NCBI RefSeq assembly: GCF_014654725.1
Contig: NZ_JACVZV010000015.1
Coordinates: forward strand, 62,001-126,000
Source of the DNA: Vulcanococcus sp. Clear-D1
GTDB taxonomy: Bacteria; Cyanobacteriota; Cyanobacteriia; PCC-6307; Cyanobiaceae
DNA length: 64,000 bases
Direction: 5' to 3'
Shown: piece by piece, positions 1-64,000 of the stretch
Layout: every line of letters starts with the position of its first letter
How positions within the stretch are numbered: position 1 is the stretch's first letter
Program-made: the position numbers and the translations under genes
The notes under the pieces: generated by a model
Database searches by the model: none
What the model was told of the DNA's origin: nothing
Seen by the model: the letters and a program-made list of their open reading frames with translations, nothing else

Positions 1-338
1 GGGCGCTGAGCGGAATCGCTGGTGGACCCATTGGAACGGACTGGCTCGCTGCGCGATTCCTGCCAGTCGTCGCGTTCGTCATCACTTCGCCGGCGCACCT
101 GGCGGCGCGGTGCCACAGCTGCGACCTGACCTTGCAGGGCCAGGGCTGTGCCGCCAGCGCTCATCGCTGCCCCCAGGCCTGCGGCGGCGGCCAGCCAGCC
201 GCCGAGGGGCCAGGCCGGTGAGCTCCAGGTGAGGAGCCGCACGCTCACGCCGGGTCTCGGGTTGATGGCCGACACCAGCAGCACCGCCAGCAGGGGGGAG
301 AGCAGCGGAACCAGCAGGAGGCGTTGCAGCACAGGCAC
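1..338 (-). CDS. Small membrane protein, 3' end outside window
   Basis: The reading frame opens at a GTG 12 bases after the ubiX stop and runs off the left edge without a stop (112 codons visible). The N-terminus (MPVLQRLLLVPLLSPLLAVL) is a hydrophobic helix, a second hydrophobic Gly/Ala-rich helix follows at about residues 45-75, and the visible C-terminal part is charged (Arg/Asp/Ser rich). This predicts a two-span membrane protein with a cytoplasmic tail. The tight spacing suggests co-transcription with ubiX and the RNB gene. I do not recognise a family; function unknown. GTG at 332 in the same frame is an alternative start. Confidence 0.6.
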   Translation of the reverse strand, partial: MPVLQRLLLVPLLSPLLAVLLVSAINPRPGVSVRLLTWSSPAWPLGGWLAAAAGLGAAMSAGGTALALQGQVAAVAPRRQVRRRSDDERDDWQESRSEPVRSNGSTSDSAQR

Positions 339-350
339 AGGGGGCAGGGC

Positions 351-980
351 TCAGGACTGGATCGGGCCGCTCCAGCGCTGCAGGTTGCCCAGGTCATAGC
401 CGAGGCAATCGAACACCCGGATCACGAGAAAGTCCACCATCTCTTCAATGCTGGTGGGTTGGTGGTACCAGGCCGGCACGGGTGGCGCGATGCGGGCACC
501 GGCTTCGGCCAGGGCCGTGAGGTTGCGGAGGTGCACCAGGTTCCAGGGGGTTTCCCGCGGGCAGATCACCAGCGGCCGCCCTTCCTTGAGGTGCACATCG
601 GCGCAGCGTTCGAGCAGATCGGTGGCCACACCGGAGGCGATGCGGCCTACGGCGCCCATTGAGCAGGGCAGGATCACCATCCCCCGGGTGCGATAGCTGC
701 CGCTGGCGATGCCGGTGGCTTGATCGTTCCAGCGGTGGCAGCGCAGGGAGCCGCTCTCGCAGCCGGTGCGCTCGCGCCAGAAACGCTCTTGGGCGTCGGG
801 TTCGCTCGGGACCCGGACACCCAGCTCCGCTTGCCAGACGCCGATGGCACCGCGGCTCACCACGAGTTCCACGCGCTCTTTGGCCTGCAGTAGCAGCTGC
901 AGAGCACGCTGGGCCAAGGGCTGGGCGCTCGCCCCTGAGACGGCCAACACAATCGGATCGTGCCCCTGAGGGTGGCTCAA
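351..980 (-). CDS. ubiX: UbiX-family flavin prenyltransferase
   Basis: About 209 residues, the usual UbiX/Pad1 length. This family makes prenylated FMN, the cofactor of UbiD decarboxylases. Seen here: an N-terminal flavin-binding strand-loop (residues about 8-15, VLAVSGASAQP), the central VILPCSMGAVGRIASG segment typical of UbiX, and the ETPWNLVHLRNL segment near residue 150. The start is taken as TTG at 980 because GAGGAG lies 7 bases upstream and upstream ATG codons fall inside the preceding gene. It follows the RNB gene by only 4 bases, so the two are probably one transcript. Soluble cytoplasmic enzyme. Confidence 0.88.
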   Translation of the reverse strand: MSHPQGHDPIVLAVSGASAQPLAQRALQLLLQAKERVELVVSRGAIGVWQAELGVRVPSEPDAQERFWRERTGCESGSLRCHRWNDQATGIASGSYRTRGMVILPCSMGAVGRIASGVATDLLERCADVHLKEGRPLVICPRETPWNLVHLRNLTALAEAGARIAPPVPAWYHQPTSIEEMVDFLVIRVFDCLGYDLGNLQRWSGPIQS

Positions 981-984
981 GCGT

Positions 985-3279
985 TCACTCCTCGCCGGCG
1001 TCGCTGTCGTCAGCGCCGTGATCGCCGTCGCTATCGGGCACGTATTCCTCGTAGCCCTCGGGGAGCACCACCGCCAGATCGATCTGGTGACGCAGCACAT
1101 CCACCTTCTGGATGGTCACCTCAACAGCATCACCAAGCATGTAGGTGCGGCGGTTCTTGCGGCCCACCAGTCGGTTCTGGCGCGAGCGGTACTCGTACCA
1201 GTCGTCCTTGAGGGAGCTCACGTGCACCAAGCCCTCCACCTGGGAGGGGGGCACCTCCACAAAGAAGCCGTAGCTCTGCACACCGCTGATCACACCGGTG
1301 AGGGTCTGACCCACCAGCGGCTCGGCCTGGCGCGCCTGGGCCATCGCCAGGGCATCGGCCTGGAGGTCTGCGGCGAAGCGGCAGCGGCCGTTGAGGCGAT
1401 GCAGTAGCGCTGCGCTGCGCCCCTCCTCGAGGGGTTGGATCTGGCTTGGCGGCATCAGCGGCCAATCGATCAGGCCGTGGCTGCTGTCACCGGCGATGTC
1501 CACCCGTGTTTTGTGGCGTACAGAGGGCCTGTCTTTGCCTTCGCTCAGCAGCAGGCTGAGCACGTGCTGGTTCCAGAGGTCGGCGTAGTGCAGGCCGGGG
1601 CAGCACCAAGGCGCCAGGGCCACCGCTTCGCCGGCCAGGGCATTCGCACCGGCTTCGCTGCTGAAGGTGACGGGCTTGAGCGGTTCGCGCAGTTGCTGTT
1701 GCAGCACCCGGCAGCGATCGCTGCCGGCAAAAGCTTGGGCTAGCTCCTGGGCGGTGGCGTTGCCATCGGCGGAGAGCTCCAGGGGGATCTCCAGGGCCAA
1801 GGCCGCTTTGGCCACATCGTTGAGGGCCTCTGCATCGGGGGCGGGGTTGACCGCAAAGATGGCGGGCAGCTCCAGCGCCGCCAGGTGGCGGCCGAGGGCG
1901 CGATGGGCGGGCAGCACCAGTTCGCGCAGCAAGCCGGAGGGCTCGGTGGCGGGATCGAGCTGAACCAGCCAGCCCTGGCGGCTTTCATCCGGTTCGGGAA
2001 TGGCCAGATCGGCCAGATCATCGATGGCGGGCCTGGCCAGATCGAGATCAATCGAGCCACTGGCCAGGCGCTGCTGACGCAGCAGCTGGGCCAGCTCGAT
2101 CAACTGCTCCAGCAGCGGCAGCTGATCCTTGAGGGTCTTGAGCGCCGCCGGCGTGGTGCGGGCTTTGGGCTTGCGCTCGGCCAGGGCCTGCAGGGCCTTG
2201 GCGTCCACCACGGCATCCACCCGGATGGTGCTGCGGCAGAAGCGGTAATGCTCCAAGGCGCCTTCCGCATTGAGCTCGAGCACCACCGATAGAGCGGCTT
2301 CACTGCTGCCCGGCTTGAGCGCAGCGGCTTTGGTGAGGGCGGCTGGCAGCAGGGGCAGCCAACTGCTGCCCAGGCAAAGGGCTTCGGCCTGATCGCGCAG
2401 ATGTTGATCGAGCGCACCGGCGAAGCCCACCCGTTCGGCCACGGCTGGGGCATGCACCCACAACCGATGCCCTGTTTCGCTGCTTTCCAGCGACACCGCC
2501 GGCAGGATTGATGCCTCGGTGCTGCTCCAGGGCTGCAGCAGCAGGGTGGGCAGCGCCGTGAGGTCGTCTCTGTCCTTGGCCTCGAGGCTCTTGAGGGTTG
2601 CCTTGGGGGCGGCGGGCTGCTCGCGCAGGCCGTGTTTGGTGATCAGCAGATCCAGGTCGGCTTCCGGCCCGGCATTCACCGGCAGGCTGCGGGCCACGTG
2701 ACCCTGTGAGGGCAGCTGGCCCACCGGATAGCGATCCACCTTCACCTCCACGACCGCTTCGTCGGCGGGTTTGAGGAATTGGCTGTCGCTGGCGGGCAGC
2801 TCGATGGTGGCGAGCAGCCGGTCATCGAGGGGAACAGCGAGGAGGCGCTCGTTCTGTTGTTCCACCTGGGCCAGAAGGCTGGTGGTGTTGCGCTCGAGGA
2901 TGCACTGCACCCCACCCTCGGGTGAGCGACGCCGGCCCCCCTCGCGGGTGATGCGCACCAGCACACGATCCCCATTCCAGGCGTGGTTCAGCTGGTTGTC
3001 GCGGATGTAGATGTCTTCGCCGCCGTCGTCCCGCAGGGCAAAGCAGAAGCCCTTGCTGCTGCAGCGCAGGCGGGCTTCGATCAGCCCTTCATCCTCAACG
3101 CGGCTGATGCCGGCTTCTGTTTCCTCGAGCACCCCAACGCGCACCAGGGCGCTGAGGGCGATGCGCAGTTGCTCCTGATCGGCTTTGCTGCCGAGTCCCA
3201 GGGCTTTCTCCAGGGCGCTGAGGCTGCGTTGCTCCTGAGCTGGGAGCTGGTCGATCAGGTCGGCGACCGTGAATTTCAT
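985..3279 (-). CDS. RNase II/R-family (RNB) protein with apparently degenerate active site
   Basis: A 764-residue protein with an N-terminal winged-helix/cold-shock-like part (residues about 1-110), an RNB-like core (about 235-640) and a well preserved C-terminal S1 RNA-binding domain (about 656-740, with TLTGVISGVQSYGFFVEV). It corresponds to the cyanobacterial gene often named zam/vacB/rnb. Oddity: the region that aligns with the catalytic Asp cluster of RNase II/R (normally a DGxDAxDxDDA-like stretch) reads LLLQPWSSTEASILPAVSL at residues 246-264, without aspartates, and the Arg-rich SPxRRYxDL motif reads PGLHYADL at 561-568. The fold seems kept, hydrolysis doubtful. Founder of a short operon with ubiX. 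Confidence 0.85.
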   Translation of the reverse strand: MKFTVADLIDQLPAQEQRSLSALEKALGLGSKADQEQLRIALSALVRVGVLEETEAGISRVEDEGLIEARLRCSSKGFCFALRDDGGEDIYIRDNQLNHAWNGDRVLVRITREGGRRRSPEGGVQCILERNTTSLLAQVEQQNERLLAVPLDDRLLATIELPASDSQFLKPADEAVVEVKVDRYPVGQLPSQGHVARSLPVNAGPEADLDLLITKHGLREQPAAPKATLKSLEAKDRDDLTALPTLLLQPWSSTEASILPAVSLESSETGHRLWVHAPAVAERVGFAGALDQHLRDQAEALCLGSSWLPLLPAALTKAAALKPGSSEAALSVVLELNAEGALEHYRFCRSTIRVDAVVDAKALQALAERKPKARTTPAALKTLKDQLPLLEQLIELAQLLRQQRLASGSIDLDLARPAIDDLADLAIPEPDESRQGWLVQLDPATEPSGLLRELVLPAHRALGRHLAALELPAIFAVNPAPDAEALNDVAKAALALEIPLELSADGNATAQELAQAFAGSDRCRVLQQQLREPLKPVTFSSEAGANALAGEAVALAPWCCPGLHYADLWNQHVLSLLLSEGKDRPSVRHKTRVDIAGDSSHGLIDWPLMPPSQIQPLEEGRSAALLHRLNGRCRFAADLQADALAMAQARQAEPLVGQTLTGVISGVQSYGFFVEVPPSQVEGLVHVSSLKDDWYEYRSRQNRLVGRKNRRTYMLGDAVEVTIQKVDVLRHQIDLAVVLPEGYEEYVPDSDGDHGADDSDAGEE

Positions 3280-3388
3280 GATGTTCAGGGGGCATCGGTG
3301 GCCTTGGCGCCCCGACGATCTGGGTGCCTGGTTCTGGAGACGGCCAACGCCCCCGGAACTGCACGAACCAATTCAATCTAGAGCGCGA

Positions 3389-3682
3389 TCAACCCTCTGG
3401 CTCGGACTCCTGTCCGGCCTTGAGCAGCAGGCGGGTGCCGATGACCAGAAACCCCACCGAAGCGGCCAGCTGCAGGGCATCGGCGGGAATCACAGCCGAA
3501 AGGGATCCCCCAGCACCGGCTCCCAGCAGGCTGGCAAGCACCAGGGCCGCGGAGCTGCCGGCGAACACCGCGCCGCTCCGGCTGGAGGTGCCGCTGATCG
3601 TCACGATCGCGAGCTGGGTTTTGTCGCCCAGCTCGGCGAGAAACACCGTGGCGAAGGTGGAGGCCAGAAGCGGCAACTGCAT
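3389..3682 (-). CDS. UPF0016/GDT1-family cation transporter, half-size
   Basis: 97 residues with three predicted membrane helices and the family signature ELGDKTQ at residues 17-23. UPF0016 (TMEM165/Gdt1/Mnx) proteins export Mn2+ or exchange Ca2+; full proteins carry two such motifs, one per half. This gene supplies one half and the next gene the other, so the two products probably form a heterodimer. In cyanobacteria the family protects the photosynthetic machinery from excess manganese and supplies Mn to the lumen. Ends about 110 bases from the RNB gene start. Confidence 0.82.
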   Translation of the reverse strand: MQLPLLASTFATVFLAELGDKTQLAIVTISGTSSRSGAVFAGSSAALVLASLLGAGAGGSLSAVIPADALQLAASVGFLVIGTRLLLKAGQESEPEG

Positions 3683-3715
3683 GGTGAGGGACCTCAGAGG
3701 CGTCGTTGAAGGGGA

Positions 3716-4099
3716 CTAGACGAGGGGAAACATGCTCATGGCAGCTTGCCGACCGAGCCATAGGCCCAGGGCGATCATCAGGATCCCGGCCAAGCGCTCC
3801 AGCTGTTGCGGCGGCAGCACCCGCGAGAGCCATCGCCCCAGCAGCACGCCCACCAGGCTGGAGCTGATCAGGGCCAAAGAGGCACCCACGAAGACCAGCA
3901 CCGGCCGGCCTGATTCTGCGGAGAGCAGCAGCGCGGCGAGCTGTGTCTTGTCGCCGAGTTCCGCCAGGAACACCGTGGTGAAAGTGGTGAGGAACACCGC
4001 TCCGAAGCTGCCGGCCTTGTCGGCAGCGTTGCTGGCTTCAGGGCTGGCGTCGGCTTCAGGGCTTGTGGGCGGCTTGGGTTCGTCGCTGGGTTCGGCCAT
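3716..4099 (-). CDS. UPF0016/GDT1-family cation transporter, second half
   Basis: 127 residues: a Pro/Ser/Glu-rich cytoplasmic N-terminus of about 30 residues, then three membrane helices with ELGDKTQ at about 46-52. Paired in tandem with the 97-residue half-transporter 33 bases downstream. The extra acidic, proline-rich leader is absent from the partner. Role inferred from family: Mn2+/Ca2+ transport as heterodimer in plasma or thylakoid membrane. Confidence 0.82.
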   Translation of the reverse strand: MAEPSDEPKPPTSPEADASPEASNAADKAGSFGAVFLTTFTTVFLAELGDKTQLAALLLSAESGRPVLVFVGASLALISSSLVGVLLGRWLSRVLPPQQLERLAGILMIALGLWLGRQAAMSMFPLV

Positions 4100-4125
4100 C
4101 GGCGGGGCTGAAGGTGGCGCGGATC

Positions 4126-4488
4126 TCAGGGAGCCGGCTGACGGATCGCCTGCTCGAATCGCTTCATCACCATGCCACGACCGCCGTGTTCGCAGCGGAT
4201 CTGCTGCCGGCAGCAGGCGATGGCGAATTCGTTGGCCTCCTCAGCGGCAACGCCGAACAGGCCCGCAAGGTTTTCAACCCGGCAGAAGAACGGCCGTTCG
4301 TCGTAGATCCGGCAGCTGCTCGATCCGGTGTCGTAGTGAATGCACCAGCCATCCGGGCCCACCATCTCGAGGTATTGCTGCTGCTGCTCGGGGCTCAGGG
4401 CCTCTAGGGCCTCATTGCGTTCGCCCGGATCCAGTCGGCAGCAGGAACCGCAACCGCTGATGCAGCGCCAGTGCAGCGTTTCGCTCAT
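4126..4488 (-). CDS. YkgJ/UPF0153-family cysteine-cluster protein
   Basis: 120 residues with the Cys pattern of the YkgJ (Zn/Fe-chelating) family: CISGCGSCCRLD near the N-terminus (residues about 9-20), CIHY and CRIYDERPFFCR in the middle (49-70) and a C-terminal CC/C cluster (92-98). Such proteins are thought to bind a metal or Fe-S centre through eight or so cysteines; biochemical role not established. It lies upstream of the UPF0016 pair on the same strand with a 26-base gap, compatible with a metal-related transcript. Confidence 0.75.
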   Translation of the reverse strand: MSETLHWRCISGCGSCCRLDPGERNEALEALSPEQQQQYLEMVGPDGWCIHYDTGSSSCRIYDERPFFCRVENLAGLFGVAAEEANEFAIACCRQQIRCEHGGRGMVMKRFEQAIRQPAP

Positions 4489-4596
4489 CGGCCCAGCTGT
4501 GACAACCCGTCACAGCAGCTTGCAGCAGCGCTCGATCTGCAGGAGTGCGGACCGTAGGCTTGGGAACGAACGTTCAGCCTGCAGAGCCGCTCACCC

Positions 4597-4704
4597 ATGG
4601 GAATCGATTTCCATCTGATCGCTAACTTTGCGGCCCTTTTCCTGATCACGATTGCTGGCCCTGCCGTGATCTTCATCCTCTTCTATCGCCGCGGTGCGCT
4701 CTGA
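4597..4704 (+). CDS. psb30: Photosystem II reaction centre protein Psb30 (Ycf12)
   Basis: A 35-residue single-span protein (starts [20 protein letters not shown], ends with FYRRGAL). The sequence agrees with the short Psb30/Ycf12 subunit as I know it from picocyanobacteria: N-terminal lumenal/short segment, one hydrophobic helix with a GPAVIF core, basic stromal end. Psb30 sits at the edge of the photosystem II core near cytochrome b559 and stabilises the complex. Monocistronic: a strong intrinsic terminator follows 31 bases after the stop, and recJ converges from the other side. Confidence 0.88.
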
Positions 4705-4735
4705 GCTGTACGCAGCCATCGCGTCACCCTGATGC

Positions 4736-4765
4736 CCCAGGTTCCAGACGGGACCTGGGTTTTTT
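4736..4765 (+). terminator. Rho-independent terminator of psb30
   Basis: Ten-base-pair stem CCCAGGTTCC/GGGACCTGGG (one G-T wobble) with an AGAC loop, followed directly by six T. Lies between psb30 and the convergent recJ stop. Confidence 0.85.
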
Positions 4766-4777
4766 GTTGAAGCAGAA

Positions 4778-6682
4778 CTAAGCCGCTAGGCCCATCGCCA
4801 TCGCAGCGTCCTGCAGCAGGGCCTGCACGTAGGGGTGGGTGCCGCTGGGGTGGTCGCTGCTGAGCGTGCAAACGCCCGTGCGATCCGGCTGGCCCCGCAG
4901 CTCCTCGCCGGCGGCATTGCGGATGACCAGCGTGTCGCCATCGCGGCTCACCCAGTAATGACGGTTGCAACGCTCCAGCAGCAGTCCATCGCCTGAGCTG
5001 GAACGCAGGGCAGCGAGTTCGAGCTGCAGCTGTTCGGTGCCATTCCAGCGGTTGAGCCGCAGCTGGAAGGCCACATCCACCTCGGGTGGCAGGTTCTCTT
5101 CGCTGCCCCAACGCCAGGCGATGGCCCGCATCGCGGCATCGCCCTGGCGCAGGGTGAGCTGCAGATGTCCGCCGCGCAGCAGCCGCTGTTGGCTGATGCG
5201 GCAGCGGCTGCTCCAGAACAGCGGAGCGGGGTGGCCACTGCCGAATGGTTCGAGCTGCTGCAGTTGCTGCCAGAACTGCGGCGTCAGCTCGTGGAGTTGC
5301 ACCAGGGCTTCCGGTTCCACCAGGCGCAGACCACCCTGCTGTTTCAGCCAGGTGTCAGCTCGTTCATTCAAGCGTTCATGCAGGGCCGTGATCTGCTCGG
5401 CCCGCACGGTGAAGCCGCCGGCAGCTGGGTGGCCTCCGTGGCGCTCCAGCAGATCGCTGCAGGCCTGTAGGGCTGCATCCACAGCGAAGCCCTTTGGAGC
5501 GCGCACGGAGGCCCGCAGGCGGCCATCCCCCTCGGAAGCCAGCAGGGCCACCGGGAGCCCGAAGGCATCCACCAGTCGTGCCGCCACGATGCCGATCACC
5601 CCGTGATGCCAATGGCTTTGGGCCAGCAGCAGGAATGGGCTGCGCTGCTCGCCATCGGCCTCCACTAGGGCCCGCGCTTCCGCTTCGATGGCATCGCAGA
5701 GGTCGCGGCGCTGGCGGTTGAGTTGCTCACATTGCCGCGCCAGCTCCAGGGCCTCGTCGTCGTCGGCGGTGGTGAGCAGCTCTACCACCAATTGGGGGTC
5801 ACCGAGGCGCCCCACGGCGTTGATCCGCGGTGCGATTTGAAAGCCCACGGCTCCGGCATCCACCGGCGCATCGTCCAACCCGGCCACCTGTTGCAGCGCC
5901 TGCAGCCCGGCCAGTCCGCTGCGCTTGAGCGCCGGCAGGCCATCGATCAACCAGCGCCGGTTCACCCCCTGCAGCGGAGCCATGTCGGCGATGGTGCCGA
6001 TGCAGAAGAGGTCGCGGGCCATCGCGAGCCCTTGCTCGGAGCGACAGTTGCGGGCTAAAGCCATGGCCAACACGTAGGCCAGCCCCACCCCCGCCAGACC
6101 TCTGTAGGGCGAGTGATCAGGGGTGCAGGCGGGGTGGAGCAGGGCCAGCAAGGGCGGTAGCTCCTCCGGCAGGGTGTGGTGATCGGTCACCACCACGTCC
6201 ATCTCCAGCTCGTGCGCCCGCAGCAGGGCCTCGCGGGCGGCCACCCCGTTGTCCACCGTGACCAGCAGGCGGATCCCGTCGTCGGCTAGCCGTTCCACCA
6301 TGCCGCTGTTGAGGCCGTAGCCGTCGTCGAGCCGGCTGGGAATTTCCGCCTGCGGTTTCGCCCCCAGATGGCGCAGAACCCCCACCAGCAGTGCGGTGCT
6401 GGTCATGCCGTCGGCGTCGTAATCGCCGCAGATGGCCAAGCGCTCCCCCTGTTTGCAGGCCTGGCGCAACCGCTGCACCGCTTTGCCCAGATCAGGGAAA
6501 TGGCGGCGCGGGTCCGGCGCGGGGGCCGGATTGAGCAAGGCCTCGATCGCTGCGCCATCGCTGTAGCCGCGGCGTTGCAGCACCGCCAGCAGCGGGTCAC
6601 ACAAGCCGCTGCCGCGCAGCTCGGGATTGATCTGAACCGGAGCCGGTAACTGCCAGCGCTGCTCAGAAGGAAGAGGGAGCAA
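4778..6682 (-). CDS. recJ: Single-stranded-DNA-specific exonuclease RecJ
   Basis: About 634 residues. DHH phosphoesterase motifs are visible: ICGDYDADGMTS (motif I), VTVDNG, VVVTDHHTLPEELP (DHH), LAGVGLAY, followed by the DHHA1 domain with GHPAAGGF and the OB-like C-terminal part (LEPFGSGHPAPLF). RecJ degrades single-stranded DNA 5'-3' in recombination and mismatch/base-excision repair. The frame is open far upstream, over the next gene on the opposite strand, so the start is uncertain; TTG at 6682 gives a sensible N-terminus and leaves about 110 bases to the divergent HAD gene. Confidence 0.9.
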   Translation of the reverse strand: MLPLPSEQRWQLPAPVQINPELRGSGLCDPLLAVLQRRGYSDGAAIEALLNPAPAPDPRRHFPDLGKAVQRLRQACKQGERLAICGDYDADGMTSTALLVGVLRHLGAKPQAEIPSRLDDGYGLNSGMVERLADDGIRLLVTVDNGVAAREALLRAHELEMDVVVTDHHTLPEELPPLLALLHPACTPDHSPYRGLAGVGLAYVLAMALARNCRSEQGLAMARDLFCIGTIADMAPLQGVNRRWLIDGLPALKRSGLAGLQALQQVAGLDDAPVDAGAVGFQIAPRINAVGRLGDPQLVVELLTTADDDEALELARQCEQLNRQRRDLCDAIEAEARALVEADGEQRSPFLLLAQSHWHHGVIGIVAARLVDAFGLPVALLASEGDGRLRASVRAPKGFAVDAALQACSDLLERHGGHPAAGGFTVRAEQITALHERLNERADTWLKQQGGLRLVEPEALVQLHELTPQFWQQLQQLEPFGSGHPAPLFWSSRCRISQQRLLRGGHLQLTLRQGDAAMRAIAWRWGSEENLPPEVDVAFQLRLNRWNGTEQLQLELAALRSSSGDGLLLERCNRHYWVSRDGDTLVIRNAAGEELRGQPDRTGVCTLSSDHPSGTHPYVQALLQDAAMAMGLAA

Positions 6683-6790
6683 CGCCAGGGGCTCGGACCG
6701 TCTCCATTCTGCGGGGCGCTGCCGCAGCGTCCACCGCCTTGGGCTGGCTTTCGGTCCACTCCTTAGCCTGCAGGCCTGATGGAGCTGCAG

Positions 6791-7549
6791 ATGGTGAGTG
6801 GACCTTCCGCGCTGCTCTGGGATGTGGATGGCACCCTCGCTGAAACGGAGTTGGACGGGCACCGCCTGGCCTTCAACCGCGCCTTTGCTGAGGCCGGCCT
6901 GCGCTGGCAGTGGGATGTGGCCTGCTATCAGCAGTTGGTGCGCATCAGCGGGGGGCGCGAGCGCATCAGCGCCTATCTGAGTGATGTGGAAGGCGCGGTG
7001 CCCGATCCAGAACGGGTGGAGCGGCTGCAGCTGGCCAAGCAACGCCACTACAACGCGCTGGTGGAGCAGGGCGCCTTGCGCTTGCGCCCCGGGGTGGAGC
7101 GCTTGATCCGCAGTGCTCGCAAGGCGGGTCTGGCACAGGCGATCGTGACCACCAGCAGCCGCCAGGCGGTGCAGGCTCTGCTGGATCGGCTGTTGCCCGA
7201 TCACGCTGCCTGTTTTGGCCTGTGGGTGTGCGGTGAGGATGTGCCGCGCAAGAAGCCTGATCCGGCCGCCTATGCCCTGGCCCTGGAACGGCTGAACCTG
7301 CCTGCCGAAGGTGCGATCGCTCTGGAGGATTCCGGCAATGGCGTGGCCGCTGCCACGGGGGCTGGCCTCACCACGGTGGTGACCCGCAGCGGTTCCAGTG
7401 CTACCGAGGCTCCGGAAGCCTTTGCCGCTGCCTCTGTTGTGCTGGATCACCTGGGTGATCCGGATCAACCGAACTCTGTGCAGCGCGGCCCCGCTTGCCC
7501 CTTGGGCCAGGTCACGCTCTCCTATCTGCAACAGCTGCTGCCGGCCTGA
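6791..7549 (+). CDS. HAD-superfamily phosphatase, CbbY-like
   Basis: About 252 residues. HAD motifs: WDVDGTLAETE (motif I, Asp nucleophile and DGT), TTSS (motif II), KKPDP (motif III Lys) and LEDSGNGV (motif IV). The order and cap (helical, C1 type) match the CbbY/CbbZ group, sugar-phosphate phosphatases; CbbY of phototrophs removes xylulose-1,5-bisphosphate, an inhibitor of Rubisco, which would fit here but is inference. ATG at 6791 is preceded by GGAG; ATG at 6779 is also possible. Stop overlaps the start of the next gene by one base, so translation is likely coupled. Confidence 0.85.
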   Translation: MVSGPSALLWDVDGTLAETELDGHRLAFNRAFAEAGLRWQWDVACYQQLVRISGGRERISAYLSDVEGAVPDPERVERLQLAKQRHYNALVEQGALRLRPGVERLIRSARKAGLAQAIVTTSSRQAVQALLDRLLPDHAACFGLWVCGEDVPRKKPDPAAYALALERLNLPAEGAIALEDSGNGVAAATGAGLTTVVTRSGSSATEAPEAFAAASVVLDHLGDPDQPNSVQRGPACPLGQVTLSYLQQLLPA

Positions 7550-7890
7550 TGACGCTCCCGCTTCAGCGCACCCGTTTTGATGGCCTGCAGCGCCGGTTGG
7601 GTGGGTTGTTGCTGGGCGGTTTCCGGGGCAGCTGGCGGCGGCGCAGCCTGGCGGTGTTAGCCCTGCTGCTTGGCTTCTACGCCGGGGAGAACATCACGGC
7701 GCTGTGGTTGGAGCGGGTGGGGCAGCGGCCGGTGGTGGTGCTGTTGCTGGTGCTGTTGCTCGAGCTGATGGTGCGGCTGCGCACCCGCCTGGTGGGAGAG
7801 CGGCCCGGGCTTGGCTGGATCCTCACCGACAACCTGCGCCTGGGTGTGGTGTACGCCGTGGTGCTGGAAGCGTTCAAGCTCGGCTCATGA
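7549..7890 (+). CDS. DUF565 membrane protein
   Basis: 113 residues, DUF565 family, found in cyanobacteria and plastids. Two hydrophobic segments are visible (about residues 31-47 and 59-75) plus a C-terminal segment LGWILTDNLRLGVVYAV that is characteristic. Start ATG overlaps the preceding TGA (TGATG); its stop overlaps the ATG of the glycerate kinase (ATGA). Function unknown; the three genes form a translationally coupled operon. Confidence 0.75.
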   Translation: MTLPLQRTRFDGLQRRLGGLLLGGFRGSWRRRSLAVLALLLGFYAGENITALWLERVGQRPVVVLLLVLLLELMVRLRTRLVGERPGLGWILTDNLRLGVVYAVVLEAFKLGS

Positions 7891-8744
7891 GCCTGGAGGA
7901 TGCCCTGCTGGCCTGGTGCCAAGGGGAAACGCGCAGCGGCCGCCGGCCGGTGATCGGCTTGAACGGCCCGGTGGGTGCGGGCAAGAGCACCCTGGCCCGC
8001 GGCCTGCAGCAGCGCTTTGCCGCCGCCGATTTGCAGTTGGCGGTGGCCTCCATCGATGACGCCTACTTGCCCTGGCAGCAGCGGCTGGAGGCGATGCAAG
8101 GCAATCCCTACGGCGTAAACCGCGTTCCACCAGGCAGCCATGATCCTTCGGCCCTGCTGGCGGGTGTGCGCCCATGGCGGAGCGGAGCCGACCAGGAGCT
8201 TGAGCTGCCCCGCTTCGATAAGACCCTGCGCGCTGGGCAGGGTGATCGCGTGGCTCCCTGGCGTGGCGCGGCCGATGCGCTGCTGCTGGAGGGCTGGATG
8301 CTGGGCTGCCAGCCCTTGCCTGATTCCCGGCTCTCCTCCGAGGCCTTGAAGGAGCTGCAGCCGCATCTCAATGCAGCGGAGCAGGCCTGGCTCCTGCGCT
8401 GTAACCAGGCTCTAGTGGCCTATCAGCCGCTCTGGCAGGAGCTCGATCAGCTGCTGATGCTCTGGCCAAGTGACTGGCGATGGCCCCGCCGCTGGCGCCT
8501 GCAGGCCGAGGCGCGGCAACGCCGCAGCGGCGGCGGTTGGATGCCTGCAGTGGAGCTCGACCGCTTGGTGCAGGCCACGTTGAAGTCGTTGCCGCCGGAT
8601 CTCTATCAGGGCCCCGTCTTGGCTCGTGCCAATGGCGTACGGGTACTGGATCGCCGCAGGCGATGTGTGTGGGAGGGCAGCGGTGAGGCTGCCCTGCAGC
8701 ACTGGGCTCAGCCCTGCTCGGTCTCGTCCTCAGCCACGGGGTAA
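7887..8744 (+). CDS. D-glycerate 3-kinase (GLYK type)
   Basis: 285 residues with a P-loop near the N-terminus ([14 protein letters not shown], about 26-39), a SIDDAYLPW motif, the [15 protein letters not shown] substrate segment and [11 protein letters not shown]. These match plant/cyanobacterial GLYK, which phosphorylates D-glycerate to 3-phosphoglycerate as the last step of photorespiration. ATGA overlap with the DUF565 gene. Its last 37 bases overlap the convergent rpmF 3' end. Confidence 0.87.
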
Positions 8745-8884
8745 ACGAAGCCCTGAGCGCGGCCGCTCAGCACAGCCTTACCGATGGATAGGGCCTTCTG
8801 GGCGGCAATGGCAGCCTTGCCCTTCCAGGTGGCATGGCGCTGATTGCGCTTGCCCTTGGACGTTTTCTTCTTGGGAACAGCCAT
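8708..8884 (-). CDS. rpmF: 50S ribosomal protein L32
   Basis: 58 residues starting [20 protein letters not shown], the classic L32 N-terminus. The start at 8884 is fixed by the conserved MAVPKKK; an upstream in-frame ATG at 8908 is not used. The acidic tail (EDETEQG) is encoded within the 3' end of the convergent glycerate kinase gene. Divergent from ftsH. Confidence 0.95.
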
Positions 8885-8972
8885 CCCGCTTGATTTCAGC
8901 CAAACCAAGAGTTTCCATCGCCGCCTTCCCTTTCGTCAAATCGCTAAGCTCAAATCCAAGATTCAGGCCGGT

Positions 8973-10775
8973 GTGAGCAGCAGCGTTTCTTCTGATCTGC
9001 CGGCGGATTTGGGCCTGGTGCGTGCACCGCAGCCCAGTTACACGCAGCTGCTGCAACAGCTGCGTGCTGGAACGGTGAAGGAGTTGTTGCTCTCTCCCGG
9101 CCAGCGGCAAGTGAAGGTCACCTATGCCGATGGCAAACAGGTGACCGTGCCGGTGTTCAGCAACGATCAATTGTTGCTGCGCACGGCTCAGGAGGCGCAG
9201 GTTCCGCTCACCGTGCGCGATGAGCGCCAGGACCAAGCAACGGCCAGTCTGGTGTCGAACGGCTTGTTGCTGTTGCTGTTGTTTGGCGGCCTGGCCTTGC
9301 TGCTGCGTCGCTCCGCCCAGGTGGCCAATCGCGCCATGGGCTTTGGCCGCAGCAAGGCGCGCATGGCCCAAAGCGAAGCCGCAGTGGCCGTGCGCTTTGA
9401 AGATGTAGCTGGCATTCAGGAAGCCAAGGAAGAACTCCAAGAGGTGGTGGCCTTCCTGAAGGAGCCGGAACGGTTCACCGCTGTGGGCGCACGGATTCCC
9501 AAAGGTGTGCTGCTGGTGGGGCCTCCAGGCACGGGTAAGACCCTCCTCGCCAAGGCGATCGCCGGGGAAGCGGGTGTGCCGTTCTTTTCGATGGCCGCTT
9601 CCGAGTTCGTGGAGCTGTTTGTGGGCGTGGGTGCCAGCCGGGTGCGGGATCTATTCCGCCAGGCCAAAGAGAAGGCTCCCTGCATCGTGTTCATCGATGA
9701 GATCGATGCGGTGGGCCGCCAGCGCGGAGCCGGCATCGGTGGCGGCAATGATGAGCGTGAGCAGACGCTCAACCAGCTGCTCACAGAAATGGATGGCTTC
9801 GCCGAAAACTCCGGCGTGATCCTCCTGGCCGCCACCAACCGCCCGGATGTGCTCGATGCGGCGTTGATGCGCCCAGGGCGCTTTGATCGCCGCATCCATG
9901 TGGATCTGCCCGATCGGCGCGGGCGTGAGGCGATTCTGGCCGTGCATGCCCGTTCCAGACCGCTCGACCCTGAGGTGTCGCTGGCTGACTGGGCCAGTCG
10001 CACCCCGGGATTCTCAGGAGCCGATCTCTCCAACCTGCTCAATGAAGCGGCCATCCTCACGGCGCGGCGTGAGCGCAGTTGCATCGATGACGCCGCCATT
10101 GGCGATGCCCTCGAGCGCATCACCATGGGGCTCACCGCTGCCCCCCTGCAGGACAGCGCAAAGAAACGCCTGATCGCGTATCACGAGATCGGCCATGCCC
10201 TGCTCACCACCCTGCTGCCCGCCGCCGATCGGCTCGATAAGGTCACGTTGCTGCCGCGGGTAGGGGGCGTGGGTGGCTTTGCCCGCACGATGCCGGATGA
10301 AGACGTGCTCGATTCCGGGCTGATCAGCAAGGCCTACCTGCAAGCTCGCCTTGTTGTGGCGATGGGTGGTCGTGCCGCTGAACTGGTGGTGTTTGGTCCC
10401 AGCGAGATCACCCAGGGTGCTGCCGGTGATCTGGAGATGGTGAGCCGCATCGGCCGCGAGATGGTGACCCGCTATGGCTTTTCATCCCTGGGGCCCGTCT
10501 CGCTGGAAGGCGAGGGGCATGAGGTGTTCCTTGGCCGCGATTGGCTGCGTTCTGAACCCCACTACTCCCAGGAAACCGGAAGCCGCATCGATGCGCAGGT
10601 GCAGCAGCTGGCCAGGGGTTCCTTAGATCAGGCTGTGGCATTGCTCACGCCCCGCCGCGCTCTGATGGACGAGCTCGTGGAGCTCTTGATCCAACGCGAA
10701 ACGATCGAGGGAGCGGATTTCACCGCCCTGGTGGAGCAATACGAGCAGCGGCGGAGCCAAGCGGCCGTGGCTTAG
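8973..10775 (+). CDS. ftsH: FtsH-family AAA+ metalloprotease with one visible membrane span
   Basis: About 600 residues from GTG 8973. Domains: N-domain (about 20-88), a single hydrophobic span (about 92-112), AAA+ domain with Walker A GPPGTGKT, Walker [11 protein letters not shown], pore motif and [23 protein letters not shown], then the M41 protease with the zinc motif HEIGH and the third-ligand region around GAAGDLE. FtsH degrades damaged D1 and other membrane proteins. Usual FtsH has two spans; here the first is missing whichever start is used (the frame is open from 8844, but that stretch is not hydrophobic enough and overlaps rpmF). Stop overlaps the convergent bicupin gene by 4 bases. 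Confidence 0.9.
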
Positions 10776-11731
10776 GCGAAGCGGATGTCGAGGCTGCGCA
10801 GATAGGTGTGCAGGCCGGCATCCTGAATCGGCAACAGCCAGGCCGGCTCGCCACTCTCGTTCACGTGGGAGTGCCAGTGGCCTGGAGGGGTGATGAAGGC
10901 GCCACCGCTCTGCCAGTCGATGCGGCGGGGGTTGCGGATGCTGCCGTCGCTGTTGAGCTCCGTGCCTACCAGGGTGTACACCCCGGGGTGGCAGTTGATG
11001 ATCAGATCGAGGGCAACCGATTGATGCCGGTGTGGAGCCTGAGTGGCGCCAGCGGGCACGATGCCGAACATCGCCCAGAGCACATGGGTCACGGTGCGGG
11101 TGCTGGGCAGGTCGCGGTTGGCCAGCAGCAGGCTGACGCGGTTGCTGCTGACACTGCCCGGTTGGCGCGCTAGCTCCTCCAACTCGGCCTGCATCCAGGC
11201 AGCGCTGTAGTGGGTGGGCTCAAACCGTGCAGCGGATGGGCTCACCCCCAGATAGCTGAGCAGAGGCCCGTCGTGCACCCAATACAGAACGCTGGTGCTG
11301 CTGGCTTCCAGCAGGGGAGTGCCGCCGGCGGGCAAGACAAACAGATCGCCCTGCTGCCAGTGGATCTCTGCATCCCTGGGGCTGCTGCCATCGGCCGGGC
11401 GCACGCGGCACACGCCGCTGCCTGAGAGCACAAAGAACAGCGAACTGGTGACTTCAGCCGCGGCGCGCACGCCTTCGCCGGCCTCGATGCGAATGAAATG
11501 GGCCGCCAGAGCTGGGCTGGTGGCCGGACCTGCAACCCCTAGCTCAGCGCTCAGGTCGAGGGGAAGCACGCCTGTGGGGCCCTGCTCATGCAGTTCAGGC
11601 CCCCAGCTGCGGTAGGGGATCGGATCGGTCAGCCCAGGCCGCACCGGGTTGGCTGCCTGGCGGTAATCGAACAGCTGAGCCTTGCTGGCAGCGGGCTCGT
11701 TGTGACGCTTGCGCTCGGGGGCCTGGGTCAT
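10772..11731 (-). CDS. Bicupin, gentisate dioxygenase-like
   Basis: 319 residues with two cupin folds. The C-terminal cupin has a full three-His metal set: PHRHQSVALDLI (about 236-247) and PPGHWHSH (about 283-290), of the pattern seen in gentisate/salicylate 1,2-dioxygenases. The N-terminal cupin (about 75-145; FFVLSGSGVCRV, GDLFVLPAGG) lacks histidines and looks structural. In typical gentisate dioxygenases the metal set lies in the first cupin, so this protein may be a different subfamily. Substrate unknown. Confidence 0.7.
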   Translation of the reverse strand: MTQAPERKRHNEPAASKAQLFDYRQAANPVRPGLTDPIPYRSWGPELHEQGPTGVLPLDLSAELGVAGPATSPALAAHFIRIEAGEGVRAAAEVTSSLFFVLSGSGVCRVRPADGSSPRDAEIHWQQGDLFVLPAGGTPLLEASSTSVLYWVHDGPLLSYLGVSPSAARFEPTHYSAAWMQAELEELARQPGSVSSNRVSLLLANRDLPSTRTVTHVLWAMFGIVPAGATQAPHRHQSVALDLIINCHPGVYTLVGTELNSDGSIRNPRRIDWQSGGAFITPPGHWHSHVNESGEPAWLLPIQDAGLHTYLRSLDIRFA

Positions 11732-11748
11732 GGAACCACTGTTGCGGA

Positions 11749-12024
11749 TCAGCCGCCGGCGACGGCGGGAACGATGCTCACTTCATCACCGTCCTTGAGG
11801 GCGGTGGTCTGGTTGTCGAGGAAGCGGATGTCCTCGCTGTTCACGTACACGTTGAGGAAGCGGCGCAGTTTGCCGGCTTCATCGCACAGGCGCCCCTTCA
11901 GGCCGGGGTAGCGGCCGTCGAGGGCCTCGATCAGGCTGTCCACGCTGCTGGCATCCAGCTCAACGCTGGCTTCGTCGTTGGTGAACTTCTGCAGGGGGGT
12001 GGGGATCAGAACCTGAACGGGCAT
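11749..12024 (-). CDS. MoaD/ThiS-family sulfur-carrier protein
   Basis: 91 residues with beta-grasp features: hydrophobic first strand ([15 protein letters not shown]), SVDSLIEAL, the [17 protein letters not shown] stretch, [14 protein letters not shown]. The C-terminal Gly-Gly is required for thiocarboxylate formation. It lies 43 bases downstream of thrC on the same strand; the analogous position of a sulfur carrier next to a PLP lyase is known for mycobacterial CysO-CysM. Exact acceptor pathway unknown. Confidence 0.8.
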
Positions 12025-12067
12025 GGTCGGGAGATGAGGGTTGCGGAGGACGGGATGGGCTTGAGGA

Positions 12068-13390
12068 TCAGCCGGCCTGGGCGGCTTGGGCCTGCTGCCA
12101 GGCGGCGTTGAAGCTGTCGAGCTGGGCTTCGATTGTGTAGGGCTGGCCGATGTGATCAACCACAGCCTCGGTGGTCTTGAGGCCGTTGCCGGTGATGTAG
12201 GCCACGGTGCGCTCTTCAGGGTTGATCTTGCCCTGCTCCACCAGCTTCTTGAGCACCGCAATCGTGGTGCCGCCGGCGGTTTCGGTGAACACGCCTTCGG
12301 TTTCCGCCAGCAGCTTGATGCCGTCGATGATCTCGGCGTCGGTCACGTCAGTGATGTTGCCGCCGGTGCGATTGGCGATGTCGATGGCATAGGGGCCGTC
12401 GGCGGGGTTGCCGATCGCGATCGACTTGGCAATGGTGTTGGGCTTCACCGGGGTGATGAAGTCGCGGCCTTCGCGGAAGGCGGTGGCGATGGGGTTGCAG
12501 CCTTCGGCTTGGGCGCCGCTGAAGCGCACAGCCTTCTCGTCCACCAACCCGCACTTGATGAATTCATCGAAGCCCTTGCGGATCTTGGTGAACAGGGAGC
12601 CGGAGGCCAGTGGCGCCACGATGTGGTCAGGCAGTTCCCAACCCAGCTGTTCGATCACCTCGTAGCCGAGGGTCTTGGAGCCTTCGGAGTAGTAGGGGCG
12701 CAGGTTGATGTTCACGAAGCCCCAGCCGTAGGTGTTGGCCACCTCCGAGCACAGGCGATTCACCTGGTCGTAGTTGCCCTTCACCGCCATCAAGGTGGGG
12801 TTGTAGATCAGGGTGCCGAGCACCTTGCCCAGCTCCAGATCGCTGGGGATGAACACGCAGCAATCGAGCCCGGCGTGGGCGGCGATGGCGGCGGTGGAGT
12901 TGGCCAGGTTGCCGGTGGAAGCACAACTCACCGTCTTGAAGCCCAGTTCGCGGGCGCGGGTGAGGGCCACGCTCACCACACGGTCCTTGAAGGAGAGCGT
13001 CGGCATGTTCACGCCGTCGTTCTTGATGTAGAGGCTCTTGAGCCCCAGGCGCTTGGCCAGATTGTTGGCTTTGAGCAGCGGGGTGAAGCCGGTGCCCACA
13101 TCGATCGGATCGCCGGCGATTGGCAGGAATTCCCGGTAGCGCCAGATCGAGGCGGGGCCGGCTTCGATCGTGGCGCGGCTGACGCGGCTCTTGATCGCCT
13201 CGTAGTCGTAGACCACCTCCAGCGGACCGAAGCACACGTCTTCGCAAACGTGGCGGGCGCCTGCTTCGTAGGGCTGGCCGCACTCCTTGCAGCGCAGGCC
13301 CGTGAAGGTGGGGCCAGCGGTGGAGAGGGAAAGGGTCGCCGTCACGATCACGTCGTTGAGGTGAGTGGAAGCTAGCAGCGCTGTTTGCAC
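12068..13390 (-). CDS. thrC: Threonine synthase
   Basis: 440 residues from GTG 13390. PLP-dependent fold type II: the PLP lysine lies in [15 protein letters not shown], followed by the phosphate-binding STGNLANS loop. An N-terminal Cys pair (CKECG) and second Cys cluster (CEDVC) resemble a zinc-ribbon-like extension seen in related cyanobacterial proteins. Converts O-phosphohomoserine to threonine. A later GTG at 13345 (MTATLSLS...) could be the true start; neither has a clear ribosome binding site. Confidence 0.93.
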
Positions 13391-13411
13391 CGTTGATTAA
13401 TACCCGATTCT

Positions 13412-16369
13412 GTGGATCGGGTATTGAGTGGTGTTCTGCTTGTCGCTGTTGGCCGCCTTGACCCGCTCTCGGCGCTGCCTAGCCTCAGGCAGTGCTCGGT
13501 TCACTCCTTGCGGCTTTCCGTTGATGCCCTGAAGCGGGACCTGCGCTGGCTGGGCTGGCTGGCCATCGGCCTGGGCCTGTTGGTGCTGGTGCCGCGCCTG
13601 GTGATCGAGGCGCAGTGGTTTGCTCAGTTTCAGGGCCAGTCGGTGGTGCTGCGCCGCTGGTTGTTCCAGCTGCTTGCCTTCGCGCTGGTGTTCGGCCTGG
13701 GGGTTCCCCTGCAGCTGCAGCAATTGCAGCGCTGCTGGCGGCTGCGCCAGCAGGTCACGCGCAAGACGCTGCCGCTTGCTCCGTTGGTGCCGTTGGGCCC
13801 GCCTCTGCTGGTGGGCTTGTTTGTTGGCCTGCTCCTGCTTCTGGCCGGTGGGCTCACCTATTTGATGGTGCAGGCCAGTGATCTGATCGCGGCACCGTTC
13901 AGCGGCGATGTGATCACCGGGATCCCGGTGTTAGCGGATCTGCCTCCGTTGTTGTTCCTCGGGCTGGGCGCGGCACTGCTACCGCTGCTGTTGCTCTGGC
14001 CTTACACCAGCCTGCGGGTGGCGCTGGCTGCTGCCCTGGCAGGTTCGGCCACGGCGGTGGCTCGCGGTTGGAGCCTCTGGTTGCCGGCGCTCCTGGCGGT
14101 GCCATTTGGTGAACGCGATCCGCTCACGGGCTTTGATCTGAGTTTCACGGTGCTGCGCCTCCCCGCATTGCATCTGCTGGTGAGCGTGGTGCTGGTGCAG
14201 GGGCTGGTGGGTTTGGCCGGCTGCCTCTGGCTCACCTTCAGTGAAGGCAACAGCCTCTCGGAGCTGCGCTTTCCAGGCCTGAGCCGCGAGCAGCAGCAGG
14301 TGTTGCAGCCGCAGCTGGCGGTGCTGGCGCTGATGGCTGCGCTCAGCAATGCTCTGGCGCCCTTTGATCTGATGTTGCACGGCAGCGGTGTGGCTGCCGG
14401 TGCCGGTTTCGTGGATCTGCACGTGCGGCTCCCTCTGCGCCTGCTGCTCGCGCTGCTGTTGCTGCTCACCGGCATCGGCCTACTGGTGCCGATTCCGCGC
14501 CGCTGGTTGCGGCGCGGGGCGCTGCTGCCTCTGCTCTCCACCACCGTGCTGGTGCCCTTTGCGGAATGGGTGGTGGCGCCTGTGGTGCAGCGCATCTGGG
14601 TGCAGCCCCGGGAGCTGGCGCTGGAAGCCCCCTATCTGCGCCGCACCATCGATGCCACGCGCCGTGCTTTTGGGCTGGAGGCTGTGCGGAGCGTGGATCT
14701 CTCGCCGCGGCAGCAGCTCACACCCGCTGATCTCCAATCAGCCCCGGGCACCCTCGCCAACGTGCGCCTCTGGGATAGCGGCCCGCTGCTGGAGGCCAAC
14801 CGTCAGCTGCAGCAGCTGCGCCTCTACTACCGCTTCCCCTCGGCAGCGGTGGATCGCTACCCCTTGAATGCCGACCCCGAACGCCAGGGCAAGCAGCAGG
14901 TGCTGATCGCCGCCCGTGAGCTCGACACCTCTGCCCTGGCGAAGAACTCCCGCACCTGGCTGAACCGCCACCTGGTGTTCACCCACGGCTACGGCTTCAC
15001 CGTGTCCACGGTGAATGCCTCCGGCCCCGATGGGCTTCCGCTCTACTTCGTCAAAGACCTGGGCCGCAGCGGCAAGGTGCAGGGCATCCCCCAGCTGGGC
15101 ATCAGCGATGCCCAGGCGCAGCAGGCTCTGCCGGTGGGTCGCCCCAAGTTGTATTTCGCGTCCGACCGCGCGCCTTACGCGATCGCCCCCACTCAGGTGC
15201 GGGAATTTGATTACCCCGAGGGTGATCTCAACGTTTATTCCCACTACGACGGCCGGGCCGGGGTGCCGATCCATGGCCCCATCGACCGTGTGATGGCTGC
15301 CCTTTATCTGTGGGAGCCACGGTTGCTGTTCACCGGCTCGCTCACCCCAGACTCCCGCCTGTTGATGCGTCGCCAGGTGAACCAGCGGCTCACGGCCCTG
15401 GCCCCCTTCCTGCGCTTCGAGAGCAAGCCCTATTTGGTCACCGCCCGGGTGAACAGCGAGCCGGGCTTCCAGAACGACCATCACCAGTACTGGCTGCTGG
15501 ATGGCTTCACCGTGAGCCGCAGCTATCCCTATTCCGACCCCAACCCCAGCGGTATCCGCTACTTCCGCAATCCGGTGAAGGCGGTGGTGGATGCCTACAA
15601 CGGCCACGTCTGGCTCTACGTGAGCGACCCCACCGACCCGGTGTTGCGCACCTGGAAACGGGCCTTCCCCGATCTGTTCAAGCCACTGTCAGCCATGCCG
15701 CCTGAGCTGCTGGCTCACATTCAGGTGCCCCAGAGCCAGTTCCAGGTGCAGGCGGAGCGGCTGCTTCGTTACCACGTCACCGACGTGCGCACCTTCTACA
15801 ACGGCGACGATGTGTGGGCGATCCCCCAGGAGATCTACGGCAGCAGCACAACCCCCGTGCGTCCCTACCACGTGACGATGCAGCTACCTGGGGAGACACG
15901 GCCGGAGTTTGTATTGCTGCTGCCGTTCACCCCATTGCGGCGGGCCAACATGGTGGGTTGGCTGGCTGCCCGCAACGACACCCCGCACTACGGCGAACTG
16001 CTGCTGGCCCGCTTCCCGCAGCAGCGCCTGCTGCTGGGCCCTCAGCAGGTGTCGGCACTGATCGAGCAGGACCCGGCGATCAGTTATCAGTTCGGCCTCT
16101 GGAATCGCGAAGGATCCAAGCTGATTCGCGGCAATCTGTTGGTGATGCCGGTGGGCAAAGGCTTGCTCTATGTGGAGCCGATCTATCTGCAGAGCACCAA
16201 CAATGCTCTGCCCACCTTGGTGCGGGTGGTGGTCACCGATGGCCGCCGCTTCGTGATGGAGCGCAATCTCGATGCGGCGTTGCAGGAGCTGGTATCGGCC
16301 CAGCCACGCCCGCTGCCTCAGGCGCTCACCTTGCCGGAGCCCGGAGCTGCGCCTGCCTTTCAGCCATGA
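13412..16369 (+). CDS. UPF0182 family membrane protein
   Basis: A long protein (up to 985 residues) with about seven membrane helices in the N-terminal 400 residues and a large extracytoplasmic C-terminal domain containing conserved blocks such as LVFTHGYGF, FVKDLGRSG, YLWEPRLLFTG and PYLVTARVN. UPF0182 (COG1615) is widespread in cyanobacteria and actinobacteria; function unknown. Divergent from thrC with a 21-base gap. The GTG at 13412 is only one option: the first about 35 residues look atypical, and the real start may lie nearer the first helix. Confidence 0.85.
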   Translation: MDRVLSGVLLVAVGRLDPLSALPSLRQCSVHSLRLSVDALKRDLRWLGWLAIGLGLLVLVPRLVIEAQWFAQFQGQSVVLRRWLFQLLAFALVFGLGVPLQLQQLQRCWRLRQQVTRKTLPLAPLVPLGPPLLVGLFVGLLLLLAGGLTYLMVQASDLIAAPFSGDVITGIPVLADLPPLLFLGLGAALLPLLLLWPYTSLRVALAAALAGSATAVARGWSLWLPALLAVPFGERDPLTGFDLSFTVLRLPALHLLVSVVLVQGLVGLAGCLWLTFSEGNSLSELRFPGLSREQQQVLQPQLAVLALMAALSNALAPFDLMLHGSGVAAGAGFVDLHVRLPLRLLLALLLLLTGIGLLVPIPRRWLRRGALLPLLSTTVLVPFAEWVVAPVVQRIWVQPRELALEAPYLRRTIDATRRAFGLEAVRSVDLSPRQQLTPADLQSAPGTLANVRLWDSGPLLEANRQLQQLRLYYRFPSAAVDRYPLNADPERQGKQQVLIAARELDTSALAKNSRTWLNRHLVFTHGYGFTVSTVNASGPDGLPLYFVKDLGRSGKVQGIPQLGISDAQAQQALPVGRPKLYFASDRAPYAIAPTQVREFDYPEGDLNVYSHYDGRAGVPIHGPIDRVMAALYLWEPRLLFTGSLTPDSRLLMRRQVNQRLTALAPFLRFESKPYLVTARVNSEPGFQNDHHQYWLLDGFTVSRSYPYSDPNPSGIRYFRNPVKAVVDAYNGHVWLYVSDPTDPVLRTWKRAFPDLFKPLSAMPPELLAHIQVPQSQFQVQAERLLRYHVTDVRTFYNGDDVWAIPQEIYGSSTTPVRPYHVTMQLPGETRPEFVLLLPFTPLRRANMVGWLAARNDTPHYGELLLARFPQQRLLLGPQQVSALIEQDPAISYQFGLWNREGSKLIRGNLLVMPVGKGLLYVEPIYLQSTNNALPTLVRVVVTDGRRFVMERNLDAALQELVSAQPRPLPQALTLPEPGAAPAFQP

Positions 16370-16393
16370 AAAAGGGGGCCGTTAGGCCCCCTT
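16369..16393 (-). terminator. Rho-independent terminator of fbaA
   Basis: Perfect nine-pair stem AAGGGGGCC/GGCCCCCTT with a four-base loop; read on the minus strand it ends in a run of T (five T at 16373-16369). It sits between the convergent UPF0182 and fbaA genes and may work in both directions, though the plus side lacks a T tract. Confidence 0.75.
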
Positions 16394-16427
16394 GTCATCC
16401 GTGATCAGGACTCAGTGATCCCGGCGA

Positions 16428-17501
16428 TCAGGCAGCCACAGCAGTCTTGGGGTCGAGTTCGCCCTTGGCGTACAGACCGGCGTAGTAGTTGATGTCGCGC
16501 TGCTTGATCTTGCTGGCGTTGCCGGCGCACCAGAACTGCTGGTAACGATCCAGGCACACCTGCTTCATGTAGGCCCGGGCGGGCTTGTTGAAGTGGCGGG
16601 GATCGAAGTTGGCGGGATCCTTGGCGGCGGCTTCACGCACAGCGGCGGTGAAGGCGAGGCGGTTGTCGGTGTCGATGTTCACCTTGCGCACACCGTTGCG
16701 GATGCCTTCCTGGATTTCTTCCACGGGCACGCCGTAGGTCTCGGGGATGGCACCGCCGTACTTGTTGATCATGTCCAGCCACTCCTGGGGCACGGAGGAG
16801 GAGCCGTGCATCACCAGGTGGGTGTTGGGGATGGCCTTGTGGATTTCAGCGATGCGGCTGATGGCCAGCACTTCGCCGGTGGGCTTACGGGTGAACTTGT
16901 AAGCGCCGTGGCTGGTGCCGATGGCAATCGCCAGGGCATCCACCTTGGTCTTGGCGACGAAGTCGGCAGCCTCAGCGGGATCGGTGAGCAGCTGGCTGTG
17001 GTCGAGCTTGCCCTCGAAACCGTGGCCGTCCTCGGCCTCACCCATGCCGGTCTCCAGGGAGCCCAGGCAGCCAAGTTCGCCTTCCACGCTCACGCCGATG
17101 GCGTGGGCCACATCCACCACTTCCTTGGTCACAGCCACGTTGTACTCGTAGCTGGCGGGGGTCTTGGCGTCGGCCATCAGGGAGCCGTCCATCATCACCG
17201 AGGTGAAGCCGTTGGCGGCAGCACCGAAGCAGGTGGCGGGGCTGTTGCCGTGGTCCTGGTGCATCACCACCGGGATGTCGGGATAGGTCTCGACAGCGGC
17301 CAGGATCAGGTGGCGCAGGAAGTTCTCACCGGCGTACTGACGGGCGCCGCGGGAGGCCTGCAGGATCACCGGGGAGTCGGTCTCGTAGGCCGCCTCCATG
17401 ATCGACTGCACCTGCTCCAGGTTGTTCACGTTGAAAGCAGGGATGCCGTAGCCGTTTTCAGCGGCGTGGTCGAGCAGCAGCCGAAGCGGGACGAGCGCCA
17501 T
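16428..17501 (-). CDS. fbaA: Fructose-bisphosphate aldolase, class II
   Basis: 357 residues. Class II features: [10 protein letters not shown] (catalytic Asp and first zinc His, about 80-89), [10 protein letters not shown] (Glu), [10 protein letters not shown] (zinc His), [10 protein letters not shown] (zinc His) and [12 protein letters not shown]. Acts in glycolysis and, with sedoheptulose bisphosphate formation, in the Calvin cycle. Ends before a strong terminator; has its own 50-base upstream spacer. Confidence 0.96.
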
Positions 17502-17552
17502 GGGGACACCGGGAGAGTGAATGCGGGCGATCCTAACTGGCGCCTTTTTCGT

Positions 17553-18662
17553 CTAAATCGCCTGGCGGATGCCGCTGTCGGCTGCCTGCAGAGCTCGGTC
17601 GCAGATCAGCTGGCTGTGCGCGGCTTCCGAAAGCCCCGGCCGCATCGGCCGGCCGTCCAGTGCCGCTTCAGCCCACCACTCGATCAGACGGCGCACCGGG
17701 GCAACACGGCCATCGGGCCAGGTGTGGCCAAAGGCCAGCTGCGGATCGGGGCTCAGTTCCTCGAGCCGTCCGCCTTGAGAGGAGCGCCACAGCTGAAAGC
17801 CGTGCACGTAGTCGCTCTGATTGCTGGAGCCGAGCACCAGCGTTCCTTCGCTGCCATACACCTCGATCCAGTAGCCCCGGCCTGGCCGCGTCACCGAGGC
17901 CAGGCTCACCTGGGCTGGCACCCTGTGGCCCTCGGCGGTCTCCAGCTCAAGCTGCAGAAGGGCAATGTCTTCGGCATCTACCGCAGCCAGGCGGCCGCTG
18001 CCATCGGCCAGGGGGCGATGGGGAATGGCCATGCTGCGCAGGCAGCTCACCTGCCGGGCCGGCCCCAGCAGCCAGTGCAGGGTGTCGAAGGCGTGCGTGC
18101 CTAGGGATCCCAGCACCCCGCCGCCCGCGGCTCGCTGGGAATACCAGTTCCAGGGGCGGCTGGCATCGGCGCGGCTGCCCATCAGCCAATCGAGCTTGAT
18201 CAGCCAGGGTGTGCCGATGGCGCCATGCTGCAGCAGGGCTGCCAGTTGCATGAAGGCCGGCACGGCGCGGTATTCGAAATCCACTGCTACCGCCACGCCC
18301 GCGCTGAGGGCCTGGCGCTGCAGCTCCTCGATCTGACTGGCCTCCAGGGCTACTGGTTTCTCCAGCAGCAGGTGCTTGCCGGCGGCGATCGCTGCCTCGG
18401 CCAGAGCGAAACGCGGCTCTGGTGGTGTGGCGATCACCAGCGCCTCCACGCGGGGATCGGCCAGTAGGTCGTCAAAGCTGCTGAACCCTGGCAAGCCGCT
18501 CGCGGCGCAGGCTTGCTCGAGCCGCTCCGGCCTGTGATGCCAAAGGGCAACAGGCTCGGTGAGCGCGCAGTCACGCAGGGCTGGCAGGTGCACCTTCTCG
18601 CCGAAGCCGAGGCCCACAAGGGCCACACCGAGGGAACGCTGCGAGGAGGGGGCTGCCGTCAC
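17553..18662 (-). CDS. Gfo/Idh/MocA-family oxidoreductase
   Basis: 369 residues with an N-terminal Rossmann fold (ALVGLGFGEKVHLPAL, about 15-30), the EKPVAL motif (about 98-103) that carries the catalytic Lys of the family, and the C-terminal alpha/beta domain. Members oxidise or reduce sugars, inositols or biliverdin with NAD(P). No specific subfamily is evident. Placed upstream of fbaA and downstream of an exported hypothetical protein. Confidence 0.85.
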   Translation of the reverse strand: MTAAPSSQRSLGVALVGLGFGEKVHLPALRDCALTEPVALWHHRPERLEQACAASGLPGFSSFDDLLADPRVEALVIATPPEPRFALAEAAIAAGKHLLLEKPVALEASQIEELQRQALSAGVAVAVDFEYRAVPAFMQLAALLQHGAIGTPWLIKLDWLMGSRADASRPWNWYSQRAAGGGVLGSLGTHAFDTLHWLLGPARQVSCLRSMAIPHRPLADGSGRLAAVDAEDIALLQLELETAEGHRVPAQVSLASVTRPGRGYWIEVYGSEGTLVLGSSNQSDYVHGFQLWRSSQGGRLEELSPDPQLAFGHTWPDGRVAPVRRLIEWWAEAALDGRPMRPGLSEAAHSQLICDRALQAADSGIRQAI

Positions 18663-18679
18663 GGGCGGATGGTCACGTC

Positions 18680-19156
18680 TCAGAAGCCTGCCAGCAGGGT
18701 CCCCCCGGCTGCGCAGGCCTCCGTGATCGTGGAGCTGATCAGATCGTCACCACTGGCGGCCTGCCAAGTGCTGCCCCACTGCGGAATGCCGTTGATCGAG
18801 GTGTCGCGGTAGAGGGTCTGGCCGCAGTCGATTTCCATCACGTAAAGATCGCTGGCAGGCTGGCGTGGCTCGCTGCCATCGGCCTTGCGGGGCTGGTCGG
18901 CGGGTGGCGCCGGCTGAAAGCGGCTCAGCACGGTGAGGTTGCCGTTGCGGTTCACCCGCAGGCTCCCGGCATCCCACCACTGTCGGCCGTCATCACTGGC
19001 CGGCACTTCATGCCAATCCACCGGTCCGGCCCAGGCTGGTGCGCTGCCGAATGCACTCATGCTGCCCAAGAGCAGCAGCGCGCCCAGCACACAGGCGAGT
19101 GCAGAGCCCAGCCGCCGGTGGATGACACTCCCGTTAAAGCCGCTGCCGCTGCTCAT
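18680..19156 (-). CDS. Exported hypothetical protein
   Basis: 158 residues: basic N-terminus, hydrophobic stretch (about 17-40) and a likely signal peptidase site near [10 protein letters not shown]. The mature part holds two cysteines (CGQTL and CAAGG) that could form a disulphide and a pattern [16 protein letters not shown] typical of small cyanobacterial surface-protein-E-like proteins. Its ATG overlaps the accD stop by four bases, so it is translated from the accD transcript. Function unknown. Confidence 0.65.
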
Positions 19157-20028
19157 GCGGCCACAGCCTTGGTCACGCCGTGCATGCGCAATAGGCTCAC
19201 CAGGGTGCTGCGCAACTTGGTGCGGGGCACGATGTGATCCACGAAGCCGTGGTCGCGCAGGTATTCCGCGGTTTGGAAGTCGTCGGGGAGCTTCTCGCGC
19301 AGGGTTTGTTCGATCACGCGGCGGCCGGCGAAGCCGATCAGCGCCTTGGGCTCCGCCAGGATCAGATCGCCCAGCATCGCGAAACTGGCGGTCACGCCAC
19401 CGGTGGTGGGGTGGGTGAGCAGGGGCATGTAGAGCAGCTCAGCCTGGCGGTGGCGCTCCAGAGCTCCGGAGATCTTGGCCATCTGCATCAGGGAGAGCAT
19501 GCCCTCCTGCATGCGGGCGCCGCCGGAGGCGCACACGATCAGCACCGGGTAGCGGCGGGCGGTGGCCTCCTCGATCAGGCGTGCCAGCTTCTCGCCCACC
19601 ACCGAGCCCATCGAGCCGCCCATGAAGCGGAAATCCATCACACCGAGGGCCAGGGGAAGGCCCTCCACCCGGCAGAGCCCGGTGATCACCCCATCCTTGA
19701 GGCCGGTGCTGCGCTGCGTATCACGAATGCGATCGGCATAGCTGCGGCGATCCTTGAAGGCCAGCGGATCGGTGGGGCTTAGATCGCTATCAAGGGGCTC
19801 GAAGCTGCCTTCATCAGCAATCAGGCCGATGCGCTCTTCGCTGAAGATGCGGTGGTGGTAACCGCAGCCGCCACACACGCTGGCGTTCGCGGCCAGGTCC
19901 TTGCGGTACACCACCAGCCCGCACTCAGGGCATTTGCTCCAGAGGCCGTCGTCCTCGTTGACCTCCTGGGCCACACGCACGGCCGGAGCGGTTTTGCGGC
20001 GATCGGCGAACCAGTCGAACAGCGACAT
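19153..20028 (-). CDS. accD: Acetyl-CoA carboxylase carboxyltransferase subunit beta
   Basis: 291 residues. N-terminal zinc ribbon (CPECG ... CGGCG, about 33-56) and the carboxyltransferase core with [17 protein letters not shown] and [17 protein letters not shown]. With AccA it transfers carboxybiotin CO2 to acetyl-CoA, the committed step of fatty acid synthesis. Full length. Confidence 0.96.
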
Positions 20029-20063
20029 CGAGCCAGCGGTGTCCGCAACTACAGGTCAGTCCA

Positions 20064-20924
20064 TTAAAGGGCGCCCCAGCCCAGCCAGAGGCTGAAGCGT
20101 TGCAGCCAGAAGCTGTTGCCGGCGCACCACACGGCGAGCCCGGCTCCAGCGAGAAAGGGGCCAAAGGGGAAGGGCTGGCCGCGCTTGAGGCGACCGCTCA
20201 ACAGGCCGATCACCCCCAACAGGGCACCGCCAAACACCGAGAGCATCACCGTGAGACCCAGCCCGGTCAGGCCCAGCCAGGCGCCGAGCAGGGCCGCCAG
20301 CTTCGCGTCACCTAGTCCGAGGGCCGGTTTCCCGAGCAGCTTCTGGGCCAGGGCGCTGGTGGCTTCAAAGCCCAGCAGGCCGGCGCTGGCCGCCAGTAAG
20401 TGCCAGAGCAGCAGCTCGCGCCCGGGACCATCACCTTGGCTGAAGCCAGCGATGGCGCTCACCACCAGCCCCAGCACCACTCCCCAGCGGCAGAGGGGCT
20501 CCGGCAGCCAGAGCTGATCCAGGTCGATCAGCACCATCGGCAGCAGCAGGCTGATCAGCAGCCAGCCCGCCAGCACAACCAGCCAGGCGGGTGCGCCGGC
20601 AAGACTGGATCCGGCTGCGCTCACAGCGGCGGGCGCAGCAGCGGCGGCCACAAACAACCCGGAGCAGAGCAGCTCCACGGCGGGATACTGCACGGCGATG
20701 GCCGTTCCGCAGTGGCGGCAGCGGCCCCGCAGCAGCAGCCAGCTCAGAACAGGGATGTTCTCGAACCAGCGCAGGGTGGTGCCGCAGCGGGGGCAATGGC
20801 TGCGGGGCCGCACCACCGATTCCTGGCGGGGCAGGCGCCAGGCCACCACATTGAGGAAGCTGCCGATGCAGGCCCCCAGCAGGGCCGCGAGCAGGGCGAG
20901 CTCAGGAGACAGGGGAGGCTGCAT
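20064..20924 (-). CDS. pilD: Prepilin peptidase / N-methyltransferase
   Basis: 286 residues, about eight membrane helices. Both CxxC pairs of the N-terminal cytoplasmic domain are present (CPRCG and CRHCG, about 44-75), as are the two aspartic protease positions: [12 protein letters not shown] and [16 protein letters not shown]. Processes and methylates type IV prepilins and pseudopilins. No pilin genes are near in the window. Start overlaps the stop of the upstream small gene by one base. Confidence 0.9.
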
Positions 20925-21184
20925 CAGCCGCGCAGAGGGGAGCGGGAGGAGCGGCTGCGACCACTGCGGCCGCGCACCAGCTCCAGCGGTATGAATTGTT
21001 CCTCAGGCAGCAACACCGGCAACTCGAACACCACCCGGCCCTGCTGTGGGCCGATCACCACACCCAGAGGATCCGGATGGGTTGGAGAGCATTCGAGGAA
21101 GTGGAAATAGATCCGCCGGGCTGAGGCGATCACCTCGGCACTGTTGATCCGATCCCAGCGTGGTTGCGGCGTGAGCGGTTGCAC
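20924..21184 (-). CDS. Small conserved-looking hypothetical protein
   Basis: About 86 residues from GTG 21184; another GTG at 21211 is in frame but lies inside a hairpin that probably terminates prk, so I prefer the later start. Central part ([21 protein letters not shown]...[18 protein letters not shown]) looks like a folded beta-rich domain; the C-terminus is Arg/Ser rich ([12 protein letters not shown]), suggesting nucleic acid or membrane contact. TGATG overlap with pilD implies coupled translation. No family recognised. Confidence 0.55.
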
Positions 21185-21233
21185 AGAAGAACCCACCGCC
21201 CCCCGAATCACAAAGGATGGGGAGGCCGGTGGG
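21184..21233 (-). terminator. Possible terminator downstream of prk
   Basis: Plus strand CCCACCG (21192-21198) pairs with CGGTGGG (21227-21233), with additional C-run/G-run pairing inside; on the minus strand the stem is followed by TTCTTCTG. Position fits termination of prk, about 100 bases after its stop. The T tract is interrupted. Confidence 0.4.
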
Positions 21234-21332
21234 TTGTTGCGCCGGGGTATCCCAGTGCGTTCGGGCTGAGGAGCAACCGAGATGGGTGGACCGTGTCCGC
21301 CAGTTGAGCCCCAGCCTAGGTGCAGTGGAGGC

Positions 21333-22235
21333 TCAGGCCAGGCGCTTCTTTTCCTCGATCATGCGATGAATGATCGGGGTGAGGATCAGCTCCATGGCGA
21401 AGCCCATCTTGCCGCCGTTAACCACGATGGAGGTGGGGCTGGACATGAACGAATCGTGGATCATGTCGAGCAGGTAGGTGAAGTCGATCCCCCACTTCTC
21501 ACGGGCTCCCTTGCGGAAGTGAATGATCACGAACGATTCATCCGGGGTGGGGATGTCGCGGATCATGAAGGGGTTCGAGGTGTCCACGGTGGGGACACGC
21601 TGGAAGTTGATGTCGGTCTGGCTGAACTGCGGGCAGATGTGGTTGATGTAATCCGGCATGCGACGCAGGATCGTGTCCACGGTGGCCTCGGCCGAGTAGC
21701 CGCGCTCCTTGTTGTCGCGGGCGATCTTCTGGATCCACTCCAGGTTCACGATCGGCACCACGCCCACCAGCAGGTCGGCCAGACCGGCCACGTCGTAGCC
21801 GTCACCCTTCACGCCGCCGTGCAGGCCTTCATAGAAGAGCAGGTCGGTGCCGGCAGGGATGGGTTCCCAGGGGGTGAACTGACCAGGCTCAAGGTTCGTG
21901 CCGAGACGGGCGTTGTGCTCGGCAGCTTCCTCGACCGAGTGCAAGTAGTAGCGCTTCTCGCCGGTGCCGGTTTCGCCGTAGCTCTTGAACAGTTCGCCGA
22001 GCTTGTCGAACAGGTTGGCCTCAGGGCCGAAGTGGCTGAAGTTCTCGCCCTTGGCCATGGCTGAGGCCATGGCTTCCTTCATGGGGCCGCGCTCGTAGCG
22101 GTGGTAGCTGTCGCCCTCCACCACGGCCGGAGTGATGCCTTCGCGCTTGAAGATGTGCTCAAAGGCACGCTTCACAGTGCTGGTTCCCGCGCCGGAGGAA
22201 CCGGTGACCGACACGACCGGGTGACGCTTCGACAT
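21333..22235 (-). CDS. prk: Phosphoribulokinase, class I (proteobacterial type)
   Basis: 300 residues starting MSKRHPVVSVTGSSGAGTST: the P-loop has Thr where most kinases have Lys, as in class I PRKs. Further blocks: VVEGDSYHRYERGPM, FSHFGPEANLFDKL, DLLFYEGLHGG and HICPQFSQTDINFQRVP. Phosphorylates ribulose-5-phosphate for Rubisco. Class I enzymes are typical of proteobacteria and of alpha-cyanobacteria with form IA Rubisco; beta-cyanobacteria and plants use the unrelated-in-detail class II, so this gene is a lineage marker. Monocistronic by spacing. Confidence 0.95.
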   Translation of the reverse strand: MSKRHPVVSVTGSSGAGTSTVKRAFEHIFKREGITPAVVEGDSYHRYERGPMKEAMASAMAKGENFSHFGPEANLFDKLGELFKSYGETGTGEKRYYLHSVEEAAEHNARLGTNLEPGQFTPWEPIPAGTDLLFYEGLHGGVKGDGYDVAGLADLLVGVVPIVNLEWIQKIARDNKERGYSAEATVDTILRRMPDYINHICPQFSQTDINFQRVPTVDTSNPFMIRDIPTPDESFVIIHFRKGAREKWGIDFTYLLDMIHDSFMSSPTSIVVNGGKMGFAMELILTPIIHRMIEEKKRLA

Positions 22236-22315
22236 GCGCGAGATCAGCAGAACTTGGGGGAGTTTGGCAGGTCGCGGTGCCAGCTCCCCGGAATCGTGAT
22301 CAGCGCTGGTTCAGC

Positions 22316-23401
22316 TCAGCCGGCCAGGGCCGCCAGCAGCTGATCGCCCATCGCCTTGCACCCCAACTGGGTGCAGCCTTCGGCCATCAGATCACCGGTG
22401 CGGTAACCGCCGGCCAGCACCGTGTCGACGGCTTGCTCCAGGTCGGCGGCGGCGGCGTCCTGGTGGAGGCCCACCCGCAGCATCATTGCGGCGCTGAGCA
22501 CCATCGCCATCGGGTTGGCCTTGTCCTGGCGGGCGATGTCGGGAGCTGAGCCGTGGATGGGCTCAAACAGGCCCGGGCCGCTGGTGCCCAGGGATGCGGA
22601 GGGCAGCATGCCGATCGAGCCGGAGAGCATGGCGGCCTCATCGCTGAGGATGTCGCCGAAGAGATTGCTGGTGAGCAGCACGTCGAACTGACGGGGGTTG
22701 CGCACCAGCTGCATCGCAGCGTTGTCCACATACATGTGGCTGAGCTCCACGCCCGGATAGCTGGCGGCGTGCATCGCTTCCACCCGGTCGCGCCAGAGCT
22801 GGCTGACATCCAGCACGTTGGCTTTGTCCACACTGCAGAGGCGGCCGCTGCGCTGCTGGGCCAGATCGAAGCCCACCTTGGCGATGCGATCGATCTCATC
22901 GTCGAAGTAGGCCATGGTGTTGAAGCCGCGCACGCGGCCTTCTGCCTCGACGCGGCCTTTGGGCGTGCCGAAATACACGCCACCGGTGAGCTCACGCACC
23001 ACCATCAGATCCACCCCTTCGATCACCTCGCGCTTGAGGGTGGAGGCATCGATCAGGGCGGGGATGATCTTCACCGGCCGCAGGTTGGCGAACAGCCCCA
23101 TGCCGGCCCGCAGCCCCAGCAGCCCGGTTTCGGGGCGCTTCTCGCGGGGCAGGGTGTCGTATTGGGGGGAGCCGATGGCGGCCAGCAGCACGGCATCGGC
23201 GGCCTTGCAGGCCTCTAGGGTGCTGGCAGGCAGGGGTTCGCCGGTGGCGTCAATGGCGGCCCCGCCCATGGGCTGCTCGTCGTAGACGAGCTCAAAGCCG
23301 TGCTTGCAGCTGACAGCATCCAGCAGCTGGCGGGCCACAGCCGTGATCTCCGGACCGATGCCGTCGCCGGGGAGCAGGGTGATCCGGTAGCTGGAGGTCA
23401 T
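22316..23401 (-). CDS. leuB: 3-isopropylmalate dehydrogenase
   Basis: 361 residues. [11 protein letters not shown] at the N-terminus, the substrate Arg-rich stretch ([19 protein letters not shown]), catalytic Tyr/Lys region and the Mg/NAD part [15 protein letters not shown] and [21 protein letters not shown] near residue 280. Oxidative decarboxylation of 3-isopropylmalate in leucine synthesis. Confidence 0.96.
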
Positions 23402-23463
23402 GGTCGCGCTGGTGCTGGGCGCGAGGCTACGCGGCGATGCGTGAGGTGCTCACCCGATCTGGC

Positions 23464-24531
23464 TCAGGGGGTGCGGCTCTTCTCGAGGCTGCGGATCGCC
23501 TTGGCCAGCTCGGGCAGTTTGTTGAAGGCGGCGGAGCAGCGCAGCCAGAGGCGGTTGGGGATGGCGGGGTAGCCGCTCACCACCTCGCCGGCGGCCACTT
23601 CGCCATGGATGCCGGATTTGGAGGAGGCGATCGAGCGATCCCCCATCACAGCTTTATTGGCCAGGCCAACCTGGCCGGCCAGGATCACACCATGGCCAAG
23701 GCGGGCGCCGCCGGCGATGCCCACCTGGGCTGCCAGGGCGCAACCTTTGCCGGTGGTCACGCCGTGGCCGATGTGCACCAGGTTGTCGATCTTGGTGCCG
23801 GCGCCGATGCGGGTTTCGCCCACTGACGGGCGGTCGATCGTGCTGCCGCAGCCCACTTCAACGCCGTCTTCAAGCACTACCAGGCCGGTCTGCGGCATTT
23901 TTCGCCAGCCCTGAGCTGTGGGCACGAAGCCGAAGCCCTCGCTGCCCACCACGGCATTGGAATGCACCACGCAGGCGCGGCCCAAGCGTGAGCCGGGATG
24001 CAGCACCGCCCCGGCGTGCAGTTCGCAGCCATCGCCGATTTGCACGTCGTCGTAGATCACCACATTGGGGTGGATCGTGCAGCTCGATCCGATCTGCACC
24101 TGGGCGCCGATCACCACGTGAGCTCCCACATGGCTTCCCATGCCCACCACGGCATCGGGATCCACCACAGCGCTGGCGTGGATGCCCGGGGGCTTGGGCT
24201 TGCGCGGATACAAGACATCCAGCGCTTCTGCGAAGGCCAGGCGAGGATCCCGCAGGGCAATCCAGGCCTGGCTGCGCCCTGTGGCCTGCTGCTGCAGGGC
24301 CTCAGCTTCATCGCCCTTGGCCGGCAACAGCACTGCACTCGCACCGCTCGCAGCTAAGGCTGCTGAAAGGGCGTTGCCAGGTTCCAGGAAGCTCAGCTCA
24401 CCGTGGCCGGATTGATCGAGAGCAGCCGCGCCGCGCAGCTCTGGATCATCCGCCAGGTTGTGGCTCAGGCCCTGGGTGCCGCCTGCGGCCTGCACCTCGC
24501 TCAGGTGGCTGAGCAATTGGCTGAAGCGCAT
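23464..24531 (-). CDS. lpxD: UDP-3-O-acylglucosamine N-acyltransferase
   Basis: 355 residues. N-terminal uridine-binding domain (about 1-105) followed by many left-handed beta-helix hexapeptide repeats (about 110-310; e.g. [20 protein letters not shown]) and the active-site region [13 protein letters not shown]. Adds the N-linked acyl chain in lipid A synthesis. The start ATG 24531 ([10 protein letters not shown]) is chosen over ATG 24588 because the family begins here. The following C-terminal helix is shortened but complete. Confidence 0.93.
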
Positions 24532-24619
24532 GGGAGCCGCTGAAACCTGGAGGTCGGCCGGATCGTAGGTGGATTGGGCTGGGAGCACCGCAAGCCGACT
24601 GGGCCATGCAGCCCTGGGA

Positions 24620-25702
24620 TCAGGTGCTGTTGGCGCCGGGTGTGATCACCAGGTGATCGCGGTGCACCACCAGACCGCGCTGGCCTTTGCGCTCCTGGAG
24701 CTCGTCACTGTCCATGGCGCAGAGGCCGCGGGCCAGTTCACGGCCATCCAGGCTCAGCAGCCGCACGGCATCGCGTCGGTTGAAGTCGCCCTCCACCTGG
24801 TGCACGCCCACCGCCAAGAGCGACGCTCCTTGATCCAGGAGGGCCCGCTCCGCGCCGGCATCGATGGTGATCGAGCCCTTCGGCAGCAAGGCGTGGGCGA
24901 GCCAGCCCTTGCGATCGCTCAGGGGTTTTTCGCTGGGGCGGAACAGCGTGCCGCGCGGTTCACCGGCGAGCAGGGCATTGAGTACGGCCGGGTCGCGGCC
25001 ATCAGCCAACCGCACCTGAATGCCGCTGGCGGTGGCGATGCGGGCGGCTGAGAGCTTGGTGGTCATGCCGCCGGTGCCCCAGCGGCCGCCCCCCTTGGCC
25101 ACACCGCTCAGTGCTTCCAGTTCAGCCAGGTTGTTCACCGTGGCGATCGGGCGGGCGTCGGCATCGCTACGGGGATCACCGGAGTAGAGGCTGTCGATGT
25201 CGGTGAGCAGCACCAGTTCATCGGCCTGCACCGCCACCGCTACCAGGGCCGAGAGGGTGTCGTTGTCGCCGAAGCGCAGTTCGTCGGTGGCGAGGGTGTC
25301 GTTCTCGTTGATCACCGGTGTCACCCCCCAGGCCAGCAATTGCTCGAGGGTTCGGCAGGCGTTCTGATAGCGGCGGCGCGAGGCCAGATCGCCGCGAGTG
25401 AGCAGCACCTGGGCCACGCAGCGCTGATGGCGGGCGAAGGCCTGGTCGTACAGGGTCATCAACCGCCCTTGGCCCACCGCTGCAGCGGCCTGAAGACCCT
25501 CCAGTTCCGTGGGGCGTTCGCTGTGGCCCAGGGCCGTGCAGCCCAGACCTACCGCACCACTGGTCACCATCACCACCGGCTCCCCGCGCTCCCAGAGGCT
25601 GCAGAGACTGGCAGCCAGATCGGCGATCACCTCTTCGGTGTCGCGTCCGCCGGCGCCCCGCAGCACGCTGGTGCCCACCTTCACCACCCGCCGCATCGTC
25701 AT
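24620..25702 (-). CDS. proB: Glutamate 5-kinase
   Basis: 360 residues from ATG 25702 ([16 protein letters not shown]). Amino acid kinase domain with [13 protein letters not shown] and [21 protein letters not shown], glycine-rich GGRWGTGGM nucleotide part, and a C-terminal PUA domain (about 275-355). First step of proline synthesis. ProA is not in the window. One base separates it from the YqeG-like stop, so they are coupled. Confidence 0.95.
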
Positions 25703-25703
25703 C

Positions 25704-26225
25704 TCAGCTGAGGGTGGCCCCCGCCAGCCGTGCCAGCTGCACCTCCAGCCGCTGCCAGTGATCGTGGGGGCAGGGCTCACCCTCGGGATTCACCGGCTTC
25801 ACCAGCACCGTGTAGAGGCCGAGGCGGTTACCCGCCAACACATCGGTGAACACCCGATCGCCCACGATCGCCACCTGGCTGTGGGGCAGATCGAGCTGCT
25901 CGATCACGCGCCGCAGCGGCCCGCGCCGTGGTTTGCCCGCACTGGTGGTGTAACTGACCCCCAACTGATCGGCTACCGCGCCGATGCGGCTGCGGGAGGG
26001 GTTGTTGCTGAACAGGTGCAGGGGCAGGGTCTGCTGGGCGCGTCGCAACCAGGCCTCCACTGCCGGAGGCAGTTCGCTGCCTCGGCGCGGCAACAGCGTG
26101 CGATCCACATCCAGCACCAGGGCACGGATGCCCTGGGCCAGCAGTTGATGCAGCGGCAGCGCAGCCAGGGTGCCGGGGGCCACCAGGTTGGGCTGCAGCA
26201 GTTGTGGCAGAGACAGGTTGCTCAC
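25704..26225 (-). CDS. YqeG-family HAD phosphatase
   Basis: About 173 residues from GTG 26225. HAD subfamily IIIA: LVLDVDRTLLPRRG (motif I, DxDxT), LFSNNPSRSR (motif II), GKPRRGPLRR (motif III Lys) and VAIVGDRVFTDVLAGNRLG (motif IV). The family includes YqeG and mitochondrial Gep4, a phosphatidylglycerophosphate phosphatase; a PgsA-like enzyme at 37904-38434 could supply its substrate, but this is inference. Part of a run of five tightly spaced minus-strand genes. Confidence 0.82.
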   Translation of the reverse strand: MSNLSLPQLLQPNLVAPGTLAALPLHQLLAQGIRALVLDVDRTLLPRRGSELPPAVEAWLRRAQQTLPLHLFSNNPSRSRIGAVADQLGVSYTTSAGKPRRGPLRRVIEQLDLPHSQVAIVGDRVFTDVLAGNRLGLYTVLVKPVNPEGEPCPHDHWQRLEVQLARLAGATLS

Positions 26226-26241
26226 GGTGTGCGGCGACCAA

Positions 26242-26811
26242 TCAGCCTTCACCGAGCTCGCGCTCGTCGAGTTCGGCCTCGATGCGGGGCTGGATCCGCT
26301 CGAATTCCTCGCCTTCCACCAGTCGCCCTTCACCGTTCTCCATGCGTGCCACCACGAAGAAGGGATCCAGGGGAATGAACAGCCCGTATTCCTCGCCCTC
26401 GGCGCGGAACTGGATCAGCATTTCGTAAAGATCGGTTTCCTCGTCCTCGTCGTCGGCATCGATCTCGTCGTCGAGTTCTTCGGGATCGGGCTCTTCCAGT
26501 TCACCGCTCACGGTGAGGGTCACAGCCGAGCGCACCAGGGTGAGGTCGTGCTCCTGCAACACCACATCCGCCACCGAGAGAATCGGTTCGGCGCCGCTGA
26601 GCTCATCGATCACCTCGTCGTCGCTGTCGTCATCGGCGGCGATCTTCACCAGGCACACCGGGGTATCCACCGGGGTGAGCAGGGCGTAGTCATTGCCGTC
26701 GAGCGGGATCAGCTGCTCGAGGAAGCACAGCAACTGACGCCCTTCGCTGTCGCGCACAAGCACGGTGGGGACATCGCCGGCACCGTTGGCGCTGGGACCG
26801 TCTGAGCTCAT
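26242..26811 (-). CDS. DUF3727 / DUF1292-like acidic protein
   Basis: 189 residues from ATG 26811 (MSSDGPSANGAGDVPTVLV). Strongly acidic, including Asp/Glu-only stretches around residues 113-130. An N-terminal half (about 14-85) resembles the DUF1292 pattern (FLEQLIPLDGNDYALLTPVD), the C-terminal half repeats the theme (QFRAEGEEYGLFIPLDPFFVVAR), matching cyanobacterial DUF3727 proteins. Function unknown; sits 19 bases after ruvX. Confidence 0.75.
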   Translation of the reverse strand: MSSDGPSANGAGDVPTVLVRDSEGRQLLCFLEQLIPLDGNDYALLTPVDTPVCLVKIAADDDSDDEVIDELSGAEPILSVADVVLQEHDLTLVRSAVTLTVSGELEEPDPEELDDEIDADDEDEETDLYEMLIQFRAEGEEYGLFIPLDPFFVVARMENGEGRLVEGEEFERIQPRIEAELDERELGEG

Positions 26812-26830
26812 GGGTGGTTCCTTGGTGTCT

Positions 26831-27310
26831 TCAGGATGCCTGGGCGTCGGCCCCTGAGCCAACGGCAGGGGCCTGCGCGTGCACCGGCGCCGGTTCAGGA
26901 CCCTCCTGAAGCCACTGCTCCAGCAGCAGTGCTGCTGCGGCGCTGTCGAGGGCGCCGCTGCGGTCGCCGTGGAGGCCGTGGCGCTCAGCGGCGGACCAGC
27001 TGCTGGCGTACTCATTCACCAGGGCCAGGGGCAGCTCCAGGTGACGCGCCAACCGTTCGCCGTAGCGGCGGCAGTGCTCGGCCTGCTCGGTGGGCTGTTG
27101 CTGTGCATCCAGGGGCAGGCCAACCACCAGCGCGGTGATCCGCCGCTTGCTCACCAGCAGGCGCAGCTGTTCCAGGTCGGCGGGATAGCGGCCGCGCCGC
27201 AATGCCGGCAGGGGCGTCACGGTGAGGCCGAGCGGGTCACAGCCGGCCAGGCCGATGCGTTTACGGCCCACATCCAGGGCCAGCACAGAGCGAGGTGCCG
27301 GGCGGTTCAA
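26831..27310 (-). CDS. ruvX: Holliday junction resolvase RuvX (YqgF)
   Basis: About 159 residues from TTG 27310, which overlaps the preceding stop (TTGA). RNase H-like fold: LALDVGRKRIGLAGCDP (first catalytic Asp), VVGLPLDAQQ, VNEYASSWSAAE (equivalent of DER, with Asn for the first Asp but Glu kept) and ALDSAAAALLLEQW (last Asp). YqgF proteins resolve recombination junctions and/or process pre-16S rRNA ends. The Ala/Pro tail is extra. Confidence 0.85.
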   Translation of the reverse strand: MNRPAPRSVLALDVGRKRIGLAGCDPLGLTVTPLPALRRGRYPADLEQLRLLVSKRRITALVVGLPLDAQQQPTEQAEHCRRYGERLARHLELPLALVNEYASSWSAAERHGLHGDRSGALDSAAAALLLEQWLQEGPEPAPVHAQAPAVGSGADAQAS

Positions 27311-28392
27311 GGCCGGCCCAGGGGGGTCGGGATCGGGCGCTGCCCGGGTTGCAGCCGGCCGAGCATCGATTCGAGCCGTTGGGCCATCTGAGTGCTGTGC
27401 TGGGGCGCGTGACGCCGCCACACGCTCCGTGCCATCACCACCTCTTCACCCTCGGGTGCCATGCCGAGGCTCTGCAGCCAGGTGCTGCGCTCGCTGTCGA
27501 GTACGTCGCTGCGCACCAGCAGGTTGTCTGCGCCGGCGGCGCTGTGCTCCAGCAGCAGCTGCAGCGGCTCACCCAGCAGGTGCTGCCAGCCGGGATGCAC
27601 GCTCAGTTCGAGTTCAGGCAGTCCCCGGTTGCCGGGGCGAAGCCGCCGGGCGCCTGCCACGGCCTGCTGGCGGGTGCAGTCGAACAGCATCAGACTCGGC
27701 TGCTCGCTTTGATCGAGCAGATCGTCGACGCGTCGATCCAGCAGTTGGCGCAGCTGCGCCGGCAGCGCGGCCTGCTCGAGCTGCCACATGGCCAAAGCCG
27801 TGCGGCGGTTGAGGGCCCTGAGCTGCAGGTCATGCGGTAGAGCGCGTTGCTCCGGCTCCGATGGGGGTTCCCAGCGCCAGAGGGTTTCACGGCGCAGGGG
27901 CTGGAAGCCTTGTTGGCGCAGCAGGGCTAATCGGTCGCTGTCGGTGGTGGCGGCCGTGGCGATCCAACTGGCGGCGCCACGGCTGCGTTGGATCGCTTCA
28001 CGGATCAGCGCCGCTTCGATGGCCATGCGGCCCGCCTCTCCGGCCGCCAGGCTCGCTTCGCTGCTGCGTAACTGCAGCAGCTGCCAGCAACTGCCGCTGC
28101 GGTTCAGCCGTTGGCTGAGGAGCAGGCCCAGGGGGTGCTGGGGCTCCCGGTAGGCCAGCAGTACATCGGGCACCAGCGGGGGTCTGGCGGTGAGGCTGTT
28201 CAGGAGCCGTTCAGGGCCCTGCAGCAGCACCGCGCGCTGCAGCAGGGGCAGGAGGTCGGCGAAGAAGGGGTCCTGCAACAGCGGCAGGTGCCAACCGCGC
28301 AGGGGAACAATGTGCAGGCACGGGGCCTGAGCGGGTCGCTGGGCTGGTGCAGCTGAAGACACGGCGCTCGGCCTGATAGGCCATGAGCCCAT
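27307..28392 (-). CDS. GNAT-like acetyltransferase protein
   Basis: Up to 361 residues from ATG 28392; GTG 28362 is an alternative. The N-terminal 170 residues contain a GNAT-like pattern: a cofactor-loop equivalent followed by LLRQQGFQPLRRETLWRW, the usual C-terminal strand of N-acetyltransferases. The C-terminal half has no clear family. It overlaps the ruvX start by four bases and lies next to the F420-ligase-like gene. Substrate unknown. Confidence 0.6.
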   Translation of the reverse strand: MGSWPIRPSAVSSAAPAQRPAQAPCLHIVPLRGWHLPLLQDPFFADLLPLLQRAVLLQGPERLLNSLTARPPLVPDVLLAYREPQHPLGLLLSQRLNRSGSCWQLLQLRSSEASLAAGEAGRMAIEAALIREAIQRSRGAASWIATAATTDSDRLALLRQQGFQPLRRETLWRWEPPSEPEQRALPHDLQLRALNRRTALAMWQLEQAALPAQLRQLLDRRVDDLLDQSEQPSLMLFDCTRQQAVAGARRLRPGNRGLPELELSVHPGWQHLLGEPLQLLLEHSAAGADNLLVRSDVLDSERSTWLQSLGMAPEGEEVVMARSVWRRHAPQHSTQMAQRLESMLGRLQPGQRPIPTPLGRP

Positions 28393-28393
28393 G

Positions 28394-29572
28394 TTATGGG
28401 CGCACCAGCACCAGGGGAGTGCGCTCATTGGCATTGCCTGCCGGGTTGGGCTTCAACGCCCGCATCAGCAGTGCCTCGTCGCAGCCGGGGCTGGAGGCCA
28501 GCACCTTCACCCGGCCCAGATCATTCACATCCACCACCGCCACGGCCACACCGAGGTCGGCAGCCAGCTGCCGGCACACCGCCGTGCTGTCGGCTGGGCC
28601 CAGCACGATCGTCTGGTCGTAGGGCGGTGTGGTGCCGGTCACGTCGTCGATCAGGCGGGCCTGCTCACCGGCCAGGCGGTAGAACCAGCCCTTCGATCCC
28701 ACCAGTTTCAAGGCGGTGCCCAGCAGCCAGGCGCAAAGCACCCGCGCCGGGCCAACGTTGTCGATCAGGGTTTGCAGGCCGCAGGCGGTGGCCAGGGAGC
28801 TGGTCGGGTGGAACACCCGGCACAGCAGCCGAGCCAGTGAGGAGGGCTGCAGGTTGGCGGGGTGGTTGTAGCGCCCCTGCATCACCGCCAGGGGGGTTTC
28901 GCCGATGGTGAGCACGTCGTCGGGCTGTAGCACTGCTCCTGCGTAATGGCGCAGGACTTCGGCGGGATCGTCGAGCGTGCCGAGCAAATGGGTGCGGATT
29001 GGCAACACCGAGCAGCGATCACCGCTGCGCCAATGGGCGGTGTCGGGTTGGGCCGCCGCCGGACGGCGCAGGGGGATCAGCACGCCATCGCGCTTCTGCA
29101 GTCGCCCGAAGGGCCCGTAATGGGTCCAGAGAATCTCCAGCCAGAGGGTGTCCACCAGCTTGCGCAGATCGGTGCCAGCCGGCGCGTTGATGCTGATGCG
29201 CACCTCGGCTTGGGTGCTCTTGTGCCCCTTCACGATGTAAGCGAACCAGTAGCCATCCGCCCTGGCTTCTTCATCGGGATGTTGGGGGGTGAGCGTTGTG
29301 CTCAGCTCGAGGCTGTGCAGATCGCCACGGCCCAGCAGGGTGGGGCGGAGTTCGATCTCCGGTACGAACACCTCCATGCGGGCATGGGGGTTGGTGATCG
29401 TGATTGTTCCCTTCACCTCAAGGGTCTCGTCGCCCCTGCGCTTCACGCTCCAATGGCCGCTGCTCAGGCGCAAGGGAGAGGCGGGCCGCAGCCGGTGGCG
29501 CGCCTCCAGCCAGAGCAGGGCGAGCCCGAAGACCAGGGCCGCAATCAACAACACAGCGAGCAAAGGGTGCAA
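28394..29572 (-). CDS. F420-0:gamma-glutamyl ligase-like membrane-anchored protein
   Basis: 392 residues. One N-terminal membrane helix (about 3-21), a beta-rich extracytoplasmic or peripheral region (about 40-200), and a C-terminal part (about 215-390) that resembles CofE-type ligases: DVLTIGETPLAVMQGR, ATACGLQTLID, YDQTIVLGPAD, VAVVDVNDLGRVKVLASS. Cyanobacteria of this type are not known to make classical F420 by a full cofC-cofE path, so the substrate is uncertain; another amide ligase role is possible. Confidence 0.65.
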   Translation of the reverse strand: MHPLLAVLLIAALVFGLALLWLEARHRLRPASPLRLSSGHWSVKRRGDETLEVKGTITITNPHARMEVFVPEIELRPTLLGRGDLHSLELSTTLTPQHPDEEARADGYWFAYIVKGHKSTQAEVRISINAPAGTDLRKLVDTLWLEILWTHYGPFGRLQKRDGVLIPLRRPAAAQPDTAHWRSGDRCSVLPIRTHLLGTLDDPAEVLRHYAGAVLQPDDVLTIGETPLAVMQGRYNHPANLQPSSLARLLCRVFHPTSSLATACGLQTLIDNVGPARVLCAWLLGTALKLVGSKGWFYRLAGEQARLIDDVTGTTPPYDQTIVLGPADSTAVCRQLAADLGVAVAVVDVNDLGRVKVLASSPGCDEALLMRALKPNPAGNANERTPLVLVRP

Positions 29573-29658
29573 AGCCGGCGCTTTGAGTTCTGCGGGAGCG
29601 TAGGGCTTGCAGTCGAAAAAGCCGCTTAGCGTGCGTGCATCTCGATCAGAGGGCTGTG

Positions 29659-31068
29659 ATGCGCAAGACCTTCGTTCTCGATACGAATGTGTTGCTCCAC
29701 GACCCTCAGGCGCTCACCCGCTTTGAAGACAACGCGGTGGTGATCCCGATCGAAGTGGTGGAGGAGATCGACGGCTTCAAGCGCGATCCCTCCGAAAAAG
29801 GACGCAACGCCCGTCAAATTTCCCGCCTGCTCGACGCCCTGCGCGAGAAGGGCAACCTGGCCGATGGCGTACCGATTGATGACGGCAGTGGCGGCACGCT
29901 CCAGGTGGTGTTCTGCCGCAGCGAAACGCTGGCTCAGCTGCCGCCGGAGCTCAAGGGTGGTAATGGCGATAACAACATCCTGGCGGTGGCGCTGGAGCAA
30001 CTGCGCTCGGGTCTGATCAGCGATCAGCCGCCGGTGGTGCTGGTCACCAAGGACACCAACCTGCGCATCAAAGCCGATGCCGTGGGCCTCACCGCTCAGG
30101 ACTACACCACCGACAAGGTCGACATCGCCGACCTTTACCCCGGTGTGTGCGAGCTGATGGCCAGTGCCACAGCGATGGAGCAGCTCAAGAGCGAGGGTGG
30201 CCTGGCTCTGGCGGCGCTGCCCGCCGCTGATGCTGTGGCGCTCCAGGCCAATGAGGGAGTGACGCTGGTGGATCAGGCCCAGCCCAACCACACGCTCCTG
30301 GCCCGCTTCGATGCAGCCAGCCGGCGTCTGCTGCCACTCCAGCGCGCCGGCAAGGTGCGGCTTGGCAAGGTGAGTGCCCGCAACCGTGAGCAAACCTTCG
30401 CCCTCGATCTGCTGCTGGATCCTGCGGTGCAGCTGCTCACCTTGGTGGGTAAAGCCGGTACCGGCAAAACATTGCTTGCTTTAGCGGCGGGCCTGCATCA
30501 GGTGGCCGATGAACATCTCTACGAGCGCCTGCTGGTGACACGGCCGGTGATCTCCCTGGGTAAGGAGATCGGCTTCCTGCCCGGGAGCCTCGAGGAAAAG
30601 ATGGGCCCCTGGATGCAGCCGATCATCGACAACCTCGACTTCCTGCTGGGCGGCGCCGATGCTGATGAGGGGCGCGGGGCTGCACGCGGCGGATCTGCCG
30701 CAGGCCGCCCCGGTGCCCAGCGCGGCAACCGCAGCAACTGGACCGACCTCAAGGGCATGGGACTGCTGGAGGTGGAAGCAATCAGCTACATCCGTGGCCG
30801 CTCGATCCCTCGGCAATTCATGGTGGTGGATGAGGCACAGAACCTCACCCCCCACGAGGTGAAGACCATCGTGACCCGCGTGGGCGAGGGCACCAAGATC
30901 GTGTTCACCGGCGACCCGTATCAGATCGACAACCCCTATGTGGATGCTGAAAGCAACGGTCTCACCTGGCTGGTGGAGCGCTTTAAAGGCCAGCAACTGG
31001 CCGGCCATGTGACCTTGATCCGCGGTGAACGCAGCGAACTGGCTGAACTGGCGGCGAACCTGCTGTAG
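29659..31068 (+). CDS. PIN-PhoH fusion protein (YlaK type)
   Basis: 469 residues from ATG 29659, preceded by GAGGG. N-terminal PIN ribonuclease domain (about 1-145; FVLDTNVLLHDP, VVEEIDGFKRD, GDNNILAVAL, VVLVTKDTNLRIKAD with the acidic residues) and a C-terminal PhoH ATPase (about 230-465; Walker [32 protein letters not shown] Walker B). PIN-PhoH proteins are RNA helicase/ribonucleases. A low-complexity Gly/Ala/Arg insert (about 335-360) interrupts the ATPase domain. Divergent from the F420-ligase-like gene. Confidence 0.92.
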   Translation: MRKTFVLDTNVLLHDPQALTRFEDNAVVIPIEVVEEIDGFKRDPSEKGRNARQISRLLDALREKGNLADGVPIDDGSGGTLQVVFCRSETLAQLPPELKGGNGDNNILAVALEQLRSGLISDQPPVVLVTKDTNLRIKADAVGLTAQDYTTDKVDIADLYPGVCELMASATAMEQLKSEGGLALAALPAADAVALQANEGVTLVDQAQPNHTLLARFDAASRRLLPLQRAGKVRLGKVSARNREQTFALDLLLDPAVQLLTLVGKAGTGKTLLALAAGLHQVADEHLYERLLVTRPVISLGKEIGFLPGSLEEKMGPWMQPIIDNLDFLLGGADADEGRGAARGGSAAGRPGAQRGNRSNWTDLKGMGLLEVEAISYIRGRSIPRQFMVVDEAQNLTPHEVKTIVTRVGEGTKIVFTGDPYQIDNPYVDAESNGLTWLVERFKGQQLAGHVTLIRGERSELAELAANLL

Positions 31069-31095
31069 CGGCGATTCGCACCGGTTCAGACCAGT

Positions 31096-32472
31096 TCAGA
31101 CCATCTGCTCGGGCCGCACCCACTGATCGAATTCCTCGCCGCTGATCTCGCCCAGCACCAGTGCCGCTTCCCGCAGGCTCAGGCCATGTTTGTGGGCGTG
31201 TTTGGCAATGCCGCTGGCGCGGTCGTAGCCGATGGCGGGGGTAAGGGCGGTGACCAGCATCAGGCTCTGGTTGAGCAGGCGCTCGATCCGCTGTTCGTTG
31301 GCGCGCAGGCCTTCGATGCAGTGCTCGCGGAAGCTGCTGCAGGCGCCGGCTAGGAGCTCGATGCTCTCGAGCACGTTGTGGACGATCAGGGGCTTGAACA
31401 CGTTCAGCTCGAAGTTGCCCTGGCTGGCCCCCATCTGCACGGCGGTGTTGTTGCCCATCACCTGCACGGCCACCATCGTGAGACTTTCGCACTGGGTGGG
31501 ATTCACCTTGCCGGGCATGATCGAGCTGCCCGGTTCGTTCTCCGGCAGCACCAGTTCGCCGAGGCCGCAGCGCGGGCCGCTGCCGAGCCAGCGGATGTCG
31601 TTGGCAATCTTCATCAGGCTGCCGGCCAGCACCGTGAGTGCTCCGTGGGCTGACGCCAGCGCCTCATGGCCGGCCAGGGCCTGAAATTTGTTGGGAGCGC
31701 TGCTGAAGGCGGTGCCGAGCCGTTCGCTCAATCGGGCCGCCACCGCCTCGCCGAATCCCTTCGGGGCATTGAGCCCTGTCCCCACTGCTGTACCGCCGAT
31801 CGCCAGCTCGCGCACCCGCGGCAGGCTGAGGCGGATCGCCTCCAGCGCCAGGTGCAGCTGGGCCACATAGCCACTGAATTCCTGACCGAGGCTCAAAGGC
31901 ACCGCATCTTGCAGATGGGTGCGACCGATCTTCACCAGGCCGGCGTAGCTCGTGGCTTTGGCCTGCAGCGCTGCTGCCAGCTGCTCCACCGCCGGCAGCA
32001 GGGTGTTCTCCAGCTCGAGCACCACAGCGATATGCATCGCCGCCGGGAACGTGTCGTTGCTCGACTGGCTGAGGTTGACATGGTCGTTGGGATGCACCGG
32101 GCTCTTGCTGCCCAGCTCCCCACCGAGGGATTCGATCGCGCGGTTGGCGATCACCTCGTTGGCGTTCATGTTGCTCTGGGTGCCAGAGCCCGTTTGCCAC
32201 ACCTTCAGCGGAAACTCCCCATCCAGCTCGCCGCGGGCTACCTGCTCAGCGGCCGCCACGATCGCGGCGCAGAGGCCGGGGTCCAGCTTGCCCAGATCGC
32301 GATTGGCTTCGGCGCAGGCTGCCTTCAGCTGGCCGAAGGCATGCACGATCGCCAGGGGCATGCGCTGGCCGAAGGGGAAGTTGGTGATCGAGCGCTGGGT
32401 CTGGGCCCCCCAGTAGTGCTCGGCGGGCACCGCCAGGGCACCCATGCTGTCGGTTTCCTGGCGCGTGCTCAT
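31096..32472 (-). CDS. fumC: Fumarate hydratase class II
   Basis: 458 residues. Signature [47 protein letters not shown] and [19 protein letters not shown] are all present. Converts fumarate and malate; in cyanobacteria it recycles fumarate from purine and arginine synthesis. ATGA overlap with the preceding thioredoxin-like gene. Confidence 0.96.
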
Positions 32473-33038
32473 CGGGAGGCCACGATCTCGCTGTTGAGTT
32501 CGTTCACCTCGCGGCTGAGGCTGAGCTTCACGTCGCCCTGGGGTTTGAGGCCTGTGACCTCCGTGAGGGCGACATTGATGGCATCAATACTCACCGGGCC
32601 GACTTCATCCAGCACCGGTTTGCCCTCGCTGTTGAACACCACCACCTGGGGGATCACGCCTTTCCAATAGCTGGCGGGATCGGTGGGGCCGTGGGTGTCG
32701 CGATTTTGGATCGGGTCGGTGGAGAGCAAGATCAGCTCAACGCTGCGGCCCCAGAGGCGCTGCAGCTCGTTGAACACCACGGCGTATTGCTTGCTGGCGG
32801 CGCTGTCGTCGAGGAAATAGCCCAGCACGATCGGCCGATGGTTGGCCATGGCATCGGCCAGCGTGCTGCGGGGCGGCACGAGGGAGCCGTTGCCGGCGTA
32901 AAGGGCGTAGATGTTGCCGTCGTAGCTGTTGGTATCACGCGCGGCATCGGCCGCACCGGGAGCCAGGCCCAGGGCCAGCAGGGCGGAGAGGACCAGGGCT
33001 GCCAGGGGTTTCAGCAACCGGGCCAGGAGGCCGGGCAT
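32469..33038 (-). CDS. Thioredoxin-fold lumenal/periplasmic protein lacking CxxC
   Basis: About 189 residues from ATG 33038 (ATG 33083 is an alternative). A signal peptide or anchor (about 5-33, ending AADAARD) precedes a thioredoxin-like fold: [20 protein letters not shown] (about 70-89), [22 protein letters not shown] with the cis-Pro. Where active thioredoxins have CxxC-K the sequence reads SAASK (79-83), so both redox Cys appear replaced by Ser. It likely acts as a chaperone-like or binding protein. Overlaps fumC by four bases. Confidence 0.65.
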
Positions 33039-33100
33039 CAAGACCACGGTAAGGGTGAGGCCATTGTGACCTTCGAGGTTCATCCTCTGGCGATGCGGCC

Positions 33101-34732
33101 TCAGCCGCGGCTGATGCTGCGGCCCATTCCCTGCAGCACGCCCTTGCCCACCAGCCCGATAGCCCGACCGATCACCTGGGTGAGCACCACGACCACCAGA
33201 TCGCCGAGCCTGCGGATGAAGCTCTGCAGTTGCGGAGCCAGAGCATCGCGCGCCTCCAGGCTGAGGGTGATCAGCTGCTGGCCCCAGCTCAGCTGGCGCA
33301 GCTCGCTGTCGCGGGGTTCGGTGAGCAGCTGGGGTGTGATCGCTCCGTTCTGGAGGCCATAGAGCAGCCGGCGGCTTTCGTAGAGCTGCACCGGCCGCTC
33401 GAACAGGTTCCCCCAGCGCTGCTGGGAGTTGAGTTGGTTGCGCAGGCGCTCAAGGTTGCGGGTGGCGAGCAGATCGGGCCTGAGCAGGTAGCGGCGCAGC
33501 TCCGGCCAGGTGCTGCAGCAGCTGAGGATTTCGGCGCTGATCAACTCGGCGCTGCGGATCAGCCAGTTGCCAATCAACAGCTCGAGATGGAGCAGGGCCT
33601 GGGGCTCATCCGGTGCCAACAAACGGCCCTCCACCAGCAAGGGCTGGGCCTGCACGAGAGCCGCCAGCATCGGCAGGGCCAAGGGGAGATCAGGGTCGAT
33701 CGCGTTCAACTCGCTGGCGCCGCTGAGGCTTTCGGCCACCGGCAGCAGGCCGCCCTGCTGGGGCAGCTGCACGTATTCACCGGCCATGCTCCGGAGGGAG
33801 AGGCGCCGCAGCTCGGGCTGCTGCTGCAACCAGCGCTGCTCCAGCTCGTTGCCGCGTAGCTGTTCATGGCGCAGGCGGGTGATCAAAAGATCGAGCTGGC
33901 TGATCAGGGCCAGGAGCAAATCACGGCGGTGATCGGGATTCAGCCCGTCGAGGGCCAACAGTTGCCCGCTGCTGTTCGACACCCCGCTCTCGATGGCGGC
34001 TGTGAGCCGCAGCTGGATCGCCTGCCAGACCCCTTCAGCCGTGCGCTGGCGCACGGTGATCGCGGTGCTGCTTGTGGTTGGTTGGTTGGTGGCGGCAGCG
34101 GCTTGGGGGAAGGCCATGCTGATCGGCCCCCACAACCAAAGCAGCAACCGCCGGGCAGCAGCCAATTCCCGCAGACGTCCGTGCAGGAGCAGCCGGGTGA
34201 GGCCGCCGCAGCCCTGCTTGAGCCAGTGGTGGCAGCGCCGCTGCTCGCTGTCGATCTGGCTGAGCCCGGAGCGCAGAAGCCACTGGCCGAGGCCGATCGC
34301 ATCAGGTTCAGGTCGTTCTGCTGCCAGGGGGCGTAGCTCCACCACCCGTCCACCGGCCAGCAAGGTGCTGACGGCTGCGGGGATCTCAGCAGGTTCGGCC
34401 TGCTGCAGCAGGCCTTCACAGGGCAGTTGCAGCAGTTGATCGCTGCTGTAGGGGCACTCGCCTGGAATCAGCAGCAGCAGCGGTGCGGGCTGCCAGCGAT
34501 CCCGCAGTTGATGAAGCTCGCGCTGCAGGGTGGCCAGCGGAAGATTCCCTCCGGCACTCCAGATCACCAGACGGACACCTCCGCTCACGTCTTCTGGGTC
34601 GAGGGCCCCCTTGAACTCTGGTTCAAGCAGCCGAACGAGGCCCTCGCGCAGCAGCGGCTCGGCCAGGATCAGCAATTGGGGTGCAGCCTTGGCCTCGGGC
34701 ACGTGCGCCAGCTGATGCAATCTGGGGCGCAC
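33101..34732 (-). CDS. DUF3685 (Ycf55-like) protein
   Basis: 543 residues. N-terminal 110 residues look like a degenerate receiver domain (LLILAEPLLREGLVRLLEP, VRLVIWSAGG, LLLIPGECPYSS), without an obvious phospho-Asp; the rest, mostly helical and Leu-rich, matches DUF3685, related to plastid Ycf55. A C-terminal hydrophobic stretch (LGDLVVVVLTQVIGRAIGLVGKG) may touch the thylakoid membrane. Role unknown. Lies directly upstream of the thioredoxin-like gene and downstream of the Fur gene. Confidence 0.75.
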   Translation of the reverse strand: MRPRLHQLAHVPEAKAAPQLLILAEPLLREGLVRLLEPEFKGALDPEDVSGGVRLVIWSAGGNLPLATLQRELHQLRDRWQPAPLLLLIPGECPYSSDQLLQLPCEGLLQQAEPAEIPAAVSTLLAGGRVVELRPLAAERPEPDAIGLGQWLLRSGLSQIDSEQRRCHHWLKQGCGGLTRLLLHGRLRELAAARRLLLWLWGPISMAFPQAAAATNQPTTSSTAITVRQRTAEGVWQAIQLRLTAAIESGVSNSSGQLLALDGLNPDHRRDLLLALISQLDLLITRLRHEQLRGNELEQRWLQQQPELRRLSLRSMAGEYVQLPQQGGLLPVAESLSGASELNAIDPDLPLALPMLAALVQAQPLLVEGRLLAPDEPQALLHLELLIGNWLIRSAELISAEILSCCSTWPELRRYLLRPDLLATRNLERLRNQLNSQQRWGNLFERPVQLYESRRLLYGLQNGAITPQLLTEPRDSELRQLSWGQQLITLSLEARDALAPQLQSFIRRLGDLVVVVLTQVIGRAIGLVGKGVLQGMGRSISRG

Positions 34733-34760
34733 GTTAACGGGCCTCGACCGGCTTTCCAGG

Positions 34761-35207
34761 TCAGCGGGGCCGCCCGCTCAGATGAAGGGTGTAGCTCTCA
34801 ATTGAGAAACCGGTGTGCTCTTCGATCTGACGGAGCAGATCAGGGGGGAGTTCCACATCCAGATCCTGGATGGAGCCGGTGTTCAGGCAAGTGAGGTGGC
34901 TGTGGGGGTCGCTGCGGTAGCCGTACAGCCGGCCGCTTGCCCGATCGAGACACTCGATCACTCCGGCGCTCTGCAGAGCCTCGAGGTTCTGATAGACGGA
35001 GGTGTGGCCGATGTTGCGGCCACGGGCATTCAGTTTTTCGAAGATGTCGCGGGCGCTGAGGTGATCCTTCACGTCCCAGAGCAGTTCGAGCACCATGCGG
35101 CGCTGGCGCGAGAGGCGCATGCCCAGATCGCGGCAACGGCCGATCGCAGCCTCAAGACCTCCAGCGGCGATCGGGTTGGTTGCGTCCGTGGGAGATGTCA
35201 CCGCCAA
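34761..35207 (-). CDS. Fur-family transcriptional regulator
   Basis: 148 residues. Winged helix (about 20-90; RLSRQRRMVLELLW, HLSARDIFEKLN, IGHTSVYQNLEALQSAGVIE) and the dimer domain with YGYRSDPHSHLTCLNTGSIQDLD. The HxHxxCxxC zinc/sensory motif has Thr in place of the second Cys (102-110), and the C-terminal CxxC is absent, so the structural zinc site is incomplete. Could be the PerR-, Zur- or Fur-type sensor; the data do not separate these. Divergent or coupled with hisA downstream (16-base gap). Confidence 0.88.
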   Translation of the reverse strand: MAVTSPTDATNPIAAGGLEAAIGRCRDLGMRLSRQRRMVLELLWDVKDHLSARDIFEKLNARGRNIGHTSVYQNLEALQSAGVIECLDRASGRLYGYRSDPHSHLTCLNTGSIQDLDVELPPDLLRQIEEHTGFSIESYTLHLSGRPR

Positions 35208-35223
35208 GACAGGCGTGTGTGGC

Positions 35224-36219
35224 TTATCCCGTTATAGAACCCGTAGGCGAAGTGAGTGCGTCTTGTAAGCGTTCCGGACCAATCGCCTGCAGCGCTTCGG
35301 CCAGATCCACGGTGCCGTCGTAGAGGGCACGGCCCACGATCACCTCTTCCACCCCCAGCGGTGCGATCGACAGCAACGAAAGGATGTCTTCGAGCGTGCC
35401 GATGCCGCCGGAGGCAATCACCGGAATCGAGCTGGCCTCCGCCATGGCCCGCAGGGCTTCGAGGTTGGGGCCCGCCAGGGTGCCGTCGGTCGCGATGTCG
35501 GTGCTGATGATCGCGGCCACGCCGCAGCCTTCAAAGCTCTTGGCCAGGTCGGTGGCCTTCACGGTGCTGGTCTCGATCCAGCCGCGGGTGGCCACCAGGC
35601 CGTCTTTGGCGTCGATGCCCACCACCACCTTGCCGGGGTGCCGTGCCGCCAGCTCCTTCACCAGCTCAGGCTTCTCGATCGCCACAGTGCCGAGGATCAC
35701 CCGGTCGAGGCCGCAGGCCAACAGTTCTTCAGCCCGCTCGGCGCTGCGCACACCACCACCCAGTTGCACCGGAATTGAGAGGGCGGCGGTGATCGCCTTC
35801 ACCGCCTGGTCGTTGATCGGCTGGCCGGTTTTGGCGCCATCGAGATCCACCAGGTGCAGCCGCTGGGCGCCCTGGCGTTGCCAATCGAGGGCCTGGGCTA
35901 CGGGGTCGTCGTTGAAGCGGGTCACCTGGTCGTAGTCGCCCTGGTGCAGGCGCACGCAGTGCCCGTCGAGCAGGTCGATGGCGGGGATGATCTGCATGGC
36001 GGCCGGCCGGCTCAACGACTGCCAGCCAGGCTGCCAGAGGCCCCGATCACGCAGTTGGTGCAGCGGCACCAGCAGCCGGCACTGGCGATCGAGCACCGCC
36101 TCCAGCCGGGCCGCCCGGTCGGCTCCTTTGCCCTGCTCCCCCAGCAGCTGGAAATGGCGGTAGCCCTGGGTGAGGCCGAGGCTGGCGGGCTGGGCGGTCC
36201 AGGATTGGGGCAGTTTCAT
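35224..36219 (-). CDS. hisA: HisA with N-terminal Trp-rich (TIGR02450-like) domain, in-frame fusion
   Basis: Residues 75-331 are phosphoribosylformimino-AICAR-phosphate isomerase (MQIIPAIDLLDGHCVRLHQG, VQLGGGVRS, VVVGIDAKDGLVATRGW, IISTDIATDGTLAGPN, VIASGGIGTLEDI). The frame is open upstream to ATG 36219, adding 74 residues (PQSWTAQP, GYRHFQLLG, LEAVLDRQCRLLVPLHQLRD, LWQPGWQSL) that resemble small Trp-rich proteins of the TIGR02450 type. The upstream ATG overlaps the Coq4 stop (ATGA), arguing that it is used. Internal ATG 35997 could start HisA separately but has no clear ribosome binding site. Histidine synthesis enzyme. Confidence 0.85.
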   Translation of the reverse strand: MKLPQSWTAQPASLGLTQGYRHFQLLGEQGKGADRAARLEAVLDRQCRLLVPLHQLRDRGLWQPGWQSLSRPAAMQIIPAIDLLDGHCVRLHQGDYDQVTRFNDDPVAQALDWQRQGAQRLHLVDLDGAKTGQPINDQAVKAITAALSIPVQLGGGVRSAERAEELLACGLDRVILGTVAIEKPELVKELAARHPGKVVVGIDAKDGLVATRGWIETSTVKATDLAKSFEGCGVAAIISTDIATDGTLAGPNLEALRAMAEASSIPVIASGGIGTLEDILSLLSIAPLGVEEVIVGRALYDGTVDLAEALQAIGPERLQDALTSPTGSITG

Positions 36220-36905
36220 GGCAGCTGGGCCGCGAGGCCGTAGGACTCGTGGTCGGCCGGATCGCTGAGGCCCAGCTCAAGGCGCCATTGGCTCACGGGT
36301 TTCTCCCAGCCCTCCTCCCAGCGGGCCGCCGCCAGACAGCTGGCTTGGCGAGCGATGGCATGGCCGTGGCTCACGGCACAGCTGATCGCTTCAAAGCGTT
36401 CGATCTGAAAGCGGAAGCTGGCCAGTTGCCCCGCGCTGGTGAGCAGCACGTAGGCGGGAAAGCCGATTTGAGCGGCCGTCACCGCCAGCACGCCGCTTTC
36501 GCCGGACGCTGCTGTGCCGAAACCACACACCACGTGGTGAATGTCGTGGGTGGTTGCGATGCGTTGCGTCAGCCACTGGGCTTCGCTGGTGGTGGGCCGC
36601 GGACGGAAGAACTCCGGGTCGTAGCCGAGGCTGGTGATCAAACGGGCGTAGCGCCCCCCGAGGGTTTCCGGCGGCAGCTGGACCATGTGTTGGATGTCGG
36701 GCTGCAGAGGTGGGTAGCGCCCATCCATCAGCTCCGCGCCCCCGGGGAGCGCCCGGAAACGGCGCACACAGTCGGCCATCTGGGGGCTGTCGAGGAAGCT
36801 ATCCACCAGGTCAGCCACGCTGCTGAGATCACCGCCGCTGCGGCCGATCGCAGCCAGGAGCTTGAGGTTGTTGAGCGCCTGCACAACCTCTTGAAACCGT
36901 CCCAT
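36216..36905 (-). CDS. Coq4-family protein
   Basis: About 229 residues from ATG 36905 (MGRFQEVVQALNNL). The HDIHHVVCGFGTAASGE segment is the HDxxH...E metal motif of Coq4, which acts in ubiquinone ring modification in eukaryotes. Cyanobacteria use plastoquinone, so the role here is unknown, perhaps quinone or lipid handling. Longer ATG start at 36944 possible. ATGA overlap with the downstream Trp-rich/HisA gene. Confidence 0.75.
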   Translation of the reverse strand: MGRFQEVVQALNNLKLLAAIGRSGGDLSSVADLVDSFLDSPQMADCVRRFRALPGGAELMDGRYPPLQPDIQHMVQLPPETLGGRYARLITSLGYDPEFFRPRPTTSEAQWLTQRIATTHDIHHVVCGFGTAASGESGVLAVTAAQIGFPAYVLLTSAGQLASFRFQIERFEAISCAVSHGHAIARQASCLAAARWEEGWEKPVSQWRLELGLSDPADHESYGLAAQLP

Positions 36906-36979
36906 TCGGCCGTCTGCCCATTGGCACCCAGTGTGGGGCGGCAAGGCTTTGAATGACCGCCTGTTTGATCAGCTCCGGC

Positions 36980-37903
36980 GTGAAGATCCTCGTGATGGGC
37001 GGCACCCGCTTTGTGGGTAAGCCCTTAGTGGCGCAGCTGCTCTCCGAGGGCCATGAGCTCACCCTGTTTACCCGCGGCAAGAACCCTGTTCCCGCCGGCG
37101 TGGAGCACCTCTGCGGCGACCGCAGCACCGCTGAAGGCCTCGCGGCGCTGCAGGGCCGCAATTTCGATGTGATTGTCGATAGTTCCGGCCGCAGCCTCGA
37201 CGACAGCCGCGCTGTGATCGAGCGCACCGGTGCCCCCAGCCACCGCTTTCTGTACGTGAGTTCCGCCGGTGTTTACGCCGACAGTGAGCTCTGGCCGCTC
37301 ACTGAAGACTCCCCCACCGATCCCCAGAGCCGCCACAGCGGCAAGCTCGACACCGAGGCCTGGCTCACGGCCGAGAAGATTCCCTTCACCAGCTTTCGCC
37401 CGACTTACATCGTTGGTGCCGGCAACTACAACCCGGTGGAGAGCTGGTTCTTTGATCGCATCGTGCATGGCCGGCCCGTGCCCCTGCCCGGCGACGGCAG
37501 CACGATCACGCAGCTCGGCCATGTGAACGATCTGGCTACGGCGATGGCCCTGAGCCTCGGCGTGGATGCTGCCGCCAATCGCGTTTACAACTGCAGCAGC
37601 GTGCAGGGCATCACCTTCCGGGGGCTAGTGGCTGCTGCTGCCCGCGCTTGCGGCAAGGATCCCGCGTCGGTGGAGATTCGCAGCTTCGATCCCTCCGGAC
37701 TGGAGAAGAAGGCGCGCAAGGCCTTCCCGCTGCGGATGGCCCACTTCCTCACCGATGTGACCCGCGTGCAGCGCGAGCTGGCCTGGACGCCGACCTACAG
37801 CGTCGAAGCGGCCATGGCCGACAGCTATGCCAACGACTACGCCGGCCGCATGCCCACCAGCCCTGACTTCAGTGGTGATGCGGGCCTGATCGGAGGAGCC
37901 TGA
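36980..37903 (+). CDS. NAD-dependent epimerase/dehydratase, CSP41-like
   Basis: About 307 residues from GTG 36980; ATG 36953 would add nine residues. Rossmann motif ILVMGGTRFVGKPLV at the N-terminus, VSSAGVYADSE, FRPTYIVGAGNYNPVESWFFDR and LGHVNDLATAMALSL. This pattern is that of the atypical SDR group with chloroplast CSP41 (RNA-binding) and related epimerases. Catalytic Tyr-Lys pair of true epimerases is not evident, consistent with CSP41. The stop meets the pgsA stop tail-to-tail. Confidence 0.8.
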   Translation: MKILVMGGTRFVGKPLVAQLLSEGHELTLFTRGKNPVPAGVEHLCGDRSTAEGLAALQGRNFDVIVDSSGRSLDDSRAVIERTGAPSHRFLYVSSAGVYADSELWPLTEDSPTDPQSRHSGKLDTEAWLTAEKIPFTSFRPTYIVGAGNYNPVESWFFDRIVHGRPVPLPGDGSTITQLGHVNDLATAMALSLGVDAAANRVYNCSSVQGITFRGLVAAAARACGKDPASVEIRSFDPSGLEKKARKAFPLRMAHFLTDVTRVQRELAWTPTYSVEAAMADSYANDYAGRMPTSPDFSGDAGLIGGA

Positions 37904-38434
37904 TCAGGCTTTGCGCAGGTAGCCCCAGGCGGAGCTGAGCGCCAGCAGCAACGAGGGCCAGAACAACCAGAAACCGAGACCGTGCAGAGCGCCGATCGCT
38001 GCGGCGGGGCCCCAGCTCTGGGGCCAGAGCAGCAGCAACAGGGCCAGGAACTGCAGGATTGTTTTGGCTTTGCCGCTCCAGGAGGCCGGCCCGCCACTGC
38101 CTTGCCCCGCCCGCCAGCCAGAAATCAGCAGCTCACGGGCCAGCAGCAGCCAGATCGCCCATAGGGGCAAGGCGCGGGCGGCGCCCAGCCAGAGCAGCGG
38201 CGCCAGGATCAGGATCTTGTCCGTAAGGGGATCGAGGCGAGCTCCCCACACCGAACCGCCGCCAGCGCGGCGGGCCAGCCAGCCATCGGCAGCATCGCTG
38301 AGCCCGCCCAGCAGCAGCAGCCACCAGGCCAGGCTGCTCCAGCCTGCGGCCAGCGCCAGGATCAGCGGCAAGCCGATCACAGCGCGACCCACGGTGAGGC
38401 CATCCGCCAGACGGCGGCATTGAGATGCGTTCAT
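37904..38434 (-). CDS. CDP-alcohol phosphatidyltransferase
   Basis: 176 residues with four to five membrane helices and the family motif DAADGWLARRAGGGSVWGARLDPLTDK (D-x2-DG-x2-AR-x8-G-x3-D-x3-D), about 47-73. Probably PgsA (CDP-diacylglycerol-glycerol-3-phosphate phosphatidyltransferase) for phosphatidylglycerol, an essential thylakoid lipid, but the exact alcohol substrate cannot be read from the sequence. Divergent from the CBS gene. Confidence 0.85.
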   Translation of the reverse strand: MNASQCRRLADGLTVGRAVIGLPLILALAAGWSSLAWWLLLLGGLSDAADGWLARRAGGGSVWGARLDPLTDKILILAPLLWLGAARALPLWAIWLLLARELLISGWRAGQGSGGPASWSGKAKTILQFLALLLLLWPQSWGPAAAIGALHGLGFWLFWPSLLLALSSAWGYLRKA

Positions 38435-38468
38435 GGCGGGTCACAATGGCGCCAGTCCCGAGCCTGCC

Positions 38469-38933
38469 ATGGTCGTTGAACGCCGCGTTTCCGAAGTGAT
38501 GACCACGCCGGTGCGCAGTGTCTCCACCACCACACCGCTGCAGGAGGCGGTGCAGCTGATGAGCGAGCACCACGTGAGCGGTCTGCCGGTGCTCGATGCC
38601 GATGGCGCCCTGGTGGGTGAGCTCACCGAGCAGGATCTGATGGTGCGCGAGAGCGGCTTTGAGGCAGGCCCCTACGTGCTGCTGCTCGATTCGGTGATCT
38701 ATCTCCGCAATCCCCTCAATTGGGATAAGGAAGTGCACCAGGTGCTCGGCAGCACTGTGGGTGAGGTGATGAGCAAAAACGCTCACCACTGCTCGGGTGA
38801 TCTCTCCCTGCAGGCCGCGGCGCGGCTTCTGCATGACCGCAGCACCCAGCGCCTGTTCGTGTTGGACGGTGCCAACAAGCCCGTGGGCGTGCTCACCCGC
38901 GGCGATGTGGTGCGCGCCCTGGCCGGCGCCTAG
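38469..38933 (+). CDS. Tandem CBS-domain protein
   Basis: About 154 residues from ATG 38469 (MVVERRVSEVMTTPVRSVS). Two CBS modules: about 6-60 (SEVMTTPVRSVSTTTPLQEAV ... GLPVLDADGALVGELTEQDL) and about 98-154 (EVMSKNAHHCSGDLSLQAAARLL ... RLFVLDGANKPVGVLTRGDV). Such stand-alone CBS pairs sense adenine nucleotides; CBSX-type proteins of plastids regulate thioredoxins. An in-frame ATG at 38433 overlaps pgsA; I prefer 38469. Confidence 0.85.
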   Translation: MVVERRVSEVMTTPVRSVSTTTPLQEAVQLMSEHHVSGLPVLDADGALVGELTEQDLMVRESGFEAGPYVLLLDSVIYLRNPLNWDKEVHQVLGSTVGEVMSKNAHHCSGDLSLQAAARLLHDRSTQRLFVLDGANKPVGVLTRGDVVRALAGA

Positions 38934-40267
38934 GGCAGTGGCGGTGGCGGCTGAACGGGCGGCAGCAAGGGCGGTGGCGGCGGAGCACCCTGCGGCAGGG
39001 TGCCGGGCTGCTGGTTCACAGCGGGGTTGAGGGCATCGGCCTGGGGCTGTTCTGGCACCAAAGCCGGATCGGCCGTCGTGGCCTCTGGATCGGCTGGCAG
39101 CTCCATCCCTTCCTGCAGGAGTAGCGGTGGCGGCAGGTCGGGAGCCAAGGGTGCGGTGTCCTCGCTGGTGGCAGCTGCTTCGCTGTCCTGCAGCAACCGC
39201 AGGGCCATCGGGTCGGCGGTGATCGGCGGTTCCCTCAACGGCGATTGCAGGCCTTCGCGCTTGGGTGAGCGCTGGCCCTTCGGCTCCCAGATCAGTCTTG
39301 CCAGCGGTTCAACCCCTTGTTCCATCAGCCGGTTAAAGCCCGCCAGCGCTCGATCGAGGATCTGTGTCCCCAGCGACTGGCCGCATTCCAGCGGGTTGCC
39401 GCAGCTGCGGTTGCTGGTGCGTTTGGCGATGGCGTCGATCAGGTTGCCCTGCAAGGGCACGGCGCGCTGGCTCAGCCGCAGCAGATAGGGCACGTGCACA
39501 AAGCTGGTGGCGCCGCCGCTGATCCAGTTGGCATCGTCCTGGGTGAACCCTTTCACGCCGGGGATGATCAGGCGGCTCTTGGAGGCGTGGTCCGGTAGGT
39601 AGGCGGCCCGCAGTCCACGTCTTCGGGCCAGGGATTTGGTTTGTTCAAGGGTGAGGCCGTCGCGGCTCATCAACACCTCCAGGCGGCCATCAGGCCGCAA
39701 CCCCATCACCATGCGGATGCGCGGCAGGTAGTAGCGGATCTGCTGCCCCATCGAGATGCTGTAGGCGCCGCGGTAGCTGCCGGGCGGGGTCTCGAGGTCG
39801 TTGTAAACGCTGTGGAGGCCGCCGATGAAGCTCTCGTAGAGGGCTGCGCGCTCCGGGGTGAGTTCGCCATAGCCGAAGTCCACCTGGCCGTTGTGGCGGA
39901 TGCCGATGAAGGCCCGTTGGCGCGCGGCGGTGCGGTTGCGGCCGCGCCACACCCGGGCGCCGAGCTTGATGTCGCCGAGCGGAACGGTGATCTCCTGCCC
40001 GTTGTCGTTGACATGCCGCTCGTACATCGGCCCCGACACGTAGGCCAGGGCAGCGCTGTCTTCAAAGGCGTCTTGTTCGCGGTCCCAGCCTTCCAGCAGA
40101 TCGAGCTGCACCTGGCGGGGGTCGAAGTCGAGGGCGTAGACCTCGTCGTTGGGGAGATAACGGAAGGCTTCTCCGCTGGCGGCTGGCTGCGTTAGCTCAG
40201 CGGCGGGCGGAGCTTCGGGCAGCGGTGGTGCGATCGCAACGAGAAAGGCCAGTCCTGCCAGCGGCAC
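38930..40267 (-). CDS. Hypothetical protein with membrane anchor and Pro-rich tail
   Basis: About 445 residues from GTG 40267. The frame is open further upstream (to a TAG near 40388) without ATG/GTG/TTG but with a basic, Pro-rich stretch before a hydrophobic helix, so the real start may be an unusual codon. Body (about 50-330) has a conserved-looking core (VDFGYGELTPERAALYESFI, GAYSISMGQQIRYYLPRIR, GGATSFVHVPYLL). The last about 110 residues are Pro/Glu/Gln rich, with poly-Pro. Likely periplasmic. I do not recognise the family. Ends in the CBS stop region (convergent, 4-base overlap). Confidence 0.65.
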   Translation of the reverse strand: MPLAGLAFLVAIAPPLPEAPPAAELTQPAASGEAFRYLPNDEVYALDFDPRQVQLDLLEGWDREQDAFEDSAALAYVSGPMYERHVNDNGQEITVPLGDIKLGARVWRGRNRTAARQRAFIGIRHNGQVDFGYGELTPERAALYESFIGGLHSVYNDLETPPGSYRGAYSISMGQQIRYYLPRIRMVMGLRPDGRLEVLMSRDGLTLEQTKSLARRRGLRAAYLPDHASKSRLIIPGVKGFTQDDANWISGGATSFVHVPYLLRLSQRAVPLQGNLIDAIAKRTSNRSCGNPLECGQSLGTQILDRALAGFNRLMEQGVEPLARLIWEPKGQRSPKREGLQSPLREPPITADPMALRLLQDSEAAATSEDTAPLAPDLPPPLLLQEGMELPADPEATTADPALVPEQPQADALNPAVNQQPGTLPQGAPPPPPLLPPVQPPPPLP

Positions 40268-40403
40268 TCCGATGGTGAGCCAGCGCTTGCGCTGCCACTG
40301 GGGCCGCGGGTCTTTGCGACGGGCGGCTGGCGGTGGCGGGGAAGCGGTATCCAGTTGCGACAGCCCGATGCTGCAAATCTACGGGCCGTGCCCTGAGTCG
40401 CCC

Positions 40404-41060
40404 TCAGGGCACGGCCAGCACGTGGCCATCGGCGATCACCCAGCGCTGGTAGTCCGATGAAACGGCCCAGCCGCCGGTGAGGTGGCCGAAGGCCGGCAGC
40501 AGCAGTTGGCGGGTGGTGTGGTGCAGTGCAAAACAAGGCAAGCGCAAGCGATCGGCCCCCTGGCCGAGCACCGCCACCGGGTGCACATGGCCCGCCACAT
40601 TCAGCAGGTCAGGTTCGTGGGGCGTGCAGGGTTCATGGCTGAGCCAAAGGTCGCCGCAGCGCTGTGGCGGCCCTGCTCTCAGCCCCTCCAGCCAGCTCCC
40701 CTGATCGTGATTGCCACCGATCAGCTCCAGCGGGCAGCCCAGCAGCTCGGGTAGGGCTCGGATCTTGGCGCGTAGCTCTGCGGTGAGCCCCACACGGCTG
40801 TGGATGAGGTCGCCCAGCACCACAACCCGCTGCGGTTGGTGCTGCGCCGCCAGATCGAGCAGCTGATTGAGCGTGCTCAGATCACCATCGCTGGGCAGTG
40901 GAATGCCGCTGGCCTGAAAGCTCTCGGCTTTGCCCAGATGCAGATCCGCCACCAGCAGGCAGCCGCTGGCCCCATCCCATAGGGCTCGTTGGGGCAGCAG
41001 CTCCAGGCTGCTGCGCTGCCAGATAAGGGTGCCGTTCCCGCTCGCCGGCGCGGTCTTCAT
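40404..41060 (-). CDS. PdeM-like metallophosphoesterase
   Basis: 218 residues from ATG 41060. Calcineurin-like motifs: VADLHLGKAE, VVLGDLIHSRVG, LIGGNHDQGSW, LSHEP and AGHVHPV. Resembles the ligase-associated DNA-damage endonuclease PdeM, but no ligase gene is adjacent, so a general phosphodiesterase role is possible. Start overlaps the GST stop by one base. Confidence 0.8.
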   Translation of the reverse strand: MKTAPASGNGTLIWQRSSLELLPQRALWDGASGCLLVADLHLGKAESFQASGIPLPSDGDLSTLNQLLDLAAQHQPQRVVVLGDLIHSRVGLTAELRAKIRALPELLGCPLELIGGNHDQGSWLEGLRAGPPQRCGDLWLSHEPCTPHEPDLLNVAGHVHPVAVLGQGADRLRLPCFALHHTTRQLLLPAFGHLTGGWAVSSDYQRWVIADGHVLAVP

Positions 41061-41638
41061 CAACGTTGGCCCATCACCAGCTGATAGGCCGGGCGCTGCT
41101 GGGTGGCAGCGATCGTGGCTTGCACCTGGGGGAAGGGGCTGAGGTCGATCTGGGGGAAAAAGATCGGCAGGTACGCGAGGTAAGCGTTCACGGCGCAGTC
41201 GGCCACGCTCCAGGCGCCGCCCATCAGGGGGCCTTCGCCAAGCTTGCGATCCAGCACCTCCATCAGCCGCGGGAATTCGCGCTCGCGATTTGAGGGCACA
41301 AACAGCGCTGTGGCCAGGGTGGCGTTCGCGAACAGCACCCACTGCTGGGCCAGGCCGCGCTCGGCCGCGTTCTGGCATTCGCCGCCATAGCGCTCAGCCA
41401 GGTACAGAAGGATGGCTCCGCTCTCGAACAGCTGCAGGCGCCCGCCGGGCAGGGCGGGATCTTCATCCACAAGGGCGGGCACCTTGCCGAAGGGGTTGAT
41501 CGCCGTGAAGGGCTCCTGCCGGTGCTCGCCGGCCTCCATGTCGAGCAGCTGCCAGGTGTAGGGGATGCCCTTCTCCTCCATGTACCAGCGGGGCATGGAT
41601 GCCCGGCTGCGGGCACCGCCGTAGAGGGTGAGGGCCAT
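41060..41638 (-). CDS. Glutathione S-transferase
   Basis: 192 residues from ATG 41638 (MALTLYGGARSRASMPRWYM). Thioredoxin-like N-domain with the NPFGKVPALVDED cis-Pro segment and LFESGAILLYLAERYGG (SNAIL-like), then the helical C-domain with LMGGAWSVADCAVNAYL. The Ser at about residue 10 is a likely catalytic residue. Its start codon shares CATG with the start of the divergent fusion gene. Confidence 0.85.
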   Translation of the reverse strand: MALTLYGGARSRASMPRWYMEEKGIPYTWQLLDMEAGEHRQEPFTAINPFGKVPALVDEDPALPGGRLQLFESGAILLYLAERYGGECQNAAERGLAQQWVLFANATLATALFVPSNREREFPRLMEVLDRKLGEGPLMGGAWSVADCAVNAYLAYLPIFFPQIDLSPFPQVQATIAATQQRPAYQLVMGQR

Positions 41639-43826
41639 GGATGCGATCAAGCAGAGGCGGGCTGCTCAGTATCGGGCTGGGTTGCCGCTGCTGTGGCCCG
41701 CCGGCCTCAATGGCATCACAGTGGTGTTAACGCACCTCCCGCCTGTGGTTTTGCAGAACGCCGCGCTGCTGCGCCTGGCTCCCCTGCTCGTTCCGCAGCC
41801 CCGCCGCGGCGTGGTGGGCAGCAGCCGCTATGCCCGCAGCCTCCGCGATGCCGTGCGCCTTGCCGCTCAGGATCCGCAGCGGCGTCCGGTGTTGATCAGC
41901 GGTGAGCCCGGGCTGGAGAAAGACAACCTGGCGGCGCTGATCCACTACGGCTCCCCGCAGCGCCAGCAGCTGATGTTGCGATTTGATGGCGCGCTGCTGA
42001 AGCCAGATGGCAGCGAGGTGTTCGGCGCGGGATCCGATGGGGCGGAACCGCCATTGCTGGAGTTGTTGGGTGAGGGCTCGCTGCTGATCGACAAGATCGA
42101 TCAGGTGCCCGCTCCGCTGCAGGAACAGTTGCTGGAGCTGGCGCGGAGCGGGCAGTGGTATGCGGGCGGCACCGTGCACACGTTTGCGGGGCGCTTGTTC
42201 TTCACAGCGGAGAGCAGCCTGCCGGCCCTGGATCGCTGCTGCACGTTGATCCGGGTGCCGCCGCTGCGGGTGCGCCGTCAGGACCTGGGCGAATGGTTGC
42301 GCTACGGCGTGCGTCAGCGCAGCCGCAAGCTCGGCTGGCCTGCGCCACCCCAGGTTCCGGAGGCGGTGGTGAAGCGTCTGCAGAGCTACGACTTCCCCAA
42401 CAACCTGCGGGAGCTGGAGGTCCTGATCTATCGCGCCCTGCAGCAGGTGCGCCGCCAGGGGCAGGACTGGCCGTCTGTGCTGCCCGACGACGTGTTCTGG
42501 ACAGCTCCGCGCCAGCAGCGCCTGCGCTTCGACATCTGGCGCTGGAAGCCTCAGCTCAGGGAGTGGATGCGGGCGCCATGGCTCTGGAACGGATTGCTGT
42601 TCGCTCTGGTGAGCTGGGTGTTTGTGCTGATCAACCTGTGGTTGTGGCTGGGTCCGCAGGAGCGGCAGCACAACGGCGCCCTCAATCTGTTCTGGGCCTG
42701 GTGGTGGCCGCTGATCCTGCTGGGTTTTCCGCTGGTCGGACGCCTTTGGTGCTCCTTTTGTCCGTTCATGGTGTGGGGGGAGATCAGCCAGCGACTGGCC
42801 CGGCGCCTGGGCTGGCAGCTGCAGCGCTGGCCGAGAGGCGATAGCGACAGCTGGGCCTCGCCGCTGCTGGCGGCCGGCTTTGCGCTGATCCTGCTGTGGG
42901 AGGAGCTCTGCAACCTGCAGAACACCGCCTGGTTGAGCAGTTGTCTGCTGTTGTTGATCACCGCGGGAGCGGTGATCGGTTCGCTGTGCTTCGAGAAGCG
43001 CTTCTGGTGCCGTTACCTCTGCCCGGTGGGCGGCATGAACGGTTTATTCGCCAAGCTCGCCATCACCGAATTGCGCGCCCAGGTGGGCACCTGCAGCGGG
43101 AGTTGCAGCACCTACGCCTGCTTCAAGGGCGGCCCCGCCGACGGTGAAGGCCTGGCCACCGCCGGTTGCCCGCTCGGCACCCATCCGGCTCACCTGGCCG
43201 ATAACCGCAACTGTGTGCTCTGCCTCACCTGCGTTCAGGCCTGTCCGCATCGCTCCGTGCAGCTCGTTCTGCGGCCCCCGGCGGCCGATATCCAGCGGGA
43301 GATGACCCTGCCCCCTGGCGAGCCTGCTCTGTTGCTCGTGCTTGCCGGTGATGTGTGCCTGCACCACTGGCAGCGCCTGCTGGGTTGGAGTGCGCTGGCA
43401 CCGGCCAGCCTGGTGGAGGGGCCCTGGCTGCCTCGATTGGCGGCGGCAACCCTGGCGCTGGCTGTGCCCTCGGCGCTTTTTTTGTTGGCCCGGATCTGGT
43501 TTTCTCAGGCCCGGCTGATCCGCACCCTCTACGGGTTGTTGCCCCTGGTCTGGGCTCTGCTACTGGCGCGCCACCTGCCGATCGGCATGGCCGAAGCCGG
43601 AACCCTGCTTCCAGTGTCGGGTCTGGTGGCTGCTCCGGCCTGGAGTGCTGATCCCCATGTGATCGCGTTCTGCCAGAGCGTCGCCGTGGTGCTGGGGCTC
43701 AGCTGGGCGGTAGTGCTGCTCCGCCGTCAACTGGCCCGCACGCGTCGGGCTTGGCTGGGGGCTTCGGCTTTGGCGGTGTTGCTGGCGGCGGCAGGTCGTT
43801 GGCTGGTGGCGCTCCCCTTCGCTTGA
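41637..43826 (+). CDS. Degenerate NtrC-type AAA+ domain fused to membrane polyferredoxin
   Basis: 729 residues from ATG 41637. Residues about 58-290 follow an enhancer-binding-protein AAA+ layout: GSSRYARSLRD, ISGEPGLEKDNLAALIH (Walker A, altered), GEGSLLIDKIDQVP (Walker B with Lys for Glu), VPPLRVRRQDL and YDFPNNLRELEVLIYRAL; the GAFTGA loop that contacts sigma-54 is missing. Residues about 310-480 and 555-729 hold several membrane helices. Cys motifs CSFCPF, CRYLCP, CSGSCSTYAC, CPLG and CVLCLTCVQACP form NapH/NosR-like 4Fe-4S sites. Probably a redox membrane protein with a regulatory head. Overlaps the GGCT gene by 128 bases at its 3' end. Confidence 0.8.
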   Translation: MDAIKQRRAAQYRAGLPLLWPAGLNGITVVLTHLPPVVLQNAALLRLAPLLVPQPRRGVVGSSRYARSLRDAVRLAAQDPQRRPVLISGEPGLEKDNLAALIHYGSPQRQQLMLRFDGALLKPDGSEVFGAGSDGAEPPLLELLGEGSLLIDKIDQVPAPLQEQLLELARSGQWYAGGTVHTFAGRLFFTAESSLPALDRCCTLIRVPPLRVRRQDLGEWLRYGVRQRSRKLGWPAPPQVPEAVVKRLQSYDFPNNLRELEVLIYRALQQVRRQGQDWPSVLPDDVFWTAPRQQRLRFDIWRWKPQLREWMRAPWLWNGLLFALVSWVFVLINLWLWLGPQERQHNGALNLFWAWWWPLILLGFPLVGRLWCSFCPFMVWGEISQRLARRLGWQLQRWPRGDSDSWASPLLAAGFALILLWEELCNLQNTAWLSSCLLLLITAGAVIGSLCFEKRFWCRYLCPVGGMNGLFAKLAITELRAQVGTCSGSCSTYACFKGGPADGEGLATAGCPLGTHPAHLADNRNCVLCLTCVQACPHRSVQLVLRPPAADIQREMTLPPGEPALLLVLAGDVCLHHWQRLLGWSALAPASLVEGPWLPRLAAATLALAVPSALFLLARIWFSQARLIRTLYGLLPLVWALLLARHLPIGMAEAGTLLPVSGLVAAPAWSADPHVIAFCQSVAVVLGLSWAVVLLRRQLARTRRAWLGASALAVLLAAAGRWLVALPFA

Positions 43827-44217
43827 AGGTTGCAGCTGGCCCCTGCCAGCACCCGGAGCTCAGTCGCTTCACGTGGCGCACCTGGTGTGCGCGCCCCACA
43901 TACACCCACACCGCCTCGCGGCGGCTCCCGTGGTGAAGCTTGCGTTGGTACAGGCGCGGCGCCCCCTCGAATCGATCGAGCTGCTCGAGCAGCGCAGCAT
44001 TCACCCGGTAGAGCTCGCCCTCGATCGCGCTGCCCGGTTCGCTGCAGGGGATGGCCATGGGGTAGGGGCCCAGGTCGTAGAGCGCCAGCCCTTCGAGGCG
44101 TGCGCAGCCAACCCACACGGCCTGCTGCAGCTGCGGGTGGTTGGCCATGCCGCGCTTGAGGCTGCCGTACACGAACAGCAAGGCGTCAGAATCGGCGCCG
44201 TTGCCGGACCGCTCCAT
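43699..44217 (-). CDS. Gamma-glutamylcyclotransferase-like protein
   Basis: 172 residues. GGCT/AIG2 fold: FVYGSLKRGMANHPQL at the N-terminus, GLALYDLGPYPMAIP, then AIEGELYRVNAALLEQLDRFEG with the conserved Glu. Cleaves gamma-glutamyl amides or releases 5-oxoproline. The last about 40 residues are Pro-rich (PPPATPPKPKPPAKPD) and are encoded in the 3' end of the convergent fusion gene, so they may be a recent extension. Confidence 0.78.
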   Translation of the reverse strand: MERSGNGADSDALLFVYGSLKRGMANHPQLQQAVWVGCARLEGLALYDLGPYPMAIPCSEPGSAIEGELYRVNAALLEQLDRFEGAPRLYQRKLHHGSRREAVWVYVGRAHQVRHVKRLSSGCWQGPAATFKRRGAPPANDLPPPATPPKPKPPAKPDACGPVDGGAALPPS

Positions 44218-44512
44218 GACGATTGCCCTCCTGATCGCACTGGCCGGTTCGCTCGGCCTGATGGCTGTGATTGTGCGCCGGCTCGAGCGTTCCTGAACGC
44301 TGCTGATCGCGCGGGCAGAGGATGTCGATCACGGCATCGGCATTCACGGTGCGGATCACGCCGGTGTCCACGCAGGCGATCTGAAACAGCGAGTTGGCGT
44401 TGCAGCGCGCTCCGCCTTCGGCATGGATCACCTGACCCACCCACCAATCGGGGGTTCGGCGCACGGCCACCAGATCGCCCACTTGCACCGCCAGAAACCG
44501 GGGTTCGCTCAC
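44186..44512 (-). CDS. DUF3104 family protein
   Basis: About 108 residues from GTG 44512 (ATG 44524 is possible). Conserved part (about 1-72): FLAVQVGDLVAVRRTPDWWVGQVI, GGARCNANSLFQIACVDTG, VNADAVIDIL. This matches DUF3104, a small family of marine and freshwater picocyanobacteria. The C-terminal His/Arg-rich tail has no family similarity and overlaps the GGCT start by 32 bases. Function unknown. Confidence 0.72.
   Translation of the reverse strand: MSEPRFLAVQVGDLVAVRRTPDWWVGQVIHAEGGARCNANSLFQIACVDTGVIRTVNADAVIDILCPRDQQRSGTLEPAHNHSHQAERTGQCDQEGNRHGAVRQRRRF
44216..44296 (+). CDS. Possible 26-residue single-span peptide
   Basis: ATG to TGA frame encoding MTIALLIALAGSLGLMAVIV plus RRLERS: a hydrophobic helix with a basic end, like many short cyanobacterial membrane proteins. 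It shares CATG with the divergent GGCT start and overlaps DUF3104 antisense. No clear ribosome binding site. Low confidence; not identical to any photosystem subunit I know. Confidence 0.3.
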   Translation: MTIALLIALAGSLGLMAVIVRRLERS

Positions 44513-44637
44513 GGGTCCGCCCATTTGCTTCGGGTTTTAGTCCAAATGTACTGATGCCGTTGTGTGTGGGTGTCTCGCGCTTGGGTTGTCGGGGTGGGCG
44601 GTGATGCGCAGATTGTGAGCAGTGCCGCCACGAGCCC

Positions 44638-45204
44638 GTGCTGCGTTCCCGTCTTCTTCAGATCGCTCCCGTCTTCGCGCTGGGGTTGAGCCTCCAGGGT
44701 TACGCCGCGCCAACCGTGCATGTGCTGAACAGCAACCTCACCCAGGCTGAGGTGGTCGCCGCTCAGCAGGGCTGGTGTGATGCGCTGCTCAAGATCAGTG
44801 CCGCCTATGCCAGTGGTGGGTTCAGCAAGGCGAAGGTCACGGCTGAGGCGGTGATCGATCAGGCCTATGCCTATCAGTACGGACCGGTGGCGTTCAAGCC
44901 CACCTTGGCCTCGGGATCGCAGACCTTCCGCCCCACCCGTGCCGGTGCTCTGGCCTATTTCGTTGGGGGCAATCCCGCCTTTCCCAACGACAAAGGCTTT
45001 GCCCTCAAGCCCTGGCGCTCCTGCGAGGTGATCAATCAGGTGATTCAGCTCAACGGGAGCTATGCCACCACCATGGGCAACGTTCGTTTCGTTGATGCCT
45101 CCGGCAAAACCACCACCGTCGACAAGACCTGGTCGTTCATGAAGGAGCCCGATGGCTCCATCCGCATCGTGCTCCACCACTCCTCGTTACCGTTCGAAAG
45201 CTGA
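44638..45204 (+). CDS. Exported hypothetical protein
   Basis: 188 residues from GTG 44638. Signal peptide (about 1-23, cleavage near GYAAPTV), then a domain with VHVLNSNLTQAEVVAAQQGWCDALLKIS, VIDQAYAYQYGPVAFKPT and PDGSIRIVLHHSSLPF. The fold pattern (helix, cone-like sheet, ending in an HHSS-type strand) resembles DUF4440/SnoaL-like proteins; two Cys could pair. Periplasmic, function unknown. Confidence 0.65.
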   Translation: MLRSRLLQIAPVFALGLSLQGYAAPTVHVLNSNLTQAEVVAAQQGWCDALLKISAAYASGGFSKAKVTAEAVIDQAYAYQYGPVAFKPTLASGSQTFRPTRAGALAYFVGGNPAFPNDKGFALKPWRSCEVINQVIQLNGSYATTMGNVRFVDASGKTTTVDKTWSFMKEPDGSIRIVLHHSSLPFES

Positions 45205-45248
45205 GCAACTGATCCGCAGGACCGCTTGTCGAATCAGGTGTCAGGGGC

Positions 45249-45273
45249 CAGGGGGCGCGCTGTGCGCCCCCTG
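45249..45273. terminator. GC-rich hairpin, possible terminator
   Basis: Perfect ten-pair stem CAGGGGGCGC/GCGCCCCCTG with a five-base loop, 45 bases after the exported protein stop. No T tract on either side, so termination is not certain; could be factor-dependent or an mRNA end structure. Confidence 0.45.
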
Positions 45274-45363
45274 ATTCATGGCTGCGTTCAGCTTGTGTGT
45301 TCTGCGGAACCTGGCGCATCCTCCTCAGGCTTGGCATGGTGAGAGACCCAGGGGTTGGTTCCC

Positions 45364-45555
45364 ATGAGCTGGTCAGAGCTGGAGCGGCTGGTCTGCGACT
45401 CCGAGGCCGACGCCGCTATGCAGCGTGCGCTTAAGCACTGCCGATCCCGCAAGGAACTGATCCTGGCGGCCCGGCGTCTGGGCTACCGCATCACGCGCAT
45501 CGATCTGCAGCGGGCCTGGCAGGAGCACCAGCAGCTCGAGCAGGAAGCTCAGTAG
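45364..45555 (+). CDS. Nif11-like small protein
   Basis: 63 residues from ATG 45364 (MSWSELERLVCDSEADAAMQ). The pattern of an N-terminal helix, an 'RKELILAARRLGYRI' core and a final helix fits the Nif11 family (leader peptides of ribosomal natural products or free-standing relatives). No Gly-Gly leader site or Cys/Ser/Thr-rich core follows, and no lanthionine synthetase is nearby, so this is probably a free-standing relative. Confidence 0.6.
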   Translation: MSWSELERLVCDSEADAAMQRALKHCRSRKELILAARRLGYRITRIDLQRAWQEHQQLEQEAQ

Positions 45556-45695
45556 GGCAGGGTGAAGCCCGATTGCATGCTCTTGAAGTCGAGCATCACC
45601 CAGGTGAGCCACACCAGCAGGCCAATGACCCCGGATACCGCTGCGATGCGGCCCGCGGCGCGTAGGACCAGTTCCAGCAGGCTGATTTCTTTCAC
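45549..45695 (-). CDS. Small single-span membrane protein (48 residues)
   Basis: GTG 45695 to TGA 45549. Sequence MKEISLLELVLRAAGRIAAV followed by a hydrophobic helix ending in WLTWVMLDFKS and a short tail with FTLPY. Regular helix with a positively charged N-side suggests a real protein. Tail-to-tail overlap with the Nif11-like gene by seven bases. Function unknown. Confidence 0.5.
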   Translation of the reverse strand: MKEISLLELVLRAAGRIAAVSGVIGLLVWLTWVMLDFKSMQSGFTLPY

Positions 45696-45720
45696 GGGCG
45701 GCAGCGCTCACCTGCTCACT

Positions 45721-46491
45721 ATGGGCGGCGCAGCGTTGCTCTGCGGCCTCACAGCGCTCATGGCCATGATGCCTCCTGTGGCTGCCGAGCCCTGGAAAAC
45801 CTGCTGGTTCAACGATCAGCCCATGGCTTGCCGCGATCGGCATCAAGGCGATGGCAGCCTCACGATCGAATGGCGGGATGGTTTGGCGATGACTTACACG
45901 CTTGTGCGTGAGGGCGCCACCCGCTCAACCCTGCGGGATTCCCTGGGGGGCCTCTGGCAGCGGGAGGTGCTGGTGCAGGGCAATGCCGTGTTCACCCATG
46001 CGCAAAACGGCAACCGGATCGTGGTGCCATTGCGAGCGGATGCGGGGCTGGCGTGTCCGGCTGCGGTGCGAGCCCAGATTGATGGGCTCTACCGCTGGCA
46101 ACTCGCGCGGCAGGAGCATCCGGGGCCGATCGCGATGGGGAGCCAGCGTGATCGCTTCACCCCGGAGCTGTTCTCGCTGCTGGAGCGGGCCGTCGCCCTT
46201 ACCCCTGCGGATGGGCGCTTTGTGGATTTCGATCCCTTCAGCGGCACGCAGGCGAGCACCGTGGGGGCCACGCTGCAGGGGTGCCGCCCTGATCAGGCGG
46301 GCCGCCTGATGGCTCGGGTGGCTGTTCGGGCGGGGCTTCGGGGGCGTGCAGCCGAGCCAGCCCAGCAGCTGGGTTATGTGCTTCGCCCAACGCCGAAGGC
46401 AGGTTGGCGTATCGCCGACATCGTCTACTTGCGGGAGCCATCGTTTCGGCTCTCCAGGTATCTGAAGGAGCTAATGGAGCAGCGGCTATGA
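45721..46491 (+). CDS. Exported hypothetical protein
   Basis: 256 residues from ATG 45721; the frame is open upstream to 45562 on the antisense of the small membrane gene, but ATG 45721 begins the signal peptide (MGGAALLCGLTALMAMMPPVAA). Two domains: about 25-110 (beta-rich, CWFNDQPMACRD) and about 125-256, ending GYVLRPTPKAGWRIADIVY, a feature of DUF3828-like lumenal proteins. ATGA overlap with the following amidase. Function unknown. Confidence 0.65.
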   Translation: MGGAALLCGLTALMAMMPPVAAEPWKTCWFNDQPMACRDRHQGDGSLTIEWRDGLAMTYTLVREGATRSTLRDSLGGLWQREVLVQGNAVFTHAQNGNRIVVPLRADAGLACPAAVRAQIDGLYRWQLARQEHPGPIAMGSQRDRFTPELFSLLERAVALTPADGRFVDFDPFSGTQASTVGATLQGCRPDQAGRLMARVAVRAGLRGRAAEPAQQLGYVLRPTPKAGWRIADIVYLREPSFRLSRYLKELMEQRL

Positions 46492-47456
46492 GCGAGATCG
46501 GTTCGGCGTTGCCGGTTGCCCTGGTGCAGCTCTGCGCCACAGAGGATGCCGGCCTGAATCGCCGCCAGGCCGAGGCCTGGCTGGAGCGCGCTGTGCTGGA
46601 AGCGCCCGGCGGAGGTCGGCCGCGGCTGCTGATGCTTCCCGAAGTGTGGAATGCGCCCTATGCAGTGGATCGCTTTGCCGCCTTTGCCGAGCCAATCCCG
46701 GAGCCCGGCGCCGATCTCACGCAGGGGCCATCGCCTTCGCTGGCCATGGTGGCGAGCCTGGCCCGCCGCCATGGTGTGGCGGTGATCGCTGGTTCGATTC
46801 CCGAGCAGGGCGAAGCAGGGCTCATCTACAACACGGCCACGGTGGTGGATCCCCGTGGGGTGCTGCTGGCGAAGCATCGCAAGCTGCATCTGTTCGATGT
46901 GGATGTGCTCGGCGGGATCTGCTTTCGCGAATCCGACAGCCTCACGGCAGGAGAGGCCCTCACCGTGCTCAGCGGCTCCAGCGACCCCCTCGGCACCGGG
47001 CTGCAAGAACCGCCCAACCTGGGCCTGCTGATCTGTTACGACATCCGCTTCCCGGAGCTGGCCTTGCTGATGCAGCAGCGCCACGGCTGCACGCTGCTCG
47101 CTTGTCCGGCCGCCTTCAACACCACCACCGGGCCGCGGCATTGGCATCTGGTGATGCGGGCCCGCGCCATCGATACCCAGTGCTTTGTGCTCGCCTGCTC
47201 CAGTGCCAGGCCTCTGGGTGGTGGATATCCCAGCTACGGCCATTCGCTGGTGGTGGATCCCTGGGGAACGGTGATCGCCGAGGCCGGAGAGGGGGAGCAG
47301 GTGTTGCAGGCGCAGCTTGATCTCAGCCAGGTGGCGCTGGCACGCCAGGCCATTCCCACCAGCCACCAGCGCCGGCACGACGTGTATCGCCTCAGTGGTG
47401 CGCCTGGCTCGAGCGTTCATGAAGCCCACTTCATGAATACCGATTGCGTTGGATGA
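46488..47456 (+). CDS. Nitrilase-superfamily amidohydrolase, Nit2-like
   Basis: 322 residues from ATG 46488. Catalytic triad visible: Glu in LMLPEVWN, Lys in KHRKLHLFDVD, Cys in LLICYDIRFPELALLM; further HWHLVMRARAIDTQ. The CYDIRFPELAL and FxDxD spacing match omega-amidase (Nit2) and Nit1 repair amidases, which deaminate alpha-ketoglutaramate or deaminated glutathione. A C-terminal tail beyond residue 300 is nonconserved. Coupled to the exported protein upstream. Confidence 0.88.
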   Translation: MSEIGSALPVALVQLCATEDAGLNRRQAEAWLERAVLEAPGGGRPRLLMLPEVWNAPYAVDRFAAFAEPIPEPGADLTQGPSPSLAMVASLARRHGVAVIAGSIPEQGEAGLIYNTATVVDPRGVLLAKHRKLHLFDVDVLGGICFRESDSLTAGEALTVLSGSSDPLGTGLQEPPNLGLLICYDIRFPELALLMQQRHGCTLLACPAAFNTTTGPRHWHLVMRARAIDTQCFVLACSSARPLGGGYPSYGHSLVVDPWGTVIAEAGEGEQVLQAQLDLSQVALARQAIPTSHQRRHDVYRLSGAPGSSVHEAHFMNTDCVG

Positions 47457-47639
47457 AGAGCAGTGTCGATGCGGCTTTGGCGGTTGCCAGGGCCCTTTGG
47501 CGGATCCATCGTGAGCACATCGGGATTCGGAGGCGCCATTGATGGACGACACCCCCCCTGAGCACCAGAGAGGAGCGCGCTGACGATCCGGCCCCTGCTC
47601 CAACACTCTCAACGGATCTCTGATGTCCCCCGAGCGCGA

Positions 47640-47880
47640 CGGTGTCGCGCCGTCCACTGCGCCGCCTGAGGTGCCCCGGACTCAGTGGGACGTCCCCCTA
47701 GACACCTGGCCCCAGGTGCCAGCGCCGGCAGCTCCGCCCCACAACCAAAGACTTCAGACCTCGATCGCTGGATCGAGGTTGTTCACAAGCATCACGATGG
47801 CAACGCTGGCCCCAATCCGCGGGCAGATCAGCTGAGCAGGCAAACGCCCGGGGCTCAGGTCCCGGGCTTTGTTGTGTTTT
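47640..47880 (+). ncRNA. Candidate structured RNA
   Basis: Three stable hairpins in series: CACCTGG/CCAGGTG (47703-47718), a perfect CCTCGATC/GATCGAGG with GCTG loop (47759-47778), and GCCCGGG/CCCGGGC (47846-47867) followed by TTTGTTGTGTTTT, which looks like a terminator. The density of stems and the terminator suggest a small RNA or a structured 3' untranslated region. No known RNA family was recognised. Confidence 0.3.
47846..47880 (+). terminator. Rho-independent terminator
   Basis: Seven-pair GCCCGGG/CCCGGGC stem, eight-base loop, followed by a T-rich stretch. Ends the structured region upstream of the IS5 insertion. Confidence 0.65.
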
Positions 47881-47897
47881 CAGGAACGTTGTTCTAG

Positions 47898-49138
47898 GGA
47901 ATCTCTGGATAAACGGGGCAAAGCGGCGGCAGTGAGCACGAAAGAGTGCCTTGGACCATGAATTGCTTTTGAGACGATTTTCTGATGACTTCTGGCCTCG
48001 TATTCATCCACTCTGGGCTGGTTCTTGAGGCTGAATCGCTCGTTTCAGCCATACCAATCCCATACTCAGGCTGTTGCGAGCAATTGCCTTCGGGCCTGGA
48101 AAAGATTCGATAGTGCTGCCAGCATGTGGATTTTGCAGCGGTTCTTGGCCAGGCCGCGCAGCCTGGTGTTCTGAAAGCCGAACTGCTGCTTGATCACGCG
48201 GAAGGGATGCTCGACCTTGGAGCGGATATGAGCTTTGGCCGTCTCGATCAGATCCTGCAGCTTTCCATCTGGTGTATCCGGTAGAGCCCTGCGTTTGCCA
48301 GGTCGCATCGCCACCCTGAATTCCGTTGCCTTGCGTGCCATCTCAGGTCTCTTGGCGATTCCCTGGTAGCCGGCATCGCCGTAAACGACCTCCTCATCAC
48401 CGTGGAGGAGCTCTGCCGCGGGAGTGAGGTCATGCACGTTGGCGGCGGTGACGACCACTGAATGGATCAGGCCCGAGTCCTTGTCCACACCGGCGTGGAC
48501 GTTCATGCCGTAGGCGCAGCCTTCCGCGAAGCGGTGATACCACTGGTTGCCCTTTTTCGTCTGGTGCATCTCCGGATCCCGCTTCCCTGCCTTGTTCTTG
48601 GTGGAACTGGGTGCGGCGATGAGGGTGGCATCGACGATCGTGCCTTGCCGCATCGTCATGCCCCGCGCACTGAGGTGGGCCTTGACGGTTTCAAAAACCT
48701 GCTCGCCCAGCTTGTGCTTCTCCAGCAGGTGGCGGAAGGTGAGGATTGTGGTCTCATCCGGGATCCGATCGCTGATCAGCTCGATACCGGCAAAGCGACG
48801 CATGGTGGGTACCTCGATCAGGGCCTCCTCCATCGCTGGATCGCTCAGGGAATACCACTGCTGCAGCAAGTGAATGGTCAGCATCGTCGCCAGGGGGTAA
48901 GGAGGGCGGCCGCCTTTCTTGTTCGCTTTGGGGTAGTGGGGCTCAATCAGATCGATCAGTGCCTGCCAGGGCACCACCGCCTCCATCTCAGAGAGAAACT
49001 TCTCACGCTTGGTCTGCTTCTTGGCCGTGGTCAGCTCGTAATCCGAGAAGCCGAGCTGCTTGCCACCCATCAACTCTGTCCCGGCCTGGCATTACAGGGC
49101 CATTGTCGCGTGGATCGCTCGGGTTTCCCAGACTCTCC
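47898..49138 (-). mobile_element. IS5-family insertion sequence
   Basis: 1241 bases bounded by imperfect inverted repeats: left GGAATCTCTGGATAAACGGG, right (read inward) GGAGAGTCTGGGAAACCCGA, about 14 of 22 positions identical. The sequence is flanked by CTAG at 47894-47897 and 49139-49142, the four-base target duplication usual for IS5. One intact transposase gene; 168 bases of noncoding DNA at the left end. The element is probably recently active because the gene is full length and both ends are intact. Confidence 0.88.
48066..49073 (-). CDS. IS5-family transposase
   Basis: 335 residues. DDE catalytic residues: Asp in TIVDATLIAAPSSTKNK, Asp in VVYGDAGYQGI, and Glu in the R-x3-E-x6-K signature (HIRSKVEHPFRVIKQQFGF). 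The N-terminal helix-turn-helix-like part and the QQWYSLSDPAMEEAL block are typical of the IS5 group. No frameshift or internal stop. Confidence 0.95.
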   Translation of the reverse strand: MMGGKQLGFSDYELTTAKKQTKREKFLSEMEAVVPWQALIDLIEPHYPKANKKGGRPPYPLATMLTIHLLQQWYSLSDPAMEEALIEVPTMRRFAGIELISDRIPDETTILTFRHLLEKHKLGEQVFETVKAHLSARGMTMRQGTIVDATLIAAPSSTKNKAGKRDPEMHQTKKGNQWYHRFAEGCAYGMNVHAGVDKDSGLIHSVVVTAANVHDLTPAAELLHGDEEVVYGDAGYQGIAKRPEMARKATEFRVAMRPGKRRALPDTPDGKLQDLIETAKAHIRSKVEHPFRVIKQQFGFQNTRLRGLAKNRCKIHMLAALSNLFQARRQLLATA

Positions 49139-49174
49139 CTAGGGGTTTGAGTCAGGATGCCGGAACGGTTGACG

Positions 49175-49495
49175 ATGGAGTGTTTGCCCGCTGTCTGGCT
49201 TCGCCCGTTGCTGCTGCTTCCCCTTCTCTGGCCCGTGGCTGGGGTAGCGCAAGACATGGCGGCCTACGGCCACCTGGCGCAGCGCTGCGGTGATTCGGGT
49301 TCGCCCGCTGCATGCCGCGCGGCTCTGGAGCAATCCCATCGCCTCAAGAACTGGGCTGAAGCGCGAAAGCGCTGGCGCTGCTACACCGCCGTTCTCGCTG
49401 CCGAAGCCGAGATGATTGCTGCAACACTGCCGATCAATCGCGAGAGGCCTTCGTCGGATGCTCTCCAGGAGATGAGGCTGGTGTGCCGCCTTTAA
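49175..49495 (+). CDS. Exported hypothetical protein
   Basis: About 106 residues from ATG 49175 (49157 also possible). Signal peptide MECLPAVWLRPLLLLPLLWP with cleavage near GVAQD. Mature part contains CGDSGSPAACRAALEQ and a later Cys pair, Arg/Ala-rich helices. The IS5 right end lies 36 bases upstream. Convergent with the next gene, overlapping four bases. No family recognised. Confidence 0.5.
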   Translation: MECLPAVWLRPLLLLPLLWPVAGVAQDMAAYGHLAQRCGDSGSPAACRAALEQSHRLKNWAEARKRWRCYTAVLAAEAEMIAATLPINRERPSSDALQEMRLVCRL

Positions 49496-49980
49496 CGAGC
49501 CCCCAGCGCCGTTGGTTTGATCTCGCCGGTTTCCATCAGGCATGCGTTTTGCCAGCCCACCTGCACGGGCAGGTGGGGGCAGGCGGGGTCATGGGCTGCG
49601 GCCACTGTGTCGGTGCCCCAGCGCAGGGAGCCGTTGCGGGAGAAGAGACCGGTCCTCGGACATTTGTTGCCTTTGCCCGCCAGTTCAGGGTCATGGCCGT
49701 CTGAACTGAGCACCATGCGGGTCAGCATTCCTCCGCGTGGTGAATCGCCGATCACGCGGGTGCAATAGCCAGCTCCTGAGTAGGCATGCCCCGCCGGGCA
49801 GGTATTGAGGCTGAGCTTGGTTGGAGTCTCCGTTCCCTGTTGATGCATCTGGATGCAACCGGCGTAATCACGCGCATCCACGCAGAGTTTGTGCAGTTCG
49901 GGGTCGATATCGGCGAAAGCTGGAACGGCAGCAGCTGTCACGAATGAGCAACTGAGCAAGGTGGCCTTCACCACGTTCAT
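49492..49980 (-). CDS. Exported Cys-motif hypothetical protein
   Basis: 162 residues with a signal peptide (about 1-23, AFADIDPEL). Contains CVDARDYAGCIQ (35-46 region) and a motif CPAGHAYSGAGYCTR, plus further Cys pairs (CPRTG, CPHLP, CLMET), so disulphide-bonded. The motif CPxG...GAGYC recurs in the small protein at 55354-55614, implying a shared family. Periplasmic or surface located. Function unknown. Confidence 0.6.
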   Translation of the reverse strand: MNVVKATLLSCSFVTAAAVPAFADIDPELHKLCVDARDYAGCIQMHQQGTETPTKLSLNTCPAGHAYSGAGYCTRVIGDSPRGGMLTRMVLSSDGHDPELAGKGNKCPRTGLFSRNGSLRWGTDTVAAAHDPACPHLPVQVGWQNACLMETGEIKPTALGAR

Positions 49981-50058
49981 GGCCGTGCGTTGGCGTTAGA
50001 CCGCCCCTGGCCGCTGCCTTCTATGCGCTAAACACGGGGCTCCTGATCAATATCTGTG

Positions 50059-50448
50059 ATGAGCGTTCCTGCATTGCCGGCGGTGGTGAGCCTTGCGGCG
50101 CTGATCACCTATCAGGGCACGGCGATGGCTGTGGGTCAGGCGCGGGTGAAGCACAAGGTGATGCCCCCGGCCACATCCGGTCCGGAGCCATTTGAGTGCG
50201 CTCTGCGGGTGCAGCAGAACACCCTCGAGCAGCTGGTGTTCTTCCTGCCGGTGTTCTGGCTGGCCGCCTTGATGGGAAGCGAAACCTGGGCTTGCCTGCT
50301 CGGCTTTATCTGGGTGGGTGGTCGCGTCGCCTACGGCGTGGGATACCGGTTGGCACCGGGCAAGCGCGGCCCGGGCTTCGGCATCAGCTTCCTGTGTTCG
50401 ATCGCCCTGCTGGTGATGGCGATCGTGGCGGCGTTCAGCCAGGGATGA
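50059..50448 (+). CDS. MAPEG-family membrane protein
   Basis: 129 residues from ATG 50059. Four helices and the MAPEG pattern: AVGQARVKHKVMPPATSG, FECALRVQQNTLEQLVFFLPVFW (with the conserved Arg/Asn/Glu), GRVAYGVGYRLAPGKRGPGFGISFL. MAPEG members are membrane glutathione transferases or peroxidases. Its 3' end overlaps a small frame on the opposite strand. Confidence 0.85.
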   Translation: MSVPALPAVVSLAALITYQGTAMAVGQARVKHKVMPPATSGPEPFECALRVQQNTLEQLVFFLPVFWLAALMGSETWACLLGFIWVGGRVAYGVGYRLAPGKRGPGFGISFLCSIALLVMAIVAAFSQG

Positions 50449-50536
50449 GGCGCAGCAGGGTCGCTGCCGTGGCCAGCTGACGCAGGGGAATGCCGAACAG
50501 CAGGCTCACAAAGTCGATGGCAACGGTGGCGACCAC
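50435..50536 (-). CDS. Possible 33-residue hydrophobic peptide
   Basis: GTG 50536 to TGA: starts MVATVAIDFVSLLFGIPLRQ, then a Leu/Ala-rich helix. Lies downstream of the MAPEG gene, overlapping its stop by 14 bases. May be a real small membrane protein but without a ribosome binding site or known relative; low confidence. Confidence 0.3.
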   Translation of the reverse strand: MVATVAIDFVSLLFGIPLRQLATAATLLRLIPG

Positions 50537-50632
50537 TGAGGCGGGAAGCGTTCCTGAGAAGTGTAACGAAAGATTGCGCGACCGCTTCTCGTGGCCGAGG
50601 GCTCAGCCGTGCCCTCCGTTCATGCGCCTGGG

Positions 50633-52045
50633 TTAGTGGGGCTGCTCGATCCCTGCAAGACCGCGGCGAAACAGCTCCCTGGCGTAGTCGGTCCAGGTGC
50701 CCTGGCCCCAGTAGCGGAAGCAGCTGGTTTCCAGCAAGAGCAGATGCAGGAGCGCGTTCTGGTAGGCGGGGCTGCGGGTTGTGCCGGGGTCGTCTGCAAC
50801 AGCTGCATCAAAGCGTTGGTGAAAGCGCGCGCTGAGCTCTTGCATCGGCTCCAGCACGTTGGTGTAACCCTCCACCCAGCTGATGTTGTTGGTCCAGGAC
50901 GAGCCCTCCAGGTTCACAGGGCCGCCTGAATCCGCTTCTTTCCAGAACCGGTGTTGGCCGGCCGCCTGAATCGGGGTGAAATCCTGCTCCGACACACCGC
51001 TGGCCGCCAGCCGATCGAGATATTCCGTGCCGTTGATCGCAGTGGTGCGGCCATCAGCGTCGTCGCGCAGGCGCTGGTAGCTCTGAATGAAAGCCGGTGG
51101 GAATTCGTTCATCATCACGCCGCCGTTTTCGCCATCGGCGATCTGAGCCACCAGCGGCGGGATCGTGGTGGATCCGAGCTCAACAGGCTGCAACCCCATC
51201 GCTTCATAGAAGGGCTGCATCTGCCCCACCAGCTTTGTGTCAGACCCCTGGGTTTTGATCAGCGCCGTGATCTCGGCCAGCTGGCCGGCGCGATTGCGGG
51301 CCACAAGTTGATGGGGAACGAGGCATTCCGCATGGCTGAGCCCGGAGCCATCGGTGTTCTCCACGCTGTGTTCCTGCACCAACAGCCAGCGGTAGCCCGC
51401 CTGTTTCAGGGCCACCACCAGGGCGAAGAGCACATCGGGGTCATTGGGCAGGTGCATCTCCGGTAGGGAGAAACCGCGCACCCTTTGCAGGGCCGCCTCA
51501 CCGAAGAGGGCCGCGAAATGGTGTTGCCAGGCCTGGATCTGCAAGGCGAAATCGGCCACCGGTGTGGAGCTTGCTACGGCGTGGCCCCAGAAGGTGCCGA
51601 GCCACTCCACATGCAGTTGCAGGCTGGGGTCGCAGGCGAGCTGGTGCAGCGCATCGAGAATGTCGCGCCGGCCCATCTGCTCGAAGCCCCACAGCAAGGT
51701 GCCGGAGTAATCGAGCATGATCCGCGGATTGCAGCCCTCTGCAATCAGCTGCGGGATCAGATCCGCCATGCGGCGGTAGCACTGGGCAAAGGGTTCAGCG
51801 TTGTGGTTATCGCCTTCGCCGGGGTGCTCCAGCATGTACTGGAGATGGCTGATCAGCTCACCATGGGCCCCGGCGGGGATGGTGGGCTGATGCATGTGGA
51901 GCGCGCAGGCAAAGCAGGCGTTCACCCCCGCCAGGCTTTGCGCTGGGCTGGCCGGCGCTGCTTGCGCCATCAGGGCGCGCAGTTCAGCTTCACGGCCAGC
52001 AATTGGGGGCAGCGGTTTTAGCGCTTCACAGTTGTCCAGATCCAC
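50633..52045 (-). CDS. GH57-like glycoside hydrolase
   Basis: About 470 residues from GTG 52045 (ATG 51970 is an alternative; the frame is open further upstream over other genes). Family GH57 features: FACALHMHQPTIPAG at the N-terminus, HVEWLGTFWGHAV, EMHLPNDPDVLFAL (about 260-275), YRWLLVQEHSVENTDGSG, and a C-terminal helical part with SSWTNNISWVEGY. GH57 enzymes act on alpha-glucans (branching enzyme, amylase, 4-alpha-glucanotransferase); the exact activity cannot be assigned. Overlaps the small membrane gene at 52018. Confidence 0.78.
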   Translation of the reverse strand: MDLDNCEALKPLPPIAGREAELRALMAQAAPASPAQSLAGVNACFACALHMHQPTIPAGAHGELISHLQYMLEHPGEGDNHNAEPFAQCYRRMADLIPQLIAEGCNPRIMLDYSGTLLWGFEQMGRRDILDALHQLACDPSLQLHVEWLGTFWGHAVASSTPVADFALQIQAWQHHFAALFGEAALQRVRGFSLPEMHLPNDPDVLFALVVALKQAGYRWLLVQEHSVENTDGSGLSHAECLVPHQLVARNRAGQLAEITALIKTQGSDTKLVGQMQPFYEAMGLQPVELGSTTIPPLVAQIADGENGGVMMNEFPPAFIQSYQRLRDDADGRTTAINGTEYLDRLAASGVSEQDFTPIQAAGQHRFWKEADSGGPVNLEGSSWTNNISWVEGYTNVLEPMQELSARFHQRFDAAVADDPGTTRSPAYQNALLHLLLLETSCFRYWGQGTWTDYARELFRRGLAGIEQPH

Positions 52046-52164
52046 CAGGCAATCACTCCCACGATCACCCAGGGCAGCAAGGCCCGCAACAACACCAGTG
52101 CGCCGATCACCGCCAATGCCGACACCGCCACGCGGCGCGTCAGCGCTTTGGCCTCGTCGGTCAT
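52018..52164 (-). CDS. Small single-span membrane protein (48 residues)
   Basis: ATG 52164 to TAA 52018: MTDEAKALTRRVAVSALAVI then a long hydrophobic helix ending VIAWWIWTTVKR. Charged N-terminus and basic C-terminal end are typical of short picocyanobacterial membrane proteins. Sits between the DUF924 gene and the GH57 gene and overlaps the latter if GTG 52045 is its start. Function unknown. Confidence 0.55.
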   Translation of the reverse strand: MTDEAKALTRRVAVSALAVIGALVLLRALLPWVIVGVIAWWIWTTVKR

Positions 52165-52221
52165 GTATTTCCAGCGGGGAACGAGCGGCATCCGTGGCGT
52201 TGAGGCTGGTTGGGGTTCTAG

Positions 52222-52956
52222 CTAAGTGCGGCGGCGGCGATTGGCCTTGCGCGTACCGCCGTAGCGGTAGCCGGGTTGCGCGCGCAGGCTGGGCCAGCAC
52301 TGCGGGCACACCAGTTGCCATTGCGGATCCAACGCCGTGCTCACCCGGTAGTGGATCGGCCCATGGGCCTGGCAGCGCTCGCAGCACATCGTCTCCGCTG
52401 GCGCGGCTGGAGGTTGCAGCAGCTCGAGTTCCGGCGGCGTGGAGCGCCGGCCGAGGGCGAGATTGCGATGCGGGTAGCGCCCGAAGCGCCGCAGCAGATC
52501 CGCATGGCGTTTGGCGATGGCGGTGGTGGCGGGATCGCTGTAGCGATCGAAGAGCCCCACGCTGGCCTCTACCACCTCAAGGCATTCGCTGTGCAACTGC
52601 GGCATCAGCCAGAACTGGCGCCGCACTCGAACCGGTTCAGCCTCAATCCAGCCGAGTTCGAAGGCCCGTTGGCTGAGGGCCAGGGCGCGGGCATCACCGC
52701 TGAAGGCCCGGGCCTGATCGCGCCAGATCTGACGGCTGAATTGATCGAGCACCAGCACCAAGGCCAGGGCGCTCTCTGGCTCCGCTTCCCAGCTGCCGAG
52801 ACCTCCGGCGCAGGCCTGTTTGGTGAGTGCGCCGAAGCGATGGTGCACCACAGCGTCGAAGGCGTCGCTGCGGCGAAACCATTGGCGCGGTTTGCTCTCG
52901 TTGAACCAGAAGTGGAGAACAGCCTCGGCCCCGATGCCGGGGCGGGCATCGCTCAT
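52222..52956 (-). CDS. DUF924 protein with C-terminal zinc-ribbon-like extension
   Basis: 244 residues. Residues about 10-175 match DUF924 (VLHFWFNE, QWFRRSDAFDAVVHHRFG, LVLDQFSRQIWRDQARAF, FGRYPHRN). Residues about 190-225 add a CCERC...CPQCW Cys pattern, resembling a zinc ribbon, and a basic tail (KANRRRRT). The DUF924 family is metal-independent and of unknown role; the extension suggests nucleic acid contact. Coupled with the downstream small membrane gene. Confidence 0.72.
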   Translation of the reverse strand: MSDARPGIGAEAVLHFWFNESKPRQWFRRSDAFDAVVHHRFGALTKQACAGGLGSWEAEPESALALVLVLDQFSRQIWRDQARAFSGDARALALSQRAFELGWIEAEPVRVRRQFWLMPQLHSECLEVVEASVGLFDRYSDPATTAIAKRHADLLRRFGRYPHRNLALGRRSTPPELELLQPPAAPAETMCCERCQAHGPIHYRVSTALDPQWQLVCPQCWPSLRAQPGYRYGGTRKANRRRRT

Positions 52957-53075
52957 GCGCGCTTCTGGCTGGCGGCGTAGAGCACGGCGCCGCCGGCCAC
53001 CACCGTGAGCAGCCCAGTACTGATCAGGAAGCCCGTGAGCATGAACAGGCCCAGCAGCGAGCCGAGCAGCGACAT
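52953..53075 (-). CDS. Small membrane protein (40 residues)
   Basis: From ATG 53075 (MSLLGSLLGLFMLTGFLIST...); ATGs at 53189 and 53123 are alternative longer starts. One hydrophobic helix pair ending AGGAVLYAASQKRA. Four-base overlap with the DUF924 gene makes coupled translation likely. No family recognised. Confidence 0.5.
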   Translation of the reverse strand: MSLLGSLLGLFMLTGFLISTGLLTVVAGGAVLYAASQKRA

Positions 53076-53276
53076 CTTCACGCGCAGCAGCTTCGACTTG
53101 ATCAGCAGCACCAACAGCAGCATCACCGTGGCTTTCAGGCCGGCGATCCGGGCTGCACTGATCGGGCAGAAGGGATTGAGGAGAAGCATGGCCGCAGTGG
53201 CTGGATCACCACTCTGTCGAAGCCGGCACCGGGCTGCGCGTGGCTGTCAGGCTGGATTGATCTGATTCGTGCATCG

Positions 53277-53959
<683 letters not shown>

Positions 53960-53963
<4 letters not shown>

Positions 53964-54178
53964 CGGGCAATCTGCAGGCCATCGGCTTTTTGATCACCTG
54001 GGTGCTGGGCTGGGGGATCGGCGCTTCGCTGATCGATGCGGGCCTGATCCATGCAGGGGTGTATTCGCTGGAAACCGGCCAGCTGGGCACTGCCACCACG
54101 TTTGTGTTGTGGACTGTGCTCTGGGGCAGCGGCGGCGTTTGGTTGTATCGCTACTGGACCAAACCCAGCGCGGGCTGA
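53960..54178 (+). CDS. Small two-span membrane protein
   Basis: 72 residues from ATG 53960, overlapping the sodA stop (ATGA). Two helices: GFLITWVLGWGIGASLIDAG and the TATTFVLWTVLWGSGGVWLY stretch, ending RYWTKPSAG. Coupled with sodA, so may relate to oxidative stress or simply be read through. Family not recognised. Confidence 0.6.
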
Positions 54179-54205
54179 TCGGGAGACGCACCCACATGGA
54201 ACGGG

Positions 54206-54235
54206 GGTGATGTGCGTAGCTTTTGCTACATCACC
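54206..54235. promoter_or_regulatory. Inverted repeat with GTA-N8-TAC core
   Basis: GGTGAT, four unpaired bases, GTAGC, TTTT loop, GCTAC, ATCACC. The inner 14 bases (54216-54229) are a perfect GTA-N8-TAC palindrome, the NtcA consensus. A plausible -10 (TACGGT, 54295) is too far away for a class II NtcA promoter, so it could instead be the terminator of the sodA operon: the stem is followed by TTGTTGGTT. Both uses are unproven. Confidence 0.4.
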
Positions 54236-54350
54236 TTGTTGGTTGTGATGTCTTCGCCCGCAAACATCGGCGCTTCATCTCTTCCTTTTCGGCGTACGGT
54301 TTCGTTGGTTCAACGTTGATTCAGCTGACGCATCGCAACGAGGTGAAACC

Positions 54351-54731
54351 ATGGACGGCAACACAATCACTGCCCTCCAGGCCAAGGCTGATCTGGCCGC
54401 CATCCGTCACACCATTCATCAGCGTCGCTTTGAGTGGCTCACGCCTGAGAGCCTTTGCGCTGGGTTGAGAATTCCACGATCGCGGGCTGAAGCGATCCTG
54501 GCTGAGTTGGCTGGCACCTGCCTGCAGGAGGAGATCTGGTCGATCAAGGCCTCTGTGCTGTACACCACGATTGCCGATGATCCCGGCGCCGACCTCGAGC
54601 TGTTGCTGCGGCAGGTGGGCTTCGACAGTGTGTTTCAGGCCTGCTCCATCTTCCGCCACTGCTACGGCATGACGCCCATGCGTTTTCGGGTGCAATGTCA
54701 ACGGGTCTGGCGGCAATCGCTGGCGGCCTGA
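54351..54731 (+). CDS. Small AraC-type DNA-binding protein
   Basis: 126 residues. The C-terminal part (about 85-120: VGFDSVFQACSIFRHCYGMTPMRFR) is the second helix-turn-helix of AraC regulators; the N-terminal part (about 12-60: AIRHTIHQRRFEWLTPESLCAGLRIPRSRAEAILAEL) supplies a first helix-turn-helix. There is no sensory domain, so it is a stand-alone DNA-binding domain. It is preceded by the GTA-N8-TAC inverted repeat, which may be its control site. Target unknown. Confidence 0.7.
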   Translation: MDGNTITALQAKADLAAIRHTIHQRRFEWLTPESLCAGLRIPRSRAEAILAELAGTCLQEEIWSIKASVLYTTIADDPGADLELLLRQVGFDSVFQACSIFRHCYGMTPMRFRVQCQRVWRQSLAA

Positions 54732-54737
54732 GGCGTT

Positions 54738-54962
54738 TCAGCTGGGCAGGTTGCAGAACAGCTGAGTGGGGAGCCGGCAGGTACGCCAATCGCCATTGGC
54801 AGCGCACACCTCCACCCCGATCAGCTGTTGCTGGGGTTCGGCGCAGATCTGTTCCAGCCACTCCACCGCATCGGTGATCGCCTCATCAAGGCTGCTGTAG
54901 CAATCATCCAGATGCTGATGGGGCTCAAAGCAGGCATCAATCAGCCGATAAATCCGTTCCAT
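54738..54962 (-). CDS. Small hypothetical protein
   Basis: 74 residues, predicted soluble: MERIYRLIDACFEPHQHLDD, DEAITDAVEWLEQICAEP, QQQLIGVEVCAANGDWRTC. Four Cys residues. Convergent with the AraC-like gene, six bases apart. Function unknown; resembles small soluble proteins common in picocyanobacteria. Confidence 0.55.
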   Translation of the reverse strand: MERIYRLIDACFEPHQHLDDCYSSLDEAITDAVEWLEQICAEPQQQLIGVEVCAANGDWRTCRLPTQLFCNLPS

Positions 54963-55067
54963 CGCCGCTCAGCTCTCCGTGTCTTCCTCCGGAAGGCCAT
55001 GCTGATGGGGCTGATGCGGATCGAATGGTGTTCGATCCAACTGTTTTAAGAATCGCTTCAGCAATCT

Positions 55068-55292
55068 TTAGGCCTGCGGGAAGCTGAAGCTCTCCACGGT
55101 GCGGGCCTCGGCTGTCAGGGCTTCGGATTCGGAGCTGGTCTCCACAATCGAGAGGCCCCGCACCGTGCCGTCCGCCAGGAACCAACGATCCTTCTGCAGG
55201 GCCTGAAACACCTCACGGGCCTGCTCCAAGCTGGGAAAGCTGCCCACGTTGGCGCTCCCCCAGGCATCGTGGCTGAGCACGGAATACGTCAT
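55068..55292 (-). CDS. Small hypothetical protein
   Basis: 74 residues from ATG 55292 (MTYSVLSHDAWGSANVGSFP); an earlier ATG at 55373 runs over the divergent gene. Beta/alpha pattern: SLEQAREVFQALQK, WFLADGTVRGLSIVETSSES. No family recognised. Upstream of and divergent from the exported Cys-motif protein. Confidence 0.55.
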   Translation of the reverse strand: MTYSVLSHDAWGSANVGSFPSLEQAREVFQALQKDRWFLADGTVRGLSIVETSSESEALTAEARTVESFSFPQA

Positions 55293-55353
55293 AACGGGGA
55301 TCCTGGCAGCTTTCGGCCATCTGCCTAGGGTGATGCCAGTTGCCTGATTATCG

Positions 55354-55614
55354 GTGAACTCGCTTCGCTCCATCGCAGCCCTGGCCCTTGTGGGTACACC
55401 GATGTTGGGTTCCGGTGCAGCGCTGGCTCAGAACCGTATTCCCAAGCTTCCCGGTTACGACCAGTGCCCGCTGGGTTACGTGAACGACCTCAAGCAGAGC
55501 TGCTATTCGCCGATTTACTACGAGGTGCAGCCCACGGGTGGCCAGGCCTGCCCGTCAGGTTGGATGAACATCGGCGCCGGGTACTGCAAGAAAAAGACCC
55601 TCGGCATCTTCTGA
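55354..55614 (+). CDS. Small exported Cys-rich protein
   Basis: 86 residues from GTG 55354. Signal peptide (about 1-25, ALAQNRIP). Mature part: QCPLGYVNDLKQSCYSP and CPSGWMNIGAGYCKKK, a repeated Cys arrangement. The GAGYC motif also occurs in the 49492-49980 protein. Likely disulphide-stabilised and surface or periplasmic. Function unknown. Confidence 0.65.
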   Translation: MNSLRSIAALALVGTPMLGSGAALAQNRIPKLPGYDQCPLGYVNDLKQSCYSPIYYEVQPTGGQACPSGWMNIGAGYCKKKTLGIF

Positions 55615-55704
55615 TCGCGCCAGGTTGGGATCCACGCGAGCTAGCCGCTCGAGGATGGTGTTGAGGTCCAGTTCGGAGAGCTCTCCGCTGGACGTCCACT
55701 TCAT
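55555..55704 (-). CDS. Possible small soluble protein
   Basis: 49 residues from ATG 55704 (MKWTSSGELSELDLNTILER), antisense to the 3' end of the exported Cys-rich gene. Amino acid pattern is protein-like (amphipathic helix LDLNTILERLARVDPNLA) but no ribosome binding site is evident and the tail runs through the opposite gene. ATG 55770 would give 71 residues. Low confidence. Confidence 0.25.
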   Translation of the reverse strand: MKWTSSGELSELDLNTILERLARVDPNLARSEDAEGLFLAVPGADVHPT

Positions 55705-55849
55705 GCAGGTGGATCCCAGGCAAGTTGGGTTGGACCTGTGCTCTTGGCTAGGCGGTTTGAGGCAGGTCATGGCCTTGTCCTCTTCTCCTGATGCGTGCAG
55801 TCTCCGTTGCGCTGCACCCCAGCCACTACCCCCATTTAGGGTCACTGCC

Positions 55850-57138
55850 ATGGTTGGTGAATCCAAGGCCCTGAGTGGGCGGACGTTGCCGCATAGCGGT
55901 GCGGTGAGTGGGGTGCTGGAGGCGTTGGCCTTCTTCCGCGATGCGGACTTCGCGCGCTCGCGTTTTGAGCGCCTCGGTGATGTGTTCGAAACCAAGTTGC
56001 TTGGCCAGCAGCTCGTCTTCGTCCGCGGGGAGCGAGCGATCAGCGATCTGTTCAGCCAGAGCGACGGCACCGAGGGCTGGTGGCCGGAGAGTGTGCGCAG
56101 CTGCTGGGTCGTCGTTCGCTGGCCAATCGCAACGGCGCCGACCACCGCGCTCGGCGCCGGGTGGTGGGGCAGCTGTTTTCAGCGGCGGCGCTGCGCCGCT
56201 ACAGCCCGGCGATTGTTCAGCTGGTGGATCAACTGGCCGCGGAGCTGAACGCAGCAGCCGGGCCGGTCCGCCTGGTGGATCGGATGCGGCGCTTCGCTTT
56301 TGCCGTGATCGCTTCGGTGGTGCTCGGCCTCGAGGGCGATGACATTGAGGCGCTGTTCGCTGATTTTGAGATCTGGACGCGAGCCTTGTTTTCGCTGCCG
56401 ATCGCCATTCCCGGCAGCCCTTTCGCCAAGGCGTTGCAGGCCCGGGCGCGGCTGCTGGAGCGGCTGCGGGGTGTGTTGGAGCGTGCCAAGGATTGCCCCA
56501 CCGGTGGGCTGGATCTGCTCAGTGGTGGTTTGGATGAGGCGGGTCTTCCCCTCACTGACGACGACCTCATGGAGCAGTTGTTGCTCCTCCTGTTTGCGGG
56601 CTACGAAACCACTGCTTCCTCACTCAGCTGCCTGATGGCGGCCCTGCTGCAGCATCCGCCGGTGCTGCACTGGCTTCAGGACGAGGTGCAAACGCTGGCC
56701 TGGCCGCCACCGGAAGCGATCGCCGCACCACGCCTGGATGCAGTGGTGCAAGAGGTGATGCGGCTCAACCCACCGGTGGGTGGTTTTTTTCGGCGCACCA
56801 CCCGGCCTCTGCTGCTGGATGGCGTGCTCGTCCCCGAGGGGCGTGTTGTGCAGGTGGCTCTGGCGGCCTCGCATCGCACCAGCAGCAATGGGGCCTCCGA
56901 TCTGGACGTGTTTCGGCCGGAGCGGCACCTGGAACCAGGCAACGGTCTCACCCTGCTGCCCTTCGGCGGCGGCGAACGGGTGTGCCTGGGCAAGGCCCTG
57001 GCGGAACTGGAGATCCGGTTGATGGCGGTGGGTCTACTGCAGCAGGTTTCGCTCGAGCTTGCACCGGATCAAGACCTCAGCCTGGCGCTCATTCCCAGCC
57101 CGAGCCCGCGGGATGGCTTGTTGGTGATCGCGGCCTAG
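55850..57138 (+). pseudogene. Cytochrome P450, frameshifted
   Basis: N-terminal about 82 codons read in one frame (MVGESKALSGRTLPHS ... GTEGWWPESVR) and the rest in the next frame (QLLGRRSLANRNG ... to 57138). One base appears missing near 56093-56098. The C-terminal part is a normal P450: I-helix LFAGYETTASSLS, ExxR in QEVMRLNPP, and the heme-Cys loop PFGGGERVCLGKALAELE. Overall about 430 codons, resembling CYP120-type cyanobacterial P450s. Either a pseudogene or a sequencing error; the second half has no other damage. Confidence 0.8.
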
Positions 57139-57569
57139 CTGCTCAGCCACTGCAGCGATACCTGCCGTTGGCGCGGGCCGTCGAGTTCCACCACGATCAC
57201 GTCTTGGTACGTGCCGAGCACGAGCGCGCCCTTGCTCACATTCACGATCACCTGGTTGCCGAGCAGCAGCGCCTGCAGATGGGCGTGGGCGTTGCGGGGT
57301 TCGTCGGCCGGGATGTTGGGGCGTAGGTGGAGGTCGTTGTGCTTCCAGGGTCCTGCGGCAGGGGCGATCTGATGGAGCCACTGCTCGAGGTCGAGCAGCA
57401 ACCGTTCCTCCATCTCGTTGATGATCACGGCGGTTGTGGTGTGCTGGCTCGACACCACCACCGCACCGTCGCGCCCGCCGTGCTGGCGCACAAAGTCACG
57501 CACCTGCGTGGTGATCGCCAGGCACTGGAAGCCCTGTTGGCTGGCGAGGCTGAAGAGCTGGTGCGTCAT
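57135..57569 (-). CDS. YjbQ (UPF0047) family protein
   Basis: 144 residues from ATG 57569 (MTHQLFSLASQQGFQCLAIT). Family blocks: VVVSSQHTTTAVIINEMEERLLLDLEQWL, HNDLHLRPNIPADEPRNAHAHLQALLLG, GTYQDVIVVELDGPRQRQVSLQ. UPF0047 proteins have weak thiamin-phosphate synthase activity in E. coli; real role unclear. Convergent with the P450, overlapping four bases. Confidence 0.88.
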   Translation of the reverse strand: MTHQLFSLASQQGFQCLAITTQVRDFVRQHGGRDGAVVVSSQHTTTAVIINEMEERLLLDLEQWLHQIAPAAGPWKHNDLHLRPNIPADEPRNAHAHLQALLLGNQVIVNVSKGALVLGTYQDVIVVELDGPRQRQVSLQWLSS

Positions 57570-57627
57570 GGCAGGAGGCGATTTTGGCCACGTGCCGGCA
57601 TCATGGGCGCGACGCTGCTTAGCCCTC

Positions 57628-58284
57628 ATGCGCCGACTCCCGTCACTTGGCCTGGTGGGTCTGGCCTTGGTGCTCAGCAGCTGCACCTCGAGTCATCCCG
57701 CGAAGCCAGGTCCTAAGCCGCTTTCTGGGCCGATCCGGATCGAGCTTGATCTGAACGACCCCTCCAAAAGCTTTGGCGTGCTGCCTCTGGGCAACGACCG
57801 CACCATCTTCAAGGTGGGGTATGGACGCCTTGGCGTGACCTGCGCAGGGACCCGCTTTGAGGAGGGCTACACGCCCCTGGGCCGGTTCAAGGTGAATGCG
57901 ATTCTCAGCAACGACCGCTTTGTGATGGATCCGGCTCTGATCAAGCAATCCGGTAAGAGCGAAGCGGAGCTGAAGGCATCGCTGTTCAAGAGCATGAACT
58001 CCATCGACTTCAGCGGTGATGGCGAAGTTGGTGAATACGGCATTGGCTATGTGAGCTTGGCGCCTGTGAACAGTGTGAAACAGCCGTTCAAGTTCAACAC
58101 CTACGACGGCAAGTTTCGCTGGTACAGCTTCGCGATTCACGGGAGCAACAACGATCAGCGCATCGGCCAGAAAGTGACTGGTGGGTGTGTGAATGTGGCC
58201 GAGCCCATTCTCAAGACCCTGCTCAGCTCAGTGAAGCTGGGCGATGAGGTCGTGGTGACGGCGAATGGCCCTTGTACGCCCTGA
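57628..58284 (+). CDS. L,D-transpeptidase-like lipoprotein
   Basis: 218 residues from ATG 57628. Lipobox LSSC at about residue 19, so membrane-anchored lipoprotein. YkuD-like C-terminal part: FAIHGSNNDQRIGQKVTGGCVNVAEP, with the Cys in TGGC where most members have SHGC, and the His 15 residues before. Such enzymes crosslink peptidoglycan or attach proteins. Middle part (residues about 85-150) is extra. Probably active, given intact His and Cys. Confidence 0.78.
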   Translation: MRRLPSLGLVGLALVLSSCTSSHPAKPGPKPLSGPIRIELDLNDPSKSFGVLPLGNDRTIFKVGYGRLGVTCAGTRFEEGYTPLGRFKVNAILSNDRFVMDPALIKQSGKSEAELKASLFKSMNSIDFSGDGEVGEYGIGYVSLAPVNSVKQPFKFNTYDGKFRWYSFAIHGSNNDQRIGQKVTGGCVNVAEPILKTLLSSVKLGDEVVVTANGPCTP

Positions 58285-58309
58285 GCTCGCAGGCCATGCT
58301 GTTTTCACC

Positions 58310-58675
58310 ATGACTGACGACGATTTTCTGGCTGCGCTGTCTGCGGTGGATGCCGAGTTTGCTGCAAATCCCAGCTGGCAGCAGGTGAAGCTGTTAGCAG
58401 CAGCCCATCCCTGGACGTTGGGGGCACAACCCCTGACGCCGGGGCAGCAGTCGGTGTTGGCGTTCTGGCGGATCTTTTCCCGTGACGATGCCGGCAGATC
58501 CACGGCACCGATGCCCGGTGAAGGCAGCGCGGAGGAGATTCGCCAGAGCCTCTCCGACTTTCAGGAGGATTTCGAAGCCGCTGTGCTCACCAACACGGCG
58601 TTTGACCTGACATCCATCGAGCAGGTGTTTGCTTCGCTCAGCTCTGGGGCGTCAGCAGCAGATCCGCCAGGTTGA
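58310..58675 (+). CDS. Hypothetical protein
   Basis: 121 residues from ATG 58310 (MTDDDFLAALSAVDAEFAAN). Acidic, helical, ending with ADPPG. The last 38 bases overlap the convergent PAP/fibrillin gene. Follows the L,D-transpeptidase gene by 25 bases, possibly one transcript. No family recognised. Confidence 0.55.
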   Translation: MTDDDFLAALSAVDAEFAANPSWQQVKLLAAAHPWTLGAQPLTPGQQSVLAFWRIFSRDDAGRSTAPMPGEGSAEEIRQSLSDFQEDFEAAVLTNTAFDLTSIEQVFASLSSGASAADPPG

Positions 58676-59231
58676 GGTCATCGCGGCGCGTCAGTGCAAA
58701 GAGAGTGCCGGCATTGCCTCGGCACACGCGCAGGTTGGCATCGAGCACGGTGATGTCGAGCCAGGCAGGGAAGCTCTGGTTCACGTTGCGCAGCCATTGC
58801 AACCGGCTGGCGCCCAGGGTTGGCCCCAGCCATCCGCCGCGTCGAAAGCGCACCTCCACCCGCTGGCTGGGTGGCTGCTCCGCTGGCACCACCGCAATGG
58901 ACGCTTCCACGGCGATCCCGGCCAGGGCTGCCAGGGGGCCACTCAACCGCAGCAGGTTCATGCCACGCCCTTGAGATGGGGCGAGGCATTGCAGGTTTTC
59001 CAGCCAGGGTGCCACCGCTAGGTAGGGCTGGTTGCTGCTGCTCCAACGCAGTTCCCATACCCCCTCCAGCTGCTCCAGCGCCTCCGGCCTGGAGAGATCG
59101 ACCGGTTGTGCCTGGTCGAGAGCGTTGATCAGCACCTTGATGCGATCGCCATGCCGGTTGGCGCTACCGCGGGGTTCTTGCTGCAGAAGCTGCAGCAGTT
59201 CCTGGCGATTTGGCTCAGAGGCCTCGATCAT
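58638..59231 (-). CDS. PAP/fibrillin family protein
   Basis: 197 residues from ATG 59231 (MIEASEPNRQELLQLLQQEP). The lipocalin-like pattern of plastid lipid-associated proteins is clear: LEGVWELRWSSSNQPYLAV, PAWLDITVLDANLRVCRGNAGTLFALTRRD near the C-terminus. Binds thylakoid or plastoglobule-like lipids and quinones. ATGA overlap with the upstream gene. Confidence 0.8.
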   Translation of the reverse strand: MIEASEPNRQELLQLLQQEPRGSANRHGDRIKVLINALDQAQPVDLSRPEALEQLEGVWELRWSSSNQPYLAVAPWLENLQCLAPSQGRGMNLLRLSGPLAALAGIAVEASIAVVPAEQPPSQRVEVRFRRGGWLGPTLGASRLQWLRNVNQSFPAWLDITVLDANLRVCRGNAGTLFALTRRDDLNLADLLLTPQS

Positions 59232-59911
59232 GCGTTGAAAAACACCGTCTGTGAGGCCTCCACGGTGAGGGCCACATCGGCCTGGGTGTCGACGGTGAAC
59301 AGGCTCCAGGTGGCCATCGGTTCGGGGCAGCTGTGGGCCTTGGGCCATTCGATGCGCTGCCCGCCATAGGTGAGGCCCACGCAGGTGAGGCTCACGTCGT
59401 CGGCCAGAAGGCTCCAAAGCAGTTTGAGCTGGCTCCGCTCGTAGGTGGTTGGCGTCTGGGGTTGGGCTTCAGCGGCCACCACGCCAGGATCCAGGCCCAC
59501 GGTGAGGGCACGCTCCCAGCTCAGAAAGGAGCCGTCGTGAGTGGGATAGAACCAGCAGGTTTCGTTGCTGGCCTCTGTGAGGGGAAAGCGATCTAGGCAG
59601 CGATAGGTGTCTGCCTCAGCGTTGCGTTGATACACCCCGATGGCATTGCTGCGCGGGTCGAACTGGGGCACCACCGCATCACAGATCAGCCGGCGCGGCT
59701 GGACGCCGCTCTCCGGTTCCAAGGTGCCCTCCCAGGGCAGCTGCGCGAGGTCATCGGCGGAGGTGCTCGCCGCGGTGAACAGGCGCAGGGCAAAGGCGCC
59801 GCCGGGCCCCTGGCGTTGGGCTGTCAGCAGGTCTTGCCAGCTGGCTTCCTCGTCCGGAAGGCAGTCGGATGGAGCGATGACGAACACCAGAGGTTGGTTC
59901 ATGCCATCCAC
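59228..59911 (-). CDS. Cyanobacterial hypothetical protein
   Basis: 227 residues. Blocks such as VFVIAPSDCLPDEEASWQDLL, LPWEGTLEPESGVQPRRLICD, FYPTHDGSFLSWERALTVG and a final VEASQTVFFNA strand. Beta-rich, no signal peptide. Coupled with the PAP/fibrillin gene (4-base overlap). No family recognised. Confidence 0.6.
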   Translation of the reverse strand: MDGMNQPLVFVIAPSDCLPDEEASWQDLLTAQRQGPGGAFALRLFTAASTSADDLAQLPWEGTLEPESGVQPRRLICDAVVPQFDPRSNAIGVYQRNAEADTYRCLDRFPLTEASNETCWFYPTHDGSFLSWERALTVGLDPGVVAAEAQPQTPTTYERSQLKLLWSLLADDVSLTCVGLTYGGQRIEWPKAHSCPEPMATWSLFTVDTQADVALTVEASQTVFFNA

Positions 59912-59984
59912 GATGACGGAACTGCGTCTCGCGCGAGTCTGTCGCCCCCGCCGACCGAGAGCACCACCGCGAGCTCCACCAGGC

Positions 59985-61685
59985 TCACGACGAGCAGCTG
60001 TAGTGCGACACCCCCCCGGCGTTGAAAAACTCCCGCGGCTTGAGCTTGTCGTATCGCGCGGCTAGCTGCGCCGAAGGTTCGCTGTAGGGATCGCGGAACA
60101 GGGTTTGCAGTTCCTGAATCAGCCTGAAGTTGCCAACTGCTGCCTGCTCATAGGCGGGGGCGACCAGCCATTCGCGCCAGGTGATGGCGGGATTCACCCG
60201 CTTCATCGCTGCTGCTGCTTTCGCTGGGTCGCCGATCTGCTGGCGCCATCGCTGCAGCCAGGCCTGCCACTGCTGATCGAGCTCCTCGGAACTCGGCACG
60301 TAGAAGCTCGCTTTGAGATCCTCCACGCTCTCGGGGATGGCCGAGAGGCGGCGGAAGACGATGGCGCAGTCGGCCCTCGAGCTCACCAGCAGCTGCAGCA
60401 GCTCCTGCATCAATTCGGCGTCGTAGCTGGAGAGTCCAAGCTTGCTGGCCCACATCGTTTCGAGGGCCTGAGCCATGGCAGCGGCAAAGCCTTCCTGGAT
60501 TGCATCAAGCTGGGCCAAAGCGTCGCTGTCGCCTTCCAGCAACGGCCGCAGCGATTTCACGAACATCCCGTAATTCACCTCTGCGGCGGCCGGCTGGTTG
60601 AAGAAGCAGAAGTGTTCGCCGCCACCGGTCCAGGGCTGGAAGCGTGGATCAAACAGCTCGCAGAATCCGAAGGGGCCGTAGTCGAGCGTGTAGCCACCGG
60701 CGGCGCAGTTGTCGCTGTTGAAGTTGCCTTGGCAGTAGCCCACGCGCATCCAGTTCGCTACCAGGGCGGTGAGCCGCCCACGAAACAGGCGCGCCAGCTC
60801 CAGCACCTGCGCTTGCAACGGCAATGCGGCATTGATCTCGCCGCGGTAGTTGCGCGCGATCAGATGCTCCGTGATCAGTTGCAGCTCGCCCAAGGCATTG
60901 GCATGGGCATGGCTGCGTGCCCGACGGGCAAATAACTCCAGCTGACCCACCCGCAGAAATGACGGCGCCACCCGCGTGGTGATCGCCGCTGGGTTGTTCA
61001 CCATCACATCAGGATCAAACGAGCGGGATCCTTCGCTGTACCAAGGCCGCCGCACCCCTTCTGCGCGCGACATGTAAAGCGTGAGCGAGCGGGAGGTGGG
61101 AACCCCCAGCGCATCCATGAACTCCTGCGCCAGAAACTCGCGCACACTCGAGCGCAGCACAGCCCGGCCATCGGCGCCGCGGCAGTAAGGCGTGGGCCCG
61201 CCGCCTTTGAGCTGCATCTCCCAGCGCTTGCCCTTGAATACCCCCTCAAAAATGGAGATGGCGCGTCCATCGCCGTAGCCATTGCCCGTGCCGAAGGGGC
61301 ACTGCTGGGTGTATTCGGTTCCGTAGATCGAAAGGGCGTAGCCCGTCGCCCAGCCATGGGGGCGCATCGCTCCGCTGGCGGCTGTGCTGTCGCCGGAAAA
61401 CAAGCGGCGGAAGGCCTCGTCGTGCGCCAGCGCGTCACTCAGCCCCAGTTCAGCGAACAGGCCGCTGCTGTGGGCCACGTATTCCGGTTGCGGCAGTGGG
61501 GTGGGCGTCACTGGCACGTAGTGCCCGGAGAACACCTGGCGGGCCCGATGGTCGTTGCCGTCCAGGGTGGCGTCGGGGTCGGGCCGCAGGGATTCGAGCA
61601 GGGAATAGTCGGCCCGCTGCGCAAACTCCTCAAACGTGGTCGCTGACGCAGGTGTGGGCACGGCTGTTGCGGCTGAGGGGACCAT
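59985..61685 (-). CDS. SelO-type protein adenylyltransferase (UPF0061)
   Basis: 566 residues. Pseudokinase-fold AMPylator features: KGGGPTPYCRGADGRAVLRSSVREFLAQEFM, the NFNSDNCAAGGYTLDYGPFGF segment with Asn/Asp metal ligands, and ELGLSDAL near the N-terminus. SelO adds AMP to Ser/Thr/Tyr of metabolic enzymes during redox stress. The protein ends HYSCSS: the C-terminal Cys is where eukaryotic SelO has selenocysteine. Monocistronic. Confidence 0.88.
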   Translation of the reverse strand: MVPSAATAVPTPASATTFEEFAQRADYSLLESLRPDPDATLDGNDHRARQVFSGHYVPVTPTPLPQPEYVAHSSGLFAELGLSDALAHDEAFRRLFSGDSTAASGAMRPHGWATGYALSIYGTEYTQQCPFGTGNGYGDGRAISIFEGVFKGKRWEMQLKGGGPTPYCRGADGRAVLRSSVREFLAQEFMDALGVPTSRSLTLYMSRAEGVRRPWYSEGSRSFDPDVMVNNPAAITTRVAPSFLRVGQLELFARRARSHAHANALGELQLITEHLIARNYRGEINAALPLQAQVLELARLFRGRLTALVANWMRVGYCQGNFNSDNCAAGGYTLDYGPFGFCELFDPRFQPWTGGGEHFCFFNQPAAAEVNYGMFVKSLRPLLEGDSDALAQLDAIQEGFAAAMAQALETMWASKLGLSSYDAELMQELLQLLVSSRADCAIVFRRLSAIPESVEDLKASFYVPSSEELDQQWQAWLQRWRQQIGDPAKAAAAMKRVNPAITWREWLVAPAYEQAAVGNFRLIQELQTLFRDPYSEPSAQLAARYDKLKPREFFNAGGVSHYSCSS

Positions 61686-61734
61686 CCTGGCGAGCTGCTC
61701 AGCCTTCTCGGAGCAGCGGGGGCATAGATTATGA

Positions 61735-62922
61735 ATGAATTGTGAAGTTTCCTGTGCTCCTTTCGATGCGGTGCGGCGTTTGATCGCTTTGGTCCCCCCG
61801 GCGCTGTCGCAGAGCCATCGCTTCGAGCAGGTTTCCTCAGAGCCCTACCCCACCAAGGCGGAGCTGTTGAGCTGTCTTCCGCCCGAGCTCAACCGCTTTG
61901 ACCCCCTCAAAGCCTGGGGCAGCCTGGGCATGTCAGTCGGTCTGTCGCTGCTGGCCTACGGGGTGGGCACGCAGATCCCTCTCCAGTGGGCGGCCCTTCC
62001 GCTTTGGCTGCTTTACGGCGCCGTGACCGGCACGGTGGCGATGGGCTGCTGGGTGATCGCCCACGAATGCGGGCACAACGCCTTCCACCCCAACCGGCGC
62101 CTTGAGGCTTGCGTGGGTTTTGTGCTCCACAGTTTGTTGCTGGTGCCTTATCACTGCTGGGCCCGCAGCCATGCGGTACACCACGCCCATTGCAACCACC
62201 TGGAAGAGGGCGAAACCCACGTGCCTCCCAGGGTCTCCTCGCCTACAGGGCAGATCACCGAAGCGCTCAAACAGAAGCTCGGTCTCAGGCTCTTCGGCTG
62301 GGTGTCTCTGTTCAACCACCTGGTGTTGGGCTGGCCGCTGTATCTGTTCTTCGGTGCCACCGGCGGGGAGGACTACGGACGCCCCACCTCTCACTTCCGG
62401 ATCCTTGCAGGCGGCATCGAGCGCAAGCGGCTTCTCTTCCCTGCGTCCTTTCGAGGGCTGATGCTGCGGTCCAACCTCGGGCTGATCGCGGTGCTGATGG
62501 CCCTGGGCTGCGCTGCGATCCAGTTTTCCTTGCTGCGGGTGCTCTGCGTCTACGGCCTGCCTTATCTGGTGGTGAACGTTTGGCTGGTGGTCTACACCTG
62601 GCTTCAACACACCGACCTGAACATTCCCCACTTCTCCAATCAGGAGTGGTCTTGGGCGAAGGGAGCCCTGCAGACCGTTGATCGCCCTTACGGTCCCGTG
62701 CTCAATCTGTTGCACCACGGCATCGGCTCGACCCACGTGTGCCATCACATCAAGTCGACGATTCCTCACTACAACGCCTGGCGTGGCACGGCGCTACTCC
62801 GTCAGCGCTACCCGGAGCTTGTGCGCTACGACCCCACGCCGATTCACCAGGCGCTCTGGCGTGTGGCCACCCGTTGTGGTGCCGTGCGGCAGAGTCCTGT
62901 TGATGGTGCCTACTACTACTGA
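61735..62922 (+). CDS. Fatty acid desaturase, DesA/omega-6 type
   Basis: 395 residues from ATG 61735. Three His boxes: HECGHNAFH (about 111), HAVHHAHCNH (about 146) and HVCHH (about 343), with four membrane helices. Box spacing fits acyl-lipid delta-12/omega-3 desaturases such as DesA/DesB, which add double bonds to membrane fatty acids. The exact regiospecificity cannot be told. Divergent from selO, 49 bases apart. Confidence 0.85.
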   Translation: MNCEVSCAPFDAVRRLIALVPPALSQSHRFEQVSSEPYPTKAELLSCLPPELNRFDPLKAWGSLGMSVGLSLLAYGVGTQIPLQWAALPLWLLYGAVTGTVAMGCWVIAHECGHNAFHPNRRLEACVGFVLHSLLLVPYHCWARSHAVHHAHCNHLEEGETHVPPRVSSPTGQITEALKQKLGLRLFGWVSLFNHLVLGWPLYLFFGATGGEDYGRPTSHFRILAGGIERKRLLFPASFRGLMLRSNLGLIAVLMALGCAAIQFSLLRVLCVYGLPYLVVNVWLVVYTWLQHTDLNIPHFSNQEWSWAKGALQTVDRPYGPVLNLLHHGIGSTHVCHHIKSTIPHYNAWRGTALLRQRYPELVRYDPTPIHQALWRVATRCGAVRQSPVDGAYYY

Positions 62923-62933
62923 ATCGGTCAGTT

Positions 62934-63236
62934 ATGGACGACGCACTGCAGGCTCTCGTGGCTGACCTCGGCAGCGGCAATGTGCTTGATGCCGAAATGC
63001 TGGAGGGTTGCGCCGTTGAGCCCCACGAGCTCGACGATATGGATGAACAACAGGCGGCGATCGTGGCTGCTCATGTCTTCGACCAGCTGTTCGATCACGG
63101 TCTTGCTGAGGTGGTCGGGGAAAGCGCCGATCCCGAGGCGGGGCGTTGGAGCGGCACGTTGGATGCCTTCAGATTTGTGATCGAGCGCGACGAGGTGGGT
63201 GACCTCGTGCTCGATTTCATCCCGGCCGGTAAATGA
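62934..63236 (+). CDS. Small acidic hypothetical protein
   Basis: 100 residues: DALQALVADLGSGNVLDAEM, DDMDEQQAAIVAAHVFDQLFD, ERDEVGDLVLDFIPAGK. Acidic, helical. Eleven bases after the desaturase stop, probably co-transcribed. No family recognised. Confidence 0.6.
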   Translation: MDDALQALVADLGSGNVLDAEMLEGCAVEPHELDDMDEQQAAIVAAHVFDQLFDHGLAEVVGESADPEAGRWSGTLDAFRFVIERDEVGDLVLDFIPAGK

Positions 63237-63302
63237 GCTCGTGCCGGGTCGCCGAGCTCGGCTGACCCGTGGCACGATGCGGATTCCAGCTTCCGTTTCG
63301 CC

Positions 63303-63641
63303 GTGCCGCTGATCAACGTGCGCACCTCTTTAGCTTCGGTGGATCACGCGGAGGCCCTGCTCAAGGAGCTCTCCGCCGCCCTGGCTCAGCAGACCGGCAA
63401 GCCCGAGGGCTACGTGATGACGATGCTGGAAACCGCTGTGTCGATGACCTTCGGTGCCAGCACGGAGCCCAGCGTGTTTGTGGAGATCAAATCGATCGGC
63501 TCCTTGCGCCCTCCCGCCATGACGGCTGCGTTCTGTGATCTGATCAGCGCCCGCACGGGAATTCCCACCAACCGCATCTACATCCAGTTCGAGGATGTGG
63601 CAGCCGCCAGCTGGGGCTGGGATGGCCGCACCTTTGGCTGA
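63303..63641 (+). CDS. MIF-like tautomerase
   Basis: 112 residues from GTG 63303. After Met removal Pro1 is the catalytic base (MPLINVRTSLASVDHAEALL). Further MIF-like parts: LSAALAQQTGKPEGYVMTML, GASTEPSVFVEIKSIG, GIPTNRIYIQFEDV and a C-terminal SWGWDGRTFG. Cytokine-like tautomerases occur in marine picocyanobacteria. Convergent with glgP, eight bases apart. Confidence 0.88.
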   Translation: MPLINVRTSLASVDHAEALLKELSAALAQQTGKPEGYVMTMLETAVSMTFGASTEPSVFVEIKSIGSLRPPAMTAAFCDLISARTGIPTNRIYIQFEDVAAASWGWDGRTFG

Positions 63642-63649
63642 GGCCGGGC

Positions 63650-64000
63650 TCAGGGTGCGGCATTGCCGATCGTGAGCGGCTTGAGCCTCCAGATGCGCGT
63701 GGCGTAGTCCTCGATGGCGCGATCACTGCTGAAGAAGCCGCAGCGCATCGTGTTGGTGATCGACGCCCTCGCCCAAACGTCTGGGTTTTGCCAGGCCTGA
63801 TCCACCTGATTCTGGGCGCGGCTGTAATCGGCCGCATCCGCCATCACCAGGAACGGATCGCTGCGTGTGAGGTTGTCGAGCAGAGGCTGGTAGAGCGATC
63901 GATCGCCTTCGCTGAAATGGCCCGAGGCGATCAGTGCCAGGGCCTCCCGGGCGTTGCTGTTTGGCTCCAGCCAGGTCCAGGGGTGATAGCCCCTGGCAGT
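63650..64000 (-). CDS. glgP: Glycogen phosphorylase, C-terminal part
   Basis: The frame is open to the right edge, giving 116 C-terminal residues: YHPWTWLEPNSNAREALALI, ... DPFLVMADAADYSRAQNQVD and TRIWRLKPLTIGNAAP. The pattern (ADxxDYxxAQ, SSDRAIxDYATRIW) is the end of glycogen/starch phosphorylase. Releases glucose-1-phosphate from glycogen. 5' end lies outside the window. Confidence 0.9.
   Translation of the reverse strand, partial: TARGYHPWTWLEPNSNAREALALIASGHFSEGDRSLYQPLLDNLTRSDPFLVMADAADYSRAQNQVDQAWQNPDVWARASITNTMRCGFFSSDRAIEDYATRIWRLKPLTIGNAAP

Follow-up and report, generated by a model that had tools for sequence, protein, structure and literature searches.

A sigma-54-activator-type AAA+ head without its motor residues, fused to a membrane iron-sulfur protein in cyanobacteria

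What does a domain built like the motor of a sigma-54 activator do on a membrane protein, in a genome in which no sigma-54 gene was found? The window, a stretch of 64,000 nucleotides from Vulcanococcus sp. Clear-D1 (contig NZ_JACVZV010000015.1, positions 62,001 to 126,000), raises this question with a single gene, whose product joins a head of the bacterial enhancer-binding protein (bEBP) type to a multi-span iron-sulfur tail. Our preferred reading, to which we assign a probability of about one half, is that the protein is a membrane Fe-S electron conduit carrying a non-hydrolysing, bEBP-derived regulatory head on its cytoplasmic side. Literature searches, mostly judged without full text, found no paper on this family or on its combination of head and tail; in the accessible part of PMC8305020, matching terms fell in reference titles only.

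The gene and its bEBP-type head

The gene is conserved and lies in an open reading frame at 41628–43826 on the forward strand, which encodes 732 aa if read from the GTG at 41628. An earlier sequence-only reading had placed it at 41637–43826; this frame is real, with 41637 an in-frame ATG inside the longer one. The likelier true start is the GTG at 41745 or the TTG at 41751, giving about 693 aa, because alignments with most full-length relatives set in at residues 42–54 of the 732-aa query, because the nearest relative (L036, 94% identity among the best 80 of at least 529 matches) begins 19 residues ahead of the RRGVVG motif, and because a GST-like ORF runs divergently from the gene, starting at 41650 or at an in-frame ATG near 41638. 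Residue numbers refer to the 693-aa form counted from 41745. Apart from this gene, the window contains an ORF at 48066–49073 on the reverse strand, which we take to resemble an IS5-type transposase.

Pfam analysis of the head (residues 18–240; 41796–42464, forward strand) bore out the NtrC-like AAA+ layout that had been proposed for it, with a match to Sigma54_activat (PF00158) at 33.1 bits (cut-off 20.2) and one to AAA_lid_14 at 26.6 bits, just below the cut-off of 27. Its best PDB matches are sigma-54 activators, PspF being the top match by sequence (E 1.1e-12). AlphaFold2 models reached a mean pLDDT of 82.9 and a pTM of 0.70 for the window protein, and 82.0 and 0.55 for a Fischerella relative with a cNMP domain (L091). 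Among the matches listed by Foldseek (50 rows), the window head showed a TMt of up to 0.72 to 3m0e, and among those listed for L091 its head showed a TMt of 0.82 to the same structure (rmsd 2.2); among the VIA-align matches listed, 226 residues of the window head aligned to 1ny5 with a Z of 19.3 and an rmsd of 3.7. The family shares with bEBPs (PspF, NtrC1, NtrX; PF00158) the fold of AAA+ core and lid and the layout of P-loop and PPLR, whereas it differs from them in the residues that make the domain a motor.

To describe these residues, we aligned 124 distinct sequences (114 of type I, to which the window protein belongs, and 10 of a sister type II) out of 146 collected, admitting only ORFs with the WCRY motif and removing rows that shared identical last 600 aa. 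Alignment with PspF revealed that GERGTGKE has become GEPGLEKD, LDEL has become IDKI, and ATN of sensor I has become TAE. The FRADLLDR segment of PspF, presumably its Arg-finger region, is mostly gone, and the motif FRxDLxxR occurs in 0/124 family rows. The altered Walker A was found as claimed at 41901, where the degenerate P-loop GEPGLEKDN (41901–41927, forward strand) ranks first in conservation among the 9-mers of the head and fifth among those of the whole protein. Written as GExGLxKDN, it is the head's best conserved stretch. Among the 113 type I rows aligned there, Lys and the following Asp are invariant and Asn comes next in 112; the last Gly position has been taken by Glu in 94 and still has Gly in 16. 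In Walker B (SLLIDKID, 42078–42101, forward strand), Lys does replace Glu, at 42090, with the correction that the Asp is retained and the Glu alone is lost; this Glu is present in none of the 113 aligned type I rows and none of the 10 type II rows. The sensor I Asn position (42210–42212, forward strand) holds Glu in 113/113 aligned type I rows, and the sensor II Arg is retained in just 67/113.

The claimed loss of the GAFTGA loop also held, since the L1 segment, whose place is at 42027–42053 (forward strand), is gapped against PspF and the motif is found in 0/124 rows. According to the accessible part of PMC7057263, this loop makes the sigma-54 contact, and Glu108 and Asn64 form the glutamate switch. 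By its sequence, the head is without means of touching sigma-54 and is probably a pseudo-ATPase in which hydrolysis of ATP has been lost. Nucleotide binding is another matter: a P-loop Lys that never varies, together with the Gly seen in 16/113 type I rows, leaves room for it, which counts against our preferred reading.

The head nevertheless functions, although it is not a motor, because its P-loop stretch is its best conserved part and because it is under purifying selection. In 13 of 18 chosen pairs (the remaining pairs contained rows absent from the deduplicated alignment), dN/dS was 0.07–0.34 for the head and 0.07–0.32 for the tail; the head value exceeded the tail value in 11 of the 13, which also weighs against the preferred reading.

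A search for sigma-54 (PF04552) gave no match in the window genome, which is 99.97% complete, and matches in 4 of 14 control genomes; this agrees with the expected absence of rpoN, and the presence of sigma-54 after all was rejected for this genome. Across the phylum, a threshold of E 0.001 gave matches in 6/194 genomes, of which one (G125) exceeded the cut-off and five stayed under it. The one over it, from the same class, has a 202-aa ORF (L158, 1459–2067) matching the sigma-54 DNA-binding domain at 62 bits, a rarity. An earlier survey, as given in the accessible part of PMC3162934, found sigma-54 and its activators missing in all 29 cyanobacteria examined. Since no sigma-54 gene was found and the head has neither the sigma-54 loop nor the catalytic Glu of Walker B, it is very unlikely that the family is a sigma-54 regulator, and the non-transcriptional role suggested for the head is likely.

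The membrane iron-sulfur tail

The membrane part (42576–43808, forward strand) has nine predicted spans, whose limits were drawn by hand along the model's helices, and its cytoplasmic loops are positively charged. It had been described as a multi-span polyferredoxin with at least five Cys clusters; the spans stood, but the clusters proved to be four motifs comprising 12 Cys, all invariant in the 124 family sequences. Two are pairs within the membrane region, Cys336/339 (CxxCP, 42750–42761, forward strand) at the end of span 2 and Cys422/426 (CxxxCP, 43008–43022, forward strand) after span 4. The other eight Cys form a ferredoxin-like domain (43092–43244, forward strand) with the motifs C450, C454, C459, C475 and C490xxC493xxC496xxxC500P, predicted to bind two [4Fe-4S] clusters; its Fer4 match lies under the cut-off. 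Residues 275–510, covering the Fe-S and inner membrane part, showed a mean top-residue frequency of 0.79, compared with 0.61 for the head and 0.57 for the C-terminal spans. Lys and Arg numbered 39, 5, 10, 3 and 1 in the loops on one side and 1, 0, 0, 0 and 0 on the other, and because of these charges the head and the Fe-S domain would both lie on the cytoplasmic side.

The NapH/MauN family is defined by membrane CxxCP/CxxxCP pairs together with ferredoxin-like Cys motifs, and the window family has both. However, the window protein scored 40.1 bits against NapH/MauN (TIGR02163) over the Cys motifs, far under the cut-off of 213.05 and a point against the preferred reading, as did two relatives (51.6 and 41.2, same cut-off); it also differs in having five extra C-terminal spans and a regulatory head. 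Fer4_5 of Pfam was exceeded at 26.6 bits (cut-off 22), and among the 25 NCBIfam models listed, none was over its cut-off. All fold-search matches listed for the window and L091 models by Foldseek and VIA-align were to the AAA head. NosR is a membrane polyferredoxin whose N-terminal part is regulatory or sensory; it has a flavin domain there where the window protein has a bEBP-derived head. Outside the family, a 4Fe-4S protein on plasmid pDFI1 of Deinococcus ficus (DFI_RS15945) showed 29.9% identity over query residues 255–548, but it has 452 aa and Fer4_5 as the only domain found, and the ORF upstream of and overlapping it had no Pfam match. Not a sigma-54 activator, and by cut-off not a NapH either, the window protein would at most work as a conduit of the NapH/NosR type to which a regulatory head is joined.

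Distribution, the cNMP domain and the type II subfamily

The fusion, sought in other cyanobacteria, proved widespread. Family members were found in 57/194 phylum genomes at E 1e-10, five of them through the tail only, and, when a full-length relative served as the query and types I and II were pooled, in 101/145 sampled class genomes at E 1e-40; G181, the genus mate of the window among these 145, gave no family match. A scan of genome contigs yielded at least 529 relatives, and the 80 best were retained. A quick tree was built from 68 of the 124 sequences, taking all of type II and alternate type I rows; 25 rows were flagged for deviating composition. In this tree, the picocyanobacterial clade and type II each formed one branch with an SH-aLRT of 100.

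An N-terminal cNMP domain (PF00027) was present in 31 of the 46 members of alignment A2, counted over the whole of this set of 15 picocyanobacterial and 31 other sequences. Pfam gave no PF00027 match in the window protein, and picocyanobacterial members have no cNMP-type N-terminal stretch ahead of RRGVVG. On the strength of this count and this missing stretch, we infer that the domain was lost once in the picocyanobacterial clade and separately elsewhere, for example in L020. Three genomes (G398, with the gene at L174 243–3608, G404 and G412) carry members with two tandem bEBP-type heads behind one cNMP-like stretch, in open frames of 1134–1137 aa (1121 aa from the ATG in L174); the P-loops of L174 are GEAGVGKVN in the first head and GEPGLGKDN in the second.

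When the neighbouring genes of 81 type I loci (the window and the best 80 of at least 529 relatives) were clustered, picocyanobacterial loci shared neighbours in as many as 27 of 45 cases, a pattern resembling general synteny. Among the 36 loci outside this group, no neighbour was seen at more than 6. The neighbour check that had been proposed therefore found recurrence in picocyanobacteria and no conserved neighbour beyond them; a conserved type I operon was rejected, with no partner found, and this too counts against the preferred reading.

Type II proteins have about 900 aa and 36–40% identity to the window protein, and members were seen on Aulosira laxa and Pseudanabaena galeata plasmids. 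Two plasmid members of the family carry the annotations 'nitrogen assimilation regulatory protein' and 'cyclic nucleotide-binding domain-containing protein'. Their P-loop has GKT in 10/10 rows, and Asn stands at the Walker B Glu position in 10/10. At 7 of 12 type II loci, one of the next two genes downstream, in the same orientation, is cysteine-synthase-like, as identified by annotation in L116 and L117 and by Pfam PALP in L119. Comparison of type II with type I loci by tblastn (0.22 Mb and 1.48 Mb in total, L120 and L164 being near-identical type II loci) gave cysK at 7/12 versus 3/84, psbA at 4/12 versus 1/84, rhodanese at 4/12 versus 0/84 and Rieske petC at 3/12 versus 0/84; L120, L121 and L122 had none of these four. 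Because cysteine synthase, and often a psbA variant, Rieske protein or rhodanese, adjoins it, type II has a probable connection with photosynthesis at low oxygen or with sulfide, and it may be a control point for life with sulfide. This link is with type II and not with the window's type I, a further point against the preferred reading; the window gene has no such neighbours. At L120 and L164, CCG, Fer4 and FAD oxidoreductase genes adjoin the type II gene, possibly as a sulfur cluster; they are of the kind seen in heterodisulfide-reductase-like sets. Rhodanese and bd oxidase genes lie near the type II gene of L163. None of the terms cysteine synthase, cyclic nucleotide or 4Fe-4S appears in the accessible parts of PMC5061849, PMC5776472 and PMC8002359, which deal with cyanobacteria adapted to sulfide. 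Taken as a whole, the sequence-only reading was partly supported; it had been made unaware of the wide spread of the family, of the cNMP domain usual outside the window's clade and of the sulfur-linked sister subfamily.

Proposed role and alternative explanations

In the preferred reading, the protein would be of the NapH/NosR kind and carry electrons between a soluble partner and the quinone pool of the membrane, a role suggested by its resemblance to NapH. Electrons would run through the two cytoplasmic-side CxxCP/CxxxCP pairs and the ferredoxin-like domain with its two predicted [4Fe-4S] clusters. The head, derived from the AAA+ domain of a sigma-54 activator, would gate or sense this path, serving as a module for binding or oligomerisation, and the sensing role suggested earlier fits such a module. 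In most non-picocyanobacterial relatives, the cyclic-nucleotide-binding domain would feed into the head; picocyanobacteria would do without that input. The Fe-S clusters, quinone link, sidedness, head gating and oligomerisation are all putative. The family would be a clear example of an AAA+ motor turned into a pseudo-enzyme, and a sister form that has changed less, type II, still exists. In cyanobacteria, it may be a point at which electron flow is controlled and which has so far gone unrecognised. A more far-reaching version, which we offer tentatively and consider rather doubtful, is that a sigma-54 activator ring became a cyclic-nucleotide- and nucleotide-responsive valve on an Fe-S conduit, that type II belongs to a gene set for sulfide or low-oxygen photosynthesis, and that the type I site was rebuilt, with P-loop Lys-Asp-Asn and sensor-I Glu, as a non-nucleotide site.

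AAA+ proteins that help metalloenzymes provide a precedent for a different role, in which the head is a chaperone that helps put clusters or metal into the tail or a partner complex. The invariant P-loop Lys and the GKT of type II are consistent with such an assembly or maturation factor, as is the position of the bd oxidase genes at L163, two places upstream of the type II gene on the same strand. However, the Walker B Glu is missing in 123/123 aligned rows, the Arg-finger motif is absent too, and presence of the family among 145 genomes did not track bd oxidase or NiFe hydrogenase: it overlapped with bd oxidase in 50 genomes against 46.7 expected and with NiFe hydrogenase in 34 against 30.6 (overlaps counted by hand, hydrogenase taken over its cut-off only), so no association with either was found. 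We regard this explanation as unlikely.

The same P-loop residues could instead make the head a sensor of nucleotide or energy charge that binds nucleotide without hydrolysis and signals to the Fe-S part. GKT in all 10 type II sequences, where Asn replaces the Walker B Glu, and the Lys invariant in type I argue for it, whereas Glu at the last P-loop Gly in 94/113 type I rows would disturb phosphate binding, and we judge such a sensor improbable.

Descent of the head from transcription regulators suggests a membrane-tethered, redox-responsive regulator working with sigma-70. In the accessible parts of PMC3162934 and PMC10274813, bEBPs without GAFTGA (VpsR, TyrR, and NtrC of R. capsulatus and Caulobacter) are reported to act with sigma-70; like the window family they have lost the sigma-54 contact loop, but they are not described there as fused to a membrane Fe-S part. 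The window family would also be a regulator without an evident hold on DNA: no DNA-binding Pfam family was found in the window protein, in eight relatives scanned singly or in the 46 members of A2, and membrane spans occupy the place of the usual C-terminal helix-turn-helix. A tethered regulator is therefore distinctly improbable.

That the head is a decaying relic on a tail that alone is functional can be largely dismissed, since the low dN/dS of the head and its conserved P-loop outweigh its faster change relative to the tail and the few shortened or split genes. The shortened heads belong to three proteins of 657–658 aa (L168–L170 in G324, G205 and G201, group g96), in which GEPGL[EG]KDN is still present. 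The split type I gene, L172 in G257, is divided between one open frame of 467 aa and another of 235 aa.
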